This document shows positions 1-64,000 of a DNA stretch of 64,000 nt, piece by piece. The notes beneath the pieces are model-generated. The model saw only the letters and a list, made by a program, of their open reading frames with translations, did no database searches and was not told where the DNA came from. How positions within the stretch are numbered: the stretch's first letter is position 1; every line of letters starts with the position of its first letter. Location: NCBI RefSeq assembly GCF_907163105.1, contig NZ_OU015321.1:992001-1056000 (forward strand). The letters run 5' to 3'. A program made the translations under genes and the position numbers. The DNA comes from Cloacibacterium caeni (GTDB lineage Bacteria; Bacteroidota; Bacteroidia; Flavobacteriales; Weeksellaceae).

Positions 1-1
1 G

Positions 2-1003
2 GACATTTCCAACGGGCTTCGCAGTGCCACAGGAAACCTGAATCATTTAGGGATAAAAACAGCACCTTCCAAATCTTCTATTAGCTACCAGAATGGAAAA
101 CGAGATGCAGATTTGTTTAAAGACGTGTATTTCAAACTATTAGAACAATTAGGACAGCACACGAAAGAAAGACGGATAAAACTCAAAATAAAAGTTCCTG
201 TCTATTTATTAGATTCTACCCTTATTTCTCTATGCCTGTCTTTGTTCGATTGGGCAACATATCGAACTAAAAAAGGAGCCGTGAAAATGCATACCTTACT
301 TGAATATGACGGGAAACTTCCTGTTTATGTGAATATTACCAAAGGAAGTGTTGCTGATAACAAGGGAGCGGAAAACATTCCTTTGGAAAAGGGAGCAGTC
401 ATTGTTGCAGACCGATTCTATAACGATTTTCCAATGCTCTCTATTTGGGACAGCAAAGGTGTTTTCTTCGTAATAAGACATAAAGAAAATCTGAAATTTG
501 AAACTTTACAGGAACGAGAACTTCCACCAAAAGGAGCTCAAAGCATCCTAAAAGACGAAGAAATAGTACTCTCAAATCCTTTATCCAAAGAAAAATATCC
601 AAAAAAATTAAGAAGAGTGGCTATTTGGGATAATGAAAACAAGCAAACCATTGAAATGATTTCCAATAATTTCTCTTGGGCTGCTTCTACCATAGCAGAA
701 TTATACAAGCAAAGATGGCAAATTGAGATCTTTTTTAGAGATATCAAGCAGTTGCTTCACATCAAAACCTTCATTGGAACTTCTGAAAATGCAGTGAAAA
801 TCCAAATCTGGACGGCACTTATCACTATTCTCATTCTGAAATACCTGAAATCCATCGCTAAATATAATTGGCAATTATCAAATCTGGTAGCTTTTATCCG
901 ATTGAATATTTTTGTTAAAATTAATCTTCAATTTTGGCTCGACAAACCATTTGAGCAACCGCCTGAAACCCCCAAAAACTATTATCAAGGGGTTCTTTTT
1001 TGA
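2..1003 (+). CDS. IS4-family transposase, partial at left edge
   Basis: The open frame enters from the left edge, so the N-terminus is missing; about 333 codons are visible. The DDE catalytic set can be read directly: the first Asp in LLDST (codon near 212), the second Asp in VIVADRF (near 410), and the Glu in the block YKQRWQIEIFFRDIK (Glu near 725). That block fits the Y-(2)-R-(3)-E-(6)-K signature that defines IS4-type transposases. The visible N-terminal part resembles the DUF4372-type lead of flavobacterial IS4 elements. The product cuts and re-inserts its own element. The right end of the element should lie between 1003 and the neighbouring methyltransferase end at 1093; I cannot fix the terminal repeat because the left end is outside the window. 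Confidence 0.9.
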   Translation, partial: DISNGLRSATGNLNHLGIKTAPSKSSISYQNGKRDADLFKDVYFKLLEQLGQHTKERRIKLKIKVPVYLLDSTLISLCLSLFDWATYRTKKGAVKMHTLLEYDGKLPVYVNITKGSVADNKGAENIPLEKGAVIVADRFYNDFPMLSIWDSKGVFFVIRHKENLKFETLQERELPPKGAQSILKDEEIVLSNPLSKEKYPKKLRRVAIWDNENKQTIEMISNNFSWAASTIAELYKQRWQIEIFFRDIKQLLHIKTFIGTSENAVKIQIWTALITILILKYLKSIAKYNWQLSNLVAFIRLNIFVKINLQFWLDKPFEQPPETPKNYYQGVLF

Positions 1004-1092
1004 AATTAAATGTAAAGCTAAATGTAAAATAGGTATTTAGGCTGTTTCTATTTTTAATAATTTTTATTTAGGACAGTATTGCAAAATAATCA
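1004..1092. other. Probable right end of the IS element
   Basis: This 89-bp spacer separates the transposase stop from the methyltransferase stop. It has a 10-bp direct repeat (taaatgtaaa) close to the stop and no gene. The IS terminus is expected here, but its exact base cannot be set without the other end. Confidence 0.4.
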
Positions 1093-1893
1093 TTAATTTG
1101 AAAATTCCTTATTCATCGCCTTTATAGAGAAGACTAAAGGCACTTTTTTATCAAATTTACTGATTCTATACTTCCCTTTTTCTACTTCTACAGTGTGTTT
1201 AAAACATGCATACGGTGACCAATCGTATTCTAGAAAGTGTTTAAACTCCAAATTTTGGTTGATTAAACTTTGAAATACTTCAGAAAGTGCATGATTCCAC
1301 ATGACATATTCTTGAGTAATCGCCGCATCTTTATCTGCATAAGTTCCTTCGTAGGTTTCTACAATAGGTTCTGATGATTGGTAATCATAAGCAATTTTGG
1401 TAAAATCATCATCAAACATCCAAATTACAGGATGAAACTCTACCATGATGAATTCGCCATTGGGTTTAAGAAAATGCTGAATTATTTTTGCCCATTTTTC
1501 TAAATCTGGAAGCCAACCAATCACACCATAAGTGGTAAAAATGATGTCAAATTTCTCCTCTAAAACATTTGGTAAATCATATACATTCGATTCTATAAAG
1601 TTGACATCCACTCCACATTTTTCGGCCAATATTCTGGCTTCAACAATGGCTTTGTCTGATAAATCTACTGCAGTAACTTCGGCTCCCATTCTTGCCAAAG
1701 AAATAGAATCTTGACCAAAATGACATTGCAAATGCAGCATTTTCTTTCCTTTAATATCTCCTAAAAGGTCCAATTCTGGCTCATTGAGAGAAGTTCTTCC
1801 TGCAATAAATTCATCTACAAAATAGAAATCAGATTTTAAGTGATAATCTACTTTTGCGTTCCAAGAATTTTTATTGATATTGATATAATCCAT
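1093..1893 (-). CDS. Class I SAM-dependent methyltransferase
   Basis: A 266-aa soluble protein with a Rossmann-type methyltransferase core. The SAM-binding motif I is degenerate (MLHLQCHFGQDSISLARMG, around residues 51-69) and is followed by the acidic loop AVDLSDKAI. A post-I region (DIIFTTYGVIGWLPD) completes the fold. The Cys/His in place of the usual DxGxGxG glycines is typical of a methyltransferase_11/25-like branch often annotated without a known substrate. The gene is monocistronic, with a -7 box just upstream at 1910-1917. The substrate cannot be told from sequence. Confidence 0.85.
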   Translation of the reverse strand: MDYININKNSWNAKVDYHLKSDFYFVDEFIAGRTSLNEPELDLLGDIKGKKMLHLQCHFGQDSISLARMGAEVTAVDLSDKAIVEARILAEKCGVDVNFIESNVYDLPNVLEEKFDIIFTTYGVIGWLPDLEKWAKIIQHFLKPNGEFIMVEFHPVIWMFDDDFTKIAYDYQSSEPIVETYEGTYADKDAAITQEYVMWNHALSEVFQSLINQNLEFKHFLEYDWSPYACFKHTVEVEKGKYRISKFDKKVPLVFSIKAMNKEFSN

Positions 1894-1909
1894 TGTTTTT
1901 TAATTTGTT

Positions 1910-1917
1910 CAAAGATA
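1910..1917 (-). promoter_or_regulatory. -7 box of the methyltransferase gene
   Basis: The minus strand reads TATCTTTG, an exact match to the Bacteroidota -7 consensus TAnnTTTG, 16 bp before the ATG. No good -33 TTG is visible at the usual spacing. Confidence 0.55.
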
Positions 1918-2034
1918 AATTAAATGCACAAATCCTATAATGTTTTAATTTAATTTTGTAACTTTAATGGGTGATAATAAAATAATTTTGTAATCACAAC
2001 AACCAAACAATATTAATCACTAAATACCAAAATT

Positions 2035-2316
2035 ATGAAAAACAGTTCTAAATTATTGGCACTTTTAGGTCTTGGAGCGCTTGCTTTTTGGAGATATAAA
2101 AAAGCAACTCCTGAAGAAAAACAAAAAGTTAACGACCTATTGAATAACGCAAAAGACAACCTTAACAAATACGGTAATGATTTAAAATCTAAAGCCGAAG
2201 AATTAAAAGGAAAAGCGGAAGAAAAATTCAATGATTTAAAATCTCAAGCGGAAACCAAAATGGAAGAAGCAAAAGAGACAGTAGAAGAAAAAGTAGAAAA
2301 CGCTCCACAAGCATAA
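2035..2316 (+). CDS. Small YtxH-like helical protein
   Basis: A 93-aa protein. An N-terminal hydrophobic segment (residues 6-19) is followed by WRYKKA and then a long, highly charged Lys/Glu amphipathic helix with repeated KxxAEE/KLxxxAEE units, as in YtxH or LEA/apolipoprotein-like stress proteins. It is likely anchored in the inner membrane with the helix in the cytoplasm or periplasm. The function is unknown; YtxH family members are general-stress proteins in Firmicutes. It is transcribed alone and ends at a strong shared terminator with hisS. Two copies of TAATTTTGTAA (1951 and 1983) upstream are possible -7 boxes. Confidence 0.75.
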   Translation: MKNSSKLLALLGLGALAFWRYKKATPEEKQKVNDLLNNAKDNLNKYGNDLKSKAEELKGKAEEKFNDLKSQAETKMEEAKETVEEKVENAPQA

Positions 2317-2318
2317 AC

Positions 2319-2348
2319 AAAAAAGCCATCTTTACGATGGCTTTTTTT
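2319..2348. terminator. Bidirectional terminator between YtxH-like gene and hisS
   Basis: The stem aaaaaagccatc / gatggctttttt has a 5-nt loop. It has an A-run on one side and a T-run on the other, so it can serve both convergent genes. Confidence 0.85.
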
Positions 2349-3690
2349 ATGATAAGAACTCTTCAATTTTCATTGCTTTTTGTTCACCTGAAGTTAAATT
2401 TTTGATGGTGATATTTCCTTCTGCAATTTCTTGTTCGCCAAGGAAAATAAGATTTTCTATGCCTTTCTTTTCAGCGTAGGCAAATTGTTTTTTAAGTTTA
2501 GCACTTTCAGGGTAAATTTCTGCAGCGATTCCTTTTTCACGAAGTTTGGCTAAAACCTTCATGGCTTCTGATGCTTCTTTTTCTCCGTAATTGGCAAAAA
2601 GATATTCTATTTTTCTTTCAGAATTTTGTGGGAAAAGATTCAGTTCTTCTATCACGAGATAAATTCTATCCAAGCCAAAAGAAATTCCAATTCCTGGAAT
2701 ATTTTTCACTCCGAAAACTTCAGTAAGATTGTTGTATCTACCACCGCCACCAATGGAACCCATTTCTACACCTTGTGCTTTTACCTCAAAAATAGCACCT
2801 GTATAATAGTCTAAACCTCGCGCTAAAGTAATGTTGAAAACCAACTCATCTTCTATGCCTAGTTTTTTACAATTTTCTAAAACAAATTCTAGTTCTTCTA
2901 CTCCACTTTTCCCGATTTCTACATTGGCAAAATTGGTTTTAAGAATTTCTAAAACTTCAGCTTGAGGTTTATTATCAAAAAGGAAACTTAGTTTTTCTAT
3001 CGCTTCATCAGAAATATTTTTTTCTTGAAGTTCTTTTACTACTCCATCTTTTCCGATTTTGTCTAATTTATCCAAAGCCACTGTAAAATCAATCAATTGC
3101 TCAGAAATGTTGGCAAATTCTGCCAATCCAGAAAGGATTTTACGATTGTTGATATGGATTTTTACAGGAATTTGTAATTCTTTGAAAGACTTCAAATATA
3201 ACTGAACCAATTCTACTTCTTGCCAAAGACTTTCTGAACCAACTACATCTGCATCGCACTGATAAAACTCTCTGAAACGCCCTTTTTGCGGACGATCTGC
3301 TCTCCAAACTGGTTGGATTTGATAACGTTTAAAAGGAAAAGTAAGCGTTCCTTGATTCATGGCAACAAAACGTGCAAAAGGAACGGTTAAATCATATCTT
3401 AAAGCTTTTTCTGAAATCTGAGCGATGAGCTTTTGAGAATTTTTAGCATTCCAATCTTCCTCTTTTGTTTTCGCAGCGTAATCTCCGGAATTAAGGATTT
3501 TAAAAATCAATCGGTCTCCTTCTTCTCCGTATTTCCCCGTCAAAGTAGATAAATTTTCAAAACTTGGTGTTTCCAAAGGTTGGAATCCAAACAATTCAAA
3601 ATTCTTCTGTAAAGTATTGATAATGTATTTTCTGCGATAAACTTCCTGCGCGGTAAAATCTCTGGTTCCTTTCGCTAAACTTGGCTTCAT
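2347..3690 (-). CDS. hisS: Histidyl-tRNA synthetase
   Basis: A 447-aa class II aminoacyl-tRNA synthetase that charges tRNA-His. Motif 2 is seen as [13 protein letters not shown] (residues ~141-153). The histidine-A signature is [15 protein letters not shown], and motif 3 includes [11 protein letters not shown]. An anticodon-binding HGTP-type domain fills the last ~95 residues. Length and motif order are normal for bacterial HisS. The gene stands alone, bounded by a terminator at its 3' end and by a degenerate heptad repeat directly upstream of its start (3698-3725). Confidence 0.97.
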
Positions 3691-3697
3691 TTTTTAT

Positions 3698-3725
3698 GAG
3701 TAATTGGTAATGAGTAATAAGTAAT
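3698..3725. repeat. Degenerate 7-bp tandem repeat (GAGTAAT-type)
   Basis: Four consecutive heptamers are seen: gagtaat, tggtaat, gagtaat, aagtaat. They lie in the hisS leader. The same 7-bp periodicity recurs in several other places in this window. Confidence 0.75.
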
Positions 3726-3738
3726 TTAAAAATTTATG

Positions 3739-3746
3739 CAAAAATA
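3739..3746 (-). promoter_or_regulatory. -7 box of hisS
   Basis: The minus strand reads TATTTTTG (consensus TAnnTTTG), 48 bp before the hisS ATG. It is flanked on both sides by heptad repeats. Confidence 0.5.
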
Positions 3747-3760
3747 ACGATTTTAAAACA

Positions 3761-3788
3761 ATTACTCATTGCTTATTGTTCATTGCTC
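3761..3788. repeat. Degenerate 7-bp tandem repeat overlapping the acetyltransferase 3' end
   Basis: Four consecutive heptamers are seen: attactc, attgctt, attgttc, attgctc. The repeat runs through the stop codon of the acetyltransferase gene, so the last few residues of that protein are encoded by repeat DNA. Confidence 0.75.
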
Positions 3789-4270
3789 ATTTCTTTCAGC
3801 ATCCAAAGATTACAACCATCATGACCTGTATTTCCGAGTGGTTGATTCAGGTATTGGAAACCTTGTTTTTCGTAAATGGAAACAGCGGTAGAAAACTCTG
3901 GAATGCTTTCTAAATATATCTGAGAATACCCCAATTCCTGAGCGGTTTCTATGGTTTGTTCTAACAATAATCTGCCAATTCCTTTTCCTCTTCCTTCATT
4001 AGAAATATAGAATTTCACGAGTTCTGTACAACCTTCTGGTAAATTTTCGGTGGGGAAAATTCCGCAACAGCCTACGATTTCATCATCTGCTTCTGCTACC
4101 CAAAGTTGAGATTTAGGTGTTTGAAAAAGCGAGAATAAATCATCTGTTGTAGGGTCTGTATATACGGTTCCTGCGGTACATTTTACTTCGAAATCATGGA
4201 AACAACTTCTGATGATTTTGGCTAAAATAGCGTTGTCTGATGGTTGAATAGGTCTGATATTGATTTTCAT
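3773..4270 (-). CDS. GNAT family N-acetyltransferase
   Basis: A 165-aa single-domain acetyltransferase that transfers an acetyl group from acetyl-CoA. The acetyl-CoA-binding motif A is seen as GRGKGIGRLLLEQTIETA (residues ~94-111), preceded by the beta-4 strand KFYISNE. A conserved NxG/Y region near the C-terminus (AVSIYEKQGFQYL) matches motif B. The substrate is unknown. The last residues (MSNEQ) fall inside a 7-bp tandem repeat, so this end may vary between strains. Confidence 0.88.
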   Translation of the reverse strand: MKINIRPIQPSDNAILAKIIRSCFHDFEVKCTAGTVYTDPTTDDLFSLFQTPKSQLWVAEADDEIVGCCGIFPTENLPEGCTELVKFYISNEGRGKGIGRLLLEQTIETAQELGYSQIYLESIPEFSTAVSIYEKQGFQYLNQPLGNTGHDGCNLWMLKEMSNEQ

Positions 4271-4311
4271 ATTTCAAAAATAGTGAAAATTATTTCTAAA
4301 TATTTTGATTT

Positions 4312-4319
4312 CAAAAATA
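4312..4319 (-). promoter_or_regulatory. Candidate -7 box of the GNAT gene
   Basis: TATTTTTG on the minus strand, 42 bp before the ATG. A second copy (4275-4282) is too close to the start to serve unless the transcript is leaderless. Confidence 0.4.
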
Positions 4320-4414
4320 CGCAAAGATTTTATAATGTTATGACTATTGAAAGTAAGCAAAGATTTACTTGCTTTGGCAAATTCATCAAGCTAGTATTTA
4401 CAATTTTTCTAATT

Positions 4415-4755
4415 TTTTTGTCATTCTGAATGAAATTTTGAGAAGCATTATGCAATGAAGAATCTAACTCGTAGTATATTATCAAAAAACTTGTAAATAA
4501 TTCAATTATAGCAAAATACGCAAAGGCGCAATTAAAATTTTCATTAAAATTGTTTTTAAGGCGCAAGAAAATCAAAGATTTTCAATTTTAATACAGACGA
4601 AGTCTGTGAAAACTTTGCGTCTTAAAAACGCAATCATTTGAAAAAAATTATTTTGCGTCTTTGCGTTTAAATTTTATATAATGACTAGAGCTTAATCTAA
4701 TTAAAATCAATTAAGATTTTTCGACTCCACTTCGTTGCGCTCAAAATGACAAAAA
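4415..4755. repeat. 341-bp inverted-repeat (MITE-like) intergenic element
   Basis: The 551-bp gene-free spacer between the GNAT gene and ssb holds a fold-back element. Its outer ends are TTTTTGTCATTCTGA (4415-4429) and TCAAAATGACAAAAA (4741-4755), inverted repeats with one mismatch over 15 bp. Nested inside are acgcaaaggcgcaa (4518-4531) and ttgcgtctttgcgt (4653-4666), again inverted with one mismatch, and a small cagac/gtctg hairpin near 4595. It has no coding capacity. Open frames across it are short and unrelated to any family I know. Confidence 0.6.
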
Positions 4756-4767
4756 TTTTACAAATAG

Positions 4768-4797
4768 AAAAAAGCCTTGCCAAAAAATGACAAGGCT
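4768..4797 (-). terminator. ssb terminator
   Basis: The minus-strand stem agccttg/caaggct is followed by a T-run. It lies just downstream of the ssb stop codon. Confidence 0.75.
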
Positions 4798-4821
4798 GTA
4801 ATTTCATTTGTGTGTTCTCCT

Positions 4822-5151
4822 TTATTTAGTTCCTAGAAGCAAAAGTTCTTCTACTCTAATTTCGGTGATGTAGCGTTTTTGTCCGTCTTTATCATCATAC
4901 GTTCTGTAGGTAAGTTTTCCTTCGATGGCAATTTCTTTTCCTTTTTGCACGTATTTTTGAAAAATCTCTGCAGTTTTACCAAAAGCAACCAAATTGTGCC
5001 ATTGAGTTTCTTCTACTTTTTCGCCAAGAGAATTGGTGTAATAATCGTTGGTTGCTAATGAAACTGTAGCTTTCATTCCTTTTTCGAAATTTACGATTTC
5101 TACTTCTTTTCCGGTGTGACCAATAAGCGTCACTTTGTTTCTTAAAGACAT
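4822..5151 (-). CDS. ssb: Single-stranded DNA-binding protein, short form without acidic tail
   Basis: A 109-aa protein consisting of one OB fold. It starts MSLRNKVTLIGHTGKEVEI and carries the conserved TQWHNLVAFGKTAEIFQKYVQKG block and the YITEIRVEE strand. It should coat single-stranded DNA. It ends at LLLLGTK and so lacks both the flexible linker and the acidic DDDIPF-like tip through which the usual replicative SSB recruits partner proteins. Flavobacteria commonly carry a second, longer SSB elsewhere, so this is probably an accessory paralogue (inference). It is transcribed alone, and its upstream region carries short direct repeats (5241-5283). Confidence 0.9.
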   Translation of the reverse strand: MSLRNKVTLIGHTGKEVEIVNFEKGMKATVSLATNDYYTNSLGEKVEETQWHNLVAFGKTAEIFQKYVQKGKEIAIEGKLTYRTYDDKDGQKRYITEIRVEELLLLGTK

Positions 5152-5344
5152 AATAATAAATTTTAAATTAAACGTTAGAAACGAGTCGTTCTGTATTTCC
5201 CTCGAATCTCTGTGGCAAAGTTGTGACGAAAGCGAAATATTAGTCGGTATTTAGTCATTTATATCCGTTTGTAGTCGTTTGTACGAGTTTTTACAATTGA
5301 AAATCAATTATTTATATGTTTTTTAAATTTTTGTGATTATTGTG
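5152..5344. promoter_or_regulatory. ssb upstream region with short iterated motifs
   Basis: The TAGTC motif occurs at 5241, 5252 and 5272, and CGTTTGTA occurs twice 10 bp apart (5266 and 5276). The roughly helical spacing suggests a protein-binding site. No regulator is identified. Confidence 0.3.
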
Positions 5345-5352
5345 TATATTTG
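5345..5352 (+). promoter_or_regulatory. -7 box of the DUF4932 gene
   Basis: The sequence TATATTTG matches the Bacteroidota -7 box. It abuts the left 17-bp inverted repeat, so the transcript would begin inside that repeat. Confidence 0.5.
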
Positions 5353-5353
5353 G

Positions 5354-6459
5354 ATGTTATCGGCAATTTCAGAAAAACAGCGTCAATGAAAGAAAAATTT
5401 TACATTTTAATATTTATTTTATTTTTTTCAAATTTGATTTTTGGACAAAAAGCAAAACTGAATATCTCAATTGATGACAGAATAGAGACACTTTATTCAG
5501 TTGCCTATTTTGACAATTACTTTTTAGTCAACAAACACGCAAATATTTATAAAAATACTCTTGACCAAAAATTAACATCTTTGAAAAATCATCGTGCAGT
5601 TGCATTATTTGATACAATTTCTAAAAAATATAATTTTTCATATTATAGACCTATTGAATGGATACTCCAATATTCAGACTTTCCAAAATTTGAAAAGATT
5701 AAAACCAAATCAGATGCTGAAGATGAAACTATCACCAAAGGAAAAGAATACTTACTTGAAGAGTTTAGAAATGAACTAACCAAATTTAATCAGGACAGTC
5801 TATTTCAAAATTATTTAAAAGCCATCAAACCAATTAATGAAAAAATAATCAATAAAATTTTACAATCTAAAACAATCAGATATTTGCCTGATTATTTAGA
5901 AGATTATTACGGAACAAAACTTTCTTCATACAATCTTATTCTATCGCCATTAATTCATTCGGGAGGTTTTAACGCTGAAATTACTAATCAGAAAGGAGAA
6001 AAAGAAGTTTATGCTGTCATTGGTTCGAATGGAGAAATTGATTTTTATCCTCACTTTGACAACGATTATTTAGAAACAGATATGATTTTGCACGAATTTG
6101 GACATTCATTCGTTAATCCGCTGTCTAAAAAATATGAAAAAGAAATTGAAAATTTACGAACTAAATACTATGACAAAAAACTTGAAAAAAGTGGCAGACA
6201 ACAAGGTTACAGTCAATGGAAATACGTTTTTAATGAAATTTTGCTTCGTGCTATCGTTATAAATATTAGTCGCTCAAAGTTTGGGAAAGAAAAAGCGGAT
6301 AAACTTCTTGAATTTGAGAAAAGTGTCGGATTTGAATTAGTTGAAACAGTGTCAAAAAAACTAAATATTTACGAAACTAACAGAAAAAAATATAAAAAAT
6401 TTGAGGAATTTTATCCTGTATTACTAAATGAATTGAAATAAAGAAACTGCCGATAACAT
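5354..6459. repeat. 17-bp inverted repeats bounding a single gene
   Basis: The left arm atgttatcggcaatttc (5354-5370) and the right arm gaaactgccgataacat (6443-6459) are inverted repeats with 16 of 17 matches. They enclose exactly one gene and are almost flush with its start and stop, which looks like a gene cassette. Confidence 0.7.
5386..6441 (+). CDS. Secreted DUF4932-type zinc metallopeptidase-like protein
   Basis: The start at 5386 (MKEKFYILIFILFFSNLIFG) gives a clean signal peptide. The earlier in-frame ATG at 5350 would add 12 residues encoded by the inverted repeat and spoil it. The mature protein has an HEFGH motif in MILHEFGHSFVNP (residues ~234-246), the HExxH zinc-binding and catalytic motif of gluzincin-type peptidases. 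A later Glu-rich helix (FNEILLRAIV) could supply the third ligand. This pattern matches DUF4932 proteins. The likely role is an exported or periplasmic protease; the substrate is unknown. The gene is isolated between inverted repeats, which suggests horizontal transfer. Confidence 0.8.
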   Translation: MKEKFYILIFILFFSNLIFGQKAKLNISIDDRIETLYSVAYFDNYFLVNKHANIYKNTLDQKLTSLKNHRAVALFDTISKKYNFSYYRPIEWILQYSDFPKFEKIKTKSDAEDETITKGKEYLLEEFRNELTKFNQDSLFQNYLKAIKPINEKIINKILQSKTIRYLPDYLEDYYGTKLSSYNLILSPLIHSGGFNAEITNQKGEKEVYAVIGSNGEIDFYPHFDNDYLETDMILHEFGHSFVNPLSKKYEKEIENLRTKYYDKKLEKSGRQQGYSQWKYVFNEILLRAIVINISRSKFGKEKADKLLEFEKSVGFELVETVSKKLNIYETNRKKYKKFEEFYPVLLNELK

Positions 6460-6529
6460 GATAATTGGTAAAATACTGAGTATAAAACCAACTCCGAAAC
6501 ATTCTAATAAAAATCAAAAATAATATCCG

Positions 6530-6556
6530 TTTACAAACGGATTTTTTTAACTTTAC
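6530..6556 (+). promoter_or_regulatory. Duplicated promoter region, copy 1
   Basis: This 27-bp block is 26/27 identical to 7291-7317. It contains tttacaaacggattt followed by taactttac, a near match to the -7 box. It lies 15 bp before the ATG of the next gene. In this copy ccgtttacaaacgg also forms a small hairpin. Confidence 0.5.
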
Positions 6557-6571
6557 TAAAAACAAATTGTC

Positions 6572-7225
6572 ATGAAAACAATTATCAAAATATTTTCACT
6601 TTGTATTTTTATGACTTCAATAAGTGTTTTTGGATGCAAATGTGAAGATTTAGATATTAAGCAATCATTTAAATATGCTGAGATTGTTTTTATTGGAAAA
6701 ATAAATGACATTAAAAAAGTTGCTTCAGGTTTTAAAACTCTTCAGAATCAATTAAGTAATGTAAGAATAGGAAAAATTTATAAACTTGATTATTATGATG
6801 GTTTATATCTAGAAAATACTTCGGCAACTATATTTTCTTCTCAACTAAGATCTTGTGATTTATTTTTTGACCAAAATAAAGAGTATCTAATATTTGGTTA
6901 CATAGAACCTGACACAGGATTTATCTATTCAGAATATTGTTTTAAAACTAAACCCTTTTCAGAAGTAACTCAAAAAGATTTAGAATTATTAGAAAAACTA
7001 GAGAAAGAGCATGAAATAGAAGTTGAAAAAGCGAATCAAGAGGATAAAGCAATATTTGATTTAAATTATGAAGGAAATGTTCCGAATAAACAAATTGAAA
7101 GACAAAAACGAGATATTGACTTACTGATGCATCAAAATGGATTACTCAAAATCTCTCTCTATTCAGTTTTAGCAATATTAATATTCCTCATCTTCATAAT
7201 TTTTATGAAAAGAAAGCACAAGTAA
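6572..7225 (+). CDS. Secreted NTR/TIMP-like protein with C-terminal membrane anchor
   Basis: A 217-aa protein. A signal peptide (residues 1-~21) ends just before CKCE, the N-terminal Cys-x-Cys typical of netrin/TIMP-like OB domains. It is followed by AEIVFIGKI, the characteristic first strand of that fold. Further cysteines occur in RSCDLFF and SEYCFKT. After a charged coiled-coil-like stretch (residues ~145-185), a hydrophobic segment near 193-212 followed by KRKHK anchors the C-terminus. The function in bacteria is unknown. It shares a duplicated promoter block with the next gene. Confidence 0.65.
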   Translation: MKTIIKIFSLCIFMTSISVFGCKCEDLDIKQSFKYAEIVFIGKINDIKKVASGFKTLQNQLSNVRIGKIYKLDYYDGLYLENTSATIFSSQLRSCDLFFDQNKEYLIFGYIEPDTGFIYSEYCFKTKPFSEVTQKDLELLEKLEKEHEIEVEKANQEDKAIFDLNYEGNVPNKQIERQKRDIDLLMHQNGLLKISLYSVLAILIFLIFIIFMKRKHK

Positions 7226-7290
7226 TAAATTATTTTAAAACTGCGGTATTTAAAAAAATAAAAATAAATCTTTCTTAAAAATATTTTCCC

Positions 7291-7317
7291 TTTACAAACG
7301 GATTTTTTTATCTTTAC
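7291..7317 (+). promoter_or_regulatory. Duplicated promoter region, copy 2
   Basis: This is the second copy of the 27-bp block (26/27 identity with 6530-6556). It lies 14 bp before the ATG of the zinc-ribbon gene, and its -7-like part reads TATCTTTAC. Confidence 0.5.
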
Positions 7318-7331
7318 ATAAAACTAAAACC

Positions 7332-7682
7332 ATGCAAAACTGTCTAGAATGTGGCGAAAAAATCATGGGCAGAATAGATAAGAAATTCTGCAGTGATGCT
7401 TGTAGAAACGCCTTTAACAATAAACAGAACAAAGACCAAACCAACCTTATGCGCAATATTAACAATAAATTGCGCAAGAATTTCAAGATTCTCTCTGAAC
7501 AAAATTTTATAGAAAACAAAGCCAAAACCACTAGAAATAAACTTTCGGTTGCAGGTTTTGATTTCGAATATTTCACCAATATTAAAACCTATAAAAACGG
7601 CGCTCAATATTATTTTGTGTATGATTTTGGGTATAAATTTTTAGAAGATGATTTTATTCTGGTGGTAAAAAAAGAAGTTTAA
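7332..7682 (+). CDS. Small zinc-ribbon protein
   Basis: A 116-aa protein whose N-terminus has two cysteine pairs, CLECG (residues 4-8) and CSDAC (residues ~21-25), spaced as in a treble-clef/zinc-ribbon metal site with the FCSDACRNAF signature. A basic helical region follows, then a C-terminal beta-rich part (YYFVYDFGYKFLEDDFILVV). It is probably a nucleic-acid or protein adaptor. No established function is known to me. It is transcribed from its own copy of a duplicated promoter. Confidence 0.7.
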   Translation: MQNCLECGEKIMGRIDKKFCSDACRNAFNNKQNKDQTNLMRNINNKLRKNFKILSEQNFIENKAKTTRNKLSVAGFDFEYFTNIKTYKNGAQYYFVYDFGYKFLEDDFILVVKKEV

Positions 7683-7696
7683 AAGTCTCCTTTTTA

Positions 7697-7727
7697 TTGA
7701 AAAAGAACCAGATTTTCGCTATATTTG
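7697..7727 (+). promoter_or_regulatory. Promoter of the NfeD-flotillin operon
   Basis: TTG at 7697-7699, a 20-bp spacer and TATATTTG at 7720-7727 match the Bacteroidota TTG-N19-21-TAnnTTTG promoter. The -7 box lies 19 bp before the ATG. Confidence 0.6.
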
Positions 7728-7746
7728 AAAAACTATTTTATTCACT

Positions 7747-8307
7747 ATGACCGATTTCTTTACTGGGATGAGCGTGCTTCAGCAAGCATTTTGGTATTCT
7801 GCTCTCCTATCCAGCATTATTTTTTTATTGCAAACCATTCTCACTTTTGTAGGAGTAGAGTCTTCTGATTTAGATACAGATTTTGATGGAGACTTTCATC
7901 ATGTAGATGCACCTTTTGAATGGTTTACCTTCCGAAATCTTATTAATTTTCTTCTTGGATTTGGGTGGACTGGTGTTGCTTTTTTTGGCGAAATGAATGA
8001 TTATCTTCTGGTAGCTTTAGCAACTTTAGTAGGATTAATTTTCGTGGCGATATTCTTTATCATCATCAAGCAATTTCTAAAATTACAAGAAGACAACACC
8101 TTTCAAATGGAAAAAACCATCGGAAAAACCGCTGAAGTTTATCTTAAAATTCCCGCTCATAAATCTGGAACTGGAAAAATTCAGGTAAGCATTAATGGTA
8201 GTTTTCATGAACTCAATGCAGTAACAGAAGGAGAAGAAATTCTTTCTGGCGAAAGCGTGAAAATCATCAATACAGAAAACAAAATTTTAATTGTAGAAAA
8301 AAATTAA
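7747..8307 (+). CDS. NfeD-like membrane protein (flotillin partner)
   Basis: A 186-aa protein. Three membrane segments lie at residues ~15-37, ~60-80 and ~85-107, followed by a small beta-barrel (OB-like) domain from ~118 to the end (GKTAEVYLKIPAHKSGTGKIQV...). This layout matches the short NfeD/YuaF type encoded directly before flotillins. The acidic patch DLDTDFDGDFHH lies between membrane segments 1 and 2. The 24-bp gap to the flotillin gene indicates an operon. The pair is expected to organise membrane microdomains (family knowledge). Confidence 0.8.
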   Translation: MTDFFTGMSVLQQAFWYSALLSSIIFLLQTILTFVGVESSDLDTDFDGDFHHVDAPFEWFTFRNLINFLLGFGWTGVAFFGEMNDYLLVALATLVGLIFVAIFFIIIKQFLKLQEDNTFQMEKTIGKTAEVYLKIPAHKSGTGKIQVSINGSFHELNAVTEGEEILSGESVKIINTENKILIVEKN

Positions 8308-8331
8308 ATTAATATAAACTGATTAAAACCA

Positions 8332-9867
8332 ATGGAACCTTTTATTATTATCGTTATTGTTGCAATTGTAATATTTGTAACTATTCTAGCCCTTATTTCT
8401 AGGTACAAAAGATGTCCTTCTGACAAAATCTTAGTCATCTACGGAAGAACTGGCGGTCAATCTGCTAAATGTATTCACGGAGGTGGTGCTTTTATTTGGC
8501 CTGTTATTCAAGATTTTGCTTATCTAGACCTTAAGCCAATTTCTATTGAAGCCAATCTTACCAATGCCCTTTCTAGACAAAACATCAGAGTAGACGTGCC
8601 TTGTAGATTTACCATCGCTATTTCTACCGAGCCAGATTCTATGGGAAATGCTGCAGAAAGATTATTAGGACTTGCTCCAGAACAAATTCAAGAACTTTCT
8701 AAAGATATTCTTTTTGGTCAATTGCGTTTGGTGATTGCTACCATGACTATTGAAGAAATTAACTCAGATAGAGATAAATTCCTTGATAATATTTCTAAAA
8801 ACGTAGATACAGAACTTAAAAAAATTGGTTTAAAACTTATTAACGTAAACGTAACCGATATTAAAGATGAATCTGGCTACATAGAAGCTCTTGGTAAAGA
8901 AGCTGCTGCAAAAGCGATTAACGAAGCTAAAATTTCTGTAGCGGAGCAAGAAAAAATCGGGGAAACAGGTAAAGCAAGTGCAGACCGAGAAAAAGATGTA
9001 GTCATTGCGGAAACACAAAGAGATAGAGATGTAAAAATTGCCGTTACTCAAAAAGATAGAGAAGTAAGCATTGCCTCAGCGAAAAAAGATGAAAGCATCG
9101 GTAAAGCTGAAGCAGAAAAAGAAGCGAGAATCGCAACTTCTCTAGCCAACTCTATCGCTGTAAAAGGAGAAAATGAAGCAAAAATTACCATTGCCAATTC
9201 TGATGCACAAAGACGTGAAAAAGAAGCGGAAGCGCTTAAAATAGCAATGGCTGCTGAAAAAGTACAATCCGCAAAAGCTTTAGAGGAATCTTACTTAGCC
9301 GAACAAAAAGCTGAAACCGCAAGAGCTGAAAGAGAACGTTCTACACAGAATGCCAATATTGTAGTTCCTGCTGAAATAGCAAGACAAAAAGCCATTATTG
9401 ATGCAGAAGCAGAAGCAGAAAAAATAAGACTTCAGGCAAAAGGTGAAGCAGACGCGATTTTTGCAAAAATGGAAGCAGAAGCAAAAGGTCTTTATGAAAT
9501 CTTAACCAAACAAGCAGAAGGTTATGACCAAATTGTAAAAGCTGCAGGTGGTGATACCAATAGTGCTTTCCAATTATTATTGATTGAAAAATTACCAGAA
9601 TTGGTAAAAACTCAAGTGGAAGCAGTTAAAAATATCAAAATTGATAAAATTACTGTTTGGGATGGCGGAAACAATCCTGAAGGAAGTACTTCTACTGCTA
9701 ATTTTGTTTCAGGAATGATGAAAACCGTTCCTCCATTGAATGATTTATTCAATATGGCAGGACTTAATCTTCCGTCTTACTTAAAAGGCGAAAATCCTAA
9801 AGAAGAGGATGCTAAAATAATAGAAGAAAAACCTACAAAACCAGAAGGTGAATCTCCAAAAGCATAA
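8332..9867 (+). CDS. Flotillin-family SPFH protein
   Basis: A 511-aa protein with one N-terminal membrane anchor (residues 2-24), an SPFH/PHB domain (about 28-190), and a long Ala/Glu/Lys-rich coiled coil from ~200 to ~400 containing EAEAEKIRLQAKGEADAI. This is the architecture of FloT/YqiK-type flotillins, scaffold proteins of membrane microdomains. The C-terminal ~60 residues are low in complexity (Pro/Glu/Lys). It is co-transcribed with the NfeD-like gene and ends at a strong terminator. YqiK would be the closest named relative, but I do not assign a symbol. Confidence 0.9.
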   Translation: MEPFIIIVIVAIVIFVTILALISRYKRCPSDKILVIYGRTGGQSAKCIHGGGAFIWPVIQDFAYLDLKPISIEANLTNALSRQNIRVDVPCRFTIAISTEPDSMGNAAERLLGLAPEQIQELSKDILFGQLRLVIATMTIEEINSDRDKFLDNISKNVDTELKKIGLKLINVNVTDIKDESGYIEALGKEAAAKAINEAKISVAEQEKIGETGKASADREKDVVIAETQRDRDVKIAVTQKDREVSIASAKKDESIGKAEAEKEARIATSLANSIAVKGENEAKITIANSDAQRREKEAEALKIAMAAEKVQSAKALEESYLAEQKAETARAERERSTQNANIVVPAEIARQKAIIDAEAEAEKIRLQAKGEADAIFAKMEAEAKGLYEILTKQAEGYDQIVKAAGGDTNSAFQLLLIEKLPELVKTQVEAVKNIKIDKITVWDGGNNPEGSTSTANFVSGMMKTVPPLNDLFNMAGLNLPSYLKGENPKEEDAKIIEEKPTKPEGESPKA

Positions 9868-9871
9868 CCAC

Positions 9872-9900
9872 AAAAAAGAGCAGAAATTTCTGCTCTTTTT
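9872..9900. terminator. Bidirectional terminator after flotillin
   Basis: The perfect stem aaaagagcagaaa/tttctgctcttt has almost no loop and is flanked by A- and T-runs. It serves the flotillin operon and the convergent CvfB-like gene. Confidence 0.85.
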
Positions 9901-9903
9901 GTT

Positions 9904-10740
9904 TTATTCTTCGTTGATGAGTCTGATTTTGTCTTCTAGAATTTCTATGACTTGGTCTTTGTATAAACCGCCAATTGCTTTTTTGAAATTCTTTTTACTC
10001 ATTTGCAGTTCTTGCTTTATTTCTTCGGGTTCTGATTTGTCTGAGAGATAAAGAATTCCGTAATTTTCTTCTAATTTCTGAAGAATTTTCTGTTGAAATT
10101 CATCATGATTGTTTTCATAACCTTGTTTCTGAAGCGTAACATCTATTTTACCGTCTTCTCTGATGGTTTTGATGTAGCCTTTTTCTTCAGACAGTGGATA
10201 TAATTTTTTAAATACATCCGAAGTATAAATTAAGCCCAAATATTTTTTATTCACCACTACATTGAACCCAATTTCAGATTCTCCTGCAATGATAAGATTT
10301 ACTTCTTCGCCTTTTTTGAAAGGAACATTTTCGTAAGACTGATTTCTCTTAAACTTAGTGGTTCCTGTAATTCTGTCTGAAACATCATCTACATAAACGT
10401 AAACCAAATAACGTTTTCCTTCTAGAATTTTACCTTTTTGTTGCTTGTACGGAATAAATAAATCTTTGATAATTCCCCAATCCATAAAAGCGCCACTTGG
10501 TAAAGATTGCACGCAAGTCATCACTGCAAACTCTCCTACTTCACAAAGCGGAATTTCTGTAGTAGCTTTTAAGGCAGAATCATCTTGATACACGAAAACT
10601 GATATTTCATCGCCTATTTCTGCATTTTCGTCTGCAAAAATTTTAGGCAAAAAAGCTCTTTCACCGGTTTGAGATTCTAAGAAAAGTCCAGAGGTATTTT
10701 TTTCTGCGATTTTTAAAGTTTGAGTTTTTCCTAACTGCAT
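9904..10740 (-). CDS. CvfB-like S1 RNA-binding protein
   Basis: A 278-aa protein matching the CvfB/YitL layout: tandem S1-like OB domains (residues ~1-65 and ~70-140, with GAFMDWGIIKDLFIPYKQQ as the typical S1 core), a third S1-like part (about 145-210) and a C-terminal winged-helix domain (about 220-275, MSKKNFKKAIGGLYKDQVI). In Firmicutes, CvfB affects expression of virulence genes and binds RNA; the role here is inferred only. It is monocistronic. Confidence 0.85.
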   Translation of the reverse strand: MQLGKTQTLKIAEKNTSGLFLESQTGERAFLPKIFADENAEIGDEISVFVYQDDSALKATTEIPLCEVGEFAVMTCVQSLPSGAFMDWGIIKDLFIPYKQQKGKILEGKRYLVYVYVDDVSDRITGTTKFKRNQSYENVPFKKGEEVNLIIAGESEIGFNVVVNKKYLGLIYTSDVFKKLYPLSEEKGYIKTIREDGKIDVTLQKQGYENNHDEFQQKILQKLEENYGILYLSDKSEPEEIKQELQMSKKNFKKAIGGLYKDQVIEILEDKIRLINEE

Positions 10741-10781
10741 TTTTATAATTGATAATTGGTAAGTTTTGCAAAGGTAAGGTT

Positions 10782-11216
10782 TTATTTCACAGCATCAAGT
10801 AAAGCTTGTATATCAAATTTTATCATTTTCTGAAATGCTTCTACTGCTTTTGGTGCTTTTTCGGCGTCATTCATCAATTCTATTAAAACTTTAGGATAGA
10901 CTTGCCAACACATTCCGAACTGGTCTGTAAGCCAACCGCAAACTTTTTCGTTTCCACCATTTTTTAGTAGATTTTCCCAGTAGTAATCTATTTCTTCTTG
11001 TGTTTCGCATTCTATACAAAAAGAAACAGCTTCATCAAATTTGAAATTCGGGCCGCCATTTAATCCCATGAATTCTCTTCCGTTCAGTTCAAATTTTACG
11101 ACCATTCCATTATCCGAAAGGATTTTAGAATTAGGGAAAATTTGGCAATAAAAATCCGCAGCTTCTCTGGCTTTTCCATCGTACCAAAGACATGGAAATA
11201 TAGGTTTTGTAATCAT
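10782..11216 (-). CDS. VOC-family protein (PhnB-like)
   Basis: A 144-aa protein with the PhnB/3-demethylubiquinone methyltransferase-like signature: ITKPIFPCLWYDGKAREAADFY at the start and QYxxCGWLxDQFGxCWQVxP-type residues in VCGWLTDQFGMCWQVYP. It is a vicinal-oxygen-chelate fold, usually a metal-binding dimer. No specific reaction can be assigned; many members are annotated only as VOC proteins. Confidence 0.85.
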   Translation of the reverse strand: MITKPIFPCLWYDGKAREAADFYCQIFPNSKILSDNGMVVKFELNGREFMGLNGGPNFKFDEAVSFCIECETQEEIDYYWENLLKNGGNEKVCGWLTDQFGMCWQVYPKVLIELMNDAEKAPKAVEAFQKMIKFDIQALLDAVK

Positions 11217-11258
11217 ATTTTTAATTTTTTTGAAATGGTGATATTTTTGAATTTTTCA

Positions 11259-11364
11259 ATTTCTCTCGCTAATTTAGCTGATTAAACAGATTTTTTATTT
11301 TCAATTATCTGCAATATCTGCGTAATCTGCAAGAAACATATAAAATCAAATCTACAAAAAAAAG
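11259..11364. repeat. 106-bp direct repeat, copy 1
   Basis: This block is 102/106 identical to 11880-11985 by base-by-base comparison and lies on the same strand. It includes aatatctgcgtaatctgcaa. The two copies enclose one small secreted-protein gene. Confidence 0.85.
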
Positions 11365-11383
11365 AGAAGACGAAAACATTTGA

Positions 11384-11863
11384 TTATTTGTAGTTCTTTA
11401 AATCATCCTTGAGTTCATTAGCTTCTTTAACAAAATCAATTGTATCAGAAGTTTCCTTTACTATTTTCTTGATCAATTTATTGTTATTGAAATAGTAACT
11501 ATTTTTATAGATAAGCTTTGGATTATTTATAAATCCATTTTCATCATTGGTTTGATATTTAGTTTCTAAAACAAAAATTAATTCATTTTTATAGTAAAAA
11601 TATTCTCGAATAATTTTCCAAAGTGAAAGTCCTACTGAATGTGTTATTTTCTTCAATTGATTATCCTGATAATAGCCTTTTAATTGTTGTCCATTATCTG
11701 TAACTTCATTTTTCACATCAACAAAATAATCATTTGAAACAGTTTTAATTTTAAAATTTTTGGAGTTATTAATTTTTTCAACTTCCTTTTTTATCAAATT
11801 TAAGTTTTGAGAAAAACCGTAAGTGGAACTTAAGAAAAGTAAAAAAAGAATTAGTTTTTTCAT
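11384..11863 (-). CDS. Orphan secreted protein between direct repeats
   Basis: A 159-aa protein with a signal peptide (KKLILFLLFLSSTYGFSQ) and no cysteines. The mature part is Asn/Lys-rich with beta-strand-like alternation (GYYQDNQLKKITHSV, YYFNNNKLIKK). I do not recognise a family. The composition is more AT-rich than neighbouring housekeeping genes. It is enclosed by 106-bp direct repeats, which suggests it arrived as, or can be lost as, a unit. The likely location is periplasm or cell surface. Confidence 0.6.
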   Translation of the reverse strand: MKKLILFLLFLSSTYGFSQNLNLIKKEVEKINNSKNFKIKTVSNDYFVDVKNEVTDNGQQLKGYYQDNQLKKITHSVGLSLWKIIREYFYYKNELIFVLETKYQTNDENGFINNPKLIYKNSYYFNNNKLIKKIVKETSDTIDFVKEANELKDDLKNYK

Positions 11864-11879
11864 GGTTATTAATAGTTTG

Positions 11880-11985
11880 ATTTCTCTCGCTGATTTGGCT
11901 GATTAAACAGATTTTTTATTTTCAATTATCCGCAATATCTGCGTAATCTGCAAGAAACATATAAAATCAAATGTACAAAAAAAAG
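11880..11985. repeat. 106-bp direct repeat, copy 2
   Basis: This is the second copy of the repeat at 11259-11364, lying immediately upstream of the orphan secreted-protein gene on its strand, 621 bp from copy 1. The four differences are single substitutions. Confidence 0.85.
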
Positions 11986-12016
11986 TTGCAGAAACTTTCT
12001 AAATGATAACCGAATT

Positions 12017-12095
12017 GCAGCCCGAGTTGAGCGGAGCTCTTTTTGTGTAGCGAAGCGAAACAAAAAAGCGGGAGCGGAACGAGGAAATTGCTGCC
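12017..12095. repeat. GC-rich structured intergenic repeat
   Basis: A ~79-bp block much richer in G+C than its surroundings. It folds with closing arms gcagc (12017-12021) and gctgc (12090-12094), an inner arm ctttttgt/acaaaaag and a core gtagcgaagcgaaac. It resembles a dispersed element I associate with Chryseobacterium-type genomes (recollection, not checked). It lies between the orphan gene and the lpdA terminator. Confidence 0.5.
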
Positions 12096-12102
12096 AAAAC
12101 AA

Positions 12103-12129
12103 AAAAGAGAAGCCGAAACTTCTCTTTTA
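12103..12129 (-). terminator. lpdA terminator
   Basis: The stem aaaagagaag/cttctctttt has a short ccgaaa loop, downstream of the lpdA stop. Confidence 0.75.
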
Positions 12130-12167
12130 TCTTTAAATATTTAATTTTTAAATTTTTCAATCAAAAA

Positions 12168-13571
12168 TTACATGTGAATCGCGCGCTTTCCTGTAGCGTC
12201 TAATGCAGCTTCTTTAATCGCTTCTGCATAAGTAGGATGTGCATGAGACATTCTAGAAATATCTTCTGCACTTGCACGGAATTCCATAGCGGTTACAGCT
12301 TCTGCAATTAAATCTGCAGCTCTTGCACCAATCATGTGAACGCCTAAAACTTCGTCTGTTTTTTCATCAGCCAAAATTTTAATTAATCCGTCAATATCTC
12401 CAGAAGCACGGCTTCTTCCTAAAGCTCTCATTGGAAAAGAACCTACTTTATAAGCTGCTCCTTCTTCTTTTAATTGCTCTTCGGTTTTACCTACTCCTGC
12501 AACTTCTGGCCAAGTGTAAACTACTCCTGGAATTAAGTTATAATTAATGTGTGGTTTTTGACCTGCTAAAGTTTCAGCTACGAAAACGCCTTCTTCTTCC
12601 GCTTTGTGAGCCAACATAGCTCCTTTTACTACATCGCCAATTGCATAAATATTGGCAACATTAGTCTGTAAATGGTCGTTTACTTTTACTCTTCCTCTTT
12701 CGTCTAATTCTACTCCAGCTTTTTCTAAGCCAAGACCTTCTGTGAATGGTTTTCTACCTACAGAAACTAAAACATAATCTCCTTCTACACTTACTTCTTC
12801 TCCTTTTTTGTCTTTCGCTGTAATTTTTACAGAATCTCCATTTCTTTCTACAGATTGAACTCCAGTCGAAAGCATGAATTTCATACCTTGTTTTTTAAGA
12901 ACTTTAGTCAATTCTTTAGACAAAGCACCATCCATAGTTGGGATAATTTTATCCATATATTCTACAACGGTTACCTGAGAACCTAATCTCAAATAAACAG
13001 AACCTAATTCTAAACCAATTACACCACCACCGATTACTACTAAATGTTTTGGAATTTCTTTTAAATTCAACGCTTCCGTAGAAGTGATAATTCTTTCTTT
13101 ATCTATAGTGATGAAAGGCAAAGTAGATGGTTTAGAACCTGTAGCAACAATGGCATATTTGGTTTCTAAAATTTCAGAAGAACCATCATTTTTCGTTACT
13201 TTTACTTGAGTAGCAGATTCGAAGCTTCCTAAACCTTCAAAAACAGTTACTTTATTTTTGTCCATCAAGAAATTAATTCCTTTAGTAGTTTGGTCTACTA
13301 CTTCGTTTTTACGAGCCACCATTCTTGCCAAATCAGCTTGAGGTTCGTTAATAATAATTCCGTGATTTGCAAAATTGTGCTTTGCATTTTCGAAATGTTC
13401 TGAGCTATCTAAAAGCGCTTTTGACGGAATACAACCTACATTTAAGCAAGTTCCTCCCAAAGTAGAATATTTCTCGATAAGAGCAGTTTTGAAACCTAAT
13501 TGCGCGCATCTTAATGCAGCTACGTAACCACCAGGTCCTGAACCAATTACAGTAACATCAAATTGTGACAT
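12168..13571 (-). CDS. lpdA: Dihydrolipoyl dehydrogenase (E3)
   Basis: A 467-aa flavoprotein that reoxidises dihydrolipoamide with NAD+ in the 2-oxoacid dehydrogenase complexes. The FAD-binding GSGPGGYVAALRCAQLG motif is at the N-terminus. The redox disulfide is in GGTCLNVGCIPSKALL (residues ~40-55). The NAD-binding GGGVIGLELGSVYLRLG is near 178-194, and the C-terminal interface has HAHPTYAEAIKEA with the catalytic His-Glu. Length is normal. It sits apart from pdhA and aceF (58.5-61.2 kb) in this window but is their likely partner. It is transcribed alone. Confidence 0.95.
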   Translation of the reverse strand: MSQFDVTVIGSGPGGYVAALRCAQLGFKTALIEKYSTLGGTCLNVGCIPSKALLDSSEHFENAKHNFANHGIIINEPQADLARMVARKNEVVDQTTKGINFLMDKNKVTVFEGLGSFESATQVKVTKNDGSSEILETKYAIVATGSKPSTLPFITIDKERIITSTEALNLKEIPKHLVVIGGGVIGLELGSVYLRLGSQVTVVEYMDKIIPTMDGALSKELTKVLKKQGMKFMLSTGVQSVERNGDSVKITAKDKKGEEVSVEGDYVLVSVGRKPFTEGLGLEKAGVELDERGRVKVNDHLQTNVANIYAIGDVVKGAMLAHKAEEEGVFVAETLAGQKPHINYNLIPGVVYTWPEVAGVGKTEEQLKEEGAAYKVGSFPMRALGRSRASGDIDGLIKILADEKTDEVLGVHMIGARAADLIAEAVTAMEFRASAEDISRMSHAHPTYAEAIKEAALDATGKRAIHM

Positions 13572-13710
13572 TTTATATTATTTTTTATTAAAACTTAATT
13601 TTTGCTAAAATACGGAATTTTTCTCTCACAGATTGCACATATTTATAGAGATTTTGTCAATATCTTTTTTTTCAAAAAAAAAAGATTTGAATGTTTCCAT
13701 ATTGTATTTT

Positions 13711-15576
13711 CTATTTAATTTCCCAATCAATATTTAATGGTGTTTCTTTCGAGATTTCTTTAAAATCATTTAAAATTTCTTTCCATTCTTTTACTGGACT
13801 CTCATCTTCTCTCATGCCATCATAAGTTATTGCTACATTTATAAAATGCGCAATAGCTCTTTTGACATTGTTATATTCGTTAGGATAGCTTCCTATGCCA
13901 TCATTTTCTACAAATGATTTTAAGTGTTTTAAATAATTGATAAAATAATCAACTACATTTTTGTTCAAGTCAGATTCATTATATTTTTTAATTGAATGAA
14001 TACCTATTCTACAAAAATCAGCAAAAGTTCCAAAATCATAATCACTATGTAGTTTTTTGTTTTTCAAAGCTTCAAATAAATAGTTTCCTAAATTTTTTAG
14101 AATAACCCTAATGTCTTCTTCTTTCAAAGTTTCATTTTCAATAATCCGTTCAATCAAATGTTTATGAACTTTATAACAATTAAGAGTATCTTTATATAAT
14201 CCTTTTTCTAAAGCAATAGATGAATAATAGTAATTTTTTGTTAATGTTTGCCAAGTTAAATACCCCTTTTGATATTTCCCTAAACTATTAAAATCATAAA
14301 TTATGTGAGAGCAAATTGAATTAATCCTTTGATTACATTCTTCAAAAAGTTCTTTATCTCCTAATTCAATTGCAATATCTTGAATATCAAAAATGAATCT
14401 AATAATGTTATTTAACCCATCCCAAGTTGAGGAAGCAGAAAAATTTGAATCATAATTTCTGGTTTTCTCATATAAATTCATCAAATCCCATATTTCTTCT
14501 TGCTTAGGGCAATTTTTTGATATGTTTTCATTAAATGAATTTTCAATTATATCTAAAGCGTTTCCTAATGATATGGTATTCTTAAAATATTTATATAAAG
14601 TTTTTAAGTCAAAATAAATAAAAAATTCTACTTCCTGTATGTGCAAAAGTTCTATTCTTTTGTCAGCAAATCTTTGATAAATTGAATTAATGGAGTTCCA
14701 TACACTATTAAAAAAGTGTGAATCATTAACTCTTATAGCAGTTCTACAATTTTCTCCCCATAACCAAGTCATAGCATCTAAAACATCATTACATTTTTGT
14801 CTGTCATCCCCTTCTCCAATTATTTCTAATCCTTTTTCTAAAATTTTATCATTAATTACTTCGTACGATTCAATTTTATTTTCAATAATAAAAGAATCAA
14901 TAACCTTTTTAAGATTTCTAAGTTTTGATTCAGTATTTTTGTTTTGATACCGGTATCTTGATACTTGTTTAAAATCTTCCAAATTTAAATCACTTACTTC
15001 TTCTAAAACTTGTTTTATCTGGCTACTTTTTCCTATTATGTTTTTGAAAAAAGGAAATACTGAGACTATGTATAAAATGAATAATATACCTACATAATAT
15101 CCTAAAGTAATATTTTTAGTATTATTAAATTCATCTACAAATAGATATGAAATGAAAGACAAAACAATAATTAATATAGGAAGAAAAATTGCATTTTGGA
15201 CAATTCTAAATTCCACTGGGTTTATGTAGTTCTTTTTTGTAAGTCTTTCTTTAAAAAAATCTACGGATAGGATTATTACCGCCATCATAATACCAAAAAA
15301 GGAAGATACAGCACCGATAATCAATCCAAAATAATCTTGTGAATCTAATTTAGAAAAATTAAATATATCAGGCATAAAAGCGACACATTCTAAAGGCAAG
15401 AATGTAATTAACAAATAAACTAATGCTAAAATTATTATAGGTTTATAATTTTCTATAGTACTAATTGATTTCTCTAACTTGCTATACAAAATATTGAGAC
15501 TAGTAAAGAGTCTAACTCTTTTCCTTTTTTTTATCATTTCCATAAAATTAGCTTTTATTCTTTTTAATATCCACAT
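13711..15576 (-). CDS. Orphan large membrane protein
   Basis: A 621-aa protein. Four hydrophobic segments are seen at residues ~46-68, ~84-106, ~127-147 and ~157-177, and the remaining ~440 residues are a charged, mostly helical cytoplasmic domain with repeated aromatic/Leu spacing (TPR-like helical hairpins are possible, but no motif is clear). The N-terminus is basic (MIKKRKRVRLF). I do not recognise a family. The composition is strongly AT-biased compared with lpdA and the gene stands alone, which fits acquired DNA. Possible roles (sensor or defence-like membrane effector) are guesses only. Confidence 0.7.
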   Translation of the reverse strand: MWILKRIKANFMEMIKKRKRVRLFTSLNILYSKLEKSISTIENYKPIIILALVYLLITFLPLECVAFMPDIFNFSKLDSQDYFGLIIGAVSSFFGIMMAVIILSVDFFKERLTKKNYINPVEFRIVQNAIFLPILIIVLSFISYLFVDEFNNTKNITLGYYVGILFILYIVSVFPFFKNIIGKSSQIKQVLEEVSDLNLEDFKQVSRYRYQNKNTESKLRNLKKVIDSFIIENKIESYEVINDKILEKGLEIIGEGDDRQKCNDVLDAMTWLWGENCRTAIRVNDSHFFNSVWNSINSIYQRFADKRIELLHIQEVEFFIYFDLKTLYKYFKNTISLGNALDIIENSFNENISKNCPKQEEIWDLMNLYEKTRNYDSNFSASSTWDGLNNIIRFIFDIQDIAIELGDKELFEECNQRINSICSHIIYDFNSLGKYQKGYLTWQTLTKNYYYSSIALEKGLYKDTLNCYKVHKHLIERIIENETLKEEDIRVILKNLGNYLFEALKNKKLHSDYDFGTFADFCRIGIHSIKKYNESDLNKNVVDYFINYLKHLKSFVENDGIGSYPNEYNNVKRAIAHFINVAITYDGMREDESPVKEWKEILNDFKEISKETPLNIDWEIK

Positions 15577-15655
15577 TGCAAACGTTACGTTAATGAGGAA
15601 TTTTGAATGAAGAGTTTACTCAATTTTACATTTAATTATTATGAGACTTCTTAAA

Positions 15656-16726
15656 TTAAATCTTTTCTAAAACCTCAAAATATTTCTCTAAAATCATTTC
15701 TTTTGAAAATCTAGATTGTATTGAATTTTTAATCGCTTCCGAATCATGATTTTGTTCTAAAATTTCTACAATTTTAGCTGCGAATACTTCGTGATTTTCT
15801 ATATCTGAAATTTCTCCGTTGATTTTCGGTTGAATAATTTCATTAATTCCGCCTTTGCAATTGTTGGCTAAAGCATACGTTCCGCAAGCTCCAGCTTCTA
15901 ACAAAACATTCGGGAAGCCTTCGTATCTGGAACTCAACACAAATAAATCTGCAAACTTCAAAAACGGATAAGGATTTTTTTGAATTCCATGAAAAATCAC
16001 GTTTTCTAATCCTAAATTTAGCTTCATTTGGTGAAGCAATTCCTTGTCTCTTCCGTCTCCTAAAATATGCAACAACACTTTGTGTTGTTTTAATTTCACA
16101 AAAACCTTCAAGAGATTATCGAAACCTTTTCTTGAAGATAAATTTCCAATGGCGACAACGTTTTTATAACCTTCCCGATAGCTTTCAGGTTTAGTAGCAT
16201 TTTCTAATTTTTCTTCTATGAAATTGAAATCTACTGGATTGTTGATTTTGATGAGTTTATCTTTTTTAATCTTAAAATTCTCTATCAAATCATTCATCAT
16301 ATCATCACTTTGGCAAATGATTTTATTGTAATTATTGTAAAATTTATAGAAAAAACGGATTTCTTTTCTAGTAACATGTTGAGAAACAACATTGGTTTCT
16401 CTGGCAATAAATTTTGTTTTTGGGAAGAGTTTGATGAAGAGTGATAAATATGCATTTACTTCGCCAAAACCACTGAAAACGATGTCTGGCTTTCTCTTTC
16501 TGATTTGCTTTAAAATCGGTTTTAGTGCATGACGAATTCTTGGCGTTTTAATATCAATTATTTCAACATCATTTTGTAAAAAATCTAAATACAAACCTTC
16601 TTTTCTCAACAATAAAATGCTTGGAGAAAATTTTTCTCTAGGCAAATGATTGGCAATGGTAGTCACAATGCGTTCTGCACCACCTGCATTAAGATCTGGA
16701 AGGATAAAAAGGATAGATTTTTTCAT
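15656..16726 (-). CDS. GT4-family glycosyltransferase
   Basis: A 356-aa GT-B fold enzyme. The N-terminus shows KKSILFILPDLNAGGAERIV, the acceptor-side start of GT4 enzymes. The C-terminal donor domain carries VVAIGNLSSRKGFDNLL and the EX7E-type region FVLSSRYEGFPNVLLEAGACG. It transfers a sugar from an NDP-sugar, probably in LPS or surface polysaccharide synthesis. No sugar gene cluster surrounds it, so the acceptor is unknown. Confidence 0.88.
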   Translation of the reverse strand: MKKSILFILPDLNAGGAERIVTTIANHLPREKFSPSILLLRKEGLYLDFLQNDVEIIDIKTPRIRHALKPILKQIRKRKPDIVFSGFGEVNAYLSLFIKLFPKTKFIARETNVVSQHVTRKEIRFFYKFYNNYNKIICQSDDMMNDLIENFKIKKDKLIKINNPVDFNFIEEKLENATKPESYREGYKNVVAIGNLSSRKGFDNLLKVFVKLKQHKVLLHILGDGRDKELLHQMKLNLGLENVIFHGIQKNPYPFLKFADLFVLSSRYEGFPNVLLEAGACGTYALANNCKGGINEIIQPKINGEISDIENHEVFAAKIVEILEQNHDSEAIKNSIQSRFSKEMILEKYFEVLEKI

Positions 16727-16734
16727 ATATTATT

Positions 16735-16797
16735 TTCCCACAGATTTCACAAATTTTCACAAAAATTAATCTGTGCTTTCTGTGTAATCTGTGGGAA
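16735..16797. repeat. 12-bp inverted repeat in the spacer before the glycosyltransferase
   Basis: ttcccacagatt (16735-16746) and aatctgtgggaa (16786-16797) are perfect inverted repeats with a 39-bp loop that itself contains cacaaa/ctgtg variants. The spacer separates the recQ stop from the glycosyltransferase start. There is no T-run, so a terminator role is weak. Confidence 0.6.
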
Positions 16798-16815
16798 TTA
16801 GATATTTTCAATTAC

Positions 16816-19017
16816 TTAATTCGCTACGTCAGAAATAAACTTAATTCTGAGCATTCTTACTTCTTCATCCGTTAAATCATCACCAAATTCCGCCAAAAGA
16901 ACTTTCATAGAATCACTTTCGGATTCTTTCATAAAATCCATAAAATCATCTACAATATCTTCGTCAAAATTTTCTTCTATGTAATAATCTATATTTAGTT
17001 TAGTACCTTGATAAACAATAGATTCCATTTCAGAAAGCAAATCATCCATACTGAGATGCTTCGCTTTGGCAATGTCTTCTAAATCTATTTTTTTGTCGGT
17101 ATTTTGAATGATAAAAACCTTATGAGAAGACTTATTGGCAACTGTTTTCAGCACCATGTCTTGAGTTCTCTCAATGTTGTTATCTTCTACATATTTCGCG
17201 ATGAATTCTGCAAATTCTTTTCCGTATTTTTTAGCTTTTCCTTCACCAACACCATAGACTTTTGCAATTTCATCTACCGAAATTGGATATTGTACGGTCA
17301 TATCTTCCAAACTTGGATCCATGAAAACCGTGTAAGGTGGAATGCCATGTTTTTTAGCTACTTTTTTTCTCAATTCTTTTAATTGAGCGAAAAGATTTTG
17401 GTCAAGACCACCTCCAGCTTGTACCTGAACTTGTTCTGCATCTGCAATCGCCGCCAAATTATATTCTCTATCTTCGGCAATCATAAATTCTGGAGTTTCT
17501 TTTCCAGAAAGAAAATTTTTAGCTTTCTCAGAAAGTTTCAAAACGCCGTAAGTTTCTATATCTTTAGTCAAATAACCTTGTACAGTAGCTTGTCTGATGA
17601 TGGATTTCCAATAATTATCATTTTCAGATTTCCCAATTCCGAAATGTTTAGAATTCTCTAATTTGTAGGCTTTGGTAGTGGCAGATTCTTTTCCTAAAAT
17701 AATCGAAATTAAATCTTTAGTTCTGAATTTTTCTTCCAAATCTTTTACGATTTCTAAGACTTTTTTCAAATCTTTAGAAGCGTCTTTTAGTTTTGGTGGG
17801 TTTACAGAATTATCATCCATTTTAGCACCATCACCATTGATTGGGTCAAATTCTTCTCCGAAATAATAGAGTAAATATTGTCTTCTGCTCATAGAAGTTT
17901 CGGCGTAACCTACTACTTCATTCAAAAGTTGAAGTCCGATTTCACGTTCAGAAACTGGTTTTTGAGCTAAGAATTTTTCTAATTTTTCAATATCTTTTGG
18001 ATCATAAAAAGCAAGACAATGACCTTCTCCTCCATCTCTACCCGCTCTACCTGTTTCTTGGTAATAACTTTCTAGCGACTTTGGAATATCATAATGAATG
18101 ACAAATCTTACATCTGGCTTGTCAATTCCCATTCCGAAAGCAATGGTAGCCACAATTACATCTGCTTCTTCCATCAAGAATTTATCTTGATTCATCACTC
18201 TTGTTTTTTGGTCAAGACCAGCGTGATAAGGCAATGCATTAATACCATTTACCTGCAATAGCTGAGAAAACTCCTCTACTTTTCTTCGGCTCAAACAATA
18301 AACAATTCCTGATTTTCCTTTGTGTTGATTGATAAATTTTACGATTTCTCTGTCTACATTTACTTTAGGACGAATTTCGTAGTAAAGATTAGGTCTATTA
18401 AAACTATCTTTGAAAACCATTGCACTATTCATTCCCAAAGTTTTCTGAATATCATCCTGAACTTTTGGTGTAGCAGTTGCAGTTAATGCTATTACAGGAA
18501 CTTTTGCAATTTTATCAATAATTAATTTGAGATTTCTGTATTCTGGTCGGAAATCGTGTCCCCATTCCGAAATACAGTGGGCTTCGTCTATCGCCACGAA
18601 AGAAATTTTAATTTCCTTCAAGAAATTGAGATATTCTTCTTTTACTAAACTTTCTGGAGCTACATAGAGCAACTTGGTTTTCCCGCTTTTGATATCATCA
18701 AAAACTTGTTTTGTTTGGGTTTTATTGAGAGAAGAATTCAGGACATGACCTACTCCTTCTTCGGCAGAAATACCATTAATGGCATCTACTTGGTTTTTCA
18801 TTAAAGCAATCAGAGGAGAAACTACAATGGCAGTTCCTTCTGAAAGAAGTGCAGGAAGTTGGTAACACAACGATTTACCACCGCCAGTTGGCATCAATAC
18901 GAAAACATCATTACCACTCAATAATGTGGAAATAATTTCTTCTTGTCTTCCCTTAAAAGTAGAAAATCCGAAATATTTTTTTAGTGCACTTGTTAAATCT
19001 TCATGTTTAGTCTTCAT
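16816..19017 (-). CDS. recQ: ATP-dependent DNA helicase RecQ
   Basis: A 733-aa superfamily 2 helicase. Walker A is in LMPTGGGKSLCYQLPALL (residues ~39-56), the DEAH box is in AIDEAHCISEWGHDFR, and motif VI is in YYQETGRAGRDG. An RQC/winged-helix region follows with a reduced zinc site, then an HRDC domain (residues ~525-605) and a further C-terminal helical extension of ~120 residues. It unwinds DNA at forks and in recombination. It is divergent from kdsD, with a -7 box at 19053-19060. Confidence 0.95.
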   Translation of the reverse strand: MKTKHEDLTSALKKYFGFSTFKGRQEEIISTLLSGNDVFVLMPTGGGKSLCYQLPALLSEGTAIVVSPLIALMKNQVDAINGISAEEGVGHVLNSSLNKTQTKQVFDDIKSGKTKLLYVAPESLVKEEYLNFLKEIKISFVAIDEAHCISEWGHDFRPEYRNLKLIIDKIAKVPVIALTATATPKVQDDIQKTLGMNSAMVFKDSFNRPNLYYEIRPKVNVDREIVKFINQHKGKSGIVYCLSRRKVEEFSQLLQVNGINALPYHAGLDQKTRVMNQDKFLMEEADVIVATIAFGMGIDKPDVRFVIHYDIPKSLESYYQETGRAGRDGGEGHCLAFYDPKDIEKLEKFLAQKPVSEREIGLQLLNEVVGYAETSMSRRQYLLYYFGEEFDPINGDGAKMDDNSVNPPKLKDASKDLKKVLEIVKDLEEKFRTKDLISIILGKESATTKAYKLENSKHFGIGKSENDNYWKSIIRQATVQGYLTKDIETYGVLKLSEKAKNFLSGKETPEFMIAEDREYNLAAIADAEQVQVQAGGGLDQNLFAQLKELRKKVAKKHGIPPYTVFMDPSLEDMTVQYPISVDEIAKVYGVGEGKAKKYGKEFAEFIAKYVEDNNIERTQDMVLKTVANKSSHKVFIIQNTDKKIDLEDIAKAKHLSMDDLLSEMESIVYQGTKLNIDYYIEENFDEDIVDDFMDFMKESESDSMKVLLAEFGDDLTDEEVRMLRIKFISDVAN

Positions 19018-19052
19018 CTGTTCAAGTAAGTTTTACTAAATTTGCATCTTAC

Positions 19053-19060
19053 CAAAGATA
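19053..19060 (-). promoter_or_regulatory. -7 box of recQ
   Basis: The minus strand reads TATCTTTG, 35 bp before the recQ ATG, in the divergent recQ/kdsD spacer. Confidence 0.55.
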
Positions 19061-19151
19061 AAACTTTTTAATGAGATTTGAAAATTTTTAAAAATTTAAA
19101 AAAATCTTAATTTTTGTCTTTTGAAAATAAATAAATCTAAGAAATTGTATT

Positions 19152-20111
19152 TTGGAAAAAATAGACATTATTAGCCTTGCCAAAAACGCTATTGCAGTAG
19201 AAGTTACTGAGTTAGAATCGCTTAAAAATAGAATTAATGAACAATTCGAAAAAGCGGTAAACATAGTTAATAATTCTACAGGAAAACTGATTGTAGTAGG
19301 TATTGGTAAATCTGCACATGTAGGAAACAAAATAGTAGCAACTTTAAATTCTACAGGAACTCCATCGCAGTTTTTACACGCTGCAGAAGCGATTCACGGA
19401 GATTTAGGGGTGATTCAAAAAAATGATGTGGTGCTTTGCATCTCTAATTCTGGAAATTCGCCAGAAGTAGTGTATTTATTGCCATTTTTGAAAGATTATT
19501 CTTCGGCATTCATCGGGATGACAGGAAATTTAAAATCTAAATTGGCAGAAGCTTCTGATGTGGTTTTAGATTCTTCGGTAAAAGTGGAAGCTTGCCCTAA
19601 TAAATTAGCGCCAACAAGTTCTACTACGGTTCAAATGGCCATTGGTGATGCTTTAGCAGTTTGTTTAATGGAACTGAATAATTTCAAAGACCAAGATTTT
19701 GCCAAGTTTCACCCAGGTGGAAGTTTAGGGAAAAACTTAACGGCAAGAGTAGAACAATTTGTTTCTGAGCAAAGACCTTTAGTTGAAGTAAATTCTAGTA
19801 TAAAAGATGTAATTTTTTCTATTTCAAGCTCTAAGCATGGAATAACGGTGGTAACAGACCAAGAAAAAATAGTAGGTGTAATTACCGATGGAGATTTAAG
19901 AAGAATGCTTCTAAAAACCGAAAATCTTACCGGAATTTTAGCAAAAGATTTAATGTCTGCAAACCCGAAAACAGTTGACAAAAATGCACTTGCAAAAGAA
20001 GCGATGACCGTTTTAAAGCAAAACAATATCGGTCAATTGATTGTAACAGATAATGGAAATTATTTCGGAATTATCGATTTACATAGATTATTGGATGAAG
20101 GGATAAATTAG
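19152..20111 (+). CDS. kdsD: Arabinose-5-phosphate isomerase (KdsD/KpsF type)
   Basis: A 319-aa protein with an N-terminal SIS domain (residues ~35-170; GKLIVVGIGKSAHVGNKIVATLNSTG and the CISNSGNSPEVVYLLP sugar-phosphate site) and two C-terminal CBS domains (from ~200). It converts ribulose-5-phosphate to arabinose-5-phosphate, the first step of KDO synthesis for lipopolysaccharide. The start is TTG at 19152, because MEKIDIISLAKNAI matches the usual family N-terminus and no ATG is near. kdsA, a later step, is 5.5 kb away in this window. Confidence 0.92.
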   Translation: MEKIDIISLAKNAIAVEVTELESLKNRINEQFEKAVNIVNNSTGKLIVVGIGKSAHVGNKIVATLNSTGTPSQFLHAAEAIHGDLGVIQKNDVVLCISNSGNSPEVVYLLPFLKDYSSAFIGMTGNLKSKLAEASDVVLDSSVKVEACPNKLAPTSSTTVQMAIGDALAVCLMELNNFKDQDFAKFHPGGSLGKNLTARVEQFVSEQRPLVEVNSSIKDVIFSISSSKHGITVVTDQEKIVGVITDGDLRRMLLKTENLTGILAKDLMSANPKTVDKNALAKEAMTVLKQNNIGQLIVTDNGNYFGIIDLHRLLDEGIN

Positions 20112-20112
20112 A

Positions 20113-20140
20113 AGTGTCAAGAGCCAAGAATCAAGTAAAA
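20113..20140. repeat. Degenerate 7-bp tandem repeat
   Basis: Heptamers agtgtca, agagcca, agaatca, agtaaaa lie directly after the kdsD stop. A shorter run of the same period (ttcgaaa, ctcggaa) precedes tatC. Confidence 0.6.
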
Positions 20141-20218
20141 AAATATTTAGTGTAGGAAAAAATTAGACTGTAAGTTTAAATAATAAAAAATTAAATTCGA
20201 AACTCGGAACTTAAATAT

Positions 20219-21049
20219 ATGGCAGAAGAAAAAGAAATGTCCTTTTTAGGGCACGTTGGTGAACTAAGATCGCATCTTATTCGTTGTATTATCGCAATTA
20301 TTATTGGAGCTTTAATTGTAGGTTTCAATATCAATTGGATAATGGATCATGTGTTTTTTGCACCTACCAAAAATGATTTTATTACTTTTAGAGTGATTAA
20401 TCATTATTCTCAGGAATTTTTTGGTCACGAAAGTTTCGTTTTGCCAGATACGTTTCAAGTTCAACAGAAAAAATTATTACAACAATTTGATGTAATGATG
20501 TCTGTTTCTATTTTCGGAGGAATGGTTTTGGCACTTCCTTATATTATTTGGGAATTGTGGAGATTTATCAGTCCGGCTCTTCATCCTAATGAAAGAAAAA
20601 ATTCGTCTTTTGTGATTAATTTTGTGTGGATTTTATTTCTAATAGGTGCTTTAGTTGGCTATTATCTTATCCTTCCATTAGCAATCAATTTTGGAATGTT
20701 ATTTACCATTTCAGATTCTATTACGCAATTATTTGACTTGTCAGATTACACTACTCTATTCTTGCAAGTGGTTTTAGGAATGGGATTGGTTTTCTTATTT
20801 CCAGTAGTCGTTTATTTTTTGACAACGATAGGAATTTTGACGCCTCTGTTTTTAAAAACGTACAGAAGACACGCGATTGTAGTCATTATGGTAGTTGCCG
20901 CAATTGTAACTCCGGCAGATGTTTTCAGTATGTTGGCTGCAGCATTTCCGCTTTTGGTTTTGTATGAATTCAGTATTTTGATGAGCATTTATGTTTACAA
21001 AAAAATTCAAAAAGCAGAACAAAAAGAATTGGTCAAAAGAAACGCTTAA
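20219..21049 (+). CDS. tatC: Sec-independent protein translocase TatC
   Basis: A 276-aa inner-membrane protein with six predicted membrane segments. The family N-terminus MSFLGHVGELRSHLIR carries the conserved xHxxELRxRL motif with the essential Glu. The periplasmic Phe/Pro region and FISPALHPNERK (usually FxxPALxxxER) lie near residues 120-131. TatC is the receptor for twin-arginine signal peptides. TatA/B genes are not in this window. The gene lies between kdsD and a MATE exporter, with only 16 bp to the latter. Confidence 0.95.
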   Translation: MAEEKEMSFLGHVGELRSHLIRCIIAIIIGALIVGFNINWIMDHVFFAPTKNDFITFRVINHYSQEFFGHESFVLPDTFQVQQKKLLQQFDVMMSVSIFGGMVLALPYIIWELWRFISPALHPNERKNSSFVINFVWILFLIGALVGYYLILPLAINFGMLFTISDSITQLFDLSDYTTLFLQVVLGMGLVFLFPVVVYFLTTIGILTPLFLKTYRRHAIVVIMVVAAIVTPADVFSMLAAAFPLLVLYEFSILMSIYVYKKIQKAEQKELVKRNA

Positions 21050-21065
21050 CTTTTAAACTTAAAAA

Positions 21066-22418
21066 ATGAAATTTCTCAATAAACAGTTTACGCAAGAAAC
21101 CTTAAAACTTGCGCTCCCAGTAATGCTTACACAAGTAGGGCAAGTTTCTGTAAACTTGTTTGATAACATTATTGTAGGAAAACTTCTTGGCGCAAAAGCA
21201 TTGGCAGCAGTTTCTCTTGGAAACGCTATGTTTTTCTCTATTTTTATCTTTGGATTAGGTTTTTCACTGGCGATTCCGCCATTGGTTTCCGAAGCGCATT
21301 CTCAACATGATCACAACAGAATTAACAGCATTTTCCGACACGGATTTGTGGTGAATATCATTTTGGCTTTTGTTTTAATGCTTTTGATATTTGGAATCAT
21401 TCCACTTATGCCTTATTTGAATCAACCAAAAGAAATTTTACCCGATACCATTACCTTTCTTTCCATCGTCACCTTGAGTATCATTCCATTTATGATTTTT
21501 CAAACGATGAGAGAAGTTTCAGAAGGACTTTCTTTTACGATTGGAGTAACCAAAGCGACCATTTTTGCAAATATTATTAACGTAATCCTCAATTATGTTT
21601 TTATAGAACACTTTAAAATGGGAGTTGCAGGCTCAGCTTGGGCTACATTTATTGCAAGAGTTGCCATGATGGTTTTCTTGTATTATGTGTTGATTAAAGA
21701 AGAAAAAACGAGAAGATACATCAAAGATTTTTCTCTGAAAATAAAGGATTTCACCAAAGAAATGTTCGAAAAACTAATCAGATTGGGATTTCCTACTGCA
21801 TTGCAACTATTTTTTGAGGTAACGGCTTTTGCTGGTGCTGCTTTTATCTGCGGATTGATTTCTGCAAAAGACATTGCAGCCCATCAAATTGCCCTTTCTA
21901 TGGCGAGTTTCACTTTTAATCTTTGTGTTGGATTCAGTGTAGCTTCTACGGTAATGATTGGAAGAAAATTAGGCGAAAAAGACTTTGTTAATCTAGAAAA
22001 AGTTGGTTTTAACAACTTGAAAATCGCTTTTATCTTTATGTTAATGTGCGGATTGGTTTTTATTCTTGGAAAAGATGTTTTACCCACATTTTTCACCAAA
22101 AAAGAAGATATTGCAGTGGTGGAATTGGCGTCTCAATTGATGATTATTGCAGCATTATTTCAATTATCAGACGGAATTCAAGTGACTGCTCTTGGTTGTC
22201 TTAGAGGAATACAAGACGTGAAAATTCCTTCTATTCTTACGTTTATCGCTTATTGGGTGATTGCCATTCCATTAGGTTATTATCTTACGGTTCCTATGAA
22301 GATGGGCGCTTTCGGAATGTGGATTGCTCTGGGAATTGGACTTACCATTTCGGCGGTGCTTTTGGTGATAAGATTTAGAAATCTTTCGGAGAAAAGAATT
22401 AAAGCTCAGTCCAACTAA
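21066..22418 (+). CDS. MATE-family efflux transporter
   Basis: A 450-aa membrane protein with twelve hydrophobic segments in two MatE halves. The start TLKLALPVMLTQVGQVSVNLFDNIIVGKLLGAKALAAVSL holds the family's conserved N-terminal helix region, and the second half repeats it (FPTALQLFFEVTAFAGAAFICG). It should export cationic drugs or dyes in exchange for Na+ or H+. It follows tatC by 16 bp and is probably co-transcribed. It ends at a strong palindromic terminator. Confidence 0.92.
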   Translation: MKFLNKQFTQETLKLALPVMLTQVGQVSVNLFDNIIVGKLLGAKALAAVSLGNAMFFSIFIFGLGFSLAIPPLVSEAHSQHDHNRINSIFRHGFVVNIILAFVLMLLIFGIIPLMPYLNQPKEILPDTITFLSIVTLSIIPFMIFQTMREVSEGLSFTIGVTKATIFANIINVILNYVFIEHFKMGVAGSAWATFIARVAMMVFLYYVLIKEEKTRRYIKDFSLKIKDFTKEMFEKLIRLGFPTALQLFFEVTAFAGAAFICGLISAKDIAAHQIALSMASFTFNLCVGFSVASTVMIGRKLGEKDFVNLEKVGFNNLKIAFIFMLMCGLVFILGKDVLPTFFTKKEDIAVVELASQLMIIAALFQLSDGIQVTALGCLRGIQDVKIPSILTFIAYWVIAIPLGYYLTVPMKMGAFGMWIALGIGLTISAVLLVIRFRNLSEKRIKAQSN

Positions 22419-22424
22419 AAATAA

Positions 22425-22452
22425 AAAAGTCTTGAAAATTTTCAAGACTTTT
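22425..22452. terminator. Bidirectional palindromic terminator
   Basis: The perfect 14-bp palindrome aaaagtcttgaaaa/ttttcaagactttt lies between the convergent MATE and outer-membrane-barrel genes. Confidence 0.9.
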
Positions 22453-22467
22453 ATTTTTATAAAATTT

Positions 22468-22968
22468 TTAGAAAGTATATCTTAAACCGAAACTAAATCT
22501 TCCTGGTTCTAATCCTTTTTCTATTTGCATGGTATTATAAAAACCTGGGTCTTTTTGGTATAATCTTGGTCTCCAATCTGCGAAGAAACTAATAGGATAA
22601 TCTACCAATTCAAATTCCGCCCCTGCAACACCTACAATATTAAAAGCTTCAACTTTGTTAGGATGACCACCTGTAATGTAAGAAGGACCAGCTCCTACAT
22701 AAATTGCAAGTCCGTCTGTTTGTTCGCTTATAGTATAAACAAACTGAGGAATAACTTGTAAAGCTGTAAATCCACCTCCATAATTTCCAGAAAATTCTAT
22801 GCCCACAAACTGAAAAGGTTGATATTTTATAGAAACTCCTACTAAAGACTCTCCTACACCTGTATCTACTTGTCCACCAATTGCCACATCATACAATTGT
22901 GCTTTGGCAACTTGAGTTCCCAAGAAAATAAAAGACAAAAGACTTAAAACTTTAACTATTCTTCTCAT
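22468..22968 (-). CDS. Outer-membrane beta-barrel-like protein
   Basis: A 166-aa protein with a signal peptide (ends near AKAQ) and short alternating strands rich in Gly/Tyr/Phe (SIKYQPFQFVGIEFSGNYGG, IYVGAGPSYITGG). The C-terminus FSFGLRYTF ends in an aromatic residue, the signal for outer-membrane barrel assembly. It is a small eight-strand-type barrel of unknown role. It is transcribed alone, with a -7 box at 22988-22995. Confidence 0.75.
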   Translation of the reverse strand: MRRIVKVLSLLSFIFLGTQVAKAQLYDVAIGGQVDTGVGESLVGVSIKYQPFQFVGIEFSGNYGGGFTALQVIPQFVYTISEQTDGLAIYVGAGPSYITGGHPNKVEAFNIVGVAGAEFELVDYPISFFADWRPRLYQKDPGFYNTMQIEKGLEPGRFSFGLRYTF

Positions 22969-22987
22969 TTATTAATTTTTACAGTTT

Positions 22988-22995
22988 CAAAAGTA
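22988..22995 (-). promoter_or_regulatory. -7 box of the barrel gene
   Basis: The minus strand reads TACTTTTG (TAnnTTTG), 19 bp before the ATG. Confidence 0.5.
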
Positions 22996-23068
22996 ATAAT
23001 ATTTTTAAAAAATTCTGCAGTTTTTTTGATTTTCTTCTTTAAATAAAGTTCATCTTGAAGAAAATGAA

Positions 23069-25474
23069 TTAAAATTTGAAATTTAATTTCACATTAAAAA
23101 ACCTACCCGTTAATCTTACAGGAACTGGATAAATATAACTTGAATTAACATCGGTAATCCATTGATTAGCAATGGTATTATTAATATTGAAAGCATTGAA
23201 AATTTGCACTCCAAATGATAGTTCTTTACATTTTCTCCAGAAATCACCCGTTGCTTTGTTGTCTTTTTGATCAATGAAAACTTTTTCTAAACCAATGTCT
23301 ACTCGTTTGTAAGAAGGTAAAGTTTTGGTGTATTCATAAGGGTCTGCAAATAATGAAGCTCCATTTGGTAAACCGCTTGCAAATAATAACGTAAGATTAA
23401 CTTTCATACTTGGGAATTTCGGCATATAATCCTGATAAAACATCGAAAATCTAAATCTTTGGTCAGTTGGTCTTGCAATATAGCCTCTTCCATCAATATT
23501 TTCTTTTGCTCTGGCATAACTTACAGAAATCCAAGAATCTACACCTGGAACAAATTCACCGAACAATCTGGTATCAACTCCATAAGCATAACCTTCGGAA
23601 TTATTTTTTCCTGAATATCTAATTCTAACATTATCAATATAATACGGAATTAAATCATTCATTTTTTTGTAATACAATTCTGTGGTCAATTTAAATGGTC
23701 TGTCAACCATTTTGAACTCATAATCATTTGCTAAGATAAGTTGAATTGATTTTTGAGCTTTAATATTTTTATTAAATGTTCCGTCTAAATCTTTGATTTC
23801 TTTGTAATAAGGCGCTTGATAATAAACTCCTCCCGAAATTCTGAAAAGCATATCTGCATCCCAATCTGGTTTTATCGCGAATTGTGCTCTTGGTGAAATT
23901 AAAGTTTCTTTGTTAAAACTCCATTGTTGCGCTCTTACTCCACCATTAATAAAAACTCTGTTTTCTCCCCAATACAATTTTTTAGAAAATTGTGCATAAC
24001 CAGAAATTCTCGTAGGATTGATTTCGTTATTTCCAGAAATATTGTATTTCAATTTTAAATCAGACGCGTCTAAAACTCCCGGATTCAAATAAGTTCTCGG
24101 TGTGCTGTAACCCAAAGAATCTACTAATTGCCATTCATTCGTAAGGTCTTTAAGCATTTCTTTCTCGAATTTTGCACCTACTTCTATATCTGTATTGGCA
24201 TTTGGAGAAAATTTAAGTCTTAATTGACTTCCATACGTTCTTGCTAATAAATCATTTCTTGCATGATCTATTTGTCCACCAGCATCATAACTAGAATTAG
24301 GGTCTCCTGTTACAGGATCAAAGGTTTGCAATAAATAACCTGAAGCAATGGTATAATATTCTCTTTCCCTGTTTTGATAGGCAAAATTATCTAACGTTAC
24401 ACTTAATTTTTTGTTTGGTTTATACGTGATAGAAGCAGTTCCCATCATGTTTTTATAAGAATCATCTTCTTTTCCTTCATAACCAACCAATAATTTTATC
24501 GGTTGTTGTACGGTTCCAAAATCTACTTCTTTGTAGTTTGGAATCATTTCATAGTCATTTTTCGACCAATATCCTAAAAATGAAACCGACCATTTATCAT
24601 TGATGTAATAATTGATATACGATTGAAAATCAAAATATTGAGGATTAAAATCCGTATCTTCATTTAACGTATTCAGAACCAAATTGGTGTTTCTGTATCT
24701 TCCTGAGAATAAAGCAGATAATTTTTTATTCTTAGAAGCTAAACCTAATGACAATCTTCCGCCAATAAGACTTGCCTCACCTGAGATTTCGGTTTTAGAA
24801 GGTTGTCTGTAATAAATATTAAGCGCAGAACTCATTTTATCGCCATATTTCGCTTCGAAACCACCTGCAGAAAAGTTAATCATAGAAACCATATCTGGAT
24901 TAATGATGCTCATTCCTTCTTGCAAAGAATTTCTCACTAAAAATGGTCTGTAAATCTCAATATCATTGATGTAAATTAAATTTTCATCATAATTACCACC
25001 TCTCACCATGTATTGCGATGACAATTCGGCATTAGAATTTACCGAAGGTAAAGACTTAATCAAACCTTCTACACCACCAGAAAGCGAAGCTACAATCTGT
25101 GCTTGTTTTGCAGAAATTTCAAGAGAAGTAAGGTCTGTATTCTTTGGTTTTCCTTTTCCACGGAAGGTAATTTCTTGAATATCTTTGGTTTTAATGGAAA
25201 GTACCATCAAAACATTTAAGTTTTGGTATCTTAATTTAGGATTAATTTTCTTGGTAAAAGAAACATAAGATTCCTTTTCGGCTGTCAATACTTGTTCTGT
25301 TTCAGCTACAGGAATTTTAGCAAAACCTTGCGCATTTGTGGTAAAGTTTTGATTGTTATAAATGACTTTTACATCAGAAACTGGACTTCCGTTATCGTCT
25401 AAAATTTTCAAATTAATTTGAGAAAAAATGAAGACTGGAAATGTGAGAACTAAGAATAATATGAGCTTTTTCAA
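23069..25474 (-). CDS. TonB-dependent outer-membrane receptor
   Basis: An 801-aa protein. A signal peptide (residues 1-18) is followed by a carboxypeptidase-like Ig domain (about 20-95), a plug domain (about 115-220; VEGLIKSLPSVNSNAELSSQ and YMVRGGNYDENLIYINDIEI) and a ~580-residue beta-barrel ending in FFNVKLNFKF with the C-terminal Phe. It imports a ligand using energy from TonB-ExbBD. There is no SusD partner beside it, so it is unlikely to be a classic glycan-uptake pair; iron, cofactor or peptide uptake remain possible. It lies after kdsA, which has its own terminator. Confidence 0.93.
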   Translation of the reverse strand: MKKLILFLVLTFPVFIFSQINLKILDDNGSPVSDVKVIYNNQNFTTNAQGFAKIPVAETEQVLTAEKESYVSFTKKINPKLRYQNLNVLMVLSIKTKDIQEITFRGKGKPKNTDLTSLEISAKQAQIVASLSGGVEGLIKSLPSVNSNAELSSQYMVRGGNYDENLIYINDIEIYRPFLVRNSLQEGMSIINPDMVSMINFSAGGFEAKYGDKMSSALNIYYRQPSKTEISGEASLIGGRLSLGLASKNKKLSALFSGRYRNTNLVLNTLNEDTDFNPQYFDFQSYINYYINDKWSVSFLGYWSKNDYEMIPNYKEVDFGTVQQPIKLLVGYEGKEDDSYKNMMGTASITYKPNKKLSVTLDNFAYQNREREYYTIASGYLLQTFDPVTGDPNSSYDAGGQIDHARNDLLARTYGSQLRLKFSPNANTDIEVGAKFEKEMLKDLTNEWQLVDSLGYSTPRTYLNPGVLDASDLKLKYNISGNNEINPTRISGYAQFSKKLYWGENRVFINGGVRAQQWSFNKETLISPRAQFAIKPDWDADMLFRISGGVYYQAPYYKEIKDLDGTFNKNIKAQKSIQLILANDYEFKMVDRPFKLTTELYYKKMNDLIPYYIDNVRIRYSGKNNSEGYAYGVDTRLFGEFVPGVDSWISVSYARAKENIDGRGYIARPTDQRFRFSMFYQDYMPKFPSMKVNLTLLFASGLPNGASLFADPYEYTKTLPSYKRVDIGLEKVFIDQKDNKATGDFWRKCKELSFGVQIFNAFNINNTIANQWITDVNSSYIYPVPVRLTGRFFNVKLNFKF

Positions 25475-25576
25475 AAGGTTATATTTTAAAGGATAAATTT
25501 ATAAAATTTAATCAAATTGATAAAGAATTATTTCAATGGTAAATTTTAGTAATTTTTTGTGTTTTTCAAAAGAAAA

Positions 25577-25598
25577 AACCAAGCAAAAATGCTTGGTT
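25577..25598 (-). terminator. kdsA terminator
   Basis: The stem aaccaagca/tgcttggtt has a short A-rich loop, directly downstream of the kdsA stop. The minus strand continues into a T-run. Confidence 0.8.
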
Positions 25599-25603
25599 CA
25601 ATA

Positions 25604-26416
25604 TTATAAGATTGCTTCTCTTACTCTGGTTAATTTTCCTAATAAATCGTCGAGCAAATCCAGTTTAAGCATATTTGCGCCATCTGATTTTGCACAAGAA
25701 GGATCAGGATGTGTTTCAATGAAAATTCCGTCTGTTCCTACTGCAATTCCAGCTTTTGCGATGGTTTCTATCAATTCTGGTCTTCCTCCTGTTACTCCTG
25801 AATTTTGATTCGGTTGTTGAAGAGAATGTGTAACGTCTAAAATCACTGGCGCATAATGTTGCATGGTAGGAATTCCTCTGAAATCTACCACCAAATCTGT
25901 ATATCCGAAAGAATTCCCTCTCTCGATAATCGCCACTTTATCATTTCCTGAATCTAATACTTTTTGCACTGCAAATTTCATAGATTCTGGCGAAAGAAAT
26001 TGTCCTTTTTTCAAAGTCACGGCTTTTCCCGTTTTTGCTGCAGCTACTACCAAGTCTGTCTGACGAACCAAAAACGCAGGAATCTGCAAAACATCTACTC
26101 CATAAGAAGCTGCGAGTTCTGCATGAGCGTTTTCGTGGATATCTGTAGTAGTAGGAATATTAAAATGTTCTCCTACTTTTTTGATGATTTCTAATGCTTT
26201 TTCATCACCAATTCCTGTGAAACTGTCTACTCTGCTTCTGTTGGCTTTTTTAAAACTTCCTTTGAAAATGTAAGGAATCTTATATTTATCTGAAAGTTTT
26301 ACAATTTTTTCGGCAATTTCAAATGCCATTTCTTCGCCTTCAATAGCGCAAGGACCAGCAATTAAAAAGAAATTTTTAGAATCTTTGTGATGAATTTTAT
26401 CAAGTAATTGTATCAT
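25604..26416 (-). CDS. kdsA: 2-dehydro-3-deoxyphosphooctonate aldolase (KDO-8-P synthase)
   Basis: A 270-aa TIM-barrel enzyme that condenses phosphoenolpyruvate with arabinose-5-phosphate to KDO-8-phosphate. FLIAGPCAIEGEE near residues 17-29 has the Cys that marks the metal-dependent class (E. coli-type enzymes have Asn there). Other conserved blocks include FKGSFKKANRSR, DIHE and GGRPELIETIAKAGIAVGTDGIFIETHPDPS. Product and substrate link it to kdsD in this window. It follows the PH-like gene by only 7 bp, so both are likely one transcript. Confidence 0.95.
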   Translation of the reverse strand: MIQLLDKIHHKDSKNFFLIAGPCAIEGEEMAFEIAEKIVKLSDKYKIPYIFKGSFKKANRSRVDSFTGIGDEKALEIIKKVGEHFNIPTTTDIHENAHAELAASYGVDVLQIPAFLVRQTDLVVAAAKTGKAVTLKKGQFLSPESMKFAVQKVLDSGNDKVAIIERGNSFGYTDLVVDFRGIPTMQHYAPVILDVTHSLQQPNQNSGVTGGRPELIETIAKAGIAVGTDGIFIETHPDPSCAKSDGANMLKLDLLDDLLGKLTRVREAIL

Positions 26417-26423
26417 TATAACT

Positions 26424-26903
26424 TTAAATTTTAGATTTTAGGTTTGTGATTTGTTGAATAAAATCTTCTGTATTTTCTGGTGAAAGCATGTAGATTTTCC
26501 CAGATTTCATGGTAATTTTTACTTTTTTATAAATATTGGTTACGTACCAAACATCATTTCCATTAAAATAGCCAAAATATCCAAAAACGCCTCCTGCTCC
26601 AAATGTTCTGATGTTTAATCCTAACTTTTCTACTTTTTCAACATAAGAAATATCTTGAATTGAAATTTTAAAATTAACAAAAGCATTTTTTACATGGATT
26701 GCATTTTCACTCAAACTGATTTTGGGAATCATAAAATAAGCAAAAATAAAAGCTCCTGAAAGAATGCTACCCAAAGTAATTAATGCGAATTTAGGTGCAT
26801 CTGTATTGAACATGAAAATAACCATTCCAATAGAGAAAAAAATGTATAAAATGGTGTAAAATAACGTCCATTTATCCATTTTGGCATTCGCAAATTCTTT
26901 CAT
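26424..26903 (-). CDS. Small membrane protein with bacterial PH-like domain
   Basis: I place the start at the ATG at 26903 (MKEFANAKMDKWTLF), giving 159 aa. The earlier TTG at 26921 sits inside a perfect -7 box and cannot be translated from that promoter. Two membrane segments (residues ~14-33 and ~39-60) precede a beta-rich domain (residues ~65-155; ISYVEKVEKLGLNIRTFGAGG) resembling bPH domains. The function is unknown. The final residues (TNLKSKI) are encoded by a 7-bp tandem repeat. It is followed by kdsA after 7 bp. Confidence 0.7.
   Translation of the reverse strand: MKEFANAKMDKWTLFYTILYIFFSIGMVIFMFNTDAPKFALITLGSILSGAFIFAYFMIPKISLSENAIHVKNAFVNFKISIQDISYVEKVEKLGLNIRTFGAGGVFGYFGYFNGNDVWYVTNIYKKVKITMKSGKIYMLSPENTEDFIQQITNLKSKI
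26425..26459. repeat. Degenerate 7-bp tandem repeat at the 3' end of the PH-like gene
   Basis: The heptamers taaattt, tagattt, taggttt, gtgattt, gttgaat form the 3' end of the coding region including the stop codon. Confidence 0.65.
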
Positions 26904-26918
26904 ATCATTAGTTTTAGG

Positions 26919-26926
26919 CAAAAATA
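26919..26926 (-). promoter_or_regulatory. -7 box of the PH-like/kdsA unit
   Basis: The minus strand reads TATTTTTG, 15 bp before the ATG at 26903. It decides the start of that gene and overlaps the T-run of the upstream gene's terminator. Confidence 0.6.
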
Positions 26927-26955
26927 AAAAATTCCGCTCAAAAAGAACGGAATTT
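26927..26955 (-). terminator. Terminator of the coiled-coil gene
   Basis: The stem aattccg/cggaatt with an 11-nt loop is followed on the minus strand by a T-rich run, upstream of the PH-like gene's promoter. Confidence 0.7.
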
Positions 26956-26972
26956 ATATTGATTTAACATTT

Positions 26973-27752
26973 TTAGAATTTAATGATAGAAGCCATTTTT
27001 TCGTTCTCTTCCATTACCAACTCATCGTCTACCAAGATTTTACCAGAATGTTCATCAATGATAATTTTCTTACGCTGAGCGATTTCCATTTGTTTCTGTG
27101 GCGGAATGGTAAAGAATGAACCTTTTGGCGCACCTCTTTCTAGACCTACTACTGCTAATCCGTTTCCAGAATTATTTCTGATTCTTTTGTAAGAAGCTAA
27201 TAGTCTTTCGTCTATTTTTTCTGCAAATTCTTTAGATTTTTCTAATAAATAATCTTCTTCTTTTTGAGTTTCAGAAATTAAAGCATCAAGTTCGTTTTTC
27301 TTGAAGTTTAAGTGATTTTCTAACTCTCCGATTTTACCTTTCAACTCATCTAAAAGTTCATTTTTGTGAGCGATTTTTGCAGTAAATTCTTTGATTTTCT
27401 TTTCAGCCAACTGAACTTCTAAATCCTGAAATTCTATTTCTTTAGCAAGCGCTTCGAATTCTTTATTATTTCTTACGTTGTCTTGTTGAGATTTATATTT
27501 CTCCATCAAAGATTTAGAATGATTAATAACTTCTTTTTTGTTATTAATGTCATCATTTAAGTCTTTAATTTCGTTTTCGAATTTTTGTGCTCTCTTGTTA
27601 AGACCTTCGATTTCGATTTCTAAATCTTCTACCTCAATTGGTAATTCACCTCTTGTATTGCGGATTTCGTCTAATCTAGAGTCTATGATTTGTAAATCAT
27701 AAAGGGCTCTTAATTTTTCTTCTACTGAAATTTCTACAGTTTTTTTTGCCAT
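26973..27752 (-). CDS. DUF164-like coiled-coil protein with a cysteine-free ribbon
   Basis: A 259-aa protein. Residues ~30-190 are a long antiparallel coiled coil. The C-terminal ~60 residues align in pattern with the C4 zinc ribbon of the CT398/HP0958 (DUF164) family, including TIPPQKQMEIAQRKKIIIDEHSGKIL, but all four expected cysteines are replaced (for example SFFTIPP and DEHSGKIL). The metal site is therefore lost. HP0958 is a flagellar/RNA chaperone in Helicobacter; the role here is unknown. It lies 3 bp after the Nif3-like gene, as commonly paired. Confidence 0.8.
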   Translation of the reverse strand: MAKKTVEISVEEKLRALYDLQIIDSRLDEIRNTRGELPIEVEDLEIEIEGLNKRAQKFENEIKDLNDDINNKKEVINHSKSLMEKYKSQQDNVRNNKEFEALAKEIEFQDLEVQLAEKKIKEFTAKIAHKNELLDELKGKIGELENHLNFKKNELDALISETQKEEDYLLEKSKEFAEKIDERLLASYKRIRNNSGNGLAVVGLERGAPKGSFFTIPPQKQMEIAQRKKIIIDEHSGKILVDDELVMEENEKMASIIKF

Positions 27753-27755
27753 ATC

Positions 27756-28859
27756 TTAAAAGAAATAATTTACAGGGTTGGTTTTTTCTGTGGATTTTGA
27801 GAATGCAAATGTAGGAAATTTTTCCGACAAAATCTCAACTAATTGCTCAGTAACAAATTGTTCTGACTCGAAATGTCCTATATCACAGATGATCATTTGG
27901 TTTTCGCTTTGGAAAAAATCATGGTATTTTACATCTCCCGTTAAGTAAGCATCACATCCAGAAGCTTTTGCTGCCGAAATTCCACTTGCTCCACTTCCAC
28001 CTAAAACGCCTACTTTTTTGATTTTTTTATTCAAAAACTCAGAATGACGAATCACATCTAAATTGAATTTTTCTTTCACGAATTTTAAGAAATCTTTTTC
28101 TTCCATTTCTTGTTCTAATTCTCCGTATCTTCCTAAGCCAACGTATTGATTATCATTCTCTAAAGCATAAAGTTGATATGCCACTTCTTCATAAGGATGC
28201 GTAGATTTCATCGCAGACAAAATCTGATTCTTTTTGAAACCTTCAAAAATCACAGAAATCATTTCTTCATCAGCATTTTCTCTCACATTATAAGTTCCCA
28301 AAAATGGATTAGAACCTTCAATCGGTCTGAAAGTTCCATTTCCTTTCACCGAAAAACTGCATTCATCATAGAAACCAATATTTCCTGCACCTGCTTCAAA
28401 TAAAGCATTTTTCACCTTCTCTGAATAATCAGACGGAACATAAACTACCAATTGCAGAAGATTTTCTGACTTTGGCATCAGAATTTTTTGATTTTTCAAG
28501 CCTAATTCATTACAAATTCTATAATTCACGCCGAAATAGTCATTATCAAAAGCTGTGTGAATCGCATAAATCGCAATTTTATTTTCGATGGCTTTTAGAA
28601 CTGTGCGTTCTACATAATTTCTACCAGTAATGGATTTTAACCCAGAAAAAATAATTGGGTGAAACGTTACAATCACGTTACAATTCTTCGCAATAGCTTC
28701 ATCTACAACGTTTTCTAGCGCATCATGACAAACCAAAACACCCGAAACTTCTCTGGCAGGATTACCACAAAGCAAACCTACATTATCAAAATCTTCAGCT
28801 TGTTTAAGCGAAAATAGTTTATCTAATTCTGAAGTAAATTCTTTTAAAATCATTTTCAA
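27756..28859 (-). CDS. Nif3-like dinuclear metal centre protein
   Basis: A 367-aa protein of the NIF3/YbgI family. The first half has the metal-site motifs DNVGLLCG and VCHDALENVVDEAIAKNCNVIVTFHPIIFSG. The second half has TGDVKYHDFF and ICDIGHFESEQFV. A ~130-residue PII/CutA-like insert lies between, as in the long Bacillus-type members. The family is structurally known but its reaction is not settled (a GTP cyclohydrolase 1-type 2 annotation is common). The ATG at 28859 or 28853 (MILKEF) could start it. It forms an operon with the coiled-coil gene, 3 bp apart. Confidence 0.9.
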   Translation of the reverse strand: MKMILKEFTSELDKLFSLKQAEDFDNVGLLCGNPAREVSGVLVCHDALENVVDEAIAKNCNVIVTFHPIIFSGLKSITGRNYVERTVLKAIENKIAIYAIHTAFDNDYFGVNYRICNELGLKNQKILMPKSENLLQLVVYVPSDYSEKVKNALFEAGAGNIGFYDECSFSVKGNGTFRPIEGSNPFLGTYNVRENADEEMISVIFEGFKKNQILSAMKSTHPYEEVAYQLYALENDNQYVGLGRYGELEQEMEEKDFLKFVKEKFNLDVIRHSEFLNKKIKKVGVLGGSGASGISAAKASGCDAYLTGDVKYHDFFQSENQMIICDIGHFESEQFVTEQLVEILSEKFPTFAFSKSTEKTNPVNYFF

Positions 28860-28940
28860 ATAATTATTCTGAAAAGTTAAGTTTTACAAAAATACAACTT
28901 CATTCTTACTTTTATCTTCTTGAAATCTAAATATTTCTCT

Positions 28941-28948
28941 TATTTTTG
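28941..28948 (+). promoter_or_regulatory. -7 box of the K+ channel gene
   Basis: The sequence TATTTTTG overlaps an upstream in-frame TTG (28946), so translation must begin later, at 29006. The leader would be about 50 nt. Confidence 0.55.
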
Positions 28949-29005
28949 ACAAGAAGAAGTTGTCACTTGATTAAAATACCAAAAAAACACTTAATTTTCT
29001 ATAAA

Positions 29006-29842
29006 ATGCAGAAAAGAGAACACAATTTAATTGCAGAAGATACTCCTTGGAAAAAGAAAATTTTCAGGATTATATATTTTTCTGATACGCCTTCAGGAAA
29101 AATTTTTGACTTATTGCTTCTTTTGATGATTATCTTGAGTACTTTCATTGTTATGATGGAAAGTGTTCAAAAAGTAGACGAACATTATCATTCTCTTTTG
29201 GTAAGCTTAGAATGGCTCATTACCATTGCTTTTACGATAGAATATATTTTGAGAATTTCTGTGGTTAAAAACAAGAAAGATTATATTTTCAGTTTTTTAG
29301 GCATTATAGATTTTTTATCACTTCTTCCGTTTTTCTTGAGCTTATTTTTCCCATTCACGAAGTTTCTTTCTATGATTAGACTCTTGAGAATGCTCAGAAT
29401 TTTTAGAGTTCTCAATTTATTAGATTACATGAATGACGGCCAATACATTGTTCAAGCACTAAAAAACAGCTCTAGAAAAATTTATATTTTCCTTCTTTTC
29501 ATAATGATTTTAGTGACTATAATTGGTTCACTGATGTTTGTTATAGAAAACGGAAATAACGGATTTGTAGACATTCCGACTTCCATTTATTGGGCAGTTG
29601 TAACCATTACTACAGTGGGTTATGGTGATATTTCTCCAGTCACTCCTTTAGGAAAATTTTTATCCGTCATTTTAATGTTATGCGGTTATAGCATCATTGC
29701 TGTTCCTACAGGAATTGTAACCTCTGAAATGAGAAAAAAAATGGCCAAAACTAGACTTTGCGACAGATGTGGAAATAGTGAAAATGATGAAGATGCAAGA
29801 TATTGCAAGACTTGTGGCGAAAAACTTATGGAATTAAAATAA
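29006..29842 (+). CDS. Voltage-gated-type K+ channel with C-terminal zinc ribbon
   Basis: The start at 29006 (MQKREHNLIAEDTPWKKK) gives 278 aa; the 28946 TTG lies in the promoter. Six membrane segments are visible. The S4-like helix carries regularly spaced arginines (MIRLLRMLRIFRVLNLL), and the pore contains the K+ selectivity filter TTVGYGD. After S6 the cytoplasmic tail ends in a zinc ribbon, CDRCGNSENDEDARYCKTCGEK, two CxxC pairs 14 residues apart. The channel part is the KvAP/Kch type. The zinc ribbon may sense metal or redox state or link subunits (inference). Confidence 0.9.
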   Translation: MQKREHNLIAEDTPWKKKIFRIIYFSDTPSGKIFDLLLLLMIILSTFIVMMESVQKVDEHYHSLLVSLEWLITIAFTIEYILRISVVKNKKDYIFSFLGIIDFLSLLPFFLSLFFPFTKFLSMIRLLRMLRIFRVLNLLDYMNDGQYIVQALKNSSRKIYIFLLFIMILVTIIGSLMFVIENGNNGFVDIPTSIYWAVVTITTVGYGDISPVTPLGKFLSVILMLCGYSIIAVPTGIVTSEMRKKMAKTRLCDRCGNSENDEDARYCKTCGEKLMELK

Positions 29843-29847
29843 ACTTA

Positions 29848-30315
29848 TCATCTTCTAAATAGCCTTTCATCAAAACTAAAACTTTCTATTTTCAAAATTT
29901 TAATTTGATTAAAATTTTTATGTATCGGATTTATCAAATAATTAAATTCACCTTGAACTGTCGCAGAAGGAACTTTCAGTACCAAAAATTTCTGCTCTTT
30001 CAGAAATTTATCTCCTAACATTTGAGTAGAATTAGAGTGCGGAAATGTTTGCCAATCTTTTGGTAATCTTTTCAATTCTAAAAAATCTTCATCAGGAACT
30101 TCAATATGTACCAATTGAAAATCTTTTGGTAAAATCCCAAGCGGAACATGAACTGCAATTTCTGTAACGCAAAGCGCAATACTTTGAGAAGTAAACAGCA
30201 TAGCATTTCCTCTGCTATTCCACCTTCCTCCAACCAATTCAGCTCCTTTTCCAGATAAATCATTGGCAAATTGTGCTTTTGAAAGTCTAAAAACTATCAT
30301 TACTTTATCCTGCAT
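29848..30315 (-). CDS. RES-domain toxin (NAD+-consuming)
   Basis: A 155-aa RES protein. It has the N-terminal Arg in FRLSK, the GGRWNSRG loop, the Ser/Glu helix SQSIALCVTEIAVH and the C-terminal SATVQGEFNYLINPIH with the conserved Ser and Asn-Pro. RES toxins degrade NAD+ and stop growth (family knowledge). The ATG at 30315 overlaps the antitoxin stop as TAATG, indicating translational coupling; an ATG at 30300 (MIVFRLSK) is also a good family start. It is encoded after its antitoxin, the usual order. Confidence 0.92.
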   Translation of the reverse strand: MQDKVMIVFRLSKAQFANDLSGKGAELVGGRWNSRGNAMLFTSQSIALCVTEIAVHVPLGILPKDFQLVHIEVPDEDFLELKRLPKDWQTFPHSNSTQMLGDKFLKEQKFLVLKVPSATVQGEFNYLINPIHKNFNQIKILKIESFSFDERLFRR

Positions 30316-30794
30316 TAAGCTAAAACACCGTGCTCAATACGAACCAATTCATCCATTAATAAATTTATGCCAAAAGAATTTTTAAGTAAATCTCTTGGTA
30401 TAATGTTTCCTAGAGCAAGGTTTTCTGTTTCTAGCCAAGTAGAAAAATTCTCTCTACTGCCGAAAACTTCTTCTCCTTTACTGTGTAAAATTTCAATTTG
30501 CATAATACGCTCTGACTGTAAAGCATCAAACGTTTTTGATTCTTTTTGGTAGCGTGATAAGGTTTTATTAGAAATATGTAAAAACTCCGCCCAATTTTGG
30601 AGCGTAAAACTATATTTTTTTATAATATTTTCGAAAGCAGTAAAAGAAATCCCTTTATTAATAGAATCTATAATAGCAAAGACGCTTCTGTCATCAATAG
30701 AAGTAAAACCTACTGAAGTACCATAAAAAGCGGTGGTTTCTTGCACAAGTTGCACTTCTTTTTCTCCTTGTGTATAAACTTTATTCTTTTTCAT
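30315..30794 (-). CDS. Xre/MbcA/ParS-type antitoxin of the RES toxin
   Basis: A 159-aa protein. A central helix-turn-helix-like region (FTLQNWAEFLHISNKTLSRYQKESKTFDALQSERI) is typical of the Xre-like N-domain of these antitoxins. The C-terminal ~55 residues (HSKGEEVFGSRENFSTWLETENLALGNIIPRDLL) form the toxin-binding DUF2384 domain. It should neutralise the RES toxin and repress the operon by binding the twin palindromes at 30819-30851. Confidence 0.92.
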   Translation of the reverse strand: MKKNKVYTQGEKEVQLVQETTAFYGTSVGFTSIDDRSVFAIIDSINKGISFTAFENIIKKYSFTLQNWAEFLHISNKTLSRYQKESKTFDALQSERIMQIEILHSKGEEVFGSRENFSTWLETENLALGNIIPRDLLKNSFGINLLMDELVRIEHGVLA

Positions 30795-30810
30795 CTCATA
30801 AATATTTACA

Positions 30811-30851
30811 CAAATATAAGACTTTTGTCTAAAATAAAAAGACTTTTGTCT
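30811..30851 (-). promoter_or_regulatory. RES/Xre promoter with twin palindromic operators
   Basis: The -7 box TATATTTG (minus strand, 30811-30818) is directly followed upstream by two identical 12-bp palindromes AGACTTTTGTCT at 30819-30830 and 30840-30851. They are 21 bp centre to centre, two helical turns, and cover the region from the -7 box past the -33 position. This is the layout expected for cooperative autorepression by the antitoxin. Confidence 0.75.
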
Positions 30852-30886
30852 ATTTTTTTTCTATAATAGTTAAAAAAGAAAATAAA

Positions 30887-30911
30887 AAAACGCGCTAAAA
30901 AGCACGTTTTT
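30887..30911 (-). terminator. Terminator of the gldI-PPIase operon
   Basis: The imperfect stem aaaacgcgc/gcacgttttt has a T-run on the minus strand, downstream of the PPIase stop at 30934. Confidence 0.65.
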
Positions 30912-30933
30912 CTTAAATATATTGGGAGTAATA

Positions 30934-32010
30934 TTATTTTACTTTCACCAATTCTACATCGAAGATTAACCAAGCATTTGGTGGAATTACACCTCCTGCT
31001 CCTCTTGTTCCGTAACCTAATTCAGATGGAATTAATAAAGTAGCCGCTTCTCCTTCTTTTAGAAGTTGAATTCCTTCATCCCAACCTTTGATTACTTGAC
31101 CAACTCCGATTGGAATCTCAATAGGTTCACCTCTTTTGAAAGAATTATCAAATTCTTGTCCGTTTGTTAATTTACCAGCGTAGTGTACAGAAACCATATC
31201 ACCCGCTTTTGGAGCTTTTCCTTCTGGATTAGTTTTTGTGATTTTATACATTAAACCAGAAGCCGTTTTAGTCATTCCTGCTTTTAAATCTTCTAATTTT
31301 TTAGCAGCTTCTACTTCTTGTTTAGCGATGTAAGCTTTGTTGTTTTCTTGGATTTTTACCTTCCCTTCGTTGAAGATTTTAGCAGCGTCATATTTTTCGT
31401 ATGCATCACCCTTAGTGAAAACAGTCACTTTTACAATTTTAATTTCTTCTTTTGGTCTGTCTTGAGCACCAGTTTCAGAATTAGCAATCGCATCAATTAC
31501 ATCTTCTCCTTTGATAACTTTACCAAAAATAGTATGTCTTCCGTCTAACCAAGGCGTAGGAACTTCTGTGATGAAAAACTGAGAACCATTAGTGTTAGGT
31601 CCAGAATTTGCCATAGAAAGGTAACCTTTTCCTTCGTGTTTTAGATCGTTTTCCTCATCATCAAACTTATAACCAGGATCTCCCATTCCTGTTCCTTGAG
31701 GATCGCCTCCTTGAATCATAAAGTTTTTAATCACTCTGTGAAAAACAATTCCGTCATAATAAGGAACTCCTTTTGCTTTTGCTTTATTTTCGATAGTTCC
31801 TTGTGCAAGACCTACGAAATTAGCTACTGTAACAGGCGCATCTTGATCGAAAAATTGGATAATTAATTCGCCTTTAGAAGTTTCCATTTTAGCGTAAACA
31901 CCGTCTTGAAGACCGTTGTAAAAATCTTTGTCTATATTCATTTTTTTATAAATTGGAGTACAATTAATTAAAGTAATAATTGCAATAGTTAATAAAATTA
32001 TTTTTTTCAT
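30934..32010 (-). CDS. Lipoprotein with fused cyclophilin and FKBP peptidyl-prolyl isomerase domains
   Basis: A 358-aa protein. The signal peptide ends in a lipobox (LINC), so it is a lipoprotein. Residues ~40-200 are a cyclophilin domain (VPYYDGIVFHRVIKNFMIQGGDPQGTGMG, NGSQFFITEVPTPWLDGRHTIFGKV). Residues ~265-358 are an FKBP domain (GDMVSVHYAGKLTNGQEFDNSFKRG, IPIGVGQVIKGWDEG, LIPSELGYGTRG). A helical linker joins them. Such dual-family immunophilins are rare but reported from flavobacteria. It should fold exported proteins in the periplasm. It lies 9 bp after gldI, in one operon. Confidence 0.93.
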   Translation of the reverse strand: MKKIILLTIAIITLINCTPIYKKMNIDKDFYNGLQDGVYAKMETSKGELIIQFFDQDAPVTVANFVGLAQGTIENKAKAKGVPYYDGIVFHRVIKNFMIQGGDPQGTGMGDPGYKFDDEENDLKHEGKGYLSMANSGPNTNGSQFFITEVPTPWLDGRHTIFGKVIKGEDVIDAIANSETGAQDRPKEEIKIVKVTVFTKGDAYEKYDAAKIFNEGKVKIQENNKAYIAKQEVEAAKKLEDLKAGMTKTASGLMYKITKTNPEGKAPKAGDMVSVHYAGKLTNGQEFDNSFKRGEPIEIPIGVGQVIKGWDEGIQLLKEGEAATLLIPSELGYGTRGAGGVIPPNAWLIFDVELVKVK

Positions 32011-32019
32011 TTTATGGAT

Positions 32020-32529
32020 TTACAAAATTTTAATTTTAATGATTAAAGGCATGTCATTTGGAATTTTTTCATCATCTCCGTACGTTCCAAAAGCCAGAAC
32101 TGAAGGTACTAAAAGTGTAGCTTGTTCCCCTTTTTTCATATAACGTACCGCATCTTCTACTGCTTTTAGCTCTTCAAATTTCCCTAATGGAGCATCTATG
32201 TTTTGATTAGGCTTTTCATAAAGTTTTTCTTGGTTGAAATCGTATAAAACATATTCATACGAAACCAATTCACCATCTTTTTTCTTAATTCTAGATTCAG
32301 AATCACTGATATCCGTCCAATAATTTAGTCCTGTAGAATAGAACTTTTTGTCTTGCTGGTCTATCCAATCTTGAATTTGTTTTCTTTCTAATAAATTGAG
32401 ATTTTTTGCTCTATTTTTAGATACATTTAAGTCTTCTTGCGACAAAACACCACCAACTGGAGGATGAGCTGGCGAATTTTTAACACAAGACAAAAGTGAT
32501 AATAATGAAATGAAAACTACCTTTTTCAT
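32020..32529 (-). CDS. gldI: GldI-like FKBP-type lipoprotein
   Basis: A 169-aa protein with a lipobox (LLSC, residue 15) and a C-terminal FKBP fold (VEDAVRYMKKGEQATLLVPSVLAFGTYGD). Length, lipoprotein signal and N-terminal helical part (LNLLERKQIQDWIDQQDKKFYSTGLNYW) match gliding-motility-associated PPIase GldI of flavobacteria. It probably folds components of the gliding/type 9 secretion machinery. It is the first gene of a two-gene operon with the fused cyclophilin-FKBP lipoprotein. Many non-gliding members of this family keep a gldI homologue, so motility is not proven. Confidence 0.82.
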   Translation of the reverse strand: MKKVVFISLLSLLSCVKNSPAHPPVGGVLSQEDLNVSKNRAKNLNLLERKQIQDWIDQQDKKFYSTGLNYWTDISDSESRIKKKDGELVSYEYVLYDFNQEKLYEKPNQNIDAPLGKFEELKAVEDAVRYMKKGEQATLLVPSVLAFGTYGDDEKIPNDMPLIIKIKIL

Positions 32530-32570
32530 ATAGACTGCGAAAATACTAATTACTCAATAAATAACAACGA

Positions 32571-32599
32571 AAAAACCGAGAAAAGATTTCCTCGGTTTA
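32571..32599 (-). terminator. ilvE terminator
   Basis: The stem aaaccgag/ctcggttt has a 10-nt loop, followed on the minus strand by a T-run. Confidence 0.8.
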
Positions 32600-32619
32600 A
32601 AATATTTAAAGTCTTATTT

Positions 32620-33693
32620 CTAAGCAGTTTCTAAAATATGCTTTCCCACTTTCATTCTCCATCCAAAAGGATCTTCAGCTTTATTGGTTTGAATGTCTAC
32701 CAATGCTTTTTTAAGAGTTAAAGCAAAACTTTCTTCTTCTGAAAGCTCTGGTAAAGTTAATTTTTGGTCTTTGTAACCAATCGCTTTGAAAACGCTAGTT
32801 ACTACGGCAGTTCCTACTCCCCAAACTTCAATTAACTCACCTTTTGAATGTGCTTCTAGAACTTTAGCAACTTCTACTGGCTCTACTTTTACGTCAATGC
32901 CATTGTGTTTTGCTAATTGAAGGAAACTATCTCTAGTTACTCCATTTAGAATTTTTTCAGAAGTTGGCGGTGTGTAAATAGTATCGTTTATTCTAACAAA
33001 AACGTTCATTGTACCACTTTCTTCAAAATATTTGTGAGTAGCATCATCTGTCCAGATGATTTGCTCATAACCTTCTTCTGCAGCTAATTTTGTTGGATAA
33101 AATGAAGCAGCGTAATTTCCTGCAGCTTTAGCAGAACCTACTCCACCACTTGCAGCTCTAGAATAAAAATCTGAAATTTTTACGGAAACTGGCTCTGTGT
33201 AATAACTTTGCACTGGAGTTGCAACAATCGCAAACATATATTTATTAGCAATTCTTGCTTTTAAAGCTTCTTCCGTTGCAAAAATTAGAGGTCTAATGTA
33301 TAGTGATTTTCCTTCTCCATAAGGAATCCAATTCCTATCCATATCTACTAATGCTTTTAAACCACCGATAAACATTTCTTCAGTGATTTCTGGCATTGCA
33401 AGACGCTTTGCTGACTTATTAATCCTTTCGAAATTTTTCTCAGGACGGAAAAGATACACTTCACCATCTTTATCTTTATAAGCCTTCATTCCTTCAAAAC
33501 AAGCTTGCCCATAATTTACGCCCATCATTGCTGGTGTAAAAGGTAGCGGACCATATGGCATAAGCCTTACTTCACCCCATTTTCCATTTTCGTACTCACA
33601 TACAATCATATGATCTATAAATGCTGTACCAAATCCAATGTTTTCTGGATCAAATTCCCCAATTCTTGAGTTTGAAGTTTTTTGAATTATCAT
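32620..33693 (-). CDS. ilvE: Branched-chain amino acid aminotransferase
   Basis: A 357-aa class IV PLP enzyme that interconverts Leu/Ile/Val and their 2-oxoacids. The PLP lysine lies in GGVGSAKAAGNYAAS, and the family signature EQIIWTDDATHKYFEESGTMNVFV follows. VTRDSFLQLA matches the C-terminal cofactor contact. Length fits the long bacterial/eukaryotic-like BCAT group. It stands alone, divergent from mnmD. Confidence 0.95.
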   Translation of the reverse strand: MIIQKTSNSRIGEFDPENIGFGTAFIDHMIVCEYENGKWGEVRLMPYGPLPFTPAMMGVNYGQACFEGMKAYKDKDGEVYLFRPEKNFERINKSAKRLAMPEITEEMFIGGLKALVDMDRNWIPYGEGKSLYIRPLIFATEEALKARIANKYMFAIVATPVQSYYTEPVSVKISDFYSRAASGGVGSAKAAGNYAASFYPTKLAAEEGYEQIIWTDDATHKYFEESGTMNVFVRINDTIYTPPTSEKILNGVTRDSFLQLAKHNGIDVKVEPVEVAKVLEAHSKGELIEVWGVGTAVVTSVFKAIGYKDQKLTLPELSEEESFALTLKKALVDIQTNKAEDPFGWRMKVGKHILETA

Positions 33694-33718
33694 TTTAAAA
33701 ATTTTAATTGAGTTTCTA

Positions 33719-33748
33719 CAAATTTAATATAATTTTTTAAATATCAAA
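33719..33748 (-). promoter_or_regulatory. ilvE promoter
   Basis: The minus strand has TTTG (33745-33748), an 18-bp spacer, then TAAATTTG (33719-33726), 25 bp before the ATG. The spacer is one base under the usual 19-21. Confidence 0.55.
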
Positions 33749-33757
33749 ATTTTAATT

Positions 33758-33765
33758 TATTTTTG
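33758..33765 (+). promoter_or_regulatory. -7 box of mnmD
   Basis: The sequence TATTTTTG overlaps an upstream in-frame TTG at 33763, which excludes that start. The leader to the TTG at 33778 is only a few nucleotides. Confidence 0.55.
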
Positions 33766-33777
33766 ACAAAAAATACT

Positions 33778-34467
33778 TTGAAAAGAGAAATAAAAACCAC
33801 ATTAGACGGAAGTAAAACATTGTATATCAATGATTTAAATGAACACTACCATTCTCACAATGGAGCCATCCAAGAAGCAAAACATGTATTTATAAAAAAT
33901 GGATTAAAAAATGTTTATGATTACGAAATCAACATTTTAGAGATGGGATTTGGCACAGGTCTTAATGCTTTAGTCACAATTAATGAATATTTGAAAAATG
34001 ACAAAAATCATGTTTTTCACTATTTCACATTCGAAAAATATCCCGTAAATAATGAAGAAATCGTAGAATTGAACTATGCAAAGCATTTTACATTCGAAAA
34101 TGCGCAAGAAATTTATCAAAAAATCCATGAATTAGAATGGAATAAAACACATGAAATTTTGCCAAATTTCTTTTTTACTAAATACAATTTGGATTTTTTC
34201 AAGATAAAAGAGATAAATTTACCTGCAATTAACTTAGTGTATTATGATTGTTTTGGCGCAAAAGTTCAACCAGATTTATGGGAAAAGCCGCTATTTGAAA
34301 TCGTAAAAAGTAAAATGAAAGAAGGTGGATTACTCACTACTTATTCTTCAAAAGGAAGTGTGAGAAGAATTCTAAAAGAACTTAATTTCGAAGTCACTAA
34401 ATTAGAAGGCCCAAAAGGAAAACGCGAAATGATTAATGCCGTTTTGAAAGAACAAAGTCAAAAGTAA
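33778..34467 (+). CDS. mnmD: tRNA wobble-uridine methyltransferase MnmD
   Basis: 229 aa from a TTG start at 33778, which restores the usual family N-terminus MKREIKTTLDGSKTLY. The next conserved block is NEHYHSHNGAIQEAKHVFI. The SAM-binding motif is EMGFGTGLNALVT, and VYYDCFGAKVQPDLW plus TTYSSKGSVRRIL complete the MnmC methyltransferase domain. It is the stand-alone MnmD (no MnmC oxidase domain), completing mnm5s2U34 in tRNA. The following NUDIX gene is 23 bp away and probably co-transcribed. Confidence 0.9.
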   Translation: MKREIKTTLDGSKTLYINDLNEHYHSHNGAIQEAKHVFIKNGLKNVYDYEINILEMGFGTGLNALVTINEYLKNDKNHVFHYFTFEKYPVNNEEIVELNYAKHFTFENAQEIYQKIHELEWNKTHEILPNFFFTKYNLDFFKIKEINLPAINLVYYDCFGAKVQPDLWEKPLFEIVKSKMKEGGLLTTYSSKGSVRRILKELNFEVTKLEGPKGKREMINAVLKEQSQK

Positions 34468-34490
34468 AAAGAGCCAATTAATTTAAAAAA

Positions 34491-34907
34491 ATGATAGATA
34501 AAATCAACATAAGAGTTTACGCCATTTACATCAATGAAAATCAAGAAATAATGGCTCTAGATGAAGGTTATGCCGGACAAAAACTGATAAAATTACCTGG
34601 TGGCGGTTTAGAATTTGGCGAAGGAACCTTAGAATGCCTTCACAGAGAATTTGCAGAAGAACTTAACCTAAAAATAAATGTTGTAGAACATTTTTATACT
34701 CAAGAAGATTTTTTGGTTTCTAGATTTAGAGAAAACGAGCAATTGCTAACTATATATTATAAGGTAGATATTTTAAATCTTGATGAATTGCAGATTTTAG
34801 ATGAAAGCATAGAAAAAATAAAATGGATTTCCTTACATGAAGAAAACCCATTAGAATTGCCTATTGATCAAATCGTTTTTCAGAAACTGAAGGAAAAATT
34901 ATCGTAA
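34491..34907 (+). CDS. NUDIX hydrolase
   Basis: A 138-aa protein. The Nudix box is visible at residues ~41-63: GGGLEFGEGTLECLHREFAEELN, matching Gx5Ex7REUxEExGU. It hydrolyses a nucleoside diphosphate linked to some group; the substrate is unknown. It follows mnmD and overlaps the 3' end of the convergent S1/P1 nuclease gene by 9 bp. Confidence 0.88.
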   Translation: MIDKINIRVYAIYINENQEIMALDEGYAGQKLIKLPGGGLEFGEGTLECLHREFAEELNLKINVVEHFYTQEDFLVSRFRENEQLLTIYYKVDILNLDELQILDESIEKIKWISLHEENPLELPIDQIVFQKLKEKLS

Positions 34908-35690
34908 GATTTCGTCTAAAACTTTAGCAAGTCTTAATCCACCTGTTAATAATTGTTCTTCTAACAACCCTGAAAATTTATAATTGTAATCATAACTGTA
35001 AACACCATTTGGCTTGGTCTGCGTGTAGATTCTATTGGCTTTCGTGTAACTGTCATACAACCAATTTTCAAGAGTTCCGCTTTGTATTTTTTGGATTTCC
35101 TCTTTAGATTTATAATCTAGCACTTTAGCAAACTCTTTATATGAATATCTTTGATAATCTACCAATTTAGTATCCCATAAACTATGTAAATTCGTTTGGT
35201 CTTTATTAAAAGTTAACTGGATTAAATTTCCACCTAAATCTTCAGCTCTTCCTACGTGCATTGGTTGATGTAAATCTCCCATTAAATGAACCAAAAACTT
35301 AAGCGCTACAATTTTTTCATCTTTTGATGAATTTTTGTTGGCAATAATTTCTTTTTGCTTAATAATTTGATTGTAAAGATTAGGCGTATTAAGTTCTTTT
35401 AAAGACTTCTCAAATTCTGTAAAATTCTGGTTGGGTTTCACATTCACATAATGCCAAACTTCTGTTTCTTTATAGGTATTTAGCGTATCAGATTTTACGA
35501 AATCTGGCCAGTTGGCAATAAACGCTAGATTTTGTTTTCCTATAATCTTTTTAAGCTTACGTTTAGATTTATTTGAAATGTGATTTTCTGCAATTTCTGC
35601 AATGGTTCTATGCCCAATAATTCCCCATGAGTAAGCTTCTGCTGAATATAAAATGCTTACCGTAAATAATAGTTTGAATAAAAATTTCAT
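34899..35690 (-). CDS. Secreted S1/P1 nuclease
   Basis: 263 aa from the ATG at 35690 (MKFLFKLLFTVSILYS...); the earlier ATG in the track-like extension would add 12 residues before the signal peptide. Cleavage before Trp gives a mature N-terminus WGIIGHRTIAEIAENHI, where the Trp amine and His bind the tri-zinc centre. Other ligands are seen in WHYVNV, FLVHLMGDLHQPMHVG and HSLWDTKL. It degrades single-stranded DNA and RNA in the periplasm or outside. It is in an operon with the DUF4294 gene, 1 bp apart. Confidence 0.9.
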   Translation of the reverse strand: MKFLFKLLFTVSILYSAEAYSWGIIGHRTIAEIAENHISNKSKRKLKKIIGKQNLAFIANWPDFVKSDTLNTYKETEVWHYVNVKPNQNFTEFEKSLKELNTPNLYNQIIKQKEIIANKNSSKDEKIVALKFLVHLMGDLHQPMHVGRAEDLGGNLIQLTFNKDQTNLHSLWDTKLVDYQRYSYKEFAKVLDYKSKEEIQKIQSGTLENWLYDSYTKANRIYTQTKPNGVYSYDYNYKFSGLLEEQLLTGGLRLAKVLDEILR

Positions 35691-35691
35691 G

Positions 35692-36402
35692 TTATTTTTT
35701 TGTTTTAAAATCTCTGTATCCTTCATAAGGCTGCAAATATCCTAAATTCCAATTAGAATACAAAAGAGATTCTACAAAAGCGTCTTGTCTATTAGCATGC
35801 GGATCATAAGGTTCTTTAATGTCTACATCTGCAATATTTCCTTTTACATTCCACCAAAAAGCACTCCAGTTTCCACGTAATTCTTTTATGATTTCGTACA
35901 CAGTTTTTCCTGTAGCTCGGTGCATTAATTTGGCAAAAATCCTACCTTCTGTAGTCGTCAAATCCCTTAATTGGGTTTCATATTGATTGGCGAGCCCTTC
36001 TTGTCTTTTTCTGATGTAAGCTCTTTTTCTATCATCATCTATTTTAGAAAGTTCATCTTGAATATCTCTGTATTGCTCAAGAGCGGTAATGAAATAAGGA
36101 TAAACTCTATTCAATTTTTTATTGAGAAAATAATAGAAATTACGGTCAAGTTGGTTATTAAAATGCGGTCTCTGCATGAGAAGCAACTCATCCATCACCA
36201 CTACTTTTTCTCCGTTGATTTCGTAAATTCTAGCTTTTTGCTTTTCGTCGTAATAAAAAATATTCCCGAATTCATCTTTTTGAAGTTTTTCTTTTGGAAC
36301 ATCTTTTAGTGCCTTCAATTCTATTTTTATAGTATCTTGTTGAGCCTGAAATGATAAGCTAAACAACAAAAGAAATATGGTGAAAATGTTCTGAAATTTC
36401 AT
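35692..36402 (-). CDS. DUF4294-type exported protein
   Basis: A 236-aa protein with a signal peptide (ends at SFQAQ). The C-terminal region (RIFAKLMHRATGKTVYEIIKELRGNWSAFWWN) matches the DUF4294 pattern that flavobacteria place next to the S1/P1 nuclease. It is rich in aromatic and charged residues, with a helical middle (NQLDRNFYYFLNKKLNRVYPYF). No function is established. It is the first gene of the two-gene operon. Confidence 0.8.
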   Translation of the reverse strand: MKFQNIFTIFLLLFSLSFQAQQDTIKIELKALKDVPKEKLQKDEFGNIFYYDEKQKARIYEINGEKVVVMDELLLMQRPHFNNQLDRNFYYFLNKKLNRVYPYFITALEQYRDIQDELSKIDDDRKRAYIRKRQEGLANQYETQLRDLTTTEGRIFAKLMHRATGKTVYEIIKELRGNWSAFWWNVKGNIADVDIKEPYDPHANRQDAFVESLLYSNWNLGYLQPYEGYRDFKTKK

Positions 36403-36457
36403 TATTTTTACCTGAATTAAAATTTAATTTTAAGTATCACAAAAATCGTTCCTTTAT

Positions 36458-37534
36458 ATGAAATTTGAAAATAAATCTTTAAAATTTTTAGAAAAATATT
36501 TGAACACTGCTTCACCAACTGGTTTTGAGCAGAACGGACAGAAAATTTGGGCTGATTATATTAAGCCTTATGTAGACGAAATAAGAGTAGACCACTATGG
36601 AACTTGTTACGGAATCATCAATCCAGAAGCGGAATTCAAAGTAGTGATAGAAGCTCATGCCGACGAAATTTCTTGGTACGTAAATTACATTTCTGATGAT
36701 GGAATGATTTACGTAATTAGAAACGGAGGTTCAGACCAAATGATTGCTCCTTCTAAAACGGTACACATCCACGGAGAAAAAGGCATTGTAAAAGGAGTTT
36801 TCGGTTGGCCAGCGATTCATACCAGAAGCGCAAATCCTCATGAACCAGTTCCGAAAATTGAAAATATTTTCATCGATTGCGGTTGTATATCTAAAGAAGA
36901 AGTAGAAAAACTGGGAATTTATGTAGGATGCATGATTACTTATCCCGATGAGTTTTTTGAACTTAATGACCGTTATTTCGTTTGTAGAGCGCTAGACAAC
37001 AGAATGGGCGGATTTATGATTGCCGAAGTAGCGAGACTTTTAAAAGAAAACAAAAAGAAACTACCTTTCGGCTTATATATTACCAATTCTGTGCAAGAAG
37101 AAGTAGGTTTATATGGAGCAACGATGATTGCACAAACTATTAAGCCAAATATCGCTATCGTTACAGATGTTACTCATGACACCACTACTCCACACATCGA
37201 AAAGAAAAAAGAAGGTCACATGAAATGTGGAGACGGACCAGTAATTGCTTATGCTCCTTCTGTTCATCACATCATCAGAGATTTGATAACAGATACCGCT
37301 AAGAAAAAGAAAATTCCTTTCCAGAGAAACGCTTTAAGCAGAGCAACAGGAACCGATACAGATTCTTTCGCATTTTCTAACGGAGGTGTTCCTTCTGCAC
37401 TGATTTCTCTACCATTAAGATATATGCACACTACCGTAGAAATGGTTGCCAAAGAAGATGTTGCCAATGTTATTAAACTCATTTATGAAACATTGCTCCA
37501 AATAAAACCAGGTATGCAGTTGAAGTATTATTAA
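36458..37534 (+). CDS. M42-family metallo-aminopeptidase
   Basis: A 358-aa cytoplasmic peptidase with a dinuclear metal site. Ligands and catalytic residues are seen in VVIEAHADEISW (His), CRALDNRMGG (Asp), SVQEEVGLYGATM (Glu-Glu) and ATGTDTDSFAFSNGG, and RYMHTTVE carries the final His. Members form tetrahedral dodecamers and trim peptides (family knowledge). It is monocistronic or followed by a small orphan gene 17 bp on. Confidence 0.93.
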   Translation: MKFENKSLKFLEKYLNTASPTGFEQNGQKIWADYIKPYVDEIRVDHYGTCYGIINPEAEFKVVIEAHADEISWYVNYISDDGMIYVIRNGGSDQMIAPSKTVHIHGEKGIVKGVFGWPAIHTRSANPHEPVPKIENIFIDCGCISKEEVEKLGIYVGCMITYPDEFFELNDRYFVCRALDNRMGGFMIAEVARLLKENKKKLPFGLYITNSVQEEVGLYGATMIAQTIKPNIAIVTDVTHDTTTPHIEKKKEGHMKCGDGPVIAYAPSVHHIIRDLITDTAKKKKIPFQRNALSRATGTDTDSFAFSNGGVPSALISLPLRYMHTTVEMVAKEDVANVIKLIYETLLQIKPGMQLKYY

Positions 37535-37551
37535 ACATTCAAGATATAATT

Positions 37552-37842
37552 ATGAAAACAAAAAATTTAAATTTAGATTTAAATAAATACGAAATTTTTC
37601 AAGATAAAATTGACAATAATATTTTATATGCTTTAGAAAAAGAGAAATCTGAAACACTATATTCTTTATTATTCGAATATGAAAAAAAACATGAGGAAAT
37701 TCCAGAAAGTATAAAATTTGACTTATATAAATTAACAATAGTAAAAGAGGAAAGAAATGATATTTTTTATGACTTAATACATTCAAATTTGTTTAGTATT
37801 TCTCTTAAAAATGTTGAACGTTTACTCATAAATTTTTTTTAA
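37552..37842 (+). CDS. Small orphan protein
   Basis: A 96-aa protein with no signal peptide, no cysteine and high Lys/Glu/Leu content, predicted mostly helical ([28 protein letters not shown]). I recognise no family. It sits between the M42 peptidase (17 bp) and the CoA-transferase genes (14 bp), with a composition more AT-rich than both, and could be co-transcribed with either. Confidence 0.5.
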
Positions 37843-37856
37843 AATTCAATAAATCT

Positions 37857-38558
37857 ATGATTAACAAAACAGTAAAAAACGTAACAGAAGCTTGTGCTGA
37901 TATTCAAGACGGCGCTACCATTATGCTCGGTGGTTTCGGTTTATGCGGAATTCCTGAAAATTCTATCGCCGAACTCGTAAAAAAGGGAGTTAAAAACCTC
38001 ACTTGTATTTCTAACAATGCTGGCGTAGATGATTTCGGGTTGGGTTTGCTTTTACAGAAAAAACAAATCAAGAAAATGATTTCTTCTTATGTAGGCGAAA
38101 ACGCTGAATTTGAGCGTCAATTACTTTCTGGAGAATTAGAAGTTGAGTTGATTCCTCAAGGCACTTTAGCTACTCGCTGTATGGCTGCAGTTTACGGAAT
38201 GCCCGCAATTTTCACTCCAGCTGGTGTAGGAACCGAAGTTGCCGAAGGAAAAGAAGTGAGAAATTTTAATGGAAAAGATTATTTGTTAGAATATGCTTTT
38301 GACGCAGATTTCGCAATTGTAAAAGCTTGGAAAGGCGATACTGCAGGAAATCTCATTTATCGTTCTACCGCTAGAAATTTTAATCCAATGATGGCAATGG
38401 CTGGTAAAATTACCATTGCCGAAGTAGAAGAATTGGTAGAAGCTGGCGAACTAGACCCAGACCAAATTCACACTCCAGGAATTTATGTTCATAGAATTTT
38501 CCAAGGTGAAAATTATGAAAAACGAATTGAGCAGAGAACTGTAAGACCAAAAAAATAA
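37857..38558 (+). CDS. scoA: 3-oxoacid CoA-transferase subunit A
   Basis: A 233-aa class I CoA-transferase alpha subunit. It carries the glycine-rich start [19 protein letters not shown], the block [16 protein letters not shown] and the subunit-A sequence [25 protein letters not shown]. It moves CoA between succinyl-CoA and acetoacetate. Its beta subunit follows after a 154-bp spacer that holds a fold-back repeat. Confidence 0.93.
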
Positions 38559-38562
38559 TAAA

Positions 38563-38688
38563 CACATTAGATTTTAAAAAAAGTTGAAAACAAATAAGAA
38601 TTTTTAAAGAACACATCAGTTGAAAATCTTTAATTTTCAAAACCTTATATGTTCTAGTTTTCATCAATTTTATCTATAATCTAATGTG
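38563..38688. repeat. Fold-back element between scoA and scoB
   Basis: The outer arms cacattagatt (38563-38573) and aatctaatgtg (38678-38688) are perfect inverted repeats. Nested arms are gaacacat/atatgttc (38609-38616 and 38647-38654, one mismatch) and ttgaaaa/ttttcaa (38620-38626 and 38634-38640). There is no coding capacity. Confidence 0.65.
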
Positions 38689-38712
38689 ACTCATGTGTTA
38701 AAATATTAAAAT

Positions 38713-39369
38713 ATGGCTTTAACAAAAGAACAAATTGCAATGAGAATTGCAAAAGAAATACAAAACAACACATATGTAAATCTTGGAATTGGGATACCAA
38801 CTTTGGTGGCTAATTATATTCCTGAAGGTTTTAATGTAGTGCTACAATCTGAAAACGGAATTCTAGGAATGGGACCTTTTCCCTATGAAGGTGATGAAGA
38901 TGCAGACCTCATTAATGCAGGAAAACAAACCGTTACTTTATTAAAAGGAGCATCTATTTTTGATGGCGCAACAAGTTTTGGAATGATTAGAGCTCAAAAA
39001 GTAGATTTAACGATTCTTGGAGCAATGGAAGTTTCTGAAAATGGAGACATTGCCAATTGGAAAATCCCAGGAAAAATGGTAAAAGGAATGGGTGGTGCAA
39101 TGGATTTAGTTGCTTCGGCGAAAAATATCATCGTAGCGATGCAACAAGTGAACAAGCATGGCGAAAGCAAACTTTTACCAGCATGTACTTTGCCTTTAAC
39201 TGGTGTAAAATGTATTAAAAAAATTGTTACAGAATTAGGCGTTTACGAAGTAAAAGATGGCGAATTTCATTGCTTAGAAAGAGCTCCTGGAGTTTCTGTA
39301 GACGATATTAAAAAAGCAACTGCTGGAAAATTAATGATTGATGAAAATGTACCTGAAATGGTATTCTAA
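38713..39369 (+). CDS. scoB: 3-oxoacid CoA-transferase subunit B
   Basis: A 218-aa beta subunit of the same enzyme. The catalytic Glu is in SENGILGMGPFP (residues ~48-59), the standard SENG motif. The C-terminal ACTLPLTGVKCIKKIVTELGVYEV is conserved. It forms a heteromer with the scoA product. It is followed by a strong palindromic terminator. Confidence 0.94.
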   Translation: MALTKEQIAMRIAKEIQNNTYVNLGIGIPTLVANYIPEGFNVVLQSENGILGMGPFPYEGDEDADLINAGKQTVTLLKGASIFDGATSFGMIRAQKVDLTILGAMEVSENGDIANWKIPGKMVKGMGGAMDLVASAKNIIVAMQQVNKHGESKLLPACTLPLTGVKCIKKIVTELGVYEVKDGEFHCLERAPGVSVDDIKKATAGKLMIDENVPEMVF

Positions 39370-39384
39370 AAATAACCAAAAATT

Positions 39385-39412
39385 AAAGGAACTTCAATTG
39401 AAGTTCCTTTTT
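39385..39412. terminator. Bidirectional terminator after scoB
   Basis: The palindrome aaaggaacttcaa/ttgaagttccttt is followed by T's. It serves scoB and the convergent small GNAT-like gene. Confidence 0.9.
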
Positions 39413-39675
39413 TATTCTAAAATATCAGAATAATCATCTTTTTTCAGGACATGCGAAGCAAGCGAACAAAGTGGTTTCACTTTTAGGTTTTTATGCCTTG
39501 CATATTCTACAGCAATTTTCACCAATTCTGTGGCAATTCCCTTACCAGAATATTTTTTATCTACTTCAGTATGAGTAATTTTCATTACTCCATTTACAAT
39601 ATTAAAATCGATATGCCCGATTTTATGCCCTTCTTCAGAGACTTCGAATCCTTTGACCAATTTACTAAATTCCAT
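39412..39675 (-). CDS. Small YjdJ/Gcn5-like N-acetyltransferase
   Basis: An 87-aa mini-GNAT. MKITHTEVDKKYSGKGIATELVKIAVEYARHKNLKVKPLCS contains the family's shortened acetyl-CoA motif (SGKGIATEL) and the conserved KPLCSLA(xx)V cysteine region. This subfamily (like human GNAT domain-containing NATD1 and E. coli YjdJ) has no settled substrate. Confidence 0.82.
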   Translation of the reverse strand: MEFSKLVKGFEVSEEGHKIGHIDFNIVNGVMKITHTEVDKKYSGKGIATELVKIAVEYARHKNLKVKPLCSLASHVLKKDDYSDILE

Positions 39676-39702
39676 TTGTGTTTTTTTGCTAAATATAGAA
39701 AA

Positions 39703-40281
39703 TTATTTTTTCCGTACCAATTCTTTTCTCACACGGCTCAAACTTTCTGGGGTAATCCCTAAGTAAGACGCCACCATCCATTGTGGAACTCTTTCAAAAA
39801 TATTAGGATAAGTTTTCAAAAAATCTACATATCTTTCTTCTGCTGTCGCACCTAATAATTGCGTAATTCTTTTTTGAAGACTGCTTATATGTTTGTGCAA
39901 TAAAACATTCTGTTTCGCAATAACTGAAGGTTGATTTTCCGCTAAAAAATCAAAATATTCTGGCGAAAGCACCAAAACTTCTGAAGGTTCTACCGCATCT
40001 ATGTAATAATCTGAAGGTTGATTAAGATAAAGACTACTTCGGTCTACTAAAATCCAGTTTTCGGGAGCAAAATGCAAGATGTGCTCTTTACCATTTTTAT
40101 CAATGCTGTACATTCTTAGTAAACCTTTATTCACAAAAAATGTATCATTACATACTTCGCCAGGTTGTAAGAAAAACTCACCTTTTTGTACATTTTTTAC
40201 TTTGATTTTCTCACTACAAAACTGTACGATTTCTATAGGAGCATCAAGTAATCTAGAAATTTGAAATTGAAAATTTTCCAA
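39703..40281 (-). CDS. Crp/Fnr-family transcriptional regulator
   Basis: A 192-aa protein with an N-terminal cyclic-nucleotide-binding-type jelly roll (residues ~20-115; GEFFLQPGEVCNDTFFVNKGLLRMYS) and a short C-terminal winged helix with ASYLGITPESLSRVRKELV as recognition helix. The Arg/Glu pocket of true cAMP receptors is not evident, which is common in this flavobacterial group. The target genes are unknown. It precedes ytxJ on the opposite end of a small minus-strand group (11-bp spacing). Confidence 0.88.
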   Translation of the reverse strand: MENFQFQISRLLDAPIEIVQFCSEKIKVKNVQKGEFFLQPGEVCNDTFFVNKGLLRMYSIDKNGKEHILHFAPENWILVDRSSLYLNQPSDYYIDAVEPSEVLVLSPEYFDFLAENQPSVIAKQNVLLHKHISSLQKRITQLLGATAEERYVDFLKTYPNIFERVPQWMVASYLGITPESLSRVRKELVRKK

Positions 40282-40292
40282 TTGTTTTGTTT

Positions 40293-40679
40293 TTATAATG
40301 CTAAGATAAGACTTAAATCAATATTATCATGTGAAGCATGATGAATAACTTGACCGTTTTCTATAACTATAATTTGTGGACTCTGATGAATGACCGAAAA
40401 TTTTTGGGCAATTTCATTAGAAATATCGCGATGATTTAATAAATCTAAATAATAAAATTTTGGCAAGTCAACAGATTCTAACTCTATTTGTCTTTCAAAA
40501 TTTCTAAGAACTGTTTTGCTAATCATGCATCTGGTAGAATGTTTGAAAATCACTACTTTTCCTAGTTTTGATGCTTCGATTGCGGCTTCTAAATCTTCTG
40601 AAGACTCGATTTTATTCCAAAACTCTTTCAGAGAAGAGCCATTAGAATTTCCGCCAAATATATTGTTAAAAATACTCAT
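40293..40679 (-). CDS. ytxJ: Bacillithiol-system protein YtxJ
   Basis: A 128-aa thioredoxin-fold protein. The single active-site cysteine is in KHSTRCMISKTVLRNFER (residues ~48-65), matching the TRCxIS motif of the bacillithiol redox protein YtxJ. It carries the cis-Pro region QSPQIIV. It is expected to act as a bacilliredoxin-like monothiol protein, implying bacillithiol synthesis genes elsewhere. Its start overlaps the stop of the broken DUF1569 gene as ATGA. Confidence 0.88.
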   Translation of the reverse strand: MSIFNNIFGGNSNGSSLKEFWNKIESSEDLEAAIEASKLGKVVIFKHSTRCMISKTVLRNFERQIELESVDLPKFYYLDLLNHRDISNEIAQKFSVIHQSPQIIVIENGQVIHHASHDNIDLSLILAL

Positions 40680-41134
40680 ACATTAAATTGTTTTAAATGA
40701 TGATGAAGATGTTTATACTCTAAAAATCCCCAGTCAAATTTCGTCATTTTCCCGAATAATTGGTGAGTTTTGGGCAAATTATTTTGTGATGCATTCCAAA
40801 CATATTCATCTAAAGTTGCCAATAAATATTTTTTACTTTCTAAAAAATCACAGGTTTCGTTTACTATCACTTCTTGGAAGGTAGGCATATTATGCGGAAT
40901 TCCGTTATTGAAAATTCTGATTTCGTGTTTGGTAATTACACCAATAAGCCGAATAAAAAAATGAGGATGCTTTAGTTGTAAATTTTTATTGGGAATTTCT
41001 AGGATTTTAGCTCAATGCACCATCATTTGTGAGACATTCATGCTTCCCCATTTTCTAGGAGAATTCTCATGTAGAAGATGTATTCTATTGATGATTTCTT
41101 TTACGTCTGAAAGATTGTGTAAAGATTTTCTCAC
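40676..41134 (-). pseudogene. DUF1569 (DinB-like) gene broken by an in-frame TGA
   Basis: Reading the minus strand from a GTG at 41134 gives VRKSLHNLSDVKEIINRIHL, then HENSPRKWGSMNVSQMMVH, a TGA at 41012-41014, and then AKILEIPNKNLQLKHPHF in the same frame down to the DUF1569-typical C-terminus FDWGFLEYKHLHHHLKQFNV. No frame change is needed. The family usually has an MxxHCA-like stretch here, so TGC/TGT to TGA is the simplest explanation. DUF1569 proteins are DinB-like helical bundles, some probably binding metal or thiols. The C-terminal part after the stop overlaps ytxJ by ATGA. Confidence 0.8.
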
Positions 41135-41151
41135 TTTTTTTAAAGCAAAAT

Positions 41152-41179
41152 AATAAAAAAGAGCGTTATAAAACGCTCT
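41152..41179 (-). terminator. rluB terminator
   Basis: The stem agagcgtt/aacgctct has a short loop, followed by a T-run on the minus strand. Confidence 0.8.
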
Positions 41180-41196
41180 AAAATTTCTTTATTTTC

Positions 41197-42189
41197 TTAC
41201 AACATTTTCAGGTTGTTGACTTCTAAATCTGTAAGAATTCGCCAGTAGCCTCGTTTTACATTTTTCTTGGTAAGTCCTGCAAACATTACCCTGTCTAGCG
41301 CTTCTACTTCGTAGCCCATTTTCTGGAAAATTCTACGCACTACTCTATTCCAACCAATGTGAATTTCTATTCCCACCTCATTTTTAGGTTTTCCATCGAT
41401 GTAAGAAATCGCATCTACTTCTGCTACACCTTCTTCTAATCTAATTCCGTCTGCAATAGCTTGCATATCTTCTTTAGAGATTTTTCTATCAAGCGTTACG
41501 TGATAGATTTTTTTCATGTTAAATGATGGATGCGTCAATTTTTTAGTCATGTGTCCATCATTCGTCAATAAAATAACTCCAGTAGTACTTCTGTCTAATC
41601 TACCAACAGGGAATAAACGATAAGGCGAAGCATTTGCCACTAAATCCATTACGGTTTTGCGCATTTTTTCGTCCTTGGTTGTAGAAATATAACCTTTTGG
41701 TTTATTTAGCAAAACATACACTGGTTTTTCTGGTGTAATTCCTTGTCCGTCAAAAACTACTCTATCTGTTTTCTGTACTTGGTAACCTAATTCTGAAATT
41801 ACTTTACCATTAACTTCTACCAAACCTTGAGTAATTAATTCATCCGCTTCTCTTCTGCTACAAATTCCAGAATTGGCAATATATTTATTTAAACGAATGG
41901 TTTCTTTGTTCTCAGATTTCGCTAGTTTTTCTAGACGTCTTTTTTGAACGAAAGATTTTGCTTTGTCTTCGTCTTTTTCAAATTTTTTGAAAGGCTTTTT
42001 GCTTAACTTCAGATCACCTTTTACATATTTCTCTCTAGAATCAAAAGTTTTTTCTCCACCTCTTTTCGGAGTATCAGTTCCTCTTGTTCTCTTTGGTTTA
42101 TCAAATGAAGGTTTTGAGCTTTTAGGTGAGGAAGGTCTCCTCTCAGAATTTCTATTGTTACTTTTTCCTGAATTTCTTTCTCTGCTCAT
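41197..42189 (-). CDS. rluB: 23S rRNA pseudouridine synthase (RluB/RsuA family)
   Basis: A 330-aa protein. An unusual N-terminal extension of ~95 residues is Ser/Lys/Arg-rich and disordered. It is followed by an S4 RNA-binding domain (residues ~98-140, IRLNKYIANSGICSRREADELI) and a RsuA-type catalytic domain with GRLDRSTTGVILLTNDG carrying the catalytic Asp. It converts a uridine of 23S rRNA to pseudouridine. Basic tails like this are common in Bacteroidota RluB. Confidence 0.92.
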   Translation of the reverse strand: MSRERNSGKSNNRNSERRPSSPKSSKPSFDKPKRTRGTDTPKRGGEKTFDSREKYVKGDLKLSKKPFKKFEKDEDKAKSFVQKRRLEKLAKSENKETIRLNKYIANSGICSRREADELITQGLVEVNGKVISELGYQVQKTDRVVFDGQGITPEKPVYVLLNKPKGYISTTKDEKMRKTVMDLVANASPYRLFPVGRLDRSTTGVILLTNDGHMTKKLTHPSFNMKKIYHVTLDRKISKEDMQAIADGIRLEEGVAEVDAISYIDGKPKNEVGIEIHIGWNRVVRRIFQKMGYEVEALDRVMFAGLTKKNVKRGYWRILTDLEVNNLKML

Positions 42190-42267
42190 AAATAATAAAT
42201 TTTTGCAAAGATAGTGAATTTTTGTTGGATGATGATTGTAGGAAGCGTAATGATAATTTTTGAACCG

Positions 42268-43161
42268 TTAAAACCTCTCAAAAATCCCGTTGATCAACAT
42301 AAAAATTACGCCAATAAAAACCCAAATTCTAAAGAAGTTAATCACCCAAAATAATTTAGATTTTTGATATGTTAGAATAGGAAAACTCATTATAACAAAG
42401 AAAATGATGCTTAATGAGAAATAACCCAACATATAATTGGTTTTCGGAATTAAGAAAAGTAACAGAATAGATACCAAAACATTTGCAAAAATCACAAACC
42501 CGATGACAATATAACTTACTTTTTTTCCAAAAACATTGGCAATCGTATTATAGCCAAAAACTCTATCTACATTACTCGTCAAGACATCTTTAATCAAATC
42601 AATGGTTAACATAATTAAAAATAAAAACGCTGCCATTAAAAATAATTTGTACGAGAAATGCTTGTAATAAACCAATAAACCAAAAAATGGATACAGTGTC
42701 AAGCTCACAAATGTAAGATTATTAATAATGAGCATTTTGCTCAATTTATGACTGTAAAACCAAATGATAAATTGATAAATCAAGAAAAAAATAAGAATTC
42801 TCCAAGAAAGAACCGCGGAAATTCCCAACGAAAAAATATTGAAAATAACATAACTGTACAAGAAATATTTTTCTTTCAAGAAACTTTGTAATCTGCTTCT
42901 AAAAGGCTTTTCTACTTCATCTTTTTCTTTGTCATAAAAACGGTTGATAATTCCGCCTGCTGCAATACTCAGCATCGCACAGAGAATAATTCCGTGAACT
43001 TTATAATCGAAAACAAATTTCCTGAGACTTTCTTCTTGGTTAAAAAGAAAAAAAGTAGAAACATACAACGTAAATGTAAACAATGCCAATACAAAAATCC
43101 TCGCTCCTAAAAGCAAACTCACCAATTGAGATAAACGATGAAGAATGGGATTGTTACTCAT
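42268..43161 (-). CDS. UbiA-family prenyltransferase
   Basis: A 297-aa membrane protein with eight to nine hydrophobic segments. The first Asp-rich motif is in IINRFYDKEKDEVEKPFRSR (NxxxD/ExxxD) and the second is DLIKDVLTSNVDRVFGYNTIA. It joins an isoprenyl chain to an aromatic or glycerol-phosphate acceptor. It lies beside mevalonate kinase, so it may belong to the geranylgeranylglycerol-phosphate synthase-like group annotated in flavobacteria, but menaquinone-type chemistry cannot be excluded. Confidence 0.85.
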   Translation of the reverse strand: MSNNPILHRLSQLVSLLLGARIFVLALFTFTLYVSTFFLFNQEESLRKFVFDYKVHGIILCAMLSIAAGGIINRFYDKEKDEVEKPFRSRLQSFLKEKYFLYSYVIFNIFSLGISAVLSWRILIFFLIYQFIIWFYSHKLSKMLIINNLTFVSLTLYPFFGLLVYYKHFSYKLFLMAAFLFLIMLTIDLIKDVLTSNVDRVFGYNTIANVFGKKVSYIVIGFVIFANVLVSILLLFLIPKTNYMLGYFSLSIIFFVIMSFPILTYQKSKLFWVINFFRIWVFIGVIFMLINGIFERF

Positions 43162-43194
43162 TAGATTTGAGATTTTAGATGTCAGATTTCAGAG
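43160..43194. repeat. Degenerate 7-bp tandem repeat (WKRGAT-type)
   Basis: Heptamers attagat, ttgagat, tttagat, gtcagat, ttcagag lie between mevalonate kinase and the prenyltransferase, touching the start codon of the latter. Confidence 0.65.
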
Positions 43195-43231
43195 AAAAAA
43201 TTTGAAAATTTCAGACTTCTTTATAAAAATC

Positions 43232-44158
43232 TTAAAATCTATAAATCACTTCTTTGTTGAAGCCTTCTAGCATTTTATCAGCTTTTTCGTAGTCTTTGGC
43301 AAAACCAAGAATATAACCACCGCCTCCACTTCCGCAGAGTTTTAAGTAATATGCATTGGTATCAAGACCTTTTTTCCAAGCATTGTAAAGATTGGTAGGA
43401 ATCATCGGTTTGAAATGAACATAAGCCCATTTAGAAAGGTCTTTCAAGTGTTTGAAAAACGGCGTCATTTCTTTGTTCAAGAAAGTATCAATACAAGCAT
43501 TATTATACTTAATGAATTCTTCTTTCAACGTTTTTCTGAAACCTTCATTTTTCAATTTTTCGAAGAAAATTTGAACCATCGGTCCAGTTTCGCCTACAGA
43601 ACCAGAATCTATTAAGAAAATTGCGCCTTTTCCAGCTTCTTCTTTTGGAATAGAAACTTTGTCTACACTTTCTTTGTTTTCAATGAGAATCGGAAGGTTC
43701 ATGTAACAAATCAATGGGTCAATTCCCGAAGATTTACCATGAAAATAAGACTCTAATTCTCCCAAAACTTTTTTCAAATCTTTTAATTGATTTTTAGAAA
43801 TCTCTTCCGGATTGTATTTAATGAAAGAATATTTTTCGAAAATAGCTGCCACCAAAGCTCCAGAACTTCCTACTCCATAACCTTGCGGAATATTAGAATC
43901 AAAAAATAATCCTTTTTCGATATCTTTTTTGAAGGCTTCTACATTAATTTTAAAAGCTTCAGGAAGATTTAATTCAGATAAATATTGAGCGTATTTAGAT
44001 AGAGATTCGTTTGATTTTTTCTCGAAATCAGATTGATTTTCAGAGAATTTAAGCGTGCCTTTGTAGAAACTGTACGGCAAGGTTAATCCTTGAGAATCTT
44101 CTATGATTCCGTACTCTCCGAAAAGCAATATTTTAGCATAAAATAACGGGTTCGTCAT
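43232..44158 (-). CDS. Mevalonate kinase (GHMP family)
   Basis: A 308-aa GHMP kinase. The ATP-binding motif is PQGYGVGSSGALVAAIFEKY (residues ~91-110), N-terminal FYAKILLFGEYGIIEDSQGL has the KxxxxGEY motif, and the C-terminal KLCGSGGGGYILGF completes motif 3. It phosphorylates mevalonate, so isoprenoids are made by the mevalonate pathway, as in many Bacteroidota. The decarboxylase gene is not in the window. It is followed by the UbiA-type prenyltransferase. Confidence 0.88.
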   Translation of the reverse strand: MTNPLFYAKILLFGEYGIIEDSQGLTLPYSFYKGTLKFSENQSDFEKKSNESLSKYAQYLSELNLPEAFKINVEAFKKDIEKGLFFDSNIPQGYGVGSSGALVAAIFEKYSFIKYNPEEISKNQLKDLKKVLGELESYFHGKSSGIDPLICYMNLPILIENKESVDKVSIPKEEAGKGAIFLIDSGSVGETGPMVQIFFEKLKNEGFRKTLKEEFIKYNNACIDTFLNKEMTPFFKHLKDLSKWAYVHFKPMIPTNLYNAWKKGLDTNAYYLKLCGSGGGGYILGFAKDYEKADKMLEGFNKEVIYRF

Positions 44159-44235
44159 TAATCTATTCTATGTTTGGTAATGCAAAGATAATAAAAAATC
44201 TTTTTCTAGGTAAAGATACTGATTATCAATAAAAT

Positions 44236-44880
44236 CTATAACAAATTTTCTATGATAATTGTCTCTATTTCTTTTGATTGATTCAATGTCATAAAATGAG
44301 TTCCATCTTTAATTAGATAATCATACTTTATAAAATTATGTGGTAAAATTAAATCACTATCTCCTTGAATATGAACAATATTTTCGGAATAATTTTCATT
44401 TTTCCAGTTCATTATTTGATGTAAAGCCCATTTCAAAAAATGTTTATCCGTATTTTTGATAATGTCTTTTAAAAGATTTTTTTCAAAATTGGTTTTCGCT
44501 CCAAAAACTAAATAAGTTAAGGAATTCAATCTTTTCAAAATTGAACTTGGAATAATTCTTAACAAATTTAATTTGCCTAAAAATCTGTAATAAAAAGGGA
44601 TTTCAAACTTTGTTTTAGCAGAAGATAAAAGAAAAACTTTCTTGAATTTTTTAATTTTTGAAATTTCAACAGAGAGAATTCCGCCAAAAGAAAGTCCGAT
44701 TAGAATTGCATTTTCATCTTTTATATTCTCAGAAATTCTTAGAGCGTAGTTTTGCAAAGTTTCATTTTCTAGTGGCAAATCCCAATCAATATGAACAACT
44801 TCAAAACCTTCAAAAGAAAAATTCTGAAACATTCTTTTGTCAGCTCCAAGTCCACTGATGATATAGATGGTTGGTTTCAA
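44236..44880 (-). CDS. Alpha/beta hydrolase
   Basis: A 214-aa alpha/beta-hydrolase fold with the oxyanion HG-like strand YIISGLGADKRMF, nucleophile elbow GLSFGG (Ser ~84), and a C-terminal His in DGTHFMTL. An Asp (QGDSDLILP) is in the usual acid position, so the triad is complete. The substrate is unknown. The spacer on its upstream side holds two GTTCC hairpins. Confidence 0.8.
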   Translation of the reverse strand: MKPTIYIISGLGADKRMFQNFSFEGFEVVHIDWDLPLENETLQNYALRISENIKDENAILIGLSFGGILSVEISKIKKFKKVFLLSSAKTKFEIPFYYRFLGKLNLLRIIPSSILKRLNSLTYLVFGAKTNFEKNLLKDIIKNTDKHFLKWALHQIMNWKNENYSENIVHIQGDSDLILPHNFIKYDYLIKDGTHFMTLNQSKEIETIIIENLL

Positions 44881-44899
44881 AATATTAATTCAAGACATT

Positions 44900-44964
44900 G
44901 CGTTCCTACGGAACGCTAAAAATTTGCAATAAACTTTTTACACACATTTCGTTCCTATGGAACG
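44900..44964. repeat. Pair of GTTCCTAYGGAAC hairpins
   Basis: Palindromes gcgttcctacggaacgc (44900-44916) and cgttcctatggaacg (44950-44964) are 50 bp apart in the spacer between rsgA and the hydrolase gene. They share the same core with one base difference. Confidence 0.75.
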
Positions 44965-44977
44965 GTAACATAAAATT

Positions 44978-45904
44978 TTACATTTGATTTTGTTCCTCCG
45001 CTTCTTCCATCAATTTAAGATAAGTGATATATCTGCTTTCCAAGATTTCGCCAGTTTCTAAAGCCTCTAAAACAGCACATTTTGGTTCATTAATGTGTTT
45101 GCAATTATGGAATTTACACTCTCTTCCTTTTTCAAAAATTTCTGGGAAATAATGTTGAATTTCTTCTTTTTCTACGTCTATCATTGCAAATTCTCGAACT
45201 CCAGGTGTGTCTATTACAGCACCTCCAAAATGCCAAAAATGCATTTGAGCAAAAGTAGTGGTGTGCTTTCCTTTATTATGCGTTTCAGAAATGATATTGG
45301 TTTTCAAGTTCAAATCAGGTTGAAGTGCATTTGCCAAGGTAGATTTTCCAGCTCCAGAATGACCGAAAAACACACATGTTTTATCTTTTAAAATTTCTTG
45401 AAGTTTATCTAAATTCAGTTTTTCAGCAGAAGAAACTTGCAACGTTTGATAACCTAAATTTTCGTACATGGCTTGCAATTCCTCAACCAATTCTACTTCT
45501 TCGAAATTCAATAAATCTATTTTGTTAAAAAGAATGAGAACGGGAATATTATACGCTTCACAACACGCTAAAAATCGGTCTAAAAATCCTAAAGATGTTT
45601 CTGGAGATTGCAAGGTAAAAATAATACACGCCAAATCTAAATTACTCGCAATAATGTGTGCTTCTTTAGATAAATTCACGGATTTCCTGATAAGATAATT
45701 TTTGCGAGGTTCTATTTTGGTAATCCACGCAATATCATCTTGCTCCAATTGAAATTCTACAAAATCACCCACAGCCAAAGGATTGGTGAGTCTGGTTTTG
45801 ATCAGTTTAAATTTCCCACGAATTCTCGCCTCGAAAACTTGCCTAGTTTCCAAATCTAAAACTTGATACCAACTTCCTGTAGATTTTGTGATGAGTCCTT
45901 TCAT
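44978..45904 (-). CDS. rsgA: Ribosome small-subunit GTPase RsgA
   Basis: 308 aa from the ATG at 45904 (MKGLITKSTGSWYQV); the earlier TTG would add MPT. An OB domain (residues ~1-60) is followed by a circularly permuted GTPase: NKIDLL (G4), SAEKLN (G5), then GHSGAGKSTLANAL (G1), and HTTTFAQMH and DTPGVREF (G3). A C-terminal zinc site CKFHNCKHINEPKCAV follows. It tests late 30S maturation. It is 18 bp downstream of the Fic gene. Confidence 0.95.
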   Translation of the reverse strand: MKGLITKSTGSWYQVLDLETRQVFEARIRGKFKLIKTRLTNPLAVGDFVEFQLEQDDIAWITKIEPRKNYLIRKSVNLSKEAHIIASNLDLACIIFTLQSPETSLGFLDRFLACCEAYNIPVLILFNKIDLLNFEEVELVEELQAMYENLGYQTLQVSSAEKLNLDKLQEILKDKTCVFFGHSGAGKSTLANALQPDLNLKTNIISETHNKGKHTTTFAQMHFWHFGGAVIDTPGVREFAMIDVEKEEIQHYFPEIFEKGRECKFHNCKHINEPKCAVLEALETGEILESRYITYLKLMEEAEEQNQM

Positions 45905-45922
45905 TGTAGGCAAAGGTAAAGG

Positions 45923-46711
45923 TTAAGATTGAGATTTTAGTGAATTTACTGTCATAAGTAGAAAATCTAAAGATTTAGAGTAATCTAATTCATCATAAAA
46001 ATCACCTAATTTTTGTATATTTTTATAATATAACTGATGATTTTGATAATAATTTTTCTCTAAAGTAATACTTTGTGCATTTAAACCAAATTTTGAAATT
46101 AAAAACCACTTTTCTAAAATCCTTGCACTTCTACCATTGCCATCATTAAAGGGATGAATATTTACAAAAACCAAATGTATAAGAGACGCAAAAAAGAAGA
46201 TTTCAAACTCATCTAATTCTTCTTCAATTAAATATTCAATATCTTCAAAAAGTTTATTTAATTCTGTGGGTACTAAAAAATGATCACAAGCTGTATAGAC
46301 AATTCTATCATTATTATCCATCACAACCATCATGTTATCCCTAACTTTTCCTCTTTCACTTTCAGGCAATAAATTTGCACTTAATAATTGATGAATTTTT
46401 ATAAAATTTTCATAATTTAGTTCTAGTTCAGGCAATTCTGTATAAGCGTTATATAAATCATCAATTTTTTTAGTTAAATCAGGCAAAAAACTCACATTCA
46501 TCAACTTATATTTAAGATAACTATCTGCATCCATTTTTTCACCTTCTATTTTTGATGAATAAATTGATGAAACAGAATTATAAAATTTAAAATAATCAAT
46601 AAAGAAAGCATCTTCGTCATTTGCTTTTTGATTCATTAATTGCATGGGAGAAAAATTTATTTCTTTTCTAAATTTTTCTAATAAATCTGTATTTAAAATT
46701 TTAAAATTCAT
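45923..46711 (-). CDS. Class II Fic-domain AMPylator
   Basis: 262 aa from the ATG at 46711; the GTG just before it would add one Met. The Fic motif HPFNDGNGRSAR (residues ~190-201) carries the catalytic His. Near the N-terminus SSKIEGEK contains the [S/T]xxxE[G/N] inhibitory motif, so the enzyme is self-inhibited (class II) until its Glu is displaced. It transfers AMP from ATP to an unknown protein. No antitoxin partner gene is needed or seen. It lies 18 bp before rsgA. Confidence 0.9.
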   Translation of the reverse strand: MNFKILNTDLLEKFRKEINFSPMQLMNQKANDEDAFFIDYFKFYNSVSSIYSSKIEGEKMDADSYLKYKLMNVSFLPDLTKKIDDLYNAYTELPELELNYENFIKIHQLLSANLLPESERGKVRDNMMVVMDNNDRIVYTACDHFLVPTELNKLFEDIEYLIEEELDEFEIFFFASLIHLVFVNIHPFNDGNGRSARILEKWFLISKFGLNAQSITLEKNYYQNHQLYYKNIQKLGDFYDELDYSKSLDFLLMTVNSLKSQS

Positions 46712-46744
46712 CACTGCAATTTACGAAATCTTCTCGCAATAAAA

Positions 46745-46766
46745 AAACACGCTTTTCAGCGTGTTT
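46745..46766 (-). terminator. aroG terminator
   Basis: The stem aaacacgct/agcgtgttt has a short loop and a T-run on the minus strand, between aroG and the Fic gene. Confidence 0.8.
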
Positions 46767-46771
46767 TCTTG

Positions 46772-47851
46772 TTATTTATCAATCATGATATTGTTTTGAA
46801 CTTCAATGGATTCTTCGTGAATGGCTTTGAAAACTTTTTCTATAAAATCTTTGCCCATTCCAGATTCTTCGGCTCTTGCAGAGGCATATTCTGCAATCAC
46901 TTTCCAACGGTCTGGCTGGAAAATAGCGATGTTATTCTCTTTCTTCAATGCTCCAATTTTTTCAGAAATTTTCATTCTGTTTGATAATAATTCTATTAAT
47001 TGGAAGTCGATATCAGAAATTAAAGCTCTGTGTTTGCCCATTTCTTCATCAAATCCAGAAATATCTGAGTTTCTGATTTGTAGATTTCCTAACATTTCAG
47101 CCAAAACTTCTGGCGTAATTTGTTGAGCTGCATCACTCCAAGCTGCATCTGGATTGCAGTGAGATTCTATCATCGCTCCTTCGTAACCTACGTTAAATGC
47201 TTCCTGAGTAACATCTGAAAGTAAATCTCTTCTACCACAAATGTGAGAAGGGTCTACAAACATCGGGATATTCGGAAATTGGTGTTTAAAATCTAATGCG
47301 ATTTGCCAATTGGGTAAATTTCTATATTTTGTTTTTTGATAAGATGAAAATCCTCTATGAATAACACCTAAGTTTTTCACATCTTGACCTAAAAGTCTTT
47401 CTAAAGCACCAATCCAAAGTGCTAAATCTGGGTTTACAGGATTTTTCACCAAAACAGGTTTATTGGTTCCCTTTAATGCCACTGCAATTTCTTGAACGGT
47501 AAATGGATTTACGGTAGAACGCGCCCCAATCCAAAGAATATCTACATCTGCTTCTAGCGCTGCATAAACGTGATGCGCATTGGCAACTTCAGTTGCTGTT
47601 TTGAAGCCAAACTCGTCTTTTACTTTTTTTAGCCAATTAAGACCGATAACTCCTACTCCTTCGAAACCATTTGGTTTGGTTCTTGGCTTCCAAATTCCTG
47701 CTCTAAAAACGGGAACTTCTGCACCACTTTCTTTCAATCTTTGTGCAGTTTCCATCATCTGTGCTTCTGATTCTGCACTACAAGGTCCTGCTATAATTAA
47801 TGGTTTCGGGAACTCATTAATCCAATCGTTTTGTAAATCTTTTAAATTCAT
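46772..47851 (-). CDS. aroG: DAHP synthase fused to chorismate mutase
   Basis: A 359-aa bifunctional enzyme. The DAHP synthase barrel (residues ~1-265, type Ibeta: IIAGPCSAESE, VLVKNPVNPD, FVDPSHICGRRD) makes the first intermediate of aromatic amino acid synthesis from PEP and erythrose-4-phosphate. It is joined to an AroQ chorismate mutase (residues ~275-350, HRALISDIDFQLIELLSNRMKISEKIGALKK). The fusion allows prephenate to control the first step, as shown for similar proteins. The gene is flanked by hairpins with the same ACACGC stem on both sides. Confidence 0.95.
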   Translation of the reverse strand: MNLKDLQNDWINEFPKPLIIAGPCSAESEAQMMETAQRLKESGAEVPVFRAGIWKPRTKPNGFEGVGVIGLNWLKKVKDEFGFKTATEVANAHHVYAALEADVDILWIGARSTVNPFTVQEIAVALKGTNKPVLVKNPVNPDLALWIGALERLLGQDVKNLGVIHRGFSSYQKTKYRNLPNWQIALDFKHQFPNIPMFVDPSHICGRRDLLSDVTQEAFNVGYEGAMIESHCNPDAAWSDAAQQITPEVLAEMLGNLQIRNSDISGFDEEMGKHRALISDIDFQLIELLSNRMKISEKIGALKKENNIAIFQPDRWKVIAEYASARAEESGMGKDFIEKVFKAIHEESIEVQNNIMIDK

Positions 47852-47884
47852 ACTTCGTGATTCTTACAACTTTTATAAAATACA

Positions 47885-47905
47885 GAACACGCAATAAGCG
47901 TGTTC
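47885..47905. promoter_or_regulatory. Hairpin upstream of aroG
   Basis: The stem gaacacgc/gcgtgttc has a 5-nt loop and lacks a T-run. It lies between the ClC gene and aroG, and its stem core ACACGC equals that of the aroG terminator. It may be a weak clcA terminator or an aroG leader structure. Confidence 0.5.
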
Positions 47906-47961
47906 AATTATGTACTTTTTTGAAATATTTTTCAAATATAGAAAATTACGACTATTTGTTT

Positions 47962-49371
47962 TTATTTTTTTTCAATATTTTCTTGATTTAGAACCTTTTC
48001 GATGTATTTTTCTTTCAGAACATCATAAAAAGCTCTCTTGGTTACAAAATTACAAACCAAAGAAGCGAGAACGGCTCCTAATAAAAGAAAAAAGATGATA
48101 CTATGTCTGTCTGTCATTTCAAATATAATAATTGCGGAGGTAAATGGCGCTCTGGTAACTCCTGTAAGAAAAGCAGTCATCCCAATTAAAATCAATAAAT
48201 TAGCATTATCTCCTGATAATTGTAGCAACTGAGCAATTAACGCTCCAAAACTTGCTCCAGAACTTAATGAAGGGGCAAAAACACCTCCTGCTCCACCAAA
48301 ACTGAAAGTAGCAATTAAACCATTCATTCTCAAAAAAGGCAAATACCATTCTACCGATTTATCTGAGGTGAAAAGCAGTCTTTCCATTAATTCTTTACCA
48401 GAACCCATAACTTCGGTTCCGAAAAAATAGATGAAAGTTGCCACAAAAAATCCACAGAAAAAAACGATAAAAACTTGTTGATAATTTTTCTTAAATTTCT
48501 CAAAAAAACTCATCAATGCAATGATAATGCTACACATTTTACTTCCAAAATACCCAGCGACAATAGCCGTAATAAAAATCCCTACAAAAACCAGCCAACC
48601 AGAGTAATTGGTTTTAGGATAACCTAGGTACAAGTAACTGCCACCAAAACCTTGCGCAGTGAGACCAGCGATGATAACTGCTACAAAAAGTGGAGATTTA
48701 ATATACTTAATATGAGTTTTGGCTAATTCTTCAATCGCAAAAATAATTCCTCCAAGTGGCGTGTTAAAAGCTGCGGCTAAACCAGAAGCTGCTCCCGCAA
48801 TCATTACATTTTTTTCGGAAATCGGCACCCACCATTTTGGCAATCTTTTATGAATTTCCACAAAAATAGAACCCGCAATTTGAATGGTTGGACCTTCTCT
48901 TCCTGCAATTCCACCACCAAAAACTTTTACGGCACTTGCTAAAATTTTGATAATGATTATTCTCAAACTCAGAAATCTTTTAACGAGATGATGTGTATTT
49001 GGTTTTGACAATTCTACTGAAGCCATGACTTGCGGAATTCCGCTTCCTGCAGAATATTTGGCAAAAGTTCTTACCAAAAACCAAGAAATGAAAAAACTCA
49101 AAGGCGTGATGATGAAAATATATAATTTATTTTGATGAAAAATTTCGTGAGACCATTTTTCTGAAAAGGTGAATATTTTACTGTACAAAAAAGCCACAAA
49201 ACCAGTGATGAATGAAGCCAATAAAAAAGGTAAAAACTGTAAAAATTGCTTTTTGAGAGTAGAATTGGCATAAGTGGTTCTTTGGTATACATTTTTAAAA
49301 TAAGAAATTAGATTTCTTACAATAAAATTTTTCCTAATAGGAACCAGTAATCTTTTGTAATGAAAATTCAT
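47962..49371 (-). CDS. ClC-type chloride/proton antiporter
   Basis: A 469-aa membrane protein with the ClC fold. Selectivity motifs are seen: GSGIPQVMA, GREGPTIQIAGSI (with the gating Glu) and GLAAAFNTPLGGIIFAIEEL. The gating Glu in GREGP marks a coupled Cl-/H+ exchanger rather than an open channel, while the second, proton-side Glu is less clear. It has no C-terminal CBS domains. Possible roles are acid resistance or anion balance. It is not clearly in an operon. Confidence 0.9.
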   Translation of the reverse strand: MNFHYKRLLVPIRKNFIVRNLISYFKNVYQRTTYANSTLKKQFLQFLPFLLASFITGFVAFLYSKIFTFSEKWSHEIFHQNKLYIFIITPLSFFISWFLVRTFAKYSAGSGIPQVMASVELSKPNTHHLVKRFLSLRIIIIKILASAVKVFGGGIAGREGPTIQIAGSIFVEIHKRLPKWWVPISEKNVMIAGAASGLAAAFNTPLGGIIFAIEELAKTHIKYIKSPLFVAVIIAGLTAQGFGGSYLYLGYPKTNYSGWLVFVGIFITAIVAGYFGSKMCSIIIALMSFFEKFKKNYQQVFIVFFCGFFVATFIYFFGTEVMGSGKELMERLLFTSDKSVEWYLPFLRMNGLIATFSFGGAGGVFAPSLSSGASFGALIAQLLQLSGDNANLLILIGMTAFLTGVTRAPFTSAIIIFEMTDRHSIIFFLLLGAVLASLVCNFVTKRAFYDVLKEKYIEKVLNQENIEKK

Positions 49372-49406
49372 TAAATATTTTTTTACATGATTTGAAGCTT
49401 TAAAAT

Positions 49407-50681
49407 TTATTTATAAACTTCTACATTTGATTTATTGAGTCTTTTCTCAATCCAGTTTTTCAGTTTTATTTGGTCTTCATCTGTAAGATTTTCTGATGCT
49501 TGATAAATAAGTACAGGTTTTTCAACCAATGAATCACCTTGTGCAAAACTGAGTTCAGAAACATTTATCGCATTAATATTTGGAAACAAAACTTGAGCTT
49601 CTTTAAGCAACTGCATGTTATTTTCTAAAGATGAAGTTTGATTTTTTAAAGCTAATAATTCTTTATCTCTTTCAGAATTTTTATTGATTTCATTAAGAAT
49701 ATCGTCTTTTAAAACTTCTAAATTTTGATAATTATTCGCTTTAATAATAAGTTCGGTATTATTTAGACCAATTTCTGAAAGACTTTGGTTCATTTTTTTT
49801 ATTTCATCTTGAGTAAAATTTCTCTTTAAGAAAGCCAATTCTATTTTTCGAGGATTGCTTAAAAAATTTATTTTTTTGTAAACCAAAGTATTTCCTTTTT
49901 CTATAAATTCTTTTTCAATAAACTGGTCTGCTTTAATCCTAAATTCCTGTTCTTTATATAATGAATAGGCAAAATAAATACTTGGCAAAAGAACCAGTAA
50001 AGAAAGTAGAGTTATCAAATTTTGCACTCTTTTTCTCTCCTTTAAATCTACAAATTTAACCGATGGATATTTTAGAAATTTAACAATCAAAAATGTAGAA
50101 ATCCCTATAAAAACACAATTAATTGTATAAAGAAATAATGCTCCAAAAAAGAACTTAAAATTACCTGTTGCCAAACCAAAACCTGCTGTACATAATGGTG
50201 GCATAAGAGCTGTAGCAATGGCAACCCCAGGAATAGGATTTCCTTTTTCCACTCTAGTTATTGCAATAACACCAGCTAAACCACCAAAAAAAGCAATAAG
50301 CACGTCATAAATATTGGGAGATGTTCTTGCTAATAATTCTGATTGAGCTTCTTTGAAAGGACTAATATAAAAATAGATGGTAGAAACTAATAAACTCGCA
50401 ATGGTAGCAATAAACAAGTTTTTTAATGATTTTTTTAGTAATTCAAAATCAAAAACACCAAGTGCAAAACCAGCGCCTACAATAGGTCCCATCAAAGGAG
50501 AAATAAGCATGGCTCCAATTACCACTGCTGTAGAATTTACATTAAGACCTACAGATGCTACAAGAATAGCAGCCATTAGAATCCATAAATTAGAACCAGA
50601 AAAAGAAATATTATCTTTTACGTTTTCTAAAACTTTTTGTTTGTTTTCTTCTCCTTTGTGTAAATCTAATAGTCTAAACAT
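49407..50681 (-). CDS. DUF389/TIGR00341-type membrane protein
   Basis: A 424-aa protein. The N-terminal ~235 residues hold six or more membrane segments with LMAAILVASVGLNVNSTAVVIGAMLISPLMGPIVGAGFALG, the diagnostic DUF389 block. The C-terminal ~180 residues form a soluble alpha/beta or coiled region (residues ~315-350 and 380-424) ending in a conserved KLKNWIEKRL. The function is unknown. It follows the dnaX frame by 12 bp and may be co-transcribed. Confidence 0.88.
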   Translation of the reverse strand: MFRLLDLHKGEENKQKVLENVKDNISFSGSNLWILMAAILVASVGLNVNSTAVVIGAMLISPLMGPIVGAGFALGVFDFELLKKSLKNLFIATIASLLVSTIYFYISPFKEAQSELLARTSPNIYDVLIAFFGGLAGVIAITRVEKGNPIPGVAIATALMPPLCTAGFGLATGNFKFFFGALFLYTINCVFIGISTFLIVKFLKYPSVKFVDLKERKRVQNLITLLSLLVLLPSIYFAYSLYKEQEFRIKADQFIEKEFIEKGNTLVYKKINFLSNPRKIELAFLKRNFTQDEIKKMNQSLSEIGLNNTELIIKANNYQNLEVLKDDILNEINKNSERDKELLALKNQTSSLENNMQLLKEAQVLFPNINAINVSELSFAQGDSLVEKPVLIYQASENLTDEDQIKLKNWIEKRLNKSNVEVYK

Positions 50682-50693
50682 GATATGGAATTT

Positions 50694-51316
50694 TTAACTT
50701 AAATCTAACTTCATCAATTCATCTAAATCTTTTAAAACAGGATTAATTTCTACATATTTTTGGAAAATATCTCTTTTCGTTTCTTGTTTTTTGATGAGTT
50801 TTTTGTCTTCTCGGTAAGAAACTTCTATTTTGTAGTTATTGACTTTTCTCTTGAAATGATTAAAAAATTGCGCTTGAACTTTCTCAAACTCAGTTTTTAC
50901 CAAATCCGAAGGATATAAAATCTCCACTACATTTTCTTCCTTTTTATGAAGTTTTGCTGTATTTACGGCAAAATAGGTGACTTGGTCTTTTATAAATAAA
51001 TCATTTAGAAAAAATTGCCATTCTGTTTGTAAATCTTTCTCGGTGAAGTGATGATCTGGTAAATCTTCTTCTTTTTTCTGAGGAGTGACAACTACTTCTT
51101 CTTCCTCTTTTTTATTGAGCGTAGCAAGAATACTAAATTCTGAAACAATGGTTTTCTTAACAATTGGTTCAGTAATTTTTTGAACAGTTTTTGGAACAGA
51201 TTCTTCTGGTTTTTTTGTTGATGGTAAAGTTTCTTGTGGTTTTTCTGGAACTACTTTTGGCTTTTCGTTTTCCTTTTTACGAAATAGTGGCGCTAGAATT
51301 AAGAACTTTTTTTTTT
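50694..51316 (-). CDS. dnaX: dnaX tau-specific extension, reached by -1 slippage
   Basis: On the minus strand the reading frame shifted by -1 at the A10 run (51307-51316) is open without a stop until 50694, giving a ~203-residue extension. It starts with KKKKFLILAPLFRKKENEK, runs through a Pro/Lys/Glu-rich linker and ends in a folded domain (QTEWQFFLNDLFIKDQ, VVEILYPSDLVKTEFEKVQ, INPVLKDLDELMKLDLS). The layout (linker then small domain) matches the tau tail that binds the polymerase. Joined to the gamma part, the product is 563 aa. I read it as part of dnaX and not as a separate gene. Confidence 0.8.
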
Positions 51317-52384
51317 ATCATCACTTTTCGCAGCAGTAAGACTGGCCAACTGCATCAAAGCGATTTCTACCGTTAATCTTGGATTTTTAGAATTTTTGTA
51401 ATTAATATCTGCATGATTACAGATTTCTATAGCATCTATGAGTTGCTGTGCACTCCAATTTTTGCTCTGTTCAGAAAACTTTTGTTTCGTGTTCTCACCT
51501 ACTTCTATTAAAGCAAGTGTAGAAGCATTCTGTGCCATCATTAAATCACGGAAATGACTTCCCAATCCACCAATAAATAAATGTGGGTCAAAACCTTTTT
51601 TAATAATATCATTAAAAGCAGTAAGGATTCCCGGAATGCTATTTTCTTTTGCTAAATCTACAATTTTCAAATATTGATCGTAATCTAGAATATTGAGAAC
51701 TTCTGCGGCTTTAGCAAGCGTAATATTTTTTTGAGTAAAAGTAGTAAGTCTATCAAAGATAGAAAGTGCATCTCTCAGTGCTCCATCTGCTTTTTGCGCA
51801 ATTAAAAACAATGCATCATCTTCGTAATTTACACCTTCTTTTTCGGCAATTTTTCTAAGATGTTCCTGTATATCTTCGATAGTGATTCTTTTGAAATCAT
51901 AAATCTGACATCTTGATAAAATGGTAGGAATAATCTTATGTTTTTCGGTAGTTGCTAAAATGAAAATAGCATGAGCTGGTGGTTCTTCTAATGTTTTAAG
52001 AAATGCATTAAATGCTGCTGTAGACAGCATATGAACCTCGTCTATAATATAAATTTTATATTTCCCAACTTGTGGAGCAAAACGAACTTGGTCTGTTAAA
52101 TCTCTAATATCATCTACCGAGTTATTAGAAGCAGCGTCTAATTCAAAGATATTATACGCAAATCCGTCTTCTGAGGTAGAACCATCTTTTTCGTTGATTT
52201 TTCTAGCCAAAATTCTAGCACAAGTAGTCTTTCCTACACCTCTCGGTCCGCAGAAAAGCAACGCTTGAGCCAACTGACTATTTTCTATGGCGTGTTCTAA
52301 GGTATCTGTAACGTGAGATTGTCCTACAACAGTGTCAAACTCTTGCGGACGATATTTTCTTGCGGATACGATAAAATTTTCCAT
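51299..52384 (-). CDS. dnaX: DNA polymerase III gamma/tau subunit, gamma reading frame
   Basis: A 361-aa clamp-loader ATPase. It has Walker A GPRGVGKTTCARILARK (residues ~46-62), Walker B IIDEVHML, the SRC motif (ILSRCQIYDF) and sensor 2 (DGALRDALSIFDRL). The usual four zinc cysteines are reduced. The frame ends SDDKKKSS at a TAA two codons after a run of ten A (51307-51316), right after domain III, so the product resembles E. coli gamma. Slippage at the run adds the tau extension (50694-51316). It is downstream of, but separate from, hppA. Confidence 0.93.
   Translation of the reverse strand: MENFIVSARKYRPQEFDTVVGQSHVTDTLEHAIENSQLAQALLFCGPRGVGKTTCARILARKINEKDGSTSEDGFAYNIFELDAASNNSVDDIRDLTDQVRFAPQVGKYKIYIIDEVHMLSTAAFNAFLKTLEEPPAHAIFILATTEKHKIIPTILSRCQIYDFKRITIEDIQEHLRKIAEKEGVNYEDDALFLIAQKADGALRDALSIFDRLTTFTQKNITLAKAAEVLNILDYDQYLKIVDLAKENSIPGILTAFNDIIKKGFDPHLFIGGLGSHFRDLMMAQNASTLALIEVGENTKQKFSEQSKNWSAQQLIDAIEICNHADINYKNSKNPRLTVEIALMQLASLTAAKSDDKKKSS
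51307..51316 (-). promoter_or_regulatory. A10 slippage/frameshift site in dnaX
   Basis: Ten consecutive A residues (minus strand) lie directly before the in-frame stop AGT TCT TAA. A -1 shift, or one extra A in the mRNA, opens a 200-codon frame. No strong downstream stem-loop is apparent, which favours transcriptional slippage. Confidence 0.7.
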
Positions 52385-52445
52385 TGGTCAAAAATAGGGA
52401 AATAAATGAAATTTTAAAAATTAAAATGACAAAGTTTTTCAAAAA

Positions 52446-52470
52446 AAACCGCCGTAAAAAATACGACGGT
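52446..52470 (-). terminator. hppA terminator
   Basis: The stem aaccgccgta/tacgacggtt has one mismatch and is followed on the minus strand by a long T-run. It also isolates dnaX. Confidence 0.75.
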
Positions 52471-52477
52471 TAGATTT

Positions 52478-54751
52478 TTATTTACAACATTGAAAATGTT
52501 CGGTTTCACAATTTTTTCCTTGAGCGGAACATTCTTTCATACATTCTGTATTACAATTAGTCATAGAAACAGATTTCTTTTGTGAGGCAGAAATCATGGT
52601 TTCTATTTTATGTTGTCTGTCTTTTTCTATTTTTTCGGCAAACATAGAAGCTAGTGTAGGAGCAATAACCAATGAAACAATAGACATTAACTTAATCAAA
52701 ATATTCATTGAAGGTCCAGAAGTATCTTTGAACGGATCTCCTACTGTATCTCCAGTTACTGAAGCTTTGTGCATTTCAGAACCTTTATAATATGTTTCAC
52801 CATTTACATCCACTCCTTTTTCAAAAGATTTTTTCGCATTATCCCAAGCTCCTCCTGCGTTATTCTGGAACATTCCCAGTAAGACACCACTTGCAGTAGC
52901 TCCTGCTAAAAACCCTCCTAAAACTTCAGGCCCCCAAATAAAACCAACTAATAATGGTGTAACAATAGCGATAGAACCTGGTAATAACATTTTTTTGATA
53001 GAAGCATCCGTAGAAATAGCAACACATTTATCATATTCTGGTTGTCCAGTTCCTTCTAAAATTCCTGGAATTTCTCTGAACTGTCTTCTTACTTCTTCTA
53101 CCATTGCCATAGCAGCTTTTCCTACTGCATTAATCGCTAATGATGAGAAAATAAACGGAATCATTGCCCCAATAAAAAGCCCCGATAAAACATCTGCTTT
53201 ATAAATATCAATACCATCAATTCCTGCAATTCCTACAAATGCTGCAAATAGTGCTAAAGCTGTAAGTGCTGCTGAAGCAATTGCAAATCCTTTTCCAGTA
53301 GCTGCAGTAGTGTTTCCTACAGCATCTAAAATATCTGTTTTTTCTCTTACACTTTTTGGCAAATCACTCATTTCTGCAATTCCACCTGCATTATCCGCAA
53401 TCGGTCCAAAAGCATCAATCGCTAATTGCATAGCAGTAGTTGCCATCATTCCAGCAGCAGCAATGGCTACTCCATATAAACCTGCACAAAGATAAGAACC
53501 CCAAATTCCCGCAGAAAGTACAATCATAGGTAATAAAGTAGATTCCATTCCTACAGAAAGTCCGCCAATAATGTTAGTTGCATGTCCTGTAGAAGATTGT
53601 TTTACAATACTTGTTACAGGTCTTTTTCCCATTGCTGTGTAATATTCAGTAATAATAGACATCAATGTTCCCACTACTAAACCTACCATAATTGCTCCAA
53701 AAACACCCATTCTGGTAAACTCAAAACCTCTTAAAGACATATTTTCAGGAAGAATGAAATTCACTAAAAAATAAGAAGCAACTGCAGTAAGAATAATACT
53801 TCCCCAGTTCCCCATGTTTAATGCTTTTTGAACTTTAGCAGTGGTATCTTCTGTTTTGTCAGAAATTTTAACAAAGAAAGTTCCTATAATTGAAAATACA
53901 ATTCCAGTTCCTGCAATAAGCATTGGTAAAAGAATTGGCGCAAAACCTCCATAATTATCTACTGATAAAGTTTCTCTACCCAAAACCATCGTTGCTAAAA
54001 CAGTAGCCACATAAGAGCCAAATAAATCTGCTCCCATTCCTGCAACATCTCCCACATTATCGCCTACATTATCCGCAATCGTAGCTGGATTTCTAGGATC
54101 GTCTTCAGGAATACCTGCTTCTACTTTCCCTACTAAATCTGCACCTACATCTGCTGCTTTGGTATAAATACCACCACCAACTCTTGCAAACAAAGCAATA
54201 GATTCTGCTCCCAAAGAAAAACCAGTCAATATTTCGATGGCTCTTTCCATTTCGTGAGAATCTACACTGGCTTCTGGCGCAAAAATTTGTTTAATAATTA
54301 AGAATAAAGAACCTAAGCCTAAAACAGCAAGACCTGCAACTCCCATTCCCATTACAGAACCTCCAGTAAAAGAAACTTTAAGCGCTTGAGCTAATGAAGT
54401 TTTAGCAGCTTCTGCTGTTCTTACATTTGATTTAGTTGCGATTTTCATTCCTATATAACCTGCTGTAGCCGAAAAAACAGCTCCTACAGCAAATGCTACT
54501 CCTATACTCCAATGAGAATTAGCATTGCTAAATCCCATAATTCCCAATAATATACCTACCACAATTACAAAATAAGTAAGGATACGATATTCAGCTTTTA
54601 GAAAAGCCATCGCTCCATCTGCAATATGACCACTAATGGTTTTCATTCTGTCATTACCTGCTGGTTGCTTACTTACCCAAGAACTTTGAACGAAGGTGTA
54701 AAGTAAGGCTATGACACCAAAAAGAGGTACCAAATAAAATAGTAAATTCAT
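52478..54751 (-). CDS. hppA: Membrane-bound (Na+ or H+) pyrophosphatase, K+-dependent type
   Basis: A 757-aa protein with ~16 membrane segments. It carries the catalytic motif [39 protein letters not shown] and the [10 protein letters not shown] region with Ala at the potassium-class position (K+-independent enzymes have Lys). It uses pyrophosphate hydrolysis to pump Na+ or H+. An unusual feature is the C-terminal tail (~26 residues) with six cysteines ([10 protein letters not shown]... CETEH... QCCK). It is next to soluble ppa but separated from it by a terminator. Confidence 0.93.
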
Positions 54752-54878
54752 AGAATATTAATTTTTGTTAACAATTGATGGGACTAATATAGTAAAAACA
54801 ATAACACAAAAAACAAATTTAGATTTAAGATTTTTTAAGTGATGATTTATATCGTAAAGTAGTGAAAATAAAACAAAA

Positions 54879-54904
54879 AAATCTAGCGAATATTCGCTAG
54901 ATTT
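54879..54904. terminator. ppa terminator
   Basis: The palindrome aaatctagcgaat/attcgctagattt lies just downstream of ppa and is flanked by A/T runs. Confidence 0.85.
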
Positions 54905-54929
54905 TGTAAATTTACTCAAATTTCGGTTT

Positions 54930-55547
54930 TTACATAATTCCCCCAAATTTGTCAGAATAGTCTTTTTGTGAAGCTACAATTACTTCTTTAGCATGTTCAG
55001 CTCCGTATATTTCTTCTATTCTACAAGTTGCTTCTTCATAAGGAAGATTTTTATAAGTTAAGAAGTAATGTTTTAGTCTGAAAACTTCAGCTTGTGGCAA
55101 TTCAGAAATATCTCTGATGTGACCATACACTTGATCTCCTACCATTACTGCTACGATTTTATCATCTGCTTCACCTTTGTCAATCATTTTAAAACCGCCA
55201 ACTGGAATCGCATCCATCAATAAACCACCAGAATGAATATTATGTGAACTTAACACCAAAATATCCAATGGATCGTGGTCACCTTCTGAAACATCTACTG
55301 CTCCTTCTCTAATCGCTAATTTTTTAACTTCTTCGTGGCAATACGTTCTAGGAATAAAACCGTACAATGCTGGAATAATATTCGAAAATTTCTGTGGTCT
55401 GTCTACTTTTAAATATCCACTTTTTTTGTCTACTTCATACTTAATTGTATCTGCTGGAACTATTTCTATGAAAGTAGTTACCACATTTGGAGCATCATCT
55501 CCTGCAGAAACTCCATGCCATGGATGTGCTTTAAAATTTGGAATCAT
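54930..55547 (-). CDS. ppa: Soluble inorganic pyrophosphatase
   Basis: A 205-aa family I pyrophosphatase. Metal-binding acidic residues are seen in YGFIPRTYC, EGDHDPLDILVLS (the D-x-D-P-x-D signature) and IDKGEADDKIVAVM (the EADDK block). It hydrolyses pyrophosphate from biosynthesis. It stands beside the membrane pyrophosphatase, giving the cell two means of pyrophosphate removal. The promoter -7 box is at 55572-55579. Confidence 0.95.
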   Translation of the reverse strand: MIPNFKAHPWHGVSAGDDAPNVVTTFIEIVPADTIKYEVDKKSGYLKVDRPQKFSNIIPALYGFIPRTYCHEEVKKLAIREGAVDVSEGDHDPLDILVLSSHNIHSGGLLMDAIPVGGFKMIDKGEADDKIVAVMVGDQVYGHIRDISELPQAEVFRLKHYFLTYKNLPYEEATCRIEEIYGAEHAKEVIVASQKDYSDKFGGIM

Positions 55548-55571
55548 AATTATACTTGTTTCTAATTTTTA

Positions 55572-55579
55572 CAAAGTTA
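55572..55579 (-). promoter_or_regulatory. -7 box of ppa
   Basis: The minus strand reads TAACTTTG (TAnnTTTG), 24 bp before the ATG. It slightly overlaps the 3' end of the upstream gene. Confidence 0.55.
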
Positions 55580-56086
55580 AGATAATAAAATGGCATCTTT
55601 TCTTAAATCTTCTATAGTGTTTGCTATAAAATCTTCGCCATTTACATAATTCATTAAAAATATGGTTTTGAAATCTTGTAAACTTGCAGTATTACTAAGA
55701 CTTTCGTAAGTTTTTCTCATCAACTGAATAACATTATTCTTAGATGCAACAACATTCTCCCAAGAATTTCTAGAAATATACAATTGCTGAGAACTGTTAT
55801 ACTCAAATTCTTCTGTAATATTCTTTTCTAAAAGATAAATAAACTCATGAATCGCTAAGTCTTTATCAAACTTATTGACCAAATTCGATGGTTTTATTCT
55901 TTCTAAAAAAAGCGTCATTCTTTCGTAGGCTTGCATTTTCAAATCTCCATTTGCCTTTACCGCTAAAAGCTTTAACTCCTTGTTTTTCATATTAATATAA
56001 GTAAAAACAAATTGTCTCAATAAAAAAATTATTGGGAGCGCAATGATTAATGCAAAAGCATAAGGAAGCATGTTTTCAAAATTCAT
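55577..56086 (-). CDS. Conserved-looking small membrane-anchored protein
   Basis: A 169-aa protein. One N-terminal membrane helix (residues ~7-28) and a basic stretch (KNKELKLLAVKANGDLK) are followed by a helical, charged soluble domain (residues ~45-165) with conserved-looking LFLERIKPSNLVNKF and LIYLLEKN-like helices. I do not recognise a family. It lies in a minus-strand row between ppa and the FemAB-like gene. Confidence 0.6.
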   Translation of the reverse strand: MNFENMLPYAFALIIALPIIFLLRQFVFTYINMKNKELKLLAVKANGDLKMQAYERMTLFLERIKPSNLVNKFDKDLAIHEFIYLLEKNITEEFEYNSSQQLYISRNSWENVVASKNNVIQLMRKTYESLSNTASLQDFKTIFLMNYVNGEDFIANTIEDLRKDAILLS

Positions 56087-56121
56087 TTTACGAAAAATTG
56101 AGGGTGCAAAGATAGGAATAA

Positions 56122-57018
56122 TTATTGTCTAATAAAATACGATATAAGCAACTGAATCTTAGAGTTTTCTACGAAAGCGTAATTTTCTTCTGTCGCGCCA
56201 AAACGCCTATAAAATTCTGCAATTTCAGAAATATTACTTCCATGAAAGTTAAAATCCTTTTTTTCGATATTTTTTCTGAAAATTTGGTCAAGAATAATAG
56301 ACGACAAATTATACTTAGAAAATTTCTTATCATTAATAAAATTGACCAAAAAATCTTCTTTTTCGGATTCTATTAGATAAGCTTGTGAAGCTAATTTCCC
56401 ATCAAAATACAATTCATATACTTTTAAAAGATTTTGGCTCAAAAAGTTTTTCATATTTTCAAAAGCTCGCTTTTTCAAAGAAAAATTTGGAAAACCAATT
56501 ACATTCTCTATAAAAAAAGATTCACAATGATTCAGAATTTCGGCTTCTGTGAATGTTATTTTATCCTTCAAAACATCTGTAATCCTTACGTTTCTTCTTC
56601 TGTGAATAGAGTATTTCTTTTTGATATTTTCGTAATCTTCAGCAAACAATTTATAGTTTTTTCTAGTTTTTAAAAGAGTTGTAAACTCATTTTTGGCATT
56701 AAAAGCATAGTAAAACACTTTATAATTTTGTTGAAAAAACTTTAAAAAAGATTCATTTAATTCAGGAGTATCTTTTTCTGAAAAAACCCCTAATTGTTGA
56801 GTTTGCAAAGGCATTACCACAAAGTTAAACCCCCATTTTTTCGCTAAAGGAATGGGCATTACTGCTTCGTAATCATTATCAACAAGAATTTCCCAATTTT
56901 GATGAAGCAAAAGGTCTAAATACTTTTTCTCGGCAAAGAAAATGTATTGTTCAGAATGCTCTAAACAATTTTGATATTTCTGCCAATCTATTTCTTCATA
57001 TTTCAGTCGCTTTATCAT
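56122..57018 (-). CDS. FemAB/GNAT-like protein
   Basis: A 298-aa protein whose C-terminal half (residues ~150-290) has the GNAT-like pattern of the FemAB/FemX group: ELYFDGKLASQAYLIESEKEDFLVNFIND, FSKYNLSSIILDQIFRK and NFHGSNISEIAEFYRRFG. The N-terminal half is likely a related domain with lost motifs. In other bacteria such enzymes add amino acids to peptidoglycan from aminoacyl-tRNA, but the substrate here is not proven. Its start overlaps the radC stop by ATGA (57015-57018). Confidence 0.7.
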   Translation of the reverse strand: MIKRLKYEEIDWQKYQNCLEHSEQYIFFAEKKYLDLLLHQNWEILVDNDYEAVMPIPLAKKWGFNFVVMPLQTQQLGVFSEKDTPELNESFLKFFQQNYKVFYYAFNAKNEFTTLLKTRKNYKLFAEDYENIKKKYSIHRRRNVRITDVLKDKITFTEAEILNHCESFFIENVIGFPNFSLKKRAFENMKNFLSQNLLKVYELYFDGKLASQAYLIESEKEDFLVNFINDKKFSKYNLSSIILDQIFRKNIEKKDFNFHGSNISEIAEFYRRFGATEENYAFVENSKIQLLISYFIRQ

Positions 57019-57692
57019 AATAAACCTGCTTCTGCGAAACTGTAAAATGAATTTTCGCCAATGATGATATGGTCAAGCAATTTAATATCTAAAATTTCGC
57101 CAGCATTTTGAATATTTTTAGTCATTCTAATATCGGCTTCACTAGGCGTGAGAACACCAGTAGGATGATTATGCGCCACGATAATATTGGTGGAAAAATT
57201 TTCTAAAGCTTCTTTAAAGAGCACTCTCACATCTACATGAGTAGCAGAAATTCCGCCTTTTGAAATTTGAGTTTTTTTAATCAGTTGATTTTTTTGATTC
57301 AAGAAAATTACCCAAAACTCTTCTGTTCTGAGGTCGGAAAGATGTGGCAAAAGTATTTTATAAGCCTGTTCAGAACTTTTGATAATCAATTTCTCTGGAA
57401 TTTCTTGCGATGCTTTTCTTCTGCCAATTTCCAGCGCTGTAGCAATAGAAATGGCTTTTGCTTCACCAATTCCTTTGAATTTCATCAAATCTTTTATGGA
57501 AAGTAAACTCAGGTTTTGCCAGTTATTATCTACACTTTTCAAAATTTTCTGAGCGAGTTCTACAGCAGATTCTTCCGTATTACCGCTTCCTAAAATAATC
57601 GCCAATAATTCTGAATCTGAAAGCGCAGATTTACCCTTCAAAAGAAATTTTTCTCTTGGTCTGTCATCTTCTGAAAGGAATTTTATCGACAT
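57015..57692 (-). CDS. radC: RadC/JAB-domain protein
   Basis: A 225-aa protein. An N-terminal helix-hairpin-helix part (residues ~40-85, LMKFKGIGEAKAISIATALEIGRR) precedes a JAB1/MPN metalloprotease-like domain with HNHPTGVLTPSEADIRMTKN (His-x-His-Pro...Asp). The JAMM zinc site is complete (an upstream Glu in TEEFW, and HNHP plus S/D). Despite its name, a role in repair is doubted; its enzyme activity is unknown. Its stop overlaps the FemAB-like start. Confidence 0.92.
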   Translation of the reverse strand: MSIKFLSEDDRPREKFLLKGKSALSDSELLAIILGSGNTEESAVELAQKILKSVDNNWQNLSLLSIKDLMKFKGIGEAKAISIATALEIGRRKASQEIPEKLIIKSSEQAYKILLPHLSDLRTEEFWVIFLNQKNQLIKKTQISKGGISATHVDVRVLFKEALENFSTNIIVAHNHPTGVLTPSEADIRMTKNIQNAGEILDIKLLDHIIIGENSFYSFAEAGLL

Positions 57693-57739
57693 TTCTTAAG
57701 GTAAAAGTAAAGGTAAAGGTTGAGTTAAGACATGTTTTT

Positions 57740-58405
57740 TTATAAAATTAATCCGTCTTTCATGACTAATTTTCTATCTGTACTTTCTGCCAGTTCTTTA
57801 TTGTGCGTTACTATCACAAAAGTCTGATTATATCTGTCTCTTAAATCAAAAAAAAGTTGATGCAGCGCATCTGCATTTTTGGAATCTAAATTCCCAGTGG
57901 GTTCGTCTGCAAAAATAATTTTCGGAGAATTGATTAAAGCTCTGGCTACAGCTACACGCTGGGCTTCACCACCAGAAAGTTCTTTTGGTTTGTGCTGAAT
58001 TCTATGTGCAATGTGTAATTCTTCGAACAAAAGAAATGCTTTGTCCATAGATTCTTTTTCGTTTTTCCCAGAAATTCTCGTTGGCATCAATACATTTTCT
58101 AAAGCTGTAAATTCTGGTAATAACTGATGATGCTGAAATACGAATCCTATGTTTTCATTTCTAAATTTAGAAATCTCTCTATCGTTCATTTTTAGAAACG
58201 ATTGATCACCAATCGTTAATTCAGTTCCGTATTTATCTATATGAGAAGGCAAATCTAAAGTTCCCAGAATGTGCAGCAAAGTAGATTTACCAGCTCCTGA
58301 TTCCCCAACAATGGAAACAATTTCTCCTGTTTTTATTTCTAAGTCTACTCCTTTTAGAACTTCTAAATCACCGTAAGATTTGTGAATATTTTTCGCTTTA
58401 ATCAT
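57740..58405 (-). CDS. LolD/MacB-like ABC transporter ATPase
   Basis: A 221-aa ATPase. Walker A is GESGAGKSTLL, the signature is LSGGEAQRVAVARAL, Walker B is IIFADEPTGNLD, with D-loop and H-loop (VTHNKE) present. It is of the MacB/LolD subgroup, which powers lipoprotein release or export. The membrane partner (LolC/E-like) is not adjacent. Its leader holds a 7-bp-period tandem repeat (58430-58457). Confidence 0.9.
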   Translation of the reverse strand: MIKAKNIHKSYGDLEVLKGVDLEIKTGEIVSIVGESGAGKSTLLHILGTLDLPSHIDKYGTELTIGDQSFLKMNDREISKFRNENIGFVFQHHQLLPEFTALENVLMPTRISGKNEKESMDKAFLLFEELHIAHRIQHKPKELSGGEAQRVAVARALINSPKIIFADEPTGNLDSKNADALHQLFFDLRDRYNQTFVIVTHNKELAESTDRKLVMKDGLIL

Positions 58406-58429
58406 AGTTCAAAAATAGTAAATAGATGT

Positions 58430-58457
58430 GAGATACGAGATATGAGACATGAGATTT
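58430..58457. repeat. Degenerate 7-bp tandem repeat (GAGATAY)
   Basis: Heptamers gagatac, gagatat, gagacat, gagattt lie in the spacer upstream of the ABC ATPase. Confidence 0.7.
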
Positions 58458-58482
58458 TTTAAATATTCTAAAAATCACAATT

Positions 58483-58515
58483 AAAAAATCCTTTCAAAAA
58501 AATGAAAGGATTTTT
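58483..58515 (-). terminator. aceF terminator
   Basis: The stem aaatcctttca/tgaaaggattt has a 6-nt loop with A/T-runs on both sides, directly downstream of the E2 gene. Confidence 0.85.
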
Positions 58516-58536
58516 AATATATAAAATTGTAAAATT

Positions 58537-60150
58537 TTACAGTAACATAGTCAACGGACTTTCTAAATAAGTTTTAAGAGTCTGTAAGAATTGTGCACCT
58601 GTAGCGCCATCTACTACTCTATGGTCACAAGCTAAAGAAAGTTTCATAGTATTTCCTACCACGATTTGGCCATTTTTAACCACTGGTTTTTCAATAATTG
58701 CACCTACTGAAAGGATACAAGAATTCGGTTGGTTAATAATCGAAGTAAATGTTTCGATTCCAAACATACCAAGGTTAGAAATAGAGAAAGTAGAACCTTC
58801 CATTTCATTCGCTTTAAGACCTTTTGATTTCGCTCTAGAAGCCATATCTTTTACAGATGCAGAAATTTGATTATAATTCATATAATCTGCATTTTTAAGA
58901 ACTGGAACTACTAAACCATCTGGAATTGCAACAGCTACACCTACGTTAATATTTCCGTGGTGAATGATTTTATCACCTGCCCAAGAAGAATTTACTTGTG
59001 GGTGTTTTCTCAATGCTAAAGCAGTAGCTTTAATTACCATATCATTGAAAGAAACCTTAGTATCTGGTAAACTATTCAGCTCTTTTCTAGCTTCGATAGC
59101 TTTGTCCATATTAATTTCTACCATTAAATAGTAGTGAGGTGCTGTAAATTTACTTTCAGAAAGTCTTTTTGCAATTACATTTCTTACTTGAGAGTTTACT
59201 GTTTCTGTAGTTTCACCTGCAACGAAATTCATAGCAACTTGAGCAGCAGGAGTAGAAGCTACGCTTGTAGAAACCGCAGCAGTTTGCTGAATTGGATCTG
59301 CACTTGGTTGATAATTTTCAATATCTTTTTTAACGATTCTTCCGTTGTCACCACTTCCTTTAACGGTTGAGATATCAATTCCTTTTTCTGAAGCCATTTT
59401 TTTAGCTAAAGGAGAGATATTAATTCTTCCACCTGTAGAAGTTGTAGTAGAAACTGTAGCATTTACCGATGGGGCAGTTTCTGTTTTTGGAGCTTCTGGA
59501 GCAACTGGAGCAGCAACTTTTCCGCCACCTGCAACAATTGCAGACACATCTGTTCCAGCAGGACCAATAATAGCTAAAATTTCATCAACATTTGTTGCAT
59601 TTCCTTCTGAAACTCCTTGGTAAAGAAGCGTTCCCTTAAATTCTGATTCAAAATCTTGAACCGCTTTATCTGTTTCGATTTCTGCAAGAATATCACCTTC
59701 TTTTACATCATCTCCTACATTTTTGTGCCATTTAGCCACTTTTCCTTCAGTCATGGTATCAGAAAGTCTAGGCATAGTAATTACTTCTACACCTGCAGGA
59801 ATCTCTGCTGAAACAGCCGAAACTTCTGGTGCAGAAACTGCAACTTCTTCTTTCTTTTCTTCTGTTTGAGGAGCAGAATTACCTCCTGAAACTAAACCAG
59901 AAATATCTTCTCCGGCATTTCCTATAATTGCTAAAACGCTATCTACAGGAGAATTATTTCCTTCTTCTGTACCAATGTATAAAAGAGTACCGTTAAATTC
60001 TGATTCAAAATCTTGAACGGCTTTATCTGTTTCGATTTCGGCTAAAACATCGCCTTCTTTTACTGTATCACCTACTTTTTTATGCCATTTTGATACTTTT
60101 CCCTCGGTCATTGTATCAGAAAGTCTGGGCATTGTAATTACTTCAGCCAT
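58537..60150 (-). CDS. aceF: Pyruvate dehydrogenase E2 (dihydrolipoyl acetyltransferase)
   Basis: 537 aa from the ATG at 60150 (MAEVITMPRLSDTMTEG); the longer frame would add 18 residues encoded partly by repeat DNA. Two lipoyl domains each have the ETDKA lysine (residues ~33-45 and ~150-165), followed by an Ala/Pro/Thr linker. A peripheral-subunit-binding domain (residues ~245-280, ISPLAKKMASEKGIDISTVKGSG) and the catalytic domain follow, with the C-terminal DHRVVDGATGAQFL active site. It transfers the acetyl group to CoA. It is in an operon with pdhA, 96 bp downstream of it. Confidence 0.95.
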   Translation of the reverse strand: MAEVITMPRLSDTMTEGKVSKWHKKVGDTVKEGDVLAEIETDKAVQDFESEFNGTLLYIGTEEGNNSPVDSVLAIIGNAGEDISGLVSGGNSAPQTEEKKEEVAVSAPEVSAVSAEIPAGVEVITMPRLSDTMTEGKVAKWHKNVGDDVKEGDILAEIETDKAVQDFESEFKGTLLYQGVSEGNATNVDEILAIIGPAGTDVSAIVAGGGKVAAPVAPEAPKTETAPSVNATVSTTTSTGGRINISPLAKKMASEKGIDISTVKGSGDNGRIVKKDIENYQPSADPIQQTAAVSTSVASTPAAQVAMNFVAGETTETVNSQVRNVIAKRLSESKFTAPHYYLMVEINMDKAIEARKELNSLPDTKVSFNDMVIKATALALRKHPQVNSSWAGDKIIHHGNINVGVAVAIPDGLVVPVLKNADYMNYNQISASVKDMASRAKSKGLKANEMEGSTFSISNLGMFGIETFTSIINQPNSCILSVGAIIEKPVVKNGQIVVGNTMKLSLACDHRVVDGATGAQFLQTLKTYLESPLTMLL

Positions 60151-60167
60151 AATTTTTATATTGATTT

Positions 60168-60195
60168 GAGATTCGAGATTCGAGATTCGAGATTT
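60168..60195. repeat. Near-perfect 7-bp tandem repeat between pdhA and aceF
   Basis: Four heptamers are seen: gagattc, gagattc, gagattc, gagattt. It is the most regular copy of the heptad repeats in the window. Confidence 0.85.
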
Positions 60196-60217
60196 AAAAC
60201 TCAAAGAATTTCAAACT

Positions 60218-60238
60218 CAAATTTCAAATTTCAAATGA
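60218..60238. repeat. Second 7-bp tandem repeat between pdhA and aceF
   Basis: Heptamers caaattt, caaattt, caaatga end just before the pdhA stop. Confidence 0.7.
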
Positions 60239-60246
60239 ATTTAAAA

Positions 60247-61248
60247 TTAATTTTCTAATTTATCTAAGAATGGATAGTTTGGTTCAGAATAAACATATTC
60301 ATAAACTTTTTCTGCATCTGGATACGGAGATTCTTCTGCAAAAGCTTCACATTCTTCTACAAACATTTTAGATTTTTCTTCGATAGCTTCTAATTCTTCT
60401 TCAGTAGCCCATTTGTTTTCTAAAATTCTGTTTTTAACTAAAACGATTGGGTCTTCTTCTTTTTTAAGAGCTACTTCTTCTTTAGTTCTATAAGGTTCAG
60501 CATCTGACATAGAGTGACCTCTGAATCTGTAAGTTCTAGCTTCTATGAAAGTAGGTCCGTCTCCTCTTCTTGCTCTTTCCACAGCTTCGTAAGCTACTTC
60601 TGCTACTTTTTCTGGATCCATAGCATCTACAGGCATACAAGGCATTTCGTAACCTAAACCTAATTTATAGATATCTTCGTGGTTTGCTGTTCTAGAAACT
60701 GATGTTCCCATAGCATATTGGTTATTTTCTACCACGAAAACTACTGGAAGTTTCCAGTTCATTGCCATGTTAAAGGTTTCGTGTAAAGCACCTTGTCTTA
60801 CCGCTCCATCACCAAAATAACAAATGGTAACTCCACCTCTTTCAAAATACTTATCTGCAAATGCAATACCAGCTCCTAATGGAATCTGACCACCTACAAT
60901 TCCGTGACCTCCGTAAAATCTATGCTCTTTTGAGAAAATGTGCATAGAACCACCTAATCCGTTAGAAGTTCCTGTAGCTTTACCGCACAATTCAGCCATA
61001 ATTCTCTTAGGATCTACTCCCATTGCCATAGGATGTACGTGACATCTGTATGCTGTAATCATAGCATCTTTAGTAAGATCCATAGCATGTACAAATCCTG
61101 CAGGAATAGCTTCTTGGCCATTGTATAAGTGTAAAAAACCTCTAATTTTTTGTTTTAGATAAAGAGAACGGCATTTGTCTTCAAACCTTCTCCACATTGT
61201 CATATCTGCATACCATTGCAAATAAACTTCTTTAGAAAACTCTTTCAT
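60247..61248 (-). CDS. pdhA: Pyruvate dehydrogenase E1 component, alpha subunit
   Basis: A 333-aa thiamine-diphosphate enzyme. The ThDP motif is visible as GDGAVRQGALHETFNMAMNWKLPVVFVVENNQYAMGT (GDG...NN), and the phosphorylation-loop region TYRFRGHSMSDAEPYRTKEE is present. It decarboxylates pyruvate together with an E1-beta subunit, which is not in this window. The gene precedes aceF in the same operon. A -7 box lies at 61319-61326. Confidence 0.95.
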   Translation of the reverse strand: MKEFSKEVYLQWYADMTMWRRFEDKCRSLYLKQKIRGFLHLYNGQEAIPAGFVHAMDLTKDAMITAYRCHVHPMAMGVDPKRIMAELCGKATGTSNGLGGSMHIFSKEHRFYGGHGIVGGQIPLGAGIAFADKYFERGGVTICYFGDGAVRQGALHETFNMAMNWKLPVVFVVENNQYAMGTSVSRTANHEDIYKLGLGYEMPCMPVDAMDPEKVAEVAYEAVERARRGDGPTFIEARTYRFRGHSMSDAEPYRTKEEVALKKEEDPIVLVKNRILENKWATEEELEAIEEKSKMFVEECEAFAEESPYPDAEKVYEYVYSEPNYPFLDKLEN

Positions 61249-61318
61249 TGATAAGTTTTAATTTGTTGATTTTTCAAAATTTAAAATGCCTTTTGAGAGC
61301 ATTTTTCTGAATAATATG

Positions 61319-61326
61319 CAAAAATA
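61319..61326 (-). promoter_or_regulatory. -7 box of the pdhA-aceF operon
   Basis: TATTTTTG on the minus strand, 70 bp before the pdhA ATG. The leader between them can form a small aaaatgc/gcatttt stem. Confidence 0.5.
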
Positions 61327-61395
61327 GTAAAATTCTTTTGTTTATAAGAAAACTTATGTCACAAATAATGATGATATTTGTTTCTTTAAATATTA

Positions 61396-61403
61396 TATTT
61401 TTG
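61396..61403 (+). promoter_or_regulatory. -7 box of the PAP2-like gene
   Basis: The sequence TATTTTTG lies 19 bp before the ATG at 61423. Confidence 0.5.
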
Positions 61404-61422
61404 AAAAAACATTTATAAATCC

Positions 61423-62031
61423 ATGTCTAAGAAAAATTTTTCTGCTGTTGTATTCCTTTCTAAAGTAATTTCTAACCTACTCAATCCACTTTTTTCGCTA
61501 TTAATTTTCTTTGTTTTTTTTGCATACGTAAAAATGACTTGGGAAGAATCTTTAGTCAATATTTTATTGATGATTGGTTTAGTAGTTATTCCTATTTTTT
61601 CATGGATTGGCTGGAATGTAAAAAAGGGAAACTACACCAACATGGATGTTTCTGACCGAAAACAGAGAAACAGTCTTTATCTCTTTAATTTTATAGTCAT
61701 TGCTATTTATACTGGGGTTTTGTATTTTACAAAGCAAAGAACAGACTTGCTTTTTATCATTGTTTTCTTGTTTATTCTCATGCTGATTATGCACATCAGT
61801 AATTTTTTCATCAAAAGTTCTATGCACACTGCTTTTAATGTTTTTGTAACAGCGCTATTCTTTTCTTTGAATCCTATTTTGGGCATTATTTGGTTCGTTC
61901 TTACATCATTTGTAGCCATTTCTAGAATTATTCTGAAAAGACATACGCCAAAAGAAGTCATTATGGGAGCATTTATTGGAACTATAGTTTCTTTAGCATA
62001 CTTATACTTTAATATTCAGACATTTCTATAA
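61423..62031 (+). CDS. PAP2-like membrane phosphatase
   Basis: A 202-aa protein with six hydrophobic segments. The C-terminal half keeps parts of the PAP2 signature: SMHTAFN (reduced PSGHT-type motif) and SRIILKRHTPKEVIMGAFIG (SRxxxxxHxxxDV-like, His conserved). The first KxxxxxxRP-type motif is not obvious (DVSDRKQRN is the nearest). Lipid phosphate hydrolysis is therefore probable but with weakened motif 1. It lies alone on the plus strand. Confidence 0.7.
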   Translation: MSKKNFSAVVFLSKVISNLLNPLFSLLIFFVFFAYVKMTWEESLVNILLMIGLVVIPIFSWIGWNVKKGNYTNMDVSDRKQRNSLYLFNFIVIAIYTGVLYFTKQRTDLLFIIVFLFILMLIMHISNFFIKSSMHTAFNVFVTALFFSLNPILGIIWFVLTSFVAISRIILKRHTPKEVIMGAFIGTIVSLAYLYFNIQTFL

Positions 62032-62072
62032 TCTTAAAATTTTTACTACATTTATAACTCAATTTCAAGAAT

Positions 62073-62456
62073 ATGGAAAATCTTAAATCCTTGACTTCTG
62101 GTGAAGAACAAGTCATGAAAATCATTTGGAAACTTGGCCCTACTTATCTTAAAGACATTATGCTTGCTTTTCCCGAGCCAAAACCACACCAAAATACCGT
62201 TTCTACTTTTTTGAAAAATTTGGTTACCAAAAACTATCTAAAACCTGTTTCTGAAGGAAGAATTCATAAATATGAAATCTCTGTAACTCAGGAAAATTAT
62301 AAAAAAACACTGTTAAAAAACTTCATTCTTAATTTTTACGATAATAATCCTAATGCTTTATTAGTGGACTTAATGAACGAAGGAATGGTTCAGCTTTCTG
62401 TGCCTGAAAAAGAAAAGGACAAAGACAAAAAGAAGAAAAAGAAAAAGAAAAAATAA
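62073..62456 (+). CDS. BlaI/MecI-type transcriptional repressor with poly-Lys tail
   Basis: A 127-aa protein with a winged helix: LTSGEEQVMKIIWKLGPTYLKDIMLAF and HQNTVSTFLKNLVTKNYLKPVSEGRIHKYEI, which fits the BlaI/MecI/CopY fold, followed by a dimerisation helix. The last ~18 residues are almost all Lys/Glu/Asp (nine Lys in a row at the end), encoded by an A-rich tract prone to slippage. There is no BlaR-type sensor-protease gene beside it here, so the signal input is unknown. Confidence 0.88.
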   Translation: MENLKSLTSGEEQVMKIIWKLGPTYLKDIMLAFPEPKPHQNTVSTFLKNLVTKNYLKPVSEGRIHKYEISVTQENYKKTLLKNFILNFYDNNPNALLVDLMNEGMVQLSVPEKEKDKDKKKKKKKKK

Positions 62457-62533
62457 CTCTGTTGGATAATGGATGTTATAGGTGAGAAGTTTATGAAATA
62501 GAGCACCCTTTTTCCAACTTCAAAACATACATC

Positions 62534-64000
62534 ATGATTACAAAATTTAAGGAAATCTGGGGGAAAACCGACGATATTATTTTAAGATATCCAATGGTTC
62601 TTACCGCAGCGCTTATTGCAGCTATTTCTGCAGTTGTTGCAATAGAAATTGACCATCAAGACAATCAGTTTTTGGTAACCAAATTGGCTTTTACCGGATG
62701 TTTGGGAATTTCGCTGATGTTTGGTATTAAAATGCTCTCTCAAAGAATTGGTAGAGGTTTTCTTTTAGAAATTTTGGGAGCTGCATTTCTCGTTTGGTTC
62801 TATTTTTATTTGCCAAACTCCGAAAAGCAATTTACAGAAGTAAATGGTTTTGTGATTTTTGCGTTGGTCATTTTATCACACTTATTCGTTTCATTTTCAG
62901 GATTTTTGAATAAAAAACCAGAACTTAATTTTTGGCAATTCAATAAAAATTTATTTATCAATATTTTCTTGACTGCCGTTTTCACAGGCGTTTTGGTTTT
63001 GGGAGTTGTTTTGGCGATTTTGGCGGTTGATAAATTATTTGACTTCAATTTTAACAATAATCTTTATCCTAAAACCATTCTGTTTTTAGCCATTTCAGGA
63101 AGCACTTTCATTTTTCTAATTTTTAACGACAAAGGAATTTTTCAACTCGAAAAAGACGGAAGCTACCCACAAATCCTAAAATTTTTCACACAGTTTGTTC
63201 TTATTCCGCTATTATTAATTTATGTAACCATTTTATATTTCTACGCAGGTAAAATATTGATTAACTGGGAATTACCACGAGGTTGGGTTTCTTATCTCAT
63301 CTTGATTTATTCAGTGGTTGGGATATTAGCATTGCTTTTGGTTCATCCACTGAAAGAAGAATCTGCAAAATCTTGGGTAAAAGTTTTCTCCAAAATTTTC
63401 TATTACACGCTTATTCCATTATTGGTTTTACTTTTTGTAGCGATTTTTACCAGAATTTTAGAATATGGTTATACAGAACCGAGATATTTCGTTTTGTTAT
63501 TGGCAATTTGGCTTACCACAGTCGTTTTTTATTTTATTTTTTACAAAAAAGCGACCATTAAATTTGTACCGATTTCACTGTTTATCTTCGGTGTATTTGC
63601 ATTGATTTTCCCTTATGTCAATGCTTTTTCTACCGCTAAAAGAAGTCAAAAAACAGAATTACAACAAATTCTAACCAAAAACCAACTTTTAGAAAAAGGA
63701 AAAATTAATTTTGAAAAAGCGATTCAAGATTCAGTGGCTATTGAAATTGCCAATAAATTTCAATTTCTAAACGAAAGAAATCAACAAGCATTTCTACTGA
63801 ATTTTATCCCAAAAACTCATCTTTCTAAATTCAAAAAAATATTAGAAAAAGAAAGATATATGGTGAACTCAGAAATAAGAATTTCTTTCAAAAACACCCT
63901 TAAATCTAAAGAAAATAAAGATTATCAGTATAATTATCAAGGAGTGTTTTCTAGCAAAAGAAATTATGACATTCAGAACTACGAAAAACTTATTGTTTTT
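62534..64000 (+). CDS. DUF4153-type membrane protein, cut by right edge
   Basis: An open frame from the ATG at 62534 to the window end (489 codons, no stop seen). About ten to twelve hydrophobic segments (residues ~20-375) follow a short N-terminus MITKFKEIWGKTDDIILRYP. Conserved-looking FFTQFVLIPLLLIYVTILYFYAGKI and the FSGFLNKKPE region fit DUF4153. A soluble C-terminal part begins near residue ~375 (KRSQKTELQQIL...). The function is unknown. It follows the BlaI-like gene by 77 bp, possibly in the same transcript. Confidence 0.75.
   Translation, partial: MITKFKEIWGKTDDIILRYPMVLTAALIAAISAVVAIEIDHQDNQFLVTKLAFTGCLGISLMFGIKMLSQRIGRGFLLEILGAAFLVWFYFYLPNSEKQFTEVNGFVIFALVILSHLFVSFSGFLNKKPELNFWQFNKNLFINIFLTAVFTGVLVLGVVLAILAVDKLFDFNFNNNLYPKTILFLAISGSTFIFLIFNDKGIFQLEKDGSYPQILKFFTQFVLIPLLLIYVTILYFYAGKILINWELPRGWVSYLILIYSVVGILALLLVHPLKEESAKSWVKVFSKIFYYTLIPLLVLLFVAIFTRILEYGYTEPRYFVLLLAIWLTTVVFYFIFYKKATIKFVPISLFIFGVFALIFPYVNAFSTAKRSQKTELQQILTKNQLLEKGKINFEKAIQDSVAIEIANKFQFLNERNQQAFLLNFIPKTHLSKFKKILEKERYMVNSEIRISFKNTLKSKENKDYQYNYQGVFSSKRNYDIQNYEKLIVF

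Follow-up and report, generated by a model that had tools for sequence, protein, structure and literature searches.

A run of ten A's within dnaX very probably allows the cell to make a short and a long DnaX from a single gene, as judged from the sequence, and we consider it likely that the two clamp-loader subunits, gamma and tau, arise through slippage of RNA polymerase on this A10 run. The gene lies in the window, which is the whole stretch of 64,000 nucleotides of Cloacibacterium caeni DNA analyzed here. The two-product reading put forward in the initial annotation held up, being supported by the arrangement of the frames, the conservation of the run, selection on the tail and homology to tau; from these we infer the slip, its level and the presence of both proteins in the cell.

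The dnaX gene and its predicted products

The genome, a single contig of 2.72 Mb, contained one full dnaX, and three weaker matches showed identities of 26-37%. Among the matches listed, the nearest named dnaX relatives were those of Halpernia and Chryseobacterium, with 88% identity, which assigns the genome to this part of the flavobacteria. The features of the gene, in window coordinates, are as follows.

50694..52384, minus strand: whole dnaX gene, with its ATG at 52384
51299..52384, minus strand: dnaX zero frame, encoding gamma (361 aa, 40.4 kDa), from Pfam and TIGR02397 matches
51307..51316, minus strand: A10 run, candidate slip site; ten A's or more in every one of the 72 family loci
51299..51301, minus strand: TAA that ends the gamma frame, two codons 3' of the run, read from the sequence
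50697..51308, minus strand: 204-codon predicted tau tail, -1 frame, with its stop at 50694-50696; from NF011531, selection and AlphaFold2

The run at 51316-51307 was the only A-run of ten within dnaX, and the codons around it in the gamma frame were GAT AAA AAA AAA AGT TCT TAA. The gamma product contained the AAA+ domain, the lid and domain III (Pfam PF13177, PF22608 and PF12169) and scored 394 bits against TIGR02397, whose cut-off is 250. The PF12169 match to domain III stopped at residue 352 and the run began at codon 357, which agrees with the earlier description of a gamma frame ending two codons past the A10 at the domain III boundary (stop at 51301-51299). The -1 frame, described there as open for about 200 codons from the A-run, was measured at 204 codons, to 50696-50694. 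Given one extra A in the mRNA or a -1 ribosomal shift, the predicted tau would have 563 residues and a mass of about 64.5 kDa.

By homology, the tail in the -1 frame is read as a tau tail, because on its own it matched the C-terminus of the NCBI gamma/tau model NF011531 (positions 429-613 of 614, E-value of 6e-11), with a score of 42 bits that is far under the whole-protein cut-off of 685 bits. Two further models matched the tail at E-values of 0.03-0.2, and a Pfam search of the tail gave no match. Pairwise comparisons place the tail sequence under purifying selection, as pN was well below pS in all six (L005, L007, L009, L010, L012 and L172). The dN/dS ratio was approximately 0.07 against L005, 0.19 against L007 and 0.13 against L009, the last with a dS of 1.9 that is near saturation; these three pairs are the ones for which a ratio is given, since dS was not estimable against L010, L012 and L172.

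The AlphaFold2 model, built with 76 tails, had a mean pLDDT of 82, with the first 80 residues or so being loose and the prediction becoming confident from about residue 81. This predicted structure fits the linker and small folded domain that had been proposed for the tail. A Foldseek search of the model against the PDB revealed nothing at an E-value of 0.001 or better; the best matches were DnaA domain I (0.034) and the helicase loader DciA (0.037), and chain 5fku_E of the E. coli Pol III complex, which we take to be the tau end of that polymerase complex, was found at rank 10 (0.33). A profile search with the tail also gave weak matches, to an uncharacterized archaeal protein (E-value of 0.0057) and to DnaA (0.025). 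Such domains probably share a small fold, and the matches of the model are at most compatible with a tau-like end domain. By homology to other tau tails, the small C-terminal domain of tau would be expected to bind the polymerase.

Conservation of the run and changes of layout

The gamma frame of 361 codons was the same in all seven genus genomes. The run contained ten A's in six of them and eleven in L010, in which an A also closes the codon that precedes the three AAA codons. We extended the comparison to a family set of 72 distinct loci, genus included, to which the Chryseobacterium locus L012 was assigned by its name. The gene was split in the same way in 70 of these loci, with tau in the -1 frame in 70/70, and was unbroken in the other two. 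The run had 10 A's in 50 loci, 11 in 19, 12 in one and 13 in two; thus, counting the A's in close relatives, as the initial annotation had suggested, gave 10-13 A's together with the split in 70/72 loci. In an alignment anchored on the run itself, the ten A columns were complete in 72/72 loci, and in the 80 flanking columns (45 upstream and 35 downstream) the commonest base ranged from 32 to 99%. Elsewhere in the family genes, AAG made up 20-21% of the lysine codons (337 of 1,676 before the run and 358 of 1,687 in the tail); the unbroken A-run is therefore not mere codon usage.

Between codons 351 and 454, 200 of the 228 distinct dnaX loci sampled had a run of at least nine A's. The sample comprised 80 named loci, which are the best matches listed and hence biased to relatives, and 80 hand-picked from 166 phylum-level matches, in addition to the genus and family sets, because of which the family of the window is over-represented. 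Judged on the relatives sampled, the A-run device looks widespread in Bacteroidota. The run was ten A's long in 148 of the 200 loci, eleven in 28, nine in 21 and longer in three, and runs of 9-13 A's were found in all three codon phases. The predicted tau frame was unbroken in 84 run-bearing loci, -1 in 112 and +1 in four. Among the +1 loci, L027 and L101 were clear; the tail frame of L049 ran off the contig after 124 codons, and L018, on a draft contig and with nine A's, may reflect an assembly error. A run of nine A's was absent in 28 of the 228 loci, including Bacteroidaceae-like ones and several lineages outside the class.

Outside the class of the window, nine A's were about as common as ten, occurring in 13 and 10, respectively, of the 23 run-bearing phylum-group loci (L131, L132, L133, L135, L141, L149, L152, L156, L158, L160, L161, L168 and L170 for this observation), so deep lineages may prefer runs of different length. 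Separately, three loci titled Bacteroidales (L073, L077 and L080) had a gamma-length DnaX frame of 366-383 aa without the A-run; these are possibly gamma-only lineages, or their tail may be lost or located elsewhere.

The layout of the gene, split or unbroken, was then placed on two trees. On a FastTree tree of 194 rows, the 166 run-bearing rows needed 24 layout changes, 23 of which were between unbroken and split, in comparison with 53-66 changes after shuffling of the labels (n=20). With the run-less rows counted in, the well-supported branches forced at least 13 (run-less rows as split) to 14 (as unbroken) changes; the support values of this tree are optimistic, and it carries long-branch warnings. 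An IQ-TREE quick tree, made under LG+G4 with no mixture from 137 rows of which 113 were run-bearing, needed 20 layout changes, 19 of which were between unbroken and split, and its well-supported branches forced 10 to 12. Across the two trees, the layout thus appears to have switched about 20-24 times while the run was retained. Two sister pairs illustrate such changes: L188, split with ten A's, and L197, unbroken with eleven, were near-identical around the run, and the Aquimarina loci L015 (unbroken) and L023 (split) both had ten A's.

We are somewhat inclined to regard the A-run as a frame mixer that operates throughout Bacteroidota. On this reading, RNA polymerase would slip so freely that the frame of the tau tail would matter little, and single-base insertions and deletions at or beside the run would therefore be tolerated. 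Some 20 switches between unbroken, -1 and +1 layouts could then accumulate while selection kept the run at about ten A's, which would fix the gamma:tau ratio.

Probable transcriptional slippage and its alternatives

Under transcriptional slippage, RNA polymerase would slip on the A10 and produce mRNAs with varying numbers of A's. A faithful mRNA, with ten A's or with ten plus or minus three, would meet the TAA two codons on and give gamma of 361 aa. An mRNA with one more A, or with two fewer, would bring the tail into frame and give tau of about 563 aa. In the third frame, translation would end after about nine codons and would also give a gamma-like protein; in the window gene, the nearest stops in the two non-tau frames lay at 2 and 9 codons.

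We compared the frequency of such near stops with control positions in the same genes, as raw counts in which the relatedness of the loci is ignored. Among the single-frame genes outside the family, a stop within five codons was present in the -1 frame in 79/82 (controls 0.31-0.41) and in the +1 frame in 62/82 (controls 0.23-0.37). Among the genes split with a -1 tail, the third frame had such a stop in 28/33 of the named and class groups (controls 0.37-0.42) and in 5/9 of the phylum group, a weak excess (controls 0.31-0.34). Near stops in both non-tau frames outside the family are the Thermus layout and are not called for by -1 ribosomal shifting alone. In the family of the window, third-frame stops within five codons were not enriched (24/70; controls 0.40-0.47), and the two-sided stop argument is therefore silent for this family.

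Long A/T runs are avoided in the window, because only two runs of A10 or T10 were seen, whereas dinucleotide shuffles of the window, which disregard codons, gave a mean of 21.9 (sd 7.4). The second of these runs, at 13674-13683, is an A10 located between two genes, directly after a T run. The whole genome (2.72 Mb) contained 20 A/T runs of at least ten, obtained by merging 25 pattern positions by eye, and 13 of the 20 lay outside any ORF of 80 aa. In addition to dnaX and the intergenic run in the window, these comprised 18 more runs, 12 outside ORFs and six touching one. Five of these six touched ORFs of 100-135 aa or the extreme end of a longer one, and only L242 was deep inside a long ORF. 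A passage of Baranov 2005 interprets the avoidance of runs of this kind within genes as a sign of selection against slippage. In L242 (genome positions 1073571-1073580), the A10 is in frame within an ORF of 383 aa that by eye reads like a sensor histidine kinase, and slippage there would truncate the product.

The preference of the initial annotation for slippage during transcription was upheld as the favored, though not decided, mechanism, because the run is kept across codon phases and tail frames, near stops follow it outside the family, stem-loops and SD-like elements were absent from the genus loci tested, and long runs are avoided.

The strongest competitor is a programmed -1 ribosomal frameshift on A_AAA_AAA within the run, by which tau would be made from a faithful mRNA; we regard this as improbable, although it deserves to be taken seriously. 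An A10 in any phase contains A_AAA_AAA, on which a tandem -1 slip is possible, and all 70 split family genes require the -1 direction. Moreover, a section of Atkins et al. 2016 (PMC5009743) treats reversed dnaX cases, a Chlorobium being named, as ribosomal candidates. However, the zero frame reads AAA AAA AAA AGT, with no zero-frame A_AAA_AAG in the window gene, and A_AAA_AAA is reported to shift far less readily in E. coli. Seven A's would suffice for the ribosome, yet about ten are retained across changes of codon phase. Four relatives, of which L027 and L101 are clear and L018 and L049 doubtful, would need a shift in the +1 direction.

Elements that could stimulate a ribosomal shift were searched for around the run. 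The downstream fold in the window was not beyond that of shuffled sequences (z = +0.45), nor was any of those in the five of seven genus loci tested (mean z of +0.40), which confirms the earlier remark that no strong downstream stem-loop is present. Upstream, in the roughly 20 bases before the run, an SD-like motif of 4-5 bases was found in 0/5 genus loci, 4/33 family loci, 4/21 other split loci and 5/28 single-frame loci. Downstream folds with z below -2 occurred in 6/33 other family loci, 1/21 other split loci and 3/28 single-frame loci, compared with 2/66, 1/42 and 1/56 of the respective control windows. The excess in the family (6/33 vs 2/66) favors the ribosomal reading and makes a structural stimulator possible in some of the family relatives.

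The tRNA complement was also examined. Two genes for tRNA-Lys(UUU) and none for CUU were found among 37 tRNAs, a list that is possibly incomplete, as 150 of 224 candidates were scored. A Thermus-like pair of lysine tRNAs as an argument against ribosomal shifting thus fails here; with tRNA-Lys(UUU) as the only type found, the genome resembles E. coli rather than Thermus, so the tRNA reason given for slippage in Thermus is inapplicable, and this point counts for the ribosomal reading.

Far less probable than either route to tau is that gamma is the sole product and that the tail is either a remnant in decay or a protein with its own start. The gamma and tail frames are indeed separate open frames in the DNA. 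Nevertheless, the purifying selection on the tail (dN/dS of about 0.07-0.19) contradicts decay, and unbroken tau genes have tails homologous to it. That the whole tail is translated on its own was ruled out for the window gene because the first ATG, GTG or TTG of its frame lies 127 codons in. None of the 70 split family tails had such a codon at or 5' of the run; 17/70 had one inside 30 codons, and 6/46 split loci other than those of the family had one at or 5' of the run.

Least credible of all is a sequencing or assembly error in a gene that truly has eleven A's and a single unbroken tau frame: homopolymers are prone to such errors, and the family relative L197 has eleven A's with an unbroken frame, but this explanation, named initially as the main alternative, is practically excluded because the same split was found in 7/7 genus genomes, both single-contig and draft, and in 70/72 family loci, 17 of which have eleven A's through a neighboring base changed to A and keep the split frame.

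Relation to known dnaX systems

The dnaX A-run device is already known. In the part of Antonov et al. 2013 (PMC3711429) that deals with dnaX, 17 two-ORF dnaX genes are described, nine of them with ten A's, and transcriptional realignment is proposed. These genes resemble that of the window in having adjacent ORFs with an A-run at their junction, gamma in the zero frame and tau in the -1 frame; the ten A's are likewise conserved, being exactly ten in 50/72 family loci and at least ten in 72/72. No difference from the window gene was visible, and the window's lineage may already be among their ten-A genes.

The dnaX of Thermus thermophilus uses transcriptional slippage on A9 (Larsen 2000, as cited in passages of PMC1088944 and PMC5009743). 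It shares with the window gene an uninterrupted run of at least nine A's and the making of gamma and tau from one gene, which is here predicted. In Thermus, tau is read from the unbroken frame and gamma results from slippage; in the window gene, which is split, these roles are reversed. The Thermus layout was present in 84 of the 200 run-bearing relatives. The comparison with Thermus drawn at the outset holds up.

The parallel with E. coli was looser than had been claimed. The two genes are alike in the placing of the slip, on A's where the gamma part ends, in two products per gene (both predicted here) and in a sole lysine tRNA type, UUU, among the 37 tRNAs found. According to a section of PMC5009743, tau is the zero-frame product in E. 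coli and gamma the shifted one, so the frame roles are reversed in the window gene. Its zero frame, besides, lacks A_AAA_AAG, and the genus loci tested showed neither an SD-like element nor a stem-loop.

Atkins et al. 2016 (PMC5009743) has a section treating two-ORF dnaX alongside Thermus and E. coli, and a passage of a Blochmannia paper (PMC3017870) suggests slippage as the cause of a different dnaX frameshift, one that lies downstream of the gamma site. Antonov 2013 apart, no survey of dnaX in Bacteroidota came up within the open-access literature, searched mostly by title and start of abstract; nor did we find there a description of how widely the device extends across the phylum in both layouts, or of the repeated layout changes during which the run persists.

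Whether the two forms, gamma and tau, are both required in most bacteria is a matter of debate. A section of a 2012 review (PMC3290774) holds that most bacteria beyond its named examples do not have retained dnaX frameshift signatures. A run of about ten A's that was kept over some 20 frame rearrangements is indirect evidence that much of the phylum is selected for both products. It also gives annotators grounds against labeling such dnaX genes as truncated or frameshifted. The natural A10/A11 sister pairs could serve as material for measuring the gamma:tau ratio.

Several observations on individual genomes were made along the way. No dnaX match over the threshold was obtained in G178, G225 and two genomes of the phylum sample, G024 and G052; the last two are listed as 99% complete, so that divergence of dnaX, or its being split between contigs, may be the reason. 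The DnaX frame of L061 ran into what is presumably a Nextera-like sequencing adapter at the end of its contig, which is likely a contamination artefact. Finally, the dnaX genes of two metagenome bins, L050 (titled Chryseobacterium gleum) and L083 (Chitinophaga pinensis), grouped with those of Flavobacteriales bins; their identities to the window gene were 59% and 57%, compared with 88% for Chryseobacterium lathyri, and the names of both bins look wrong.
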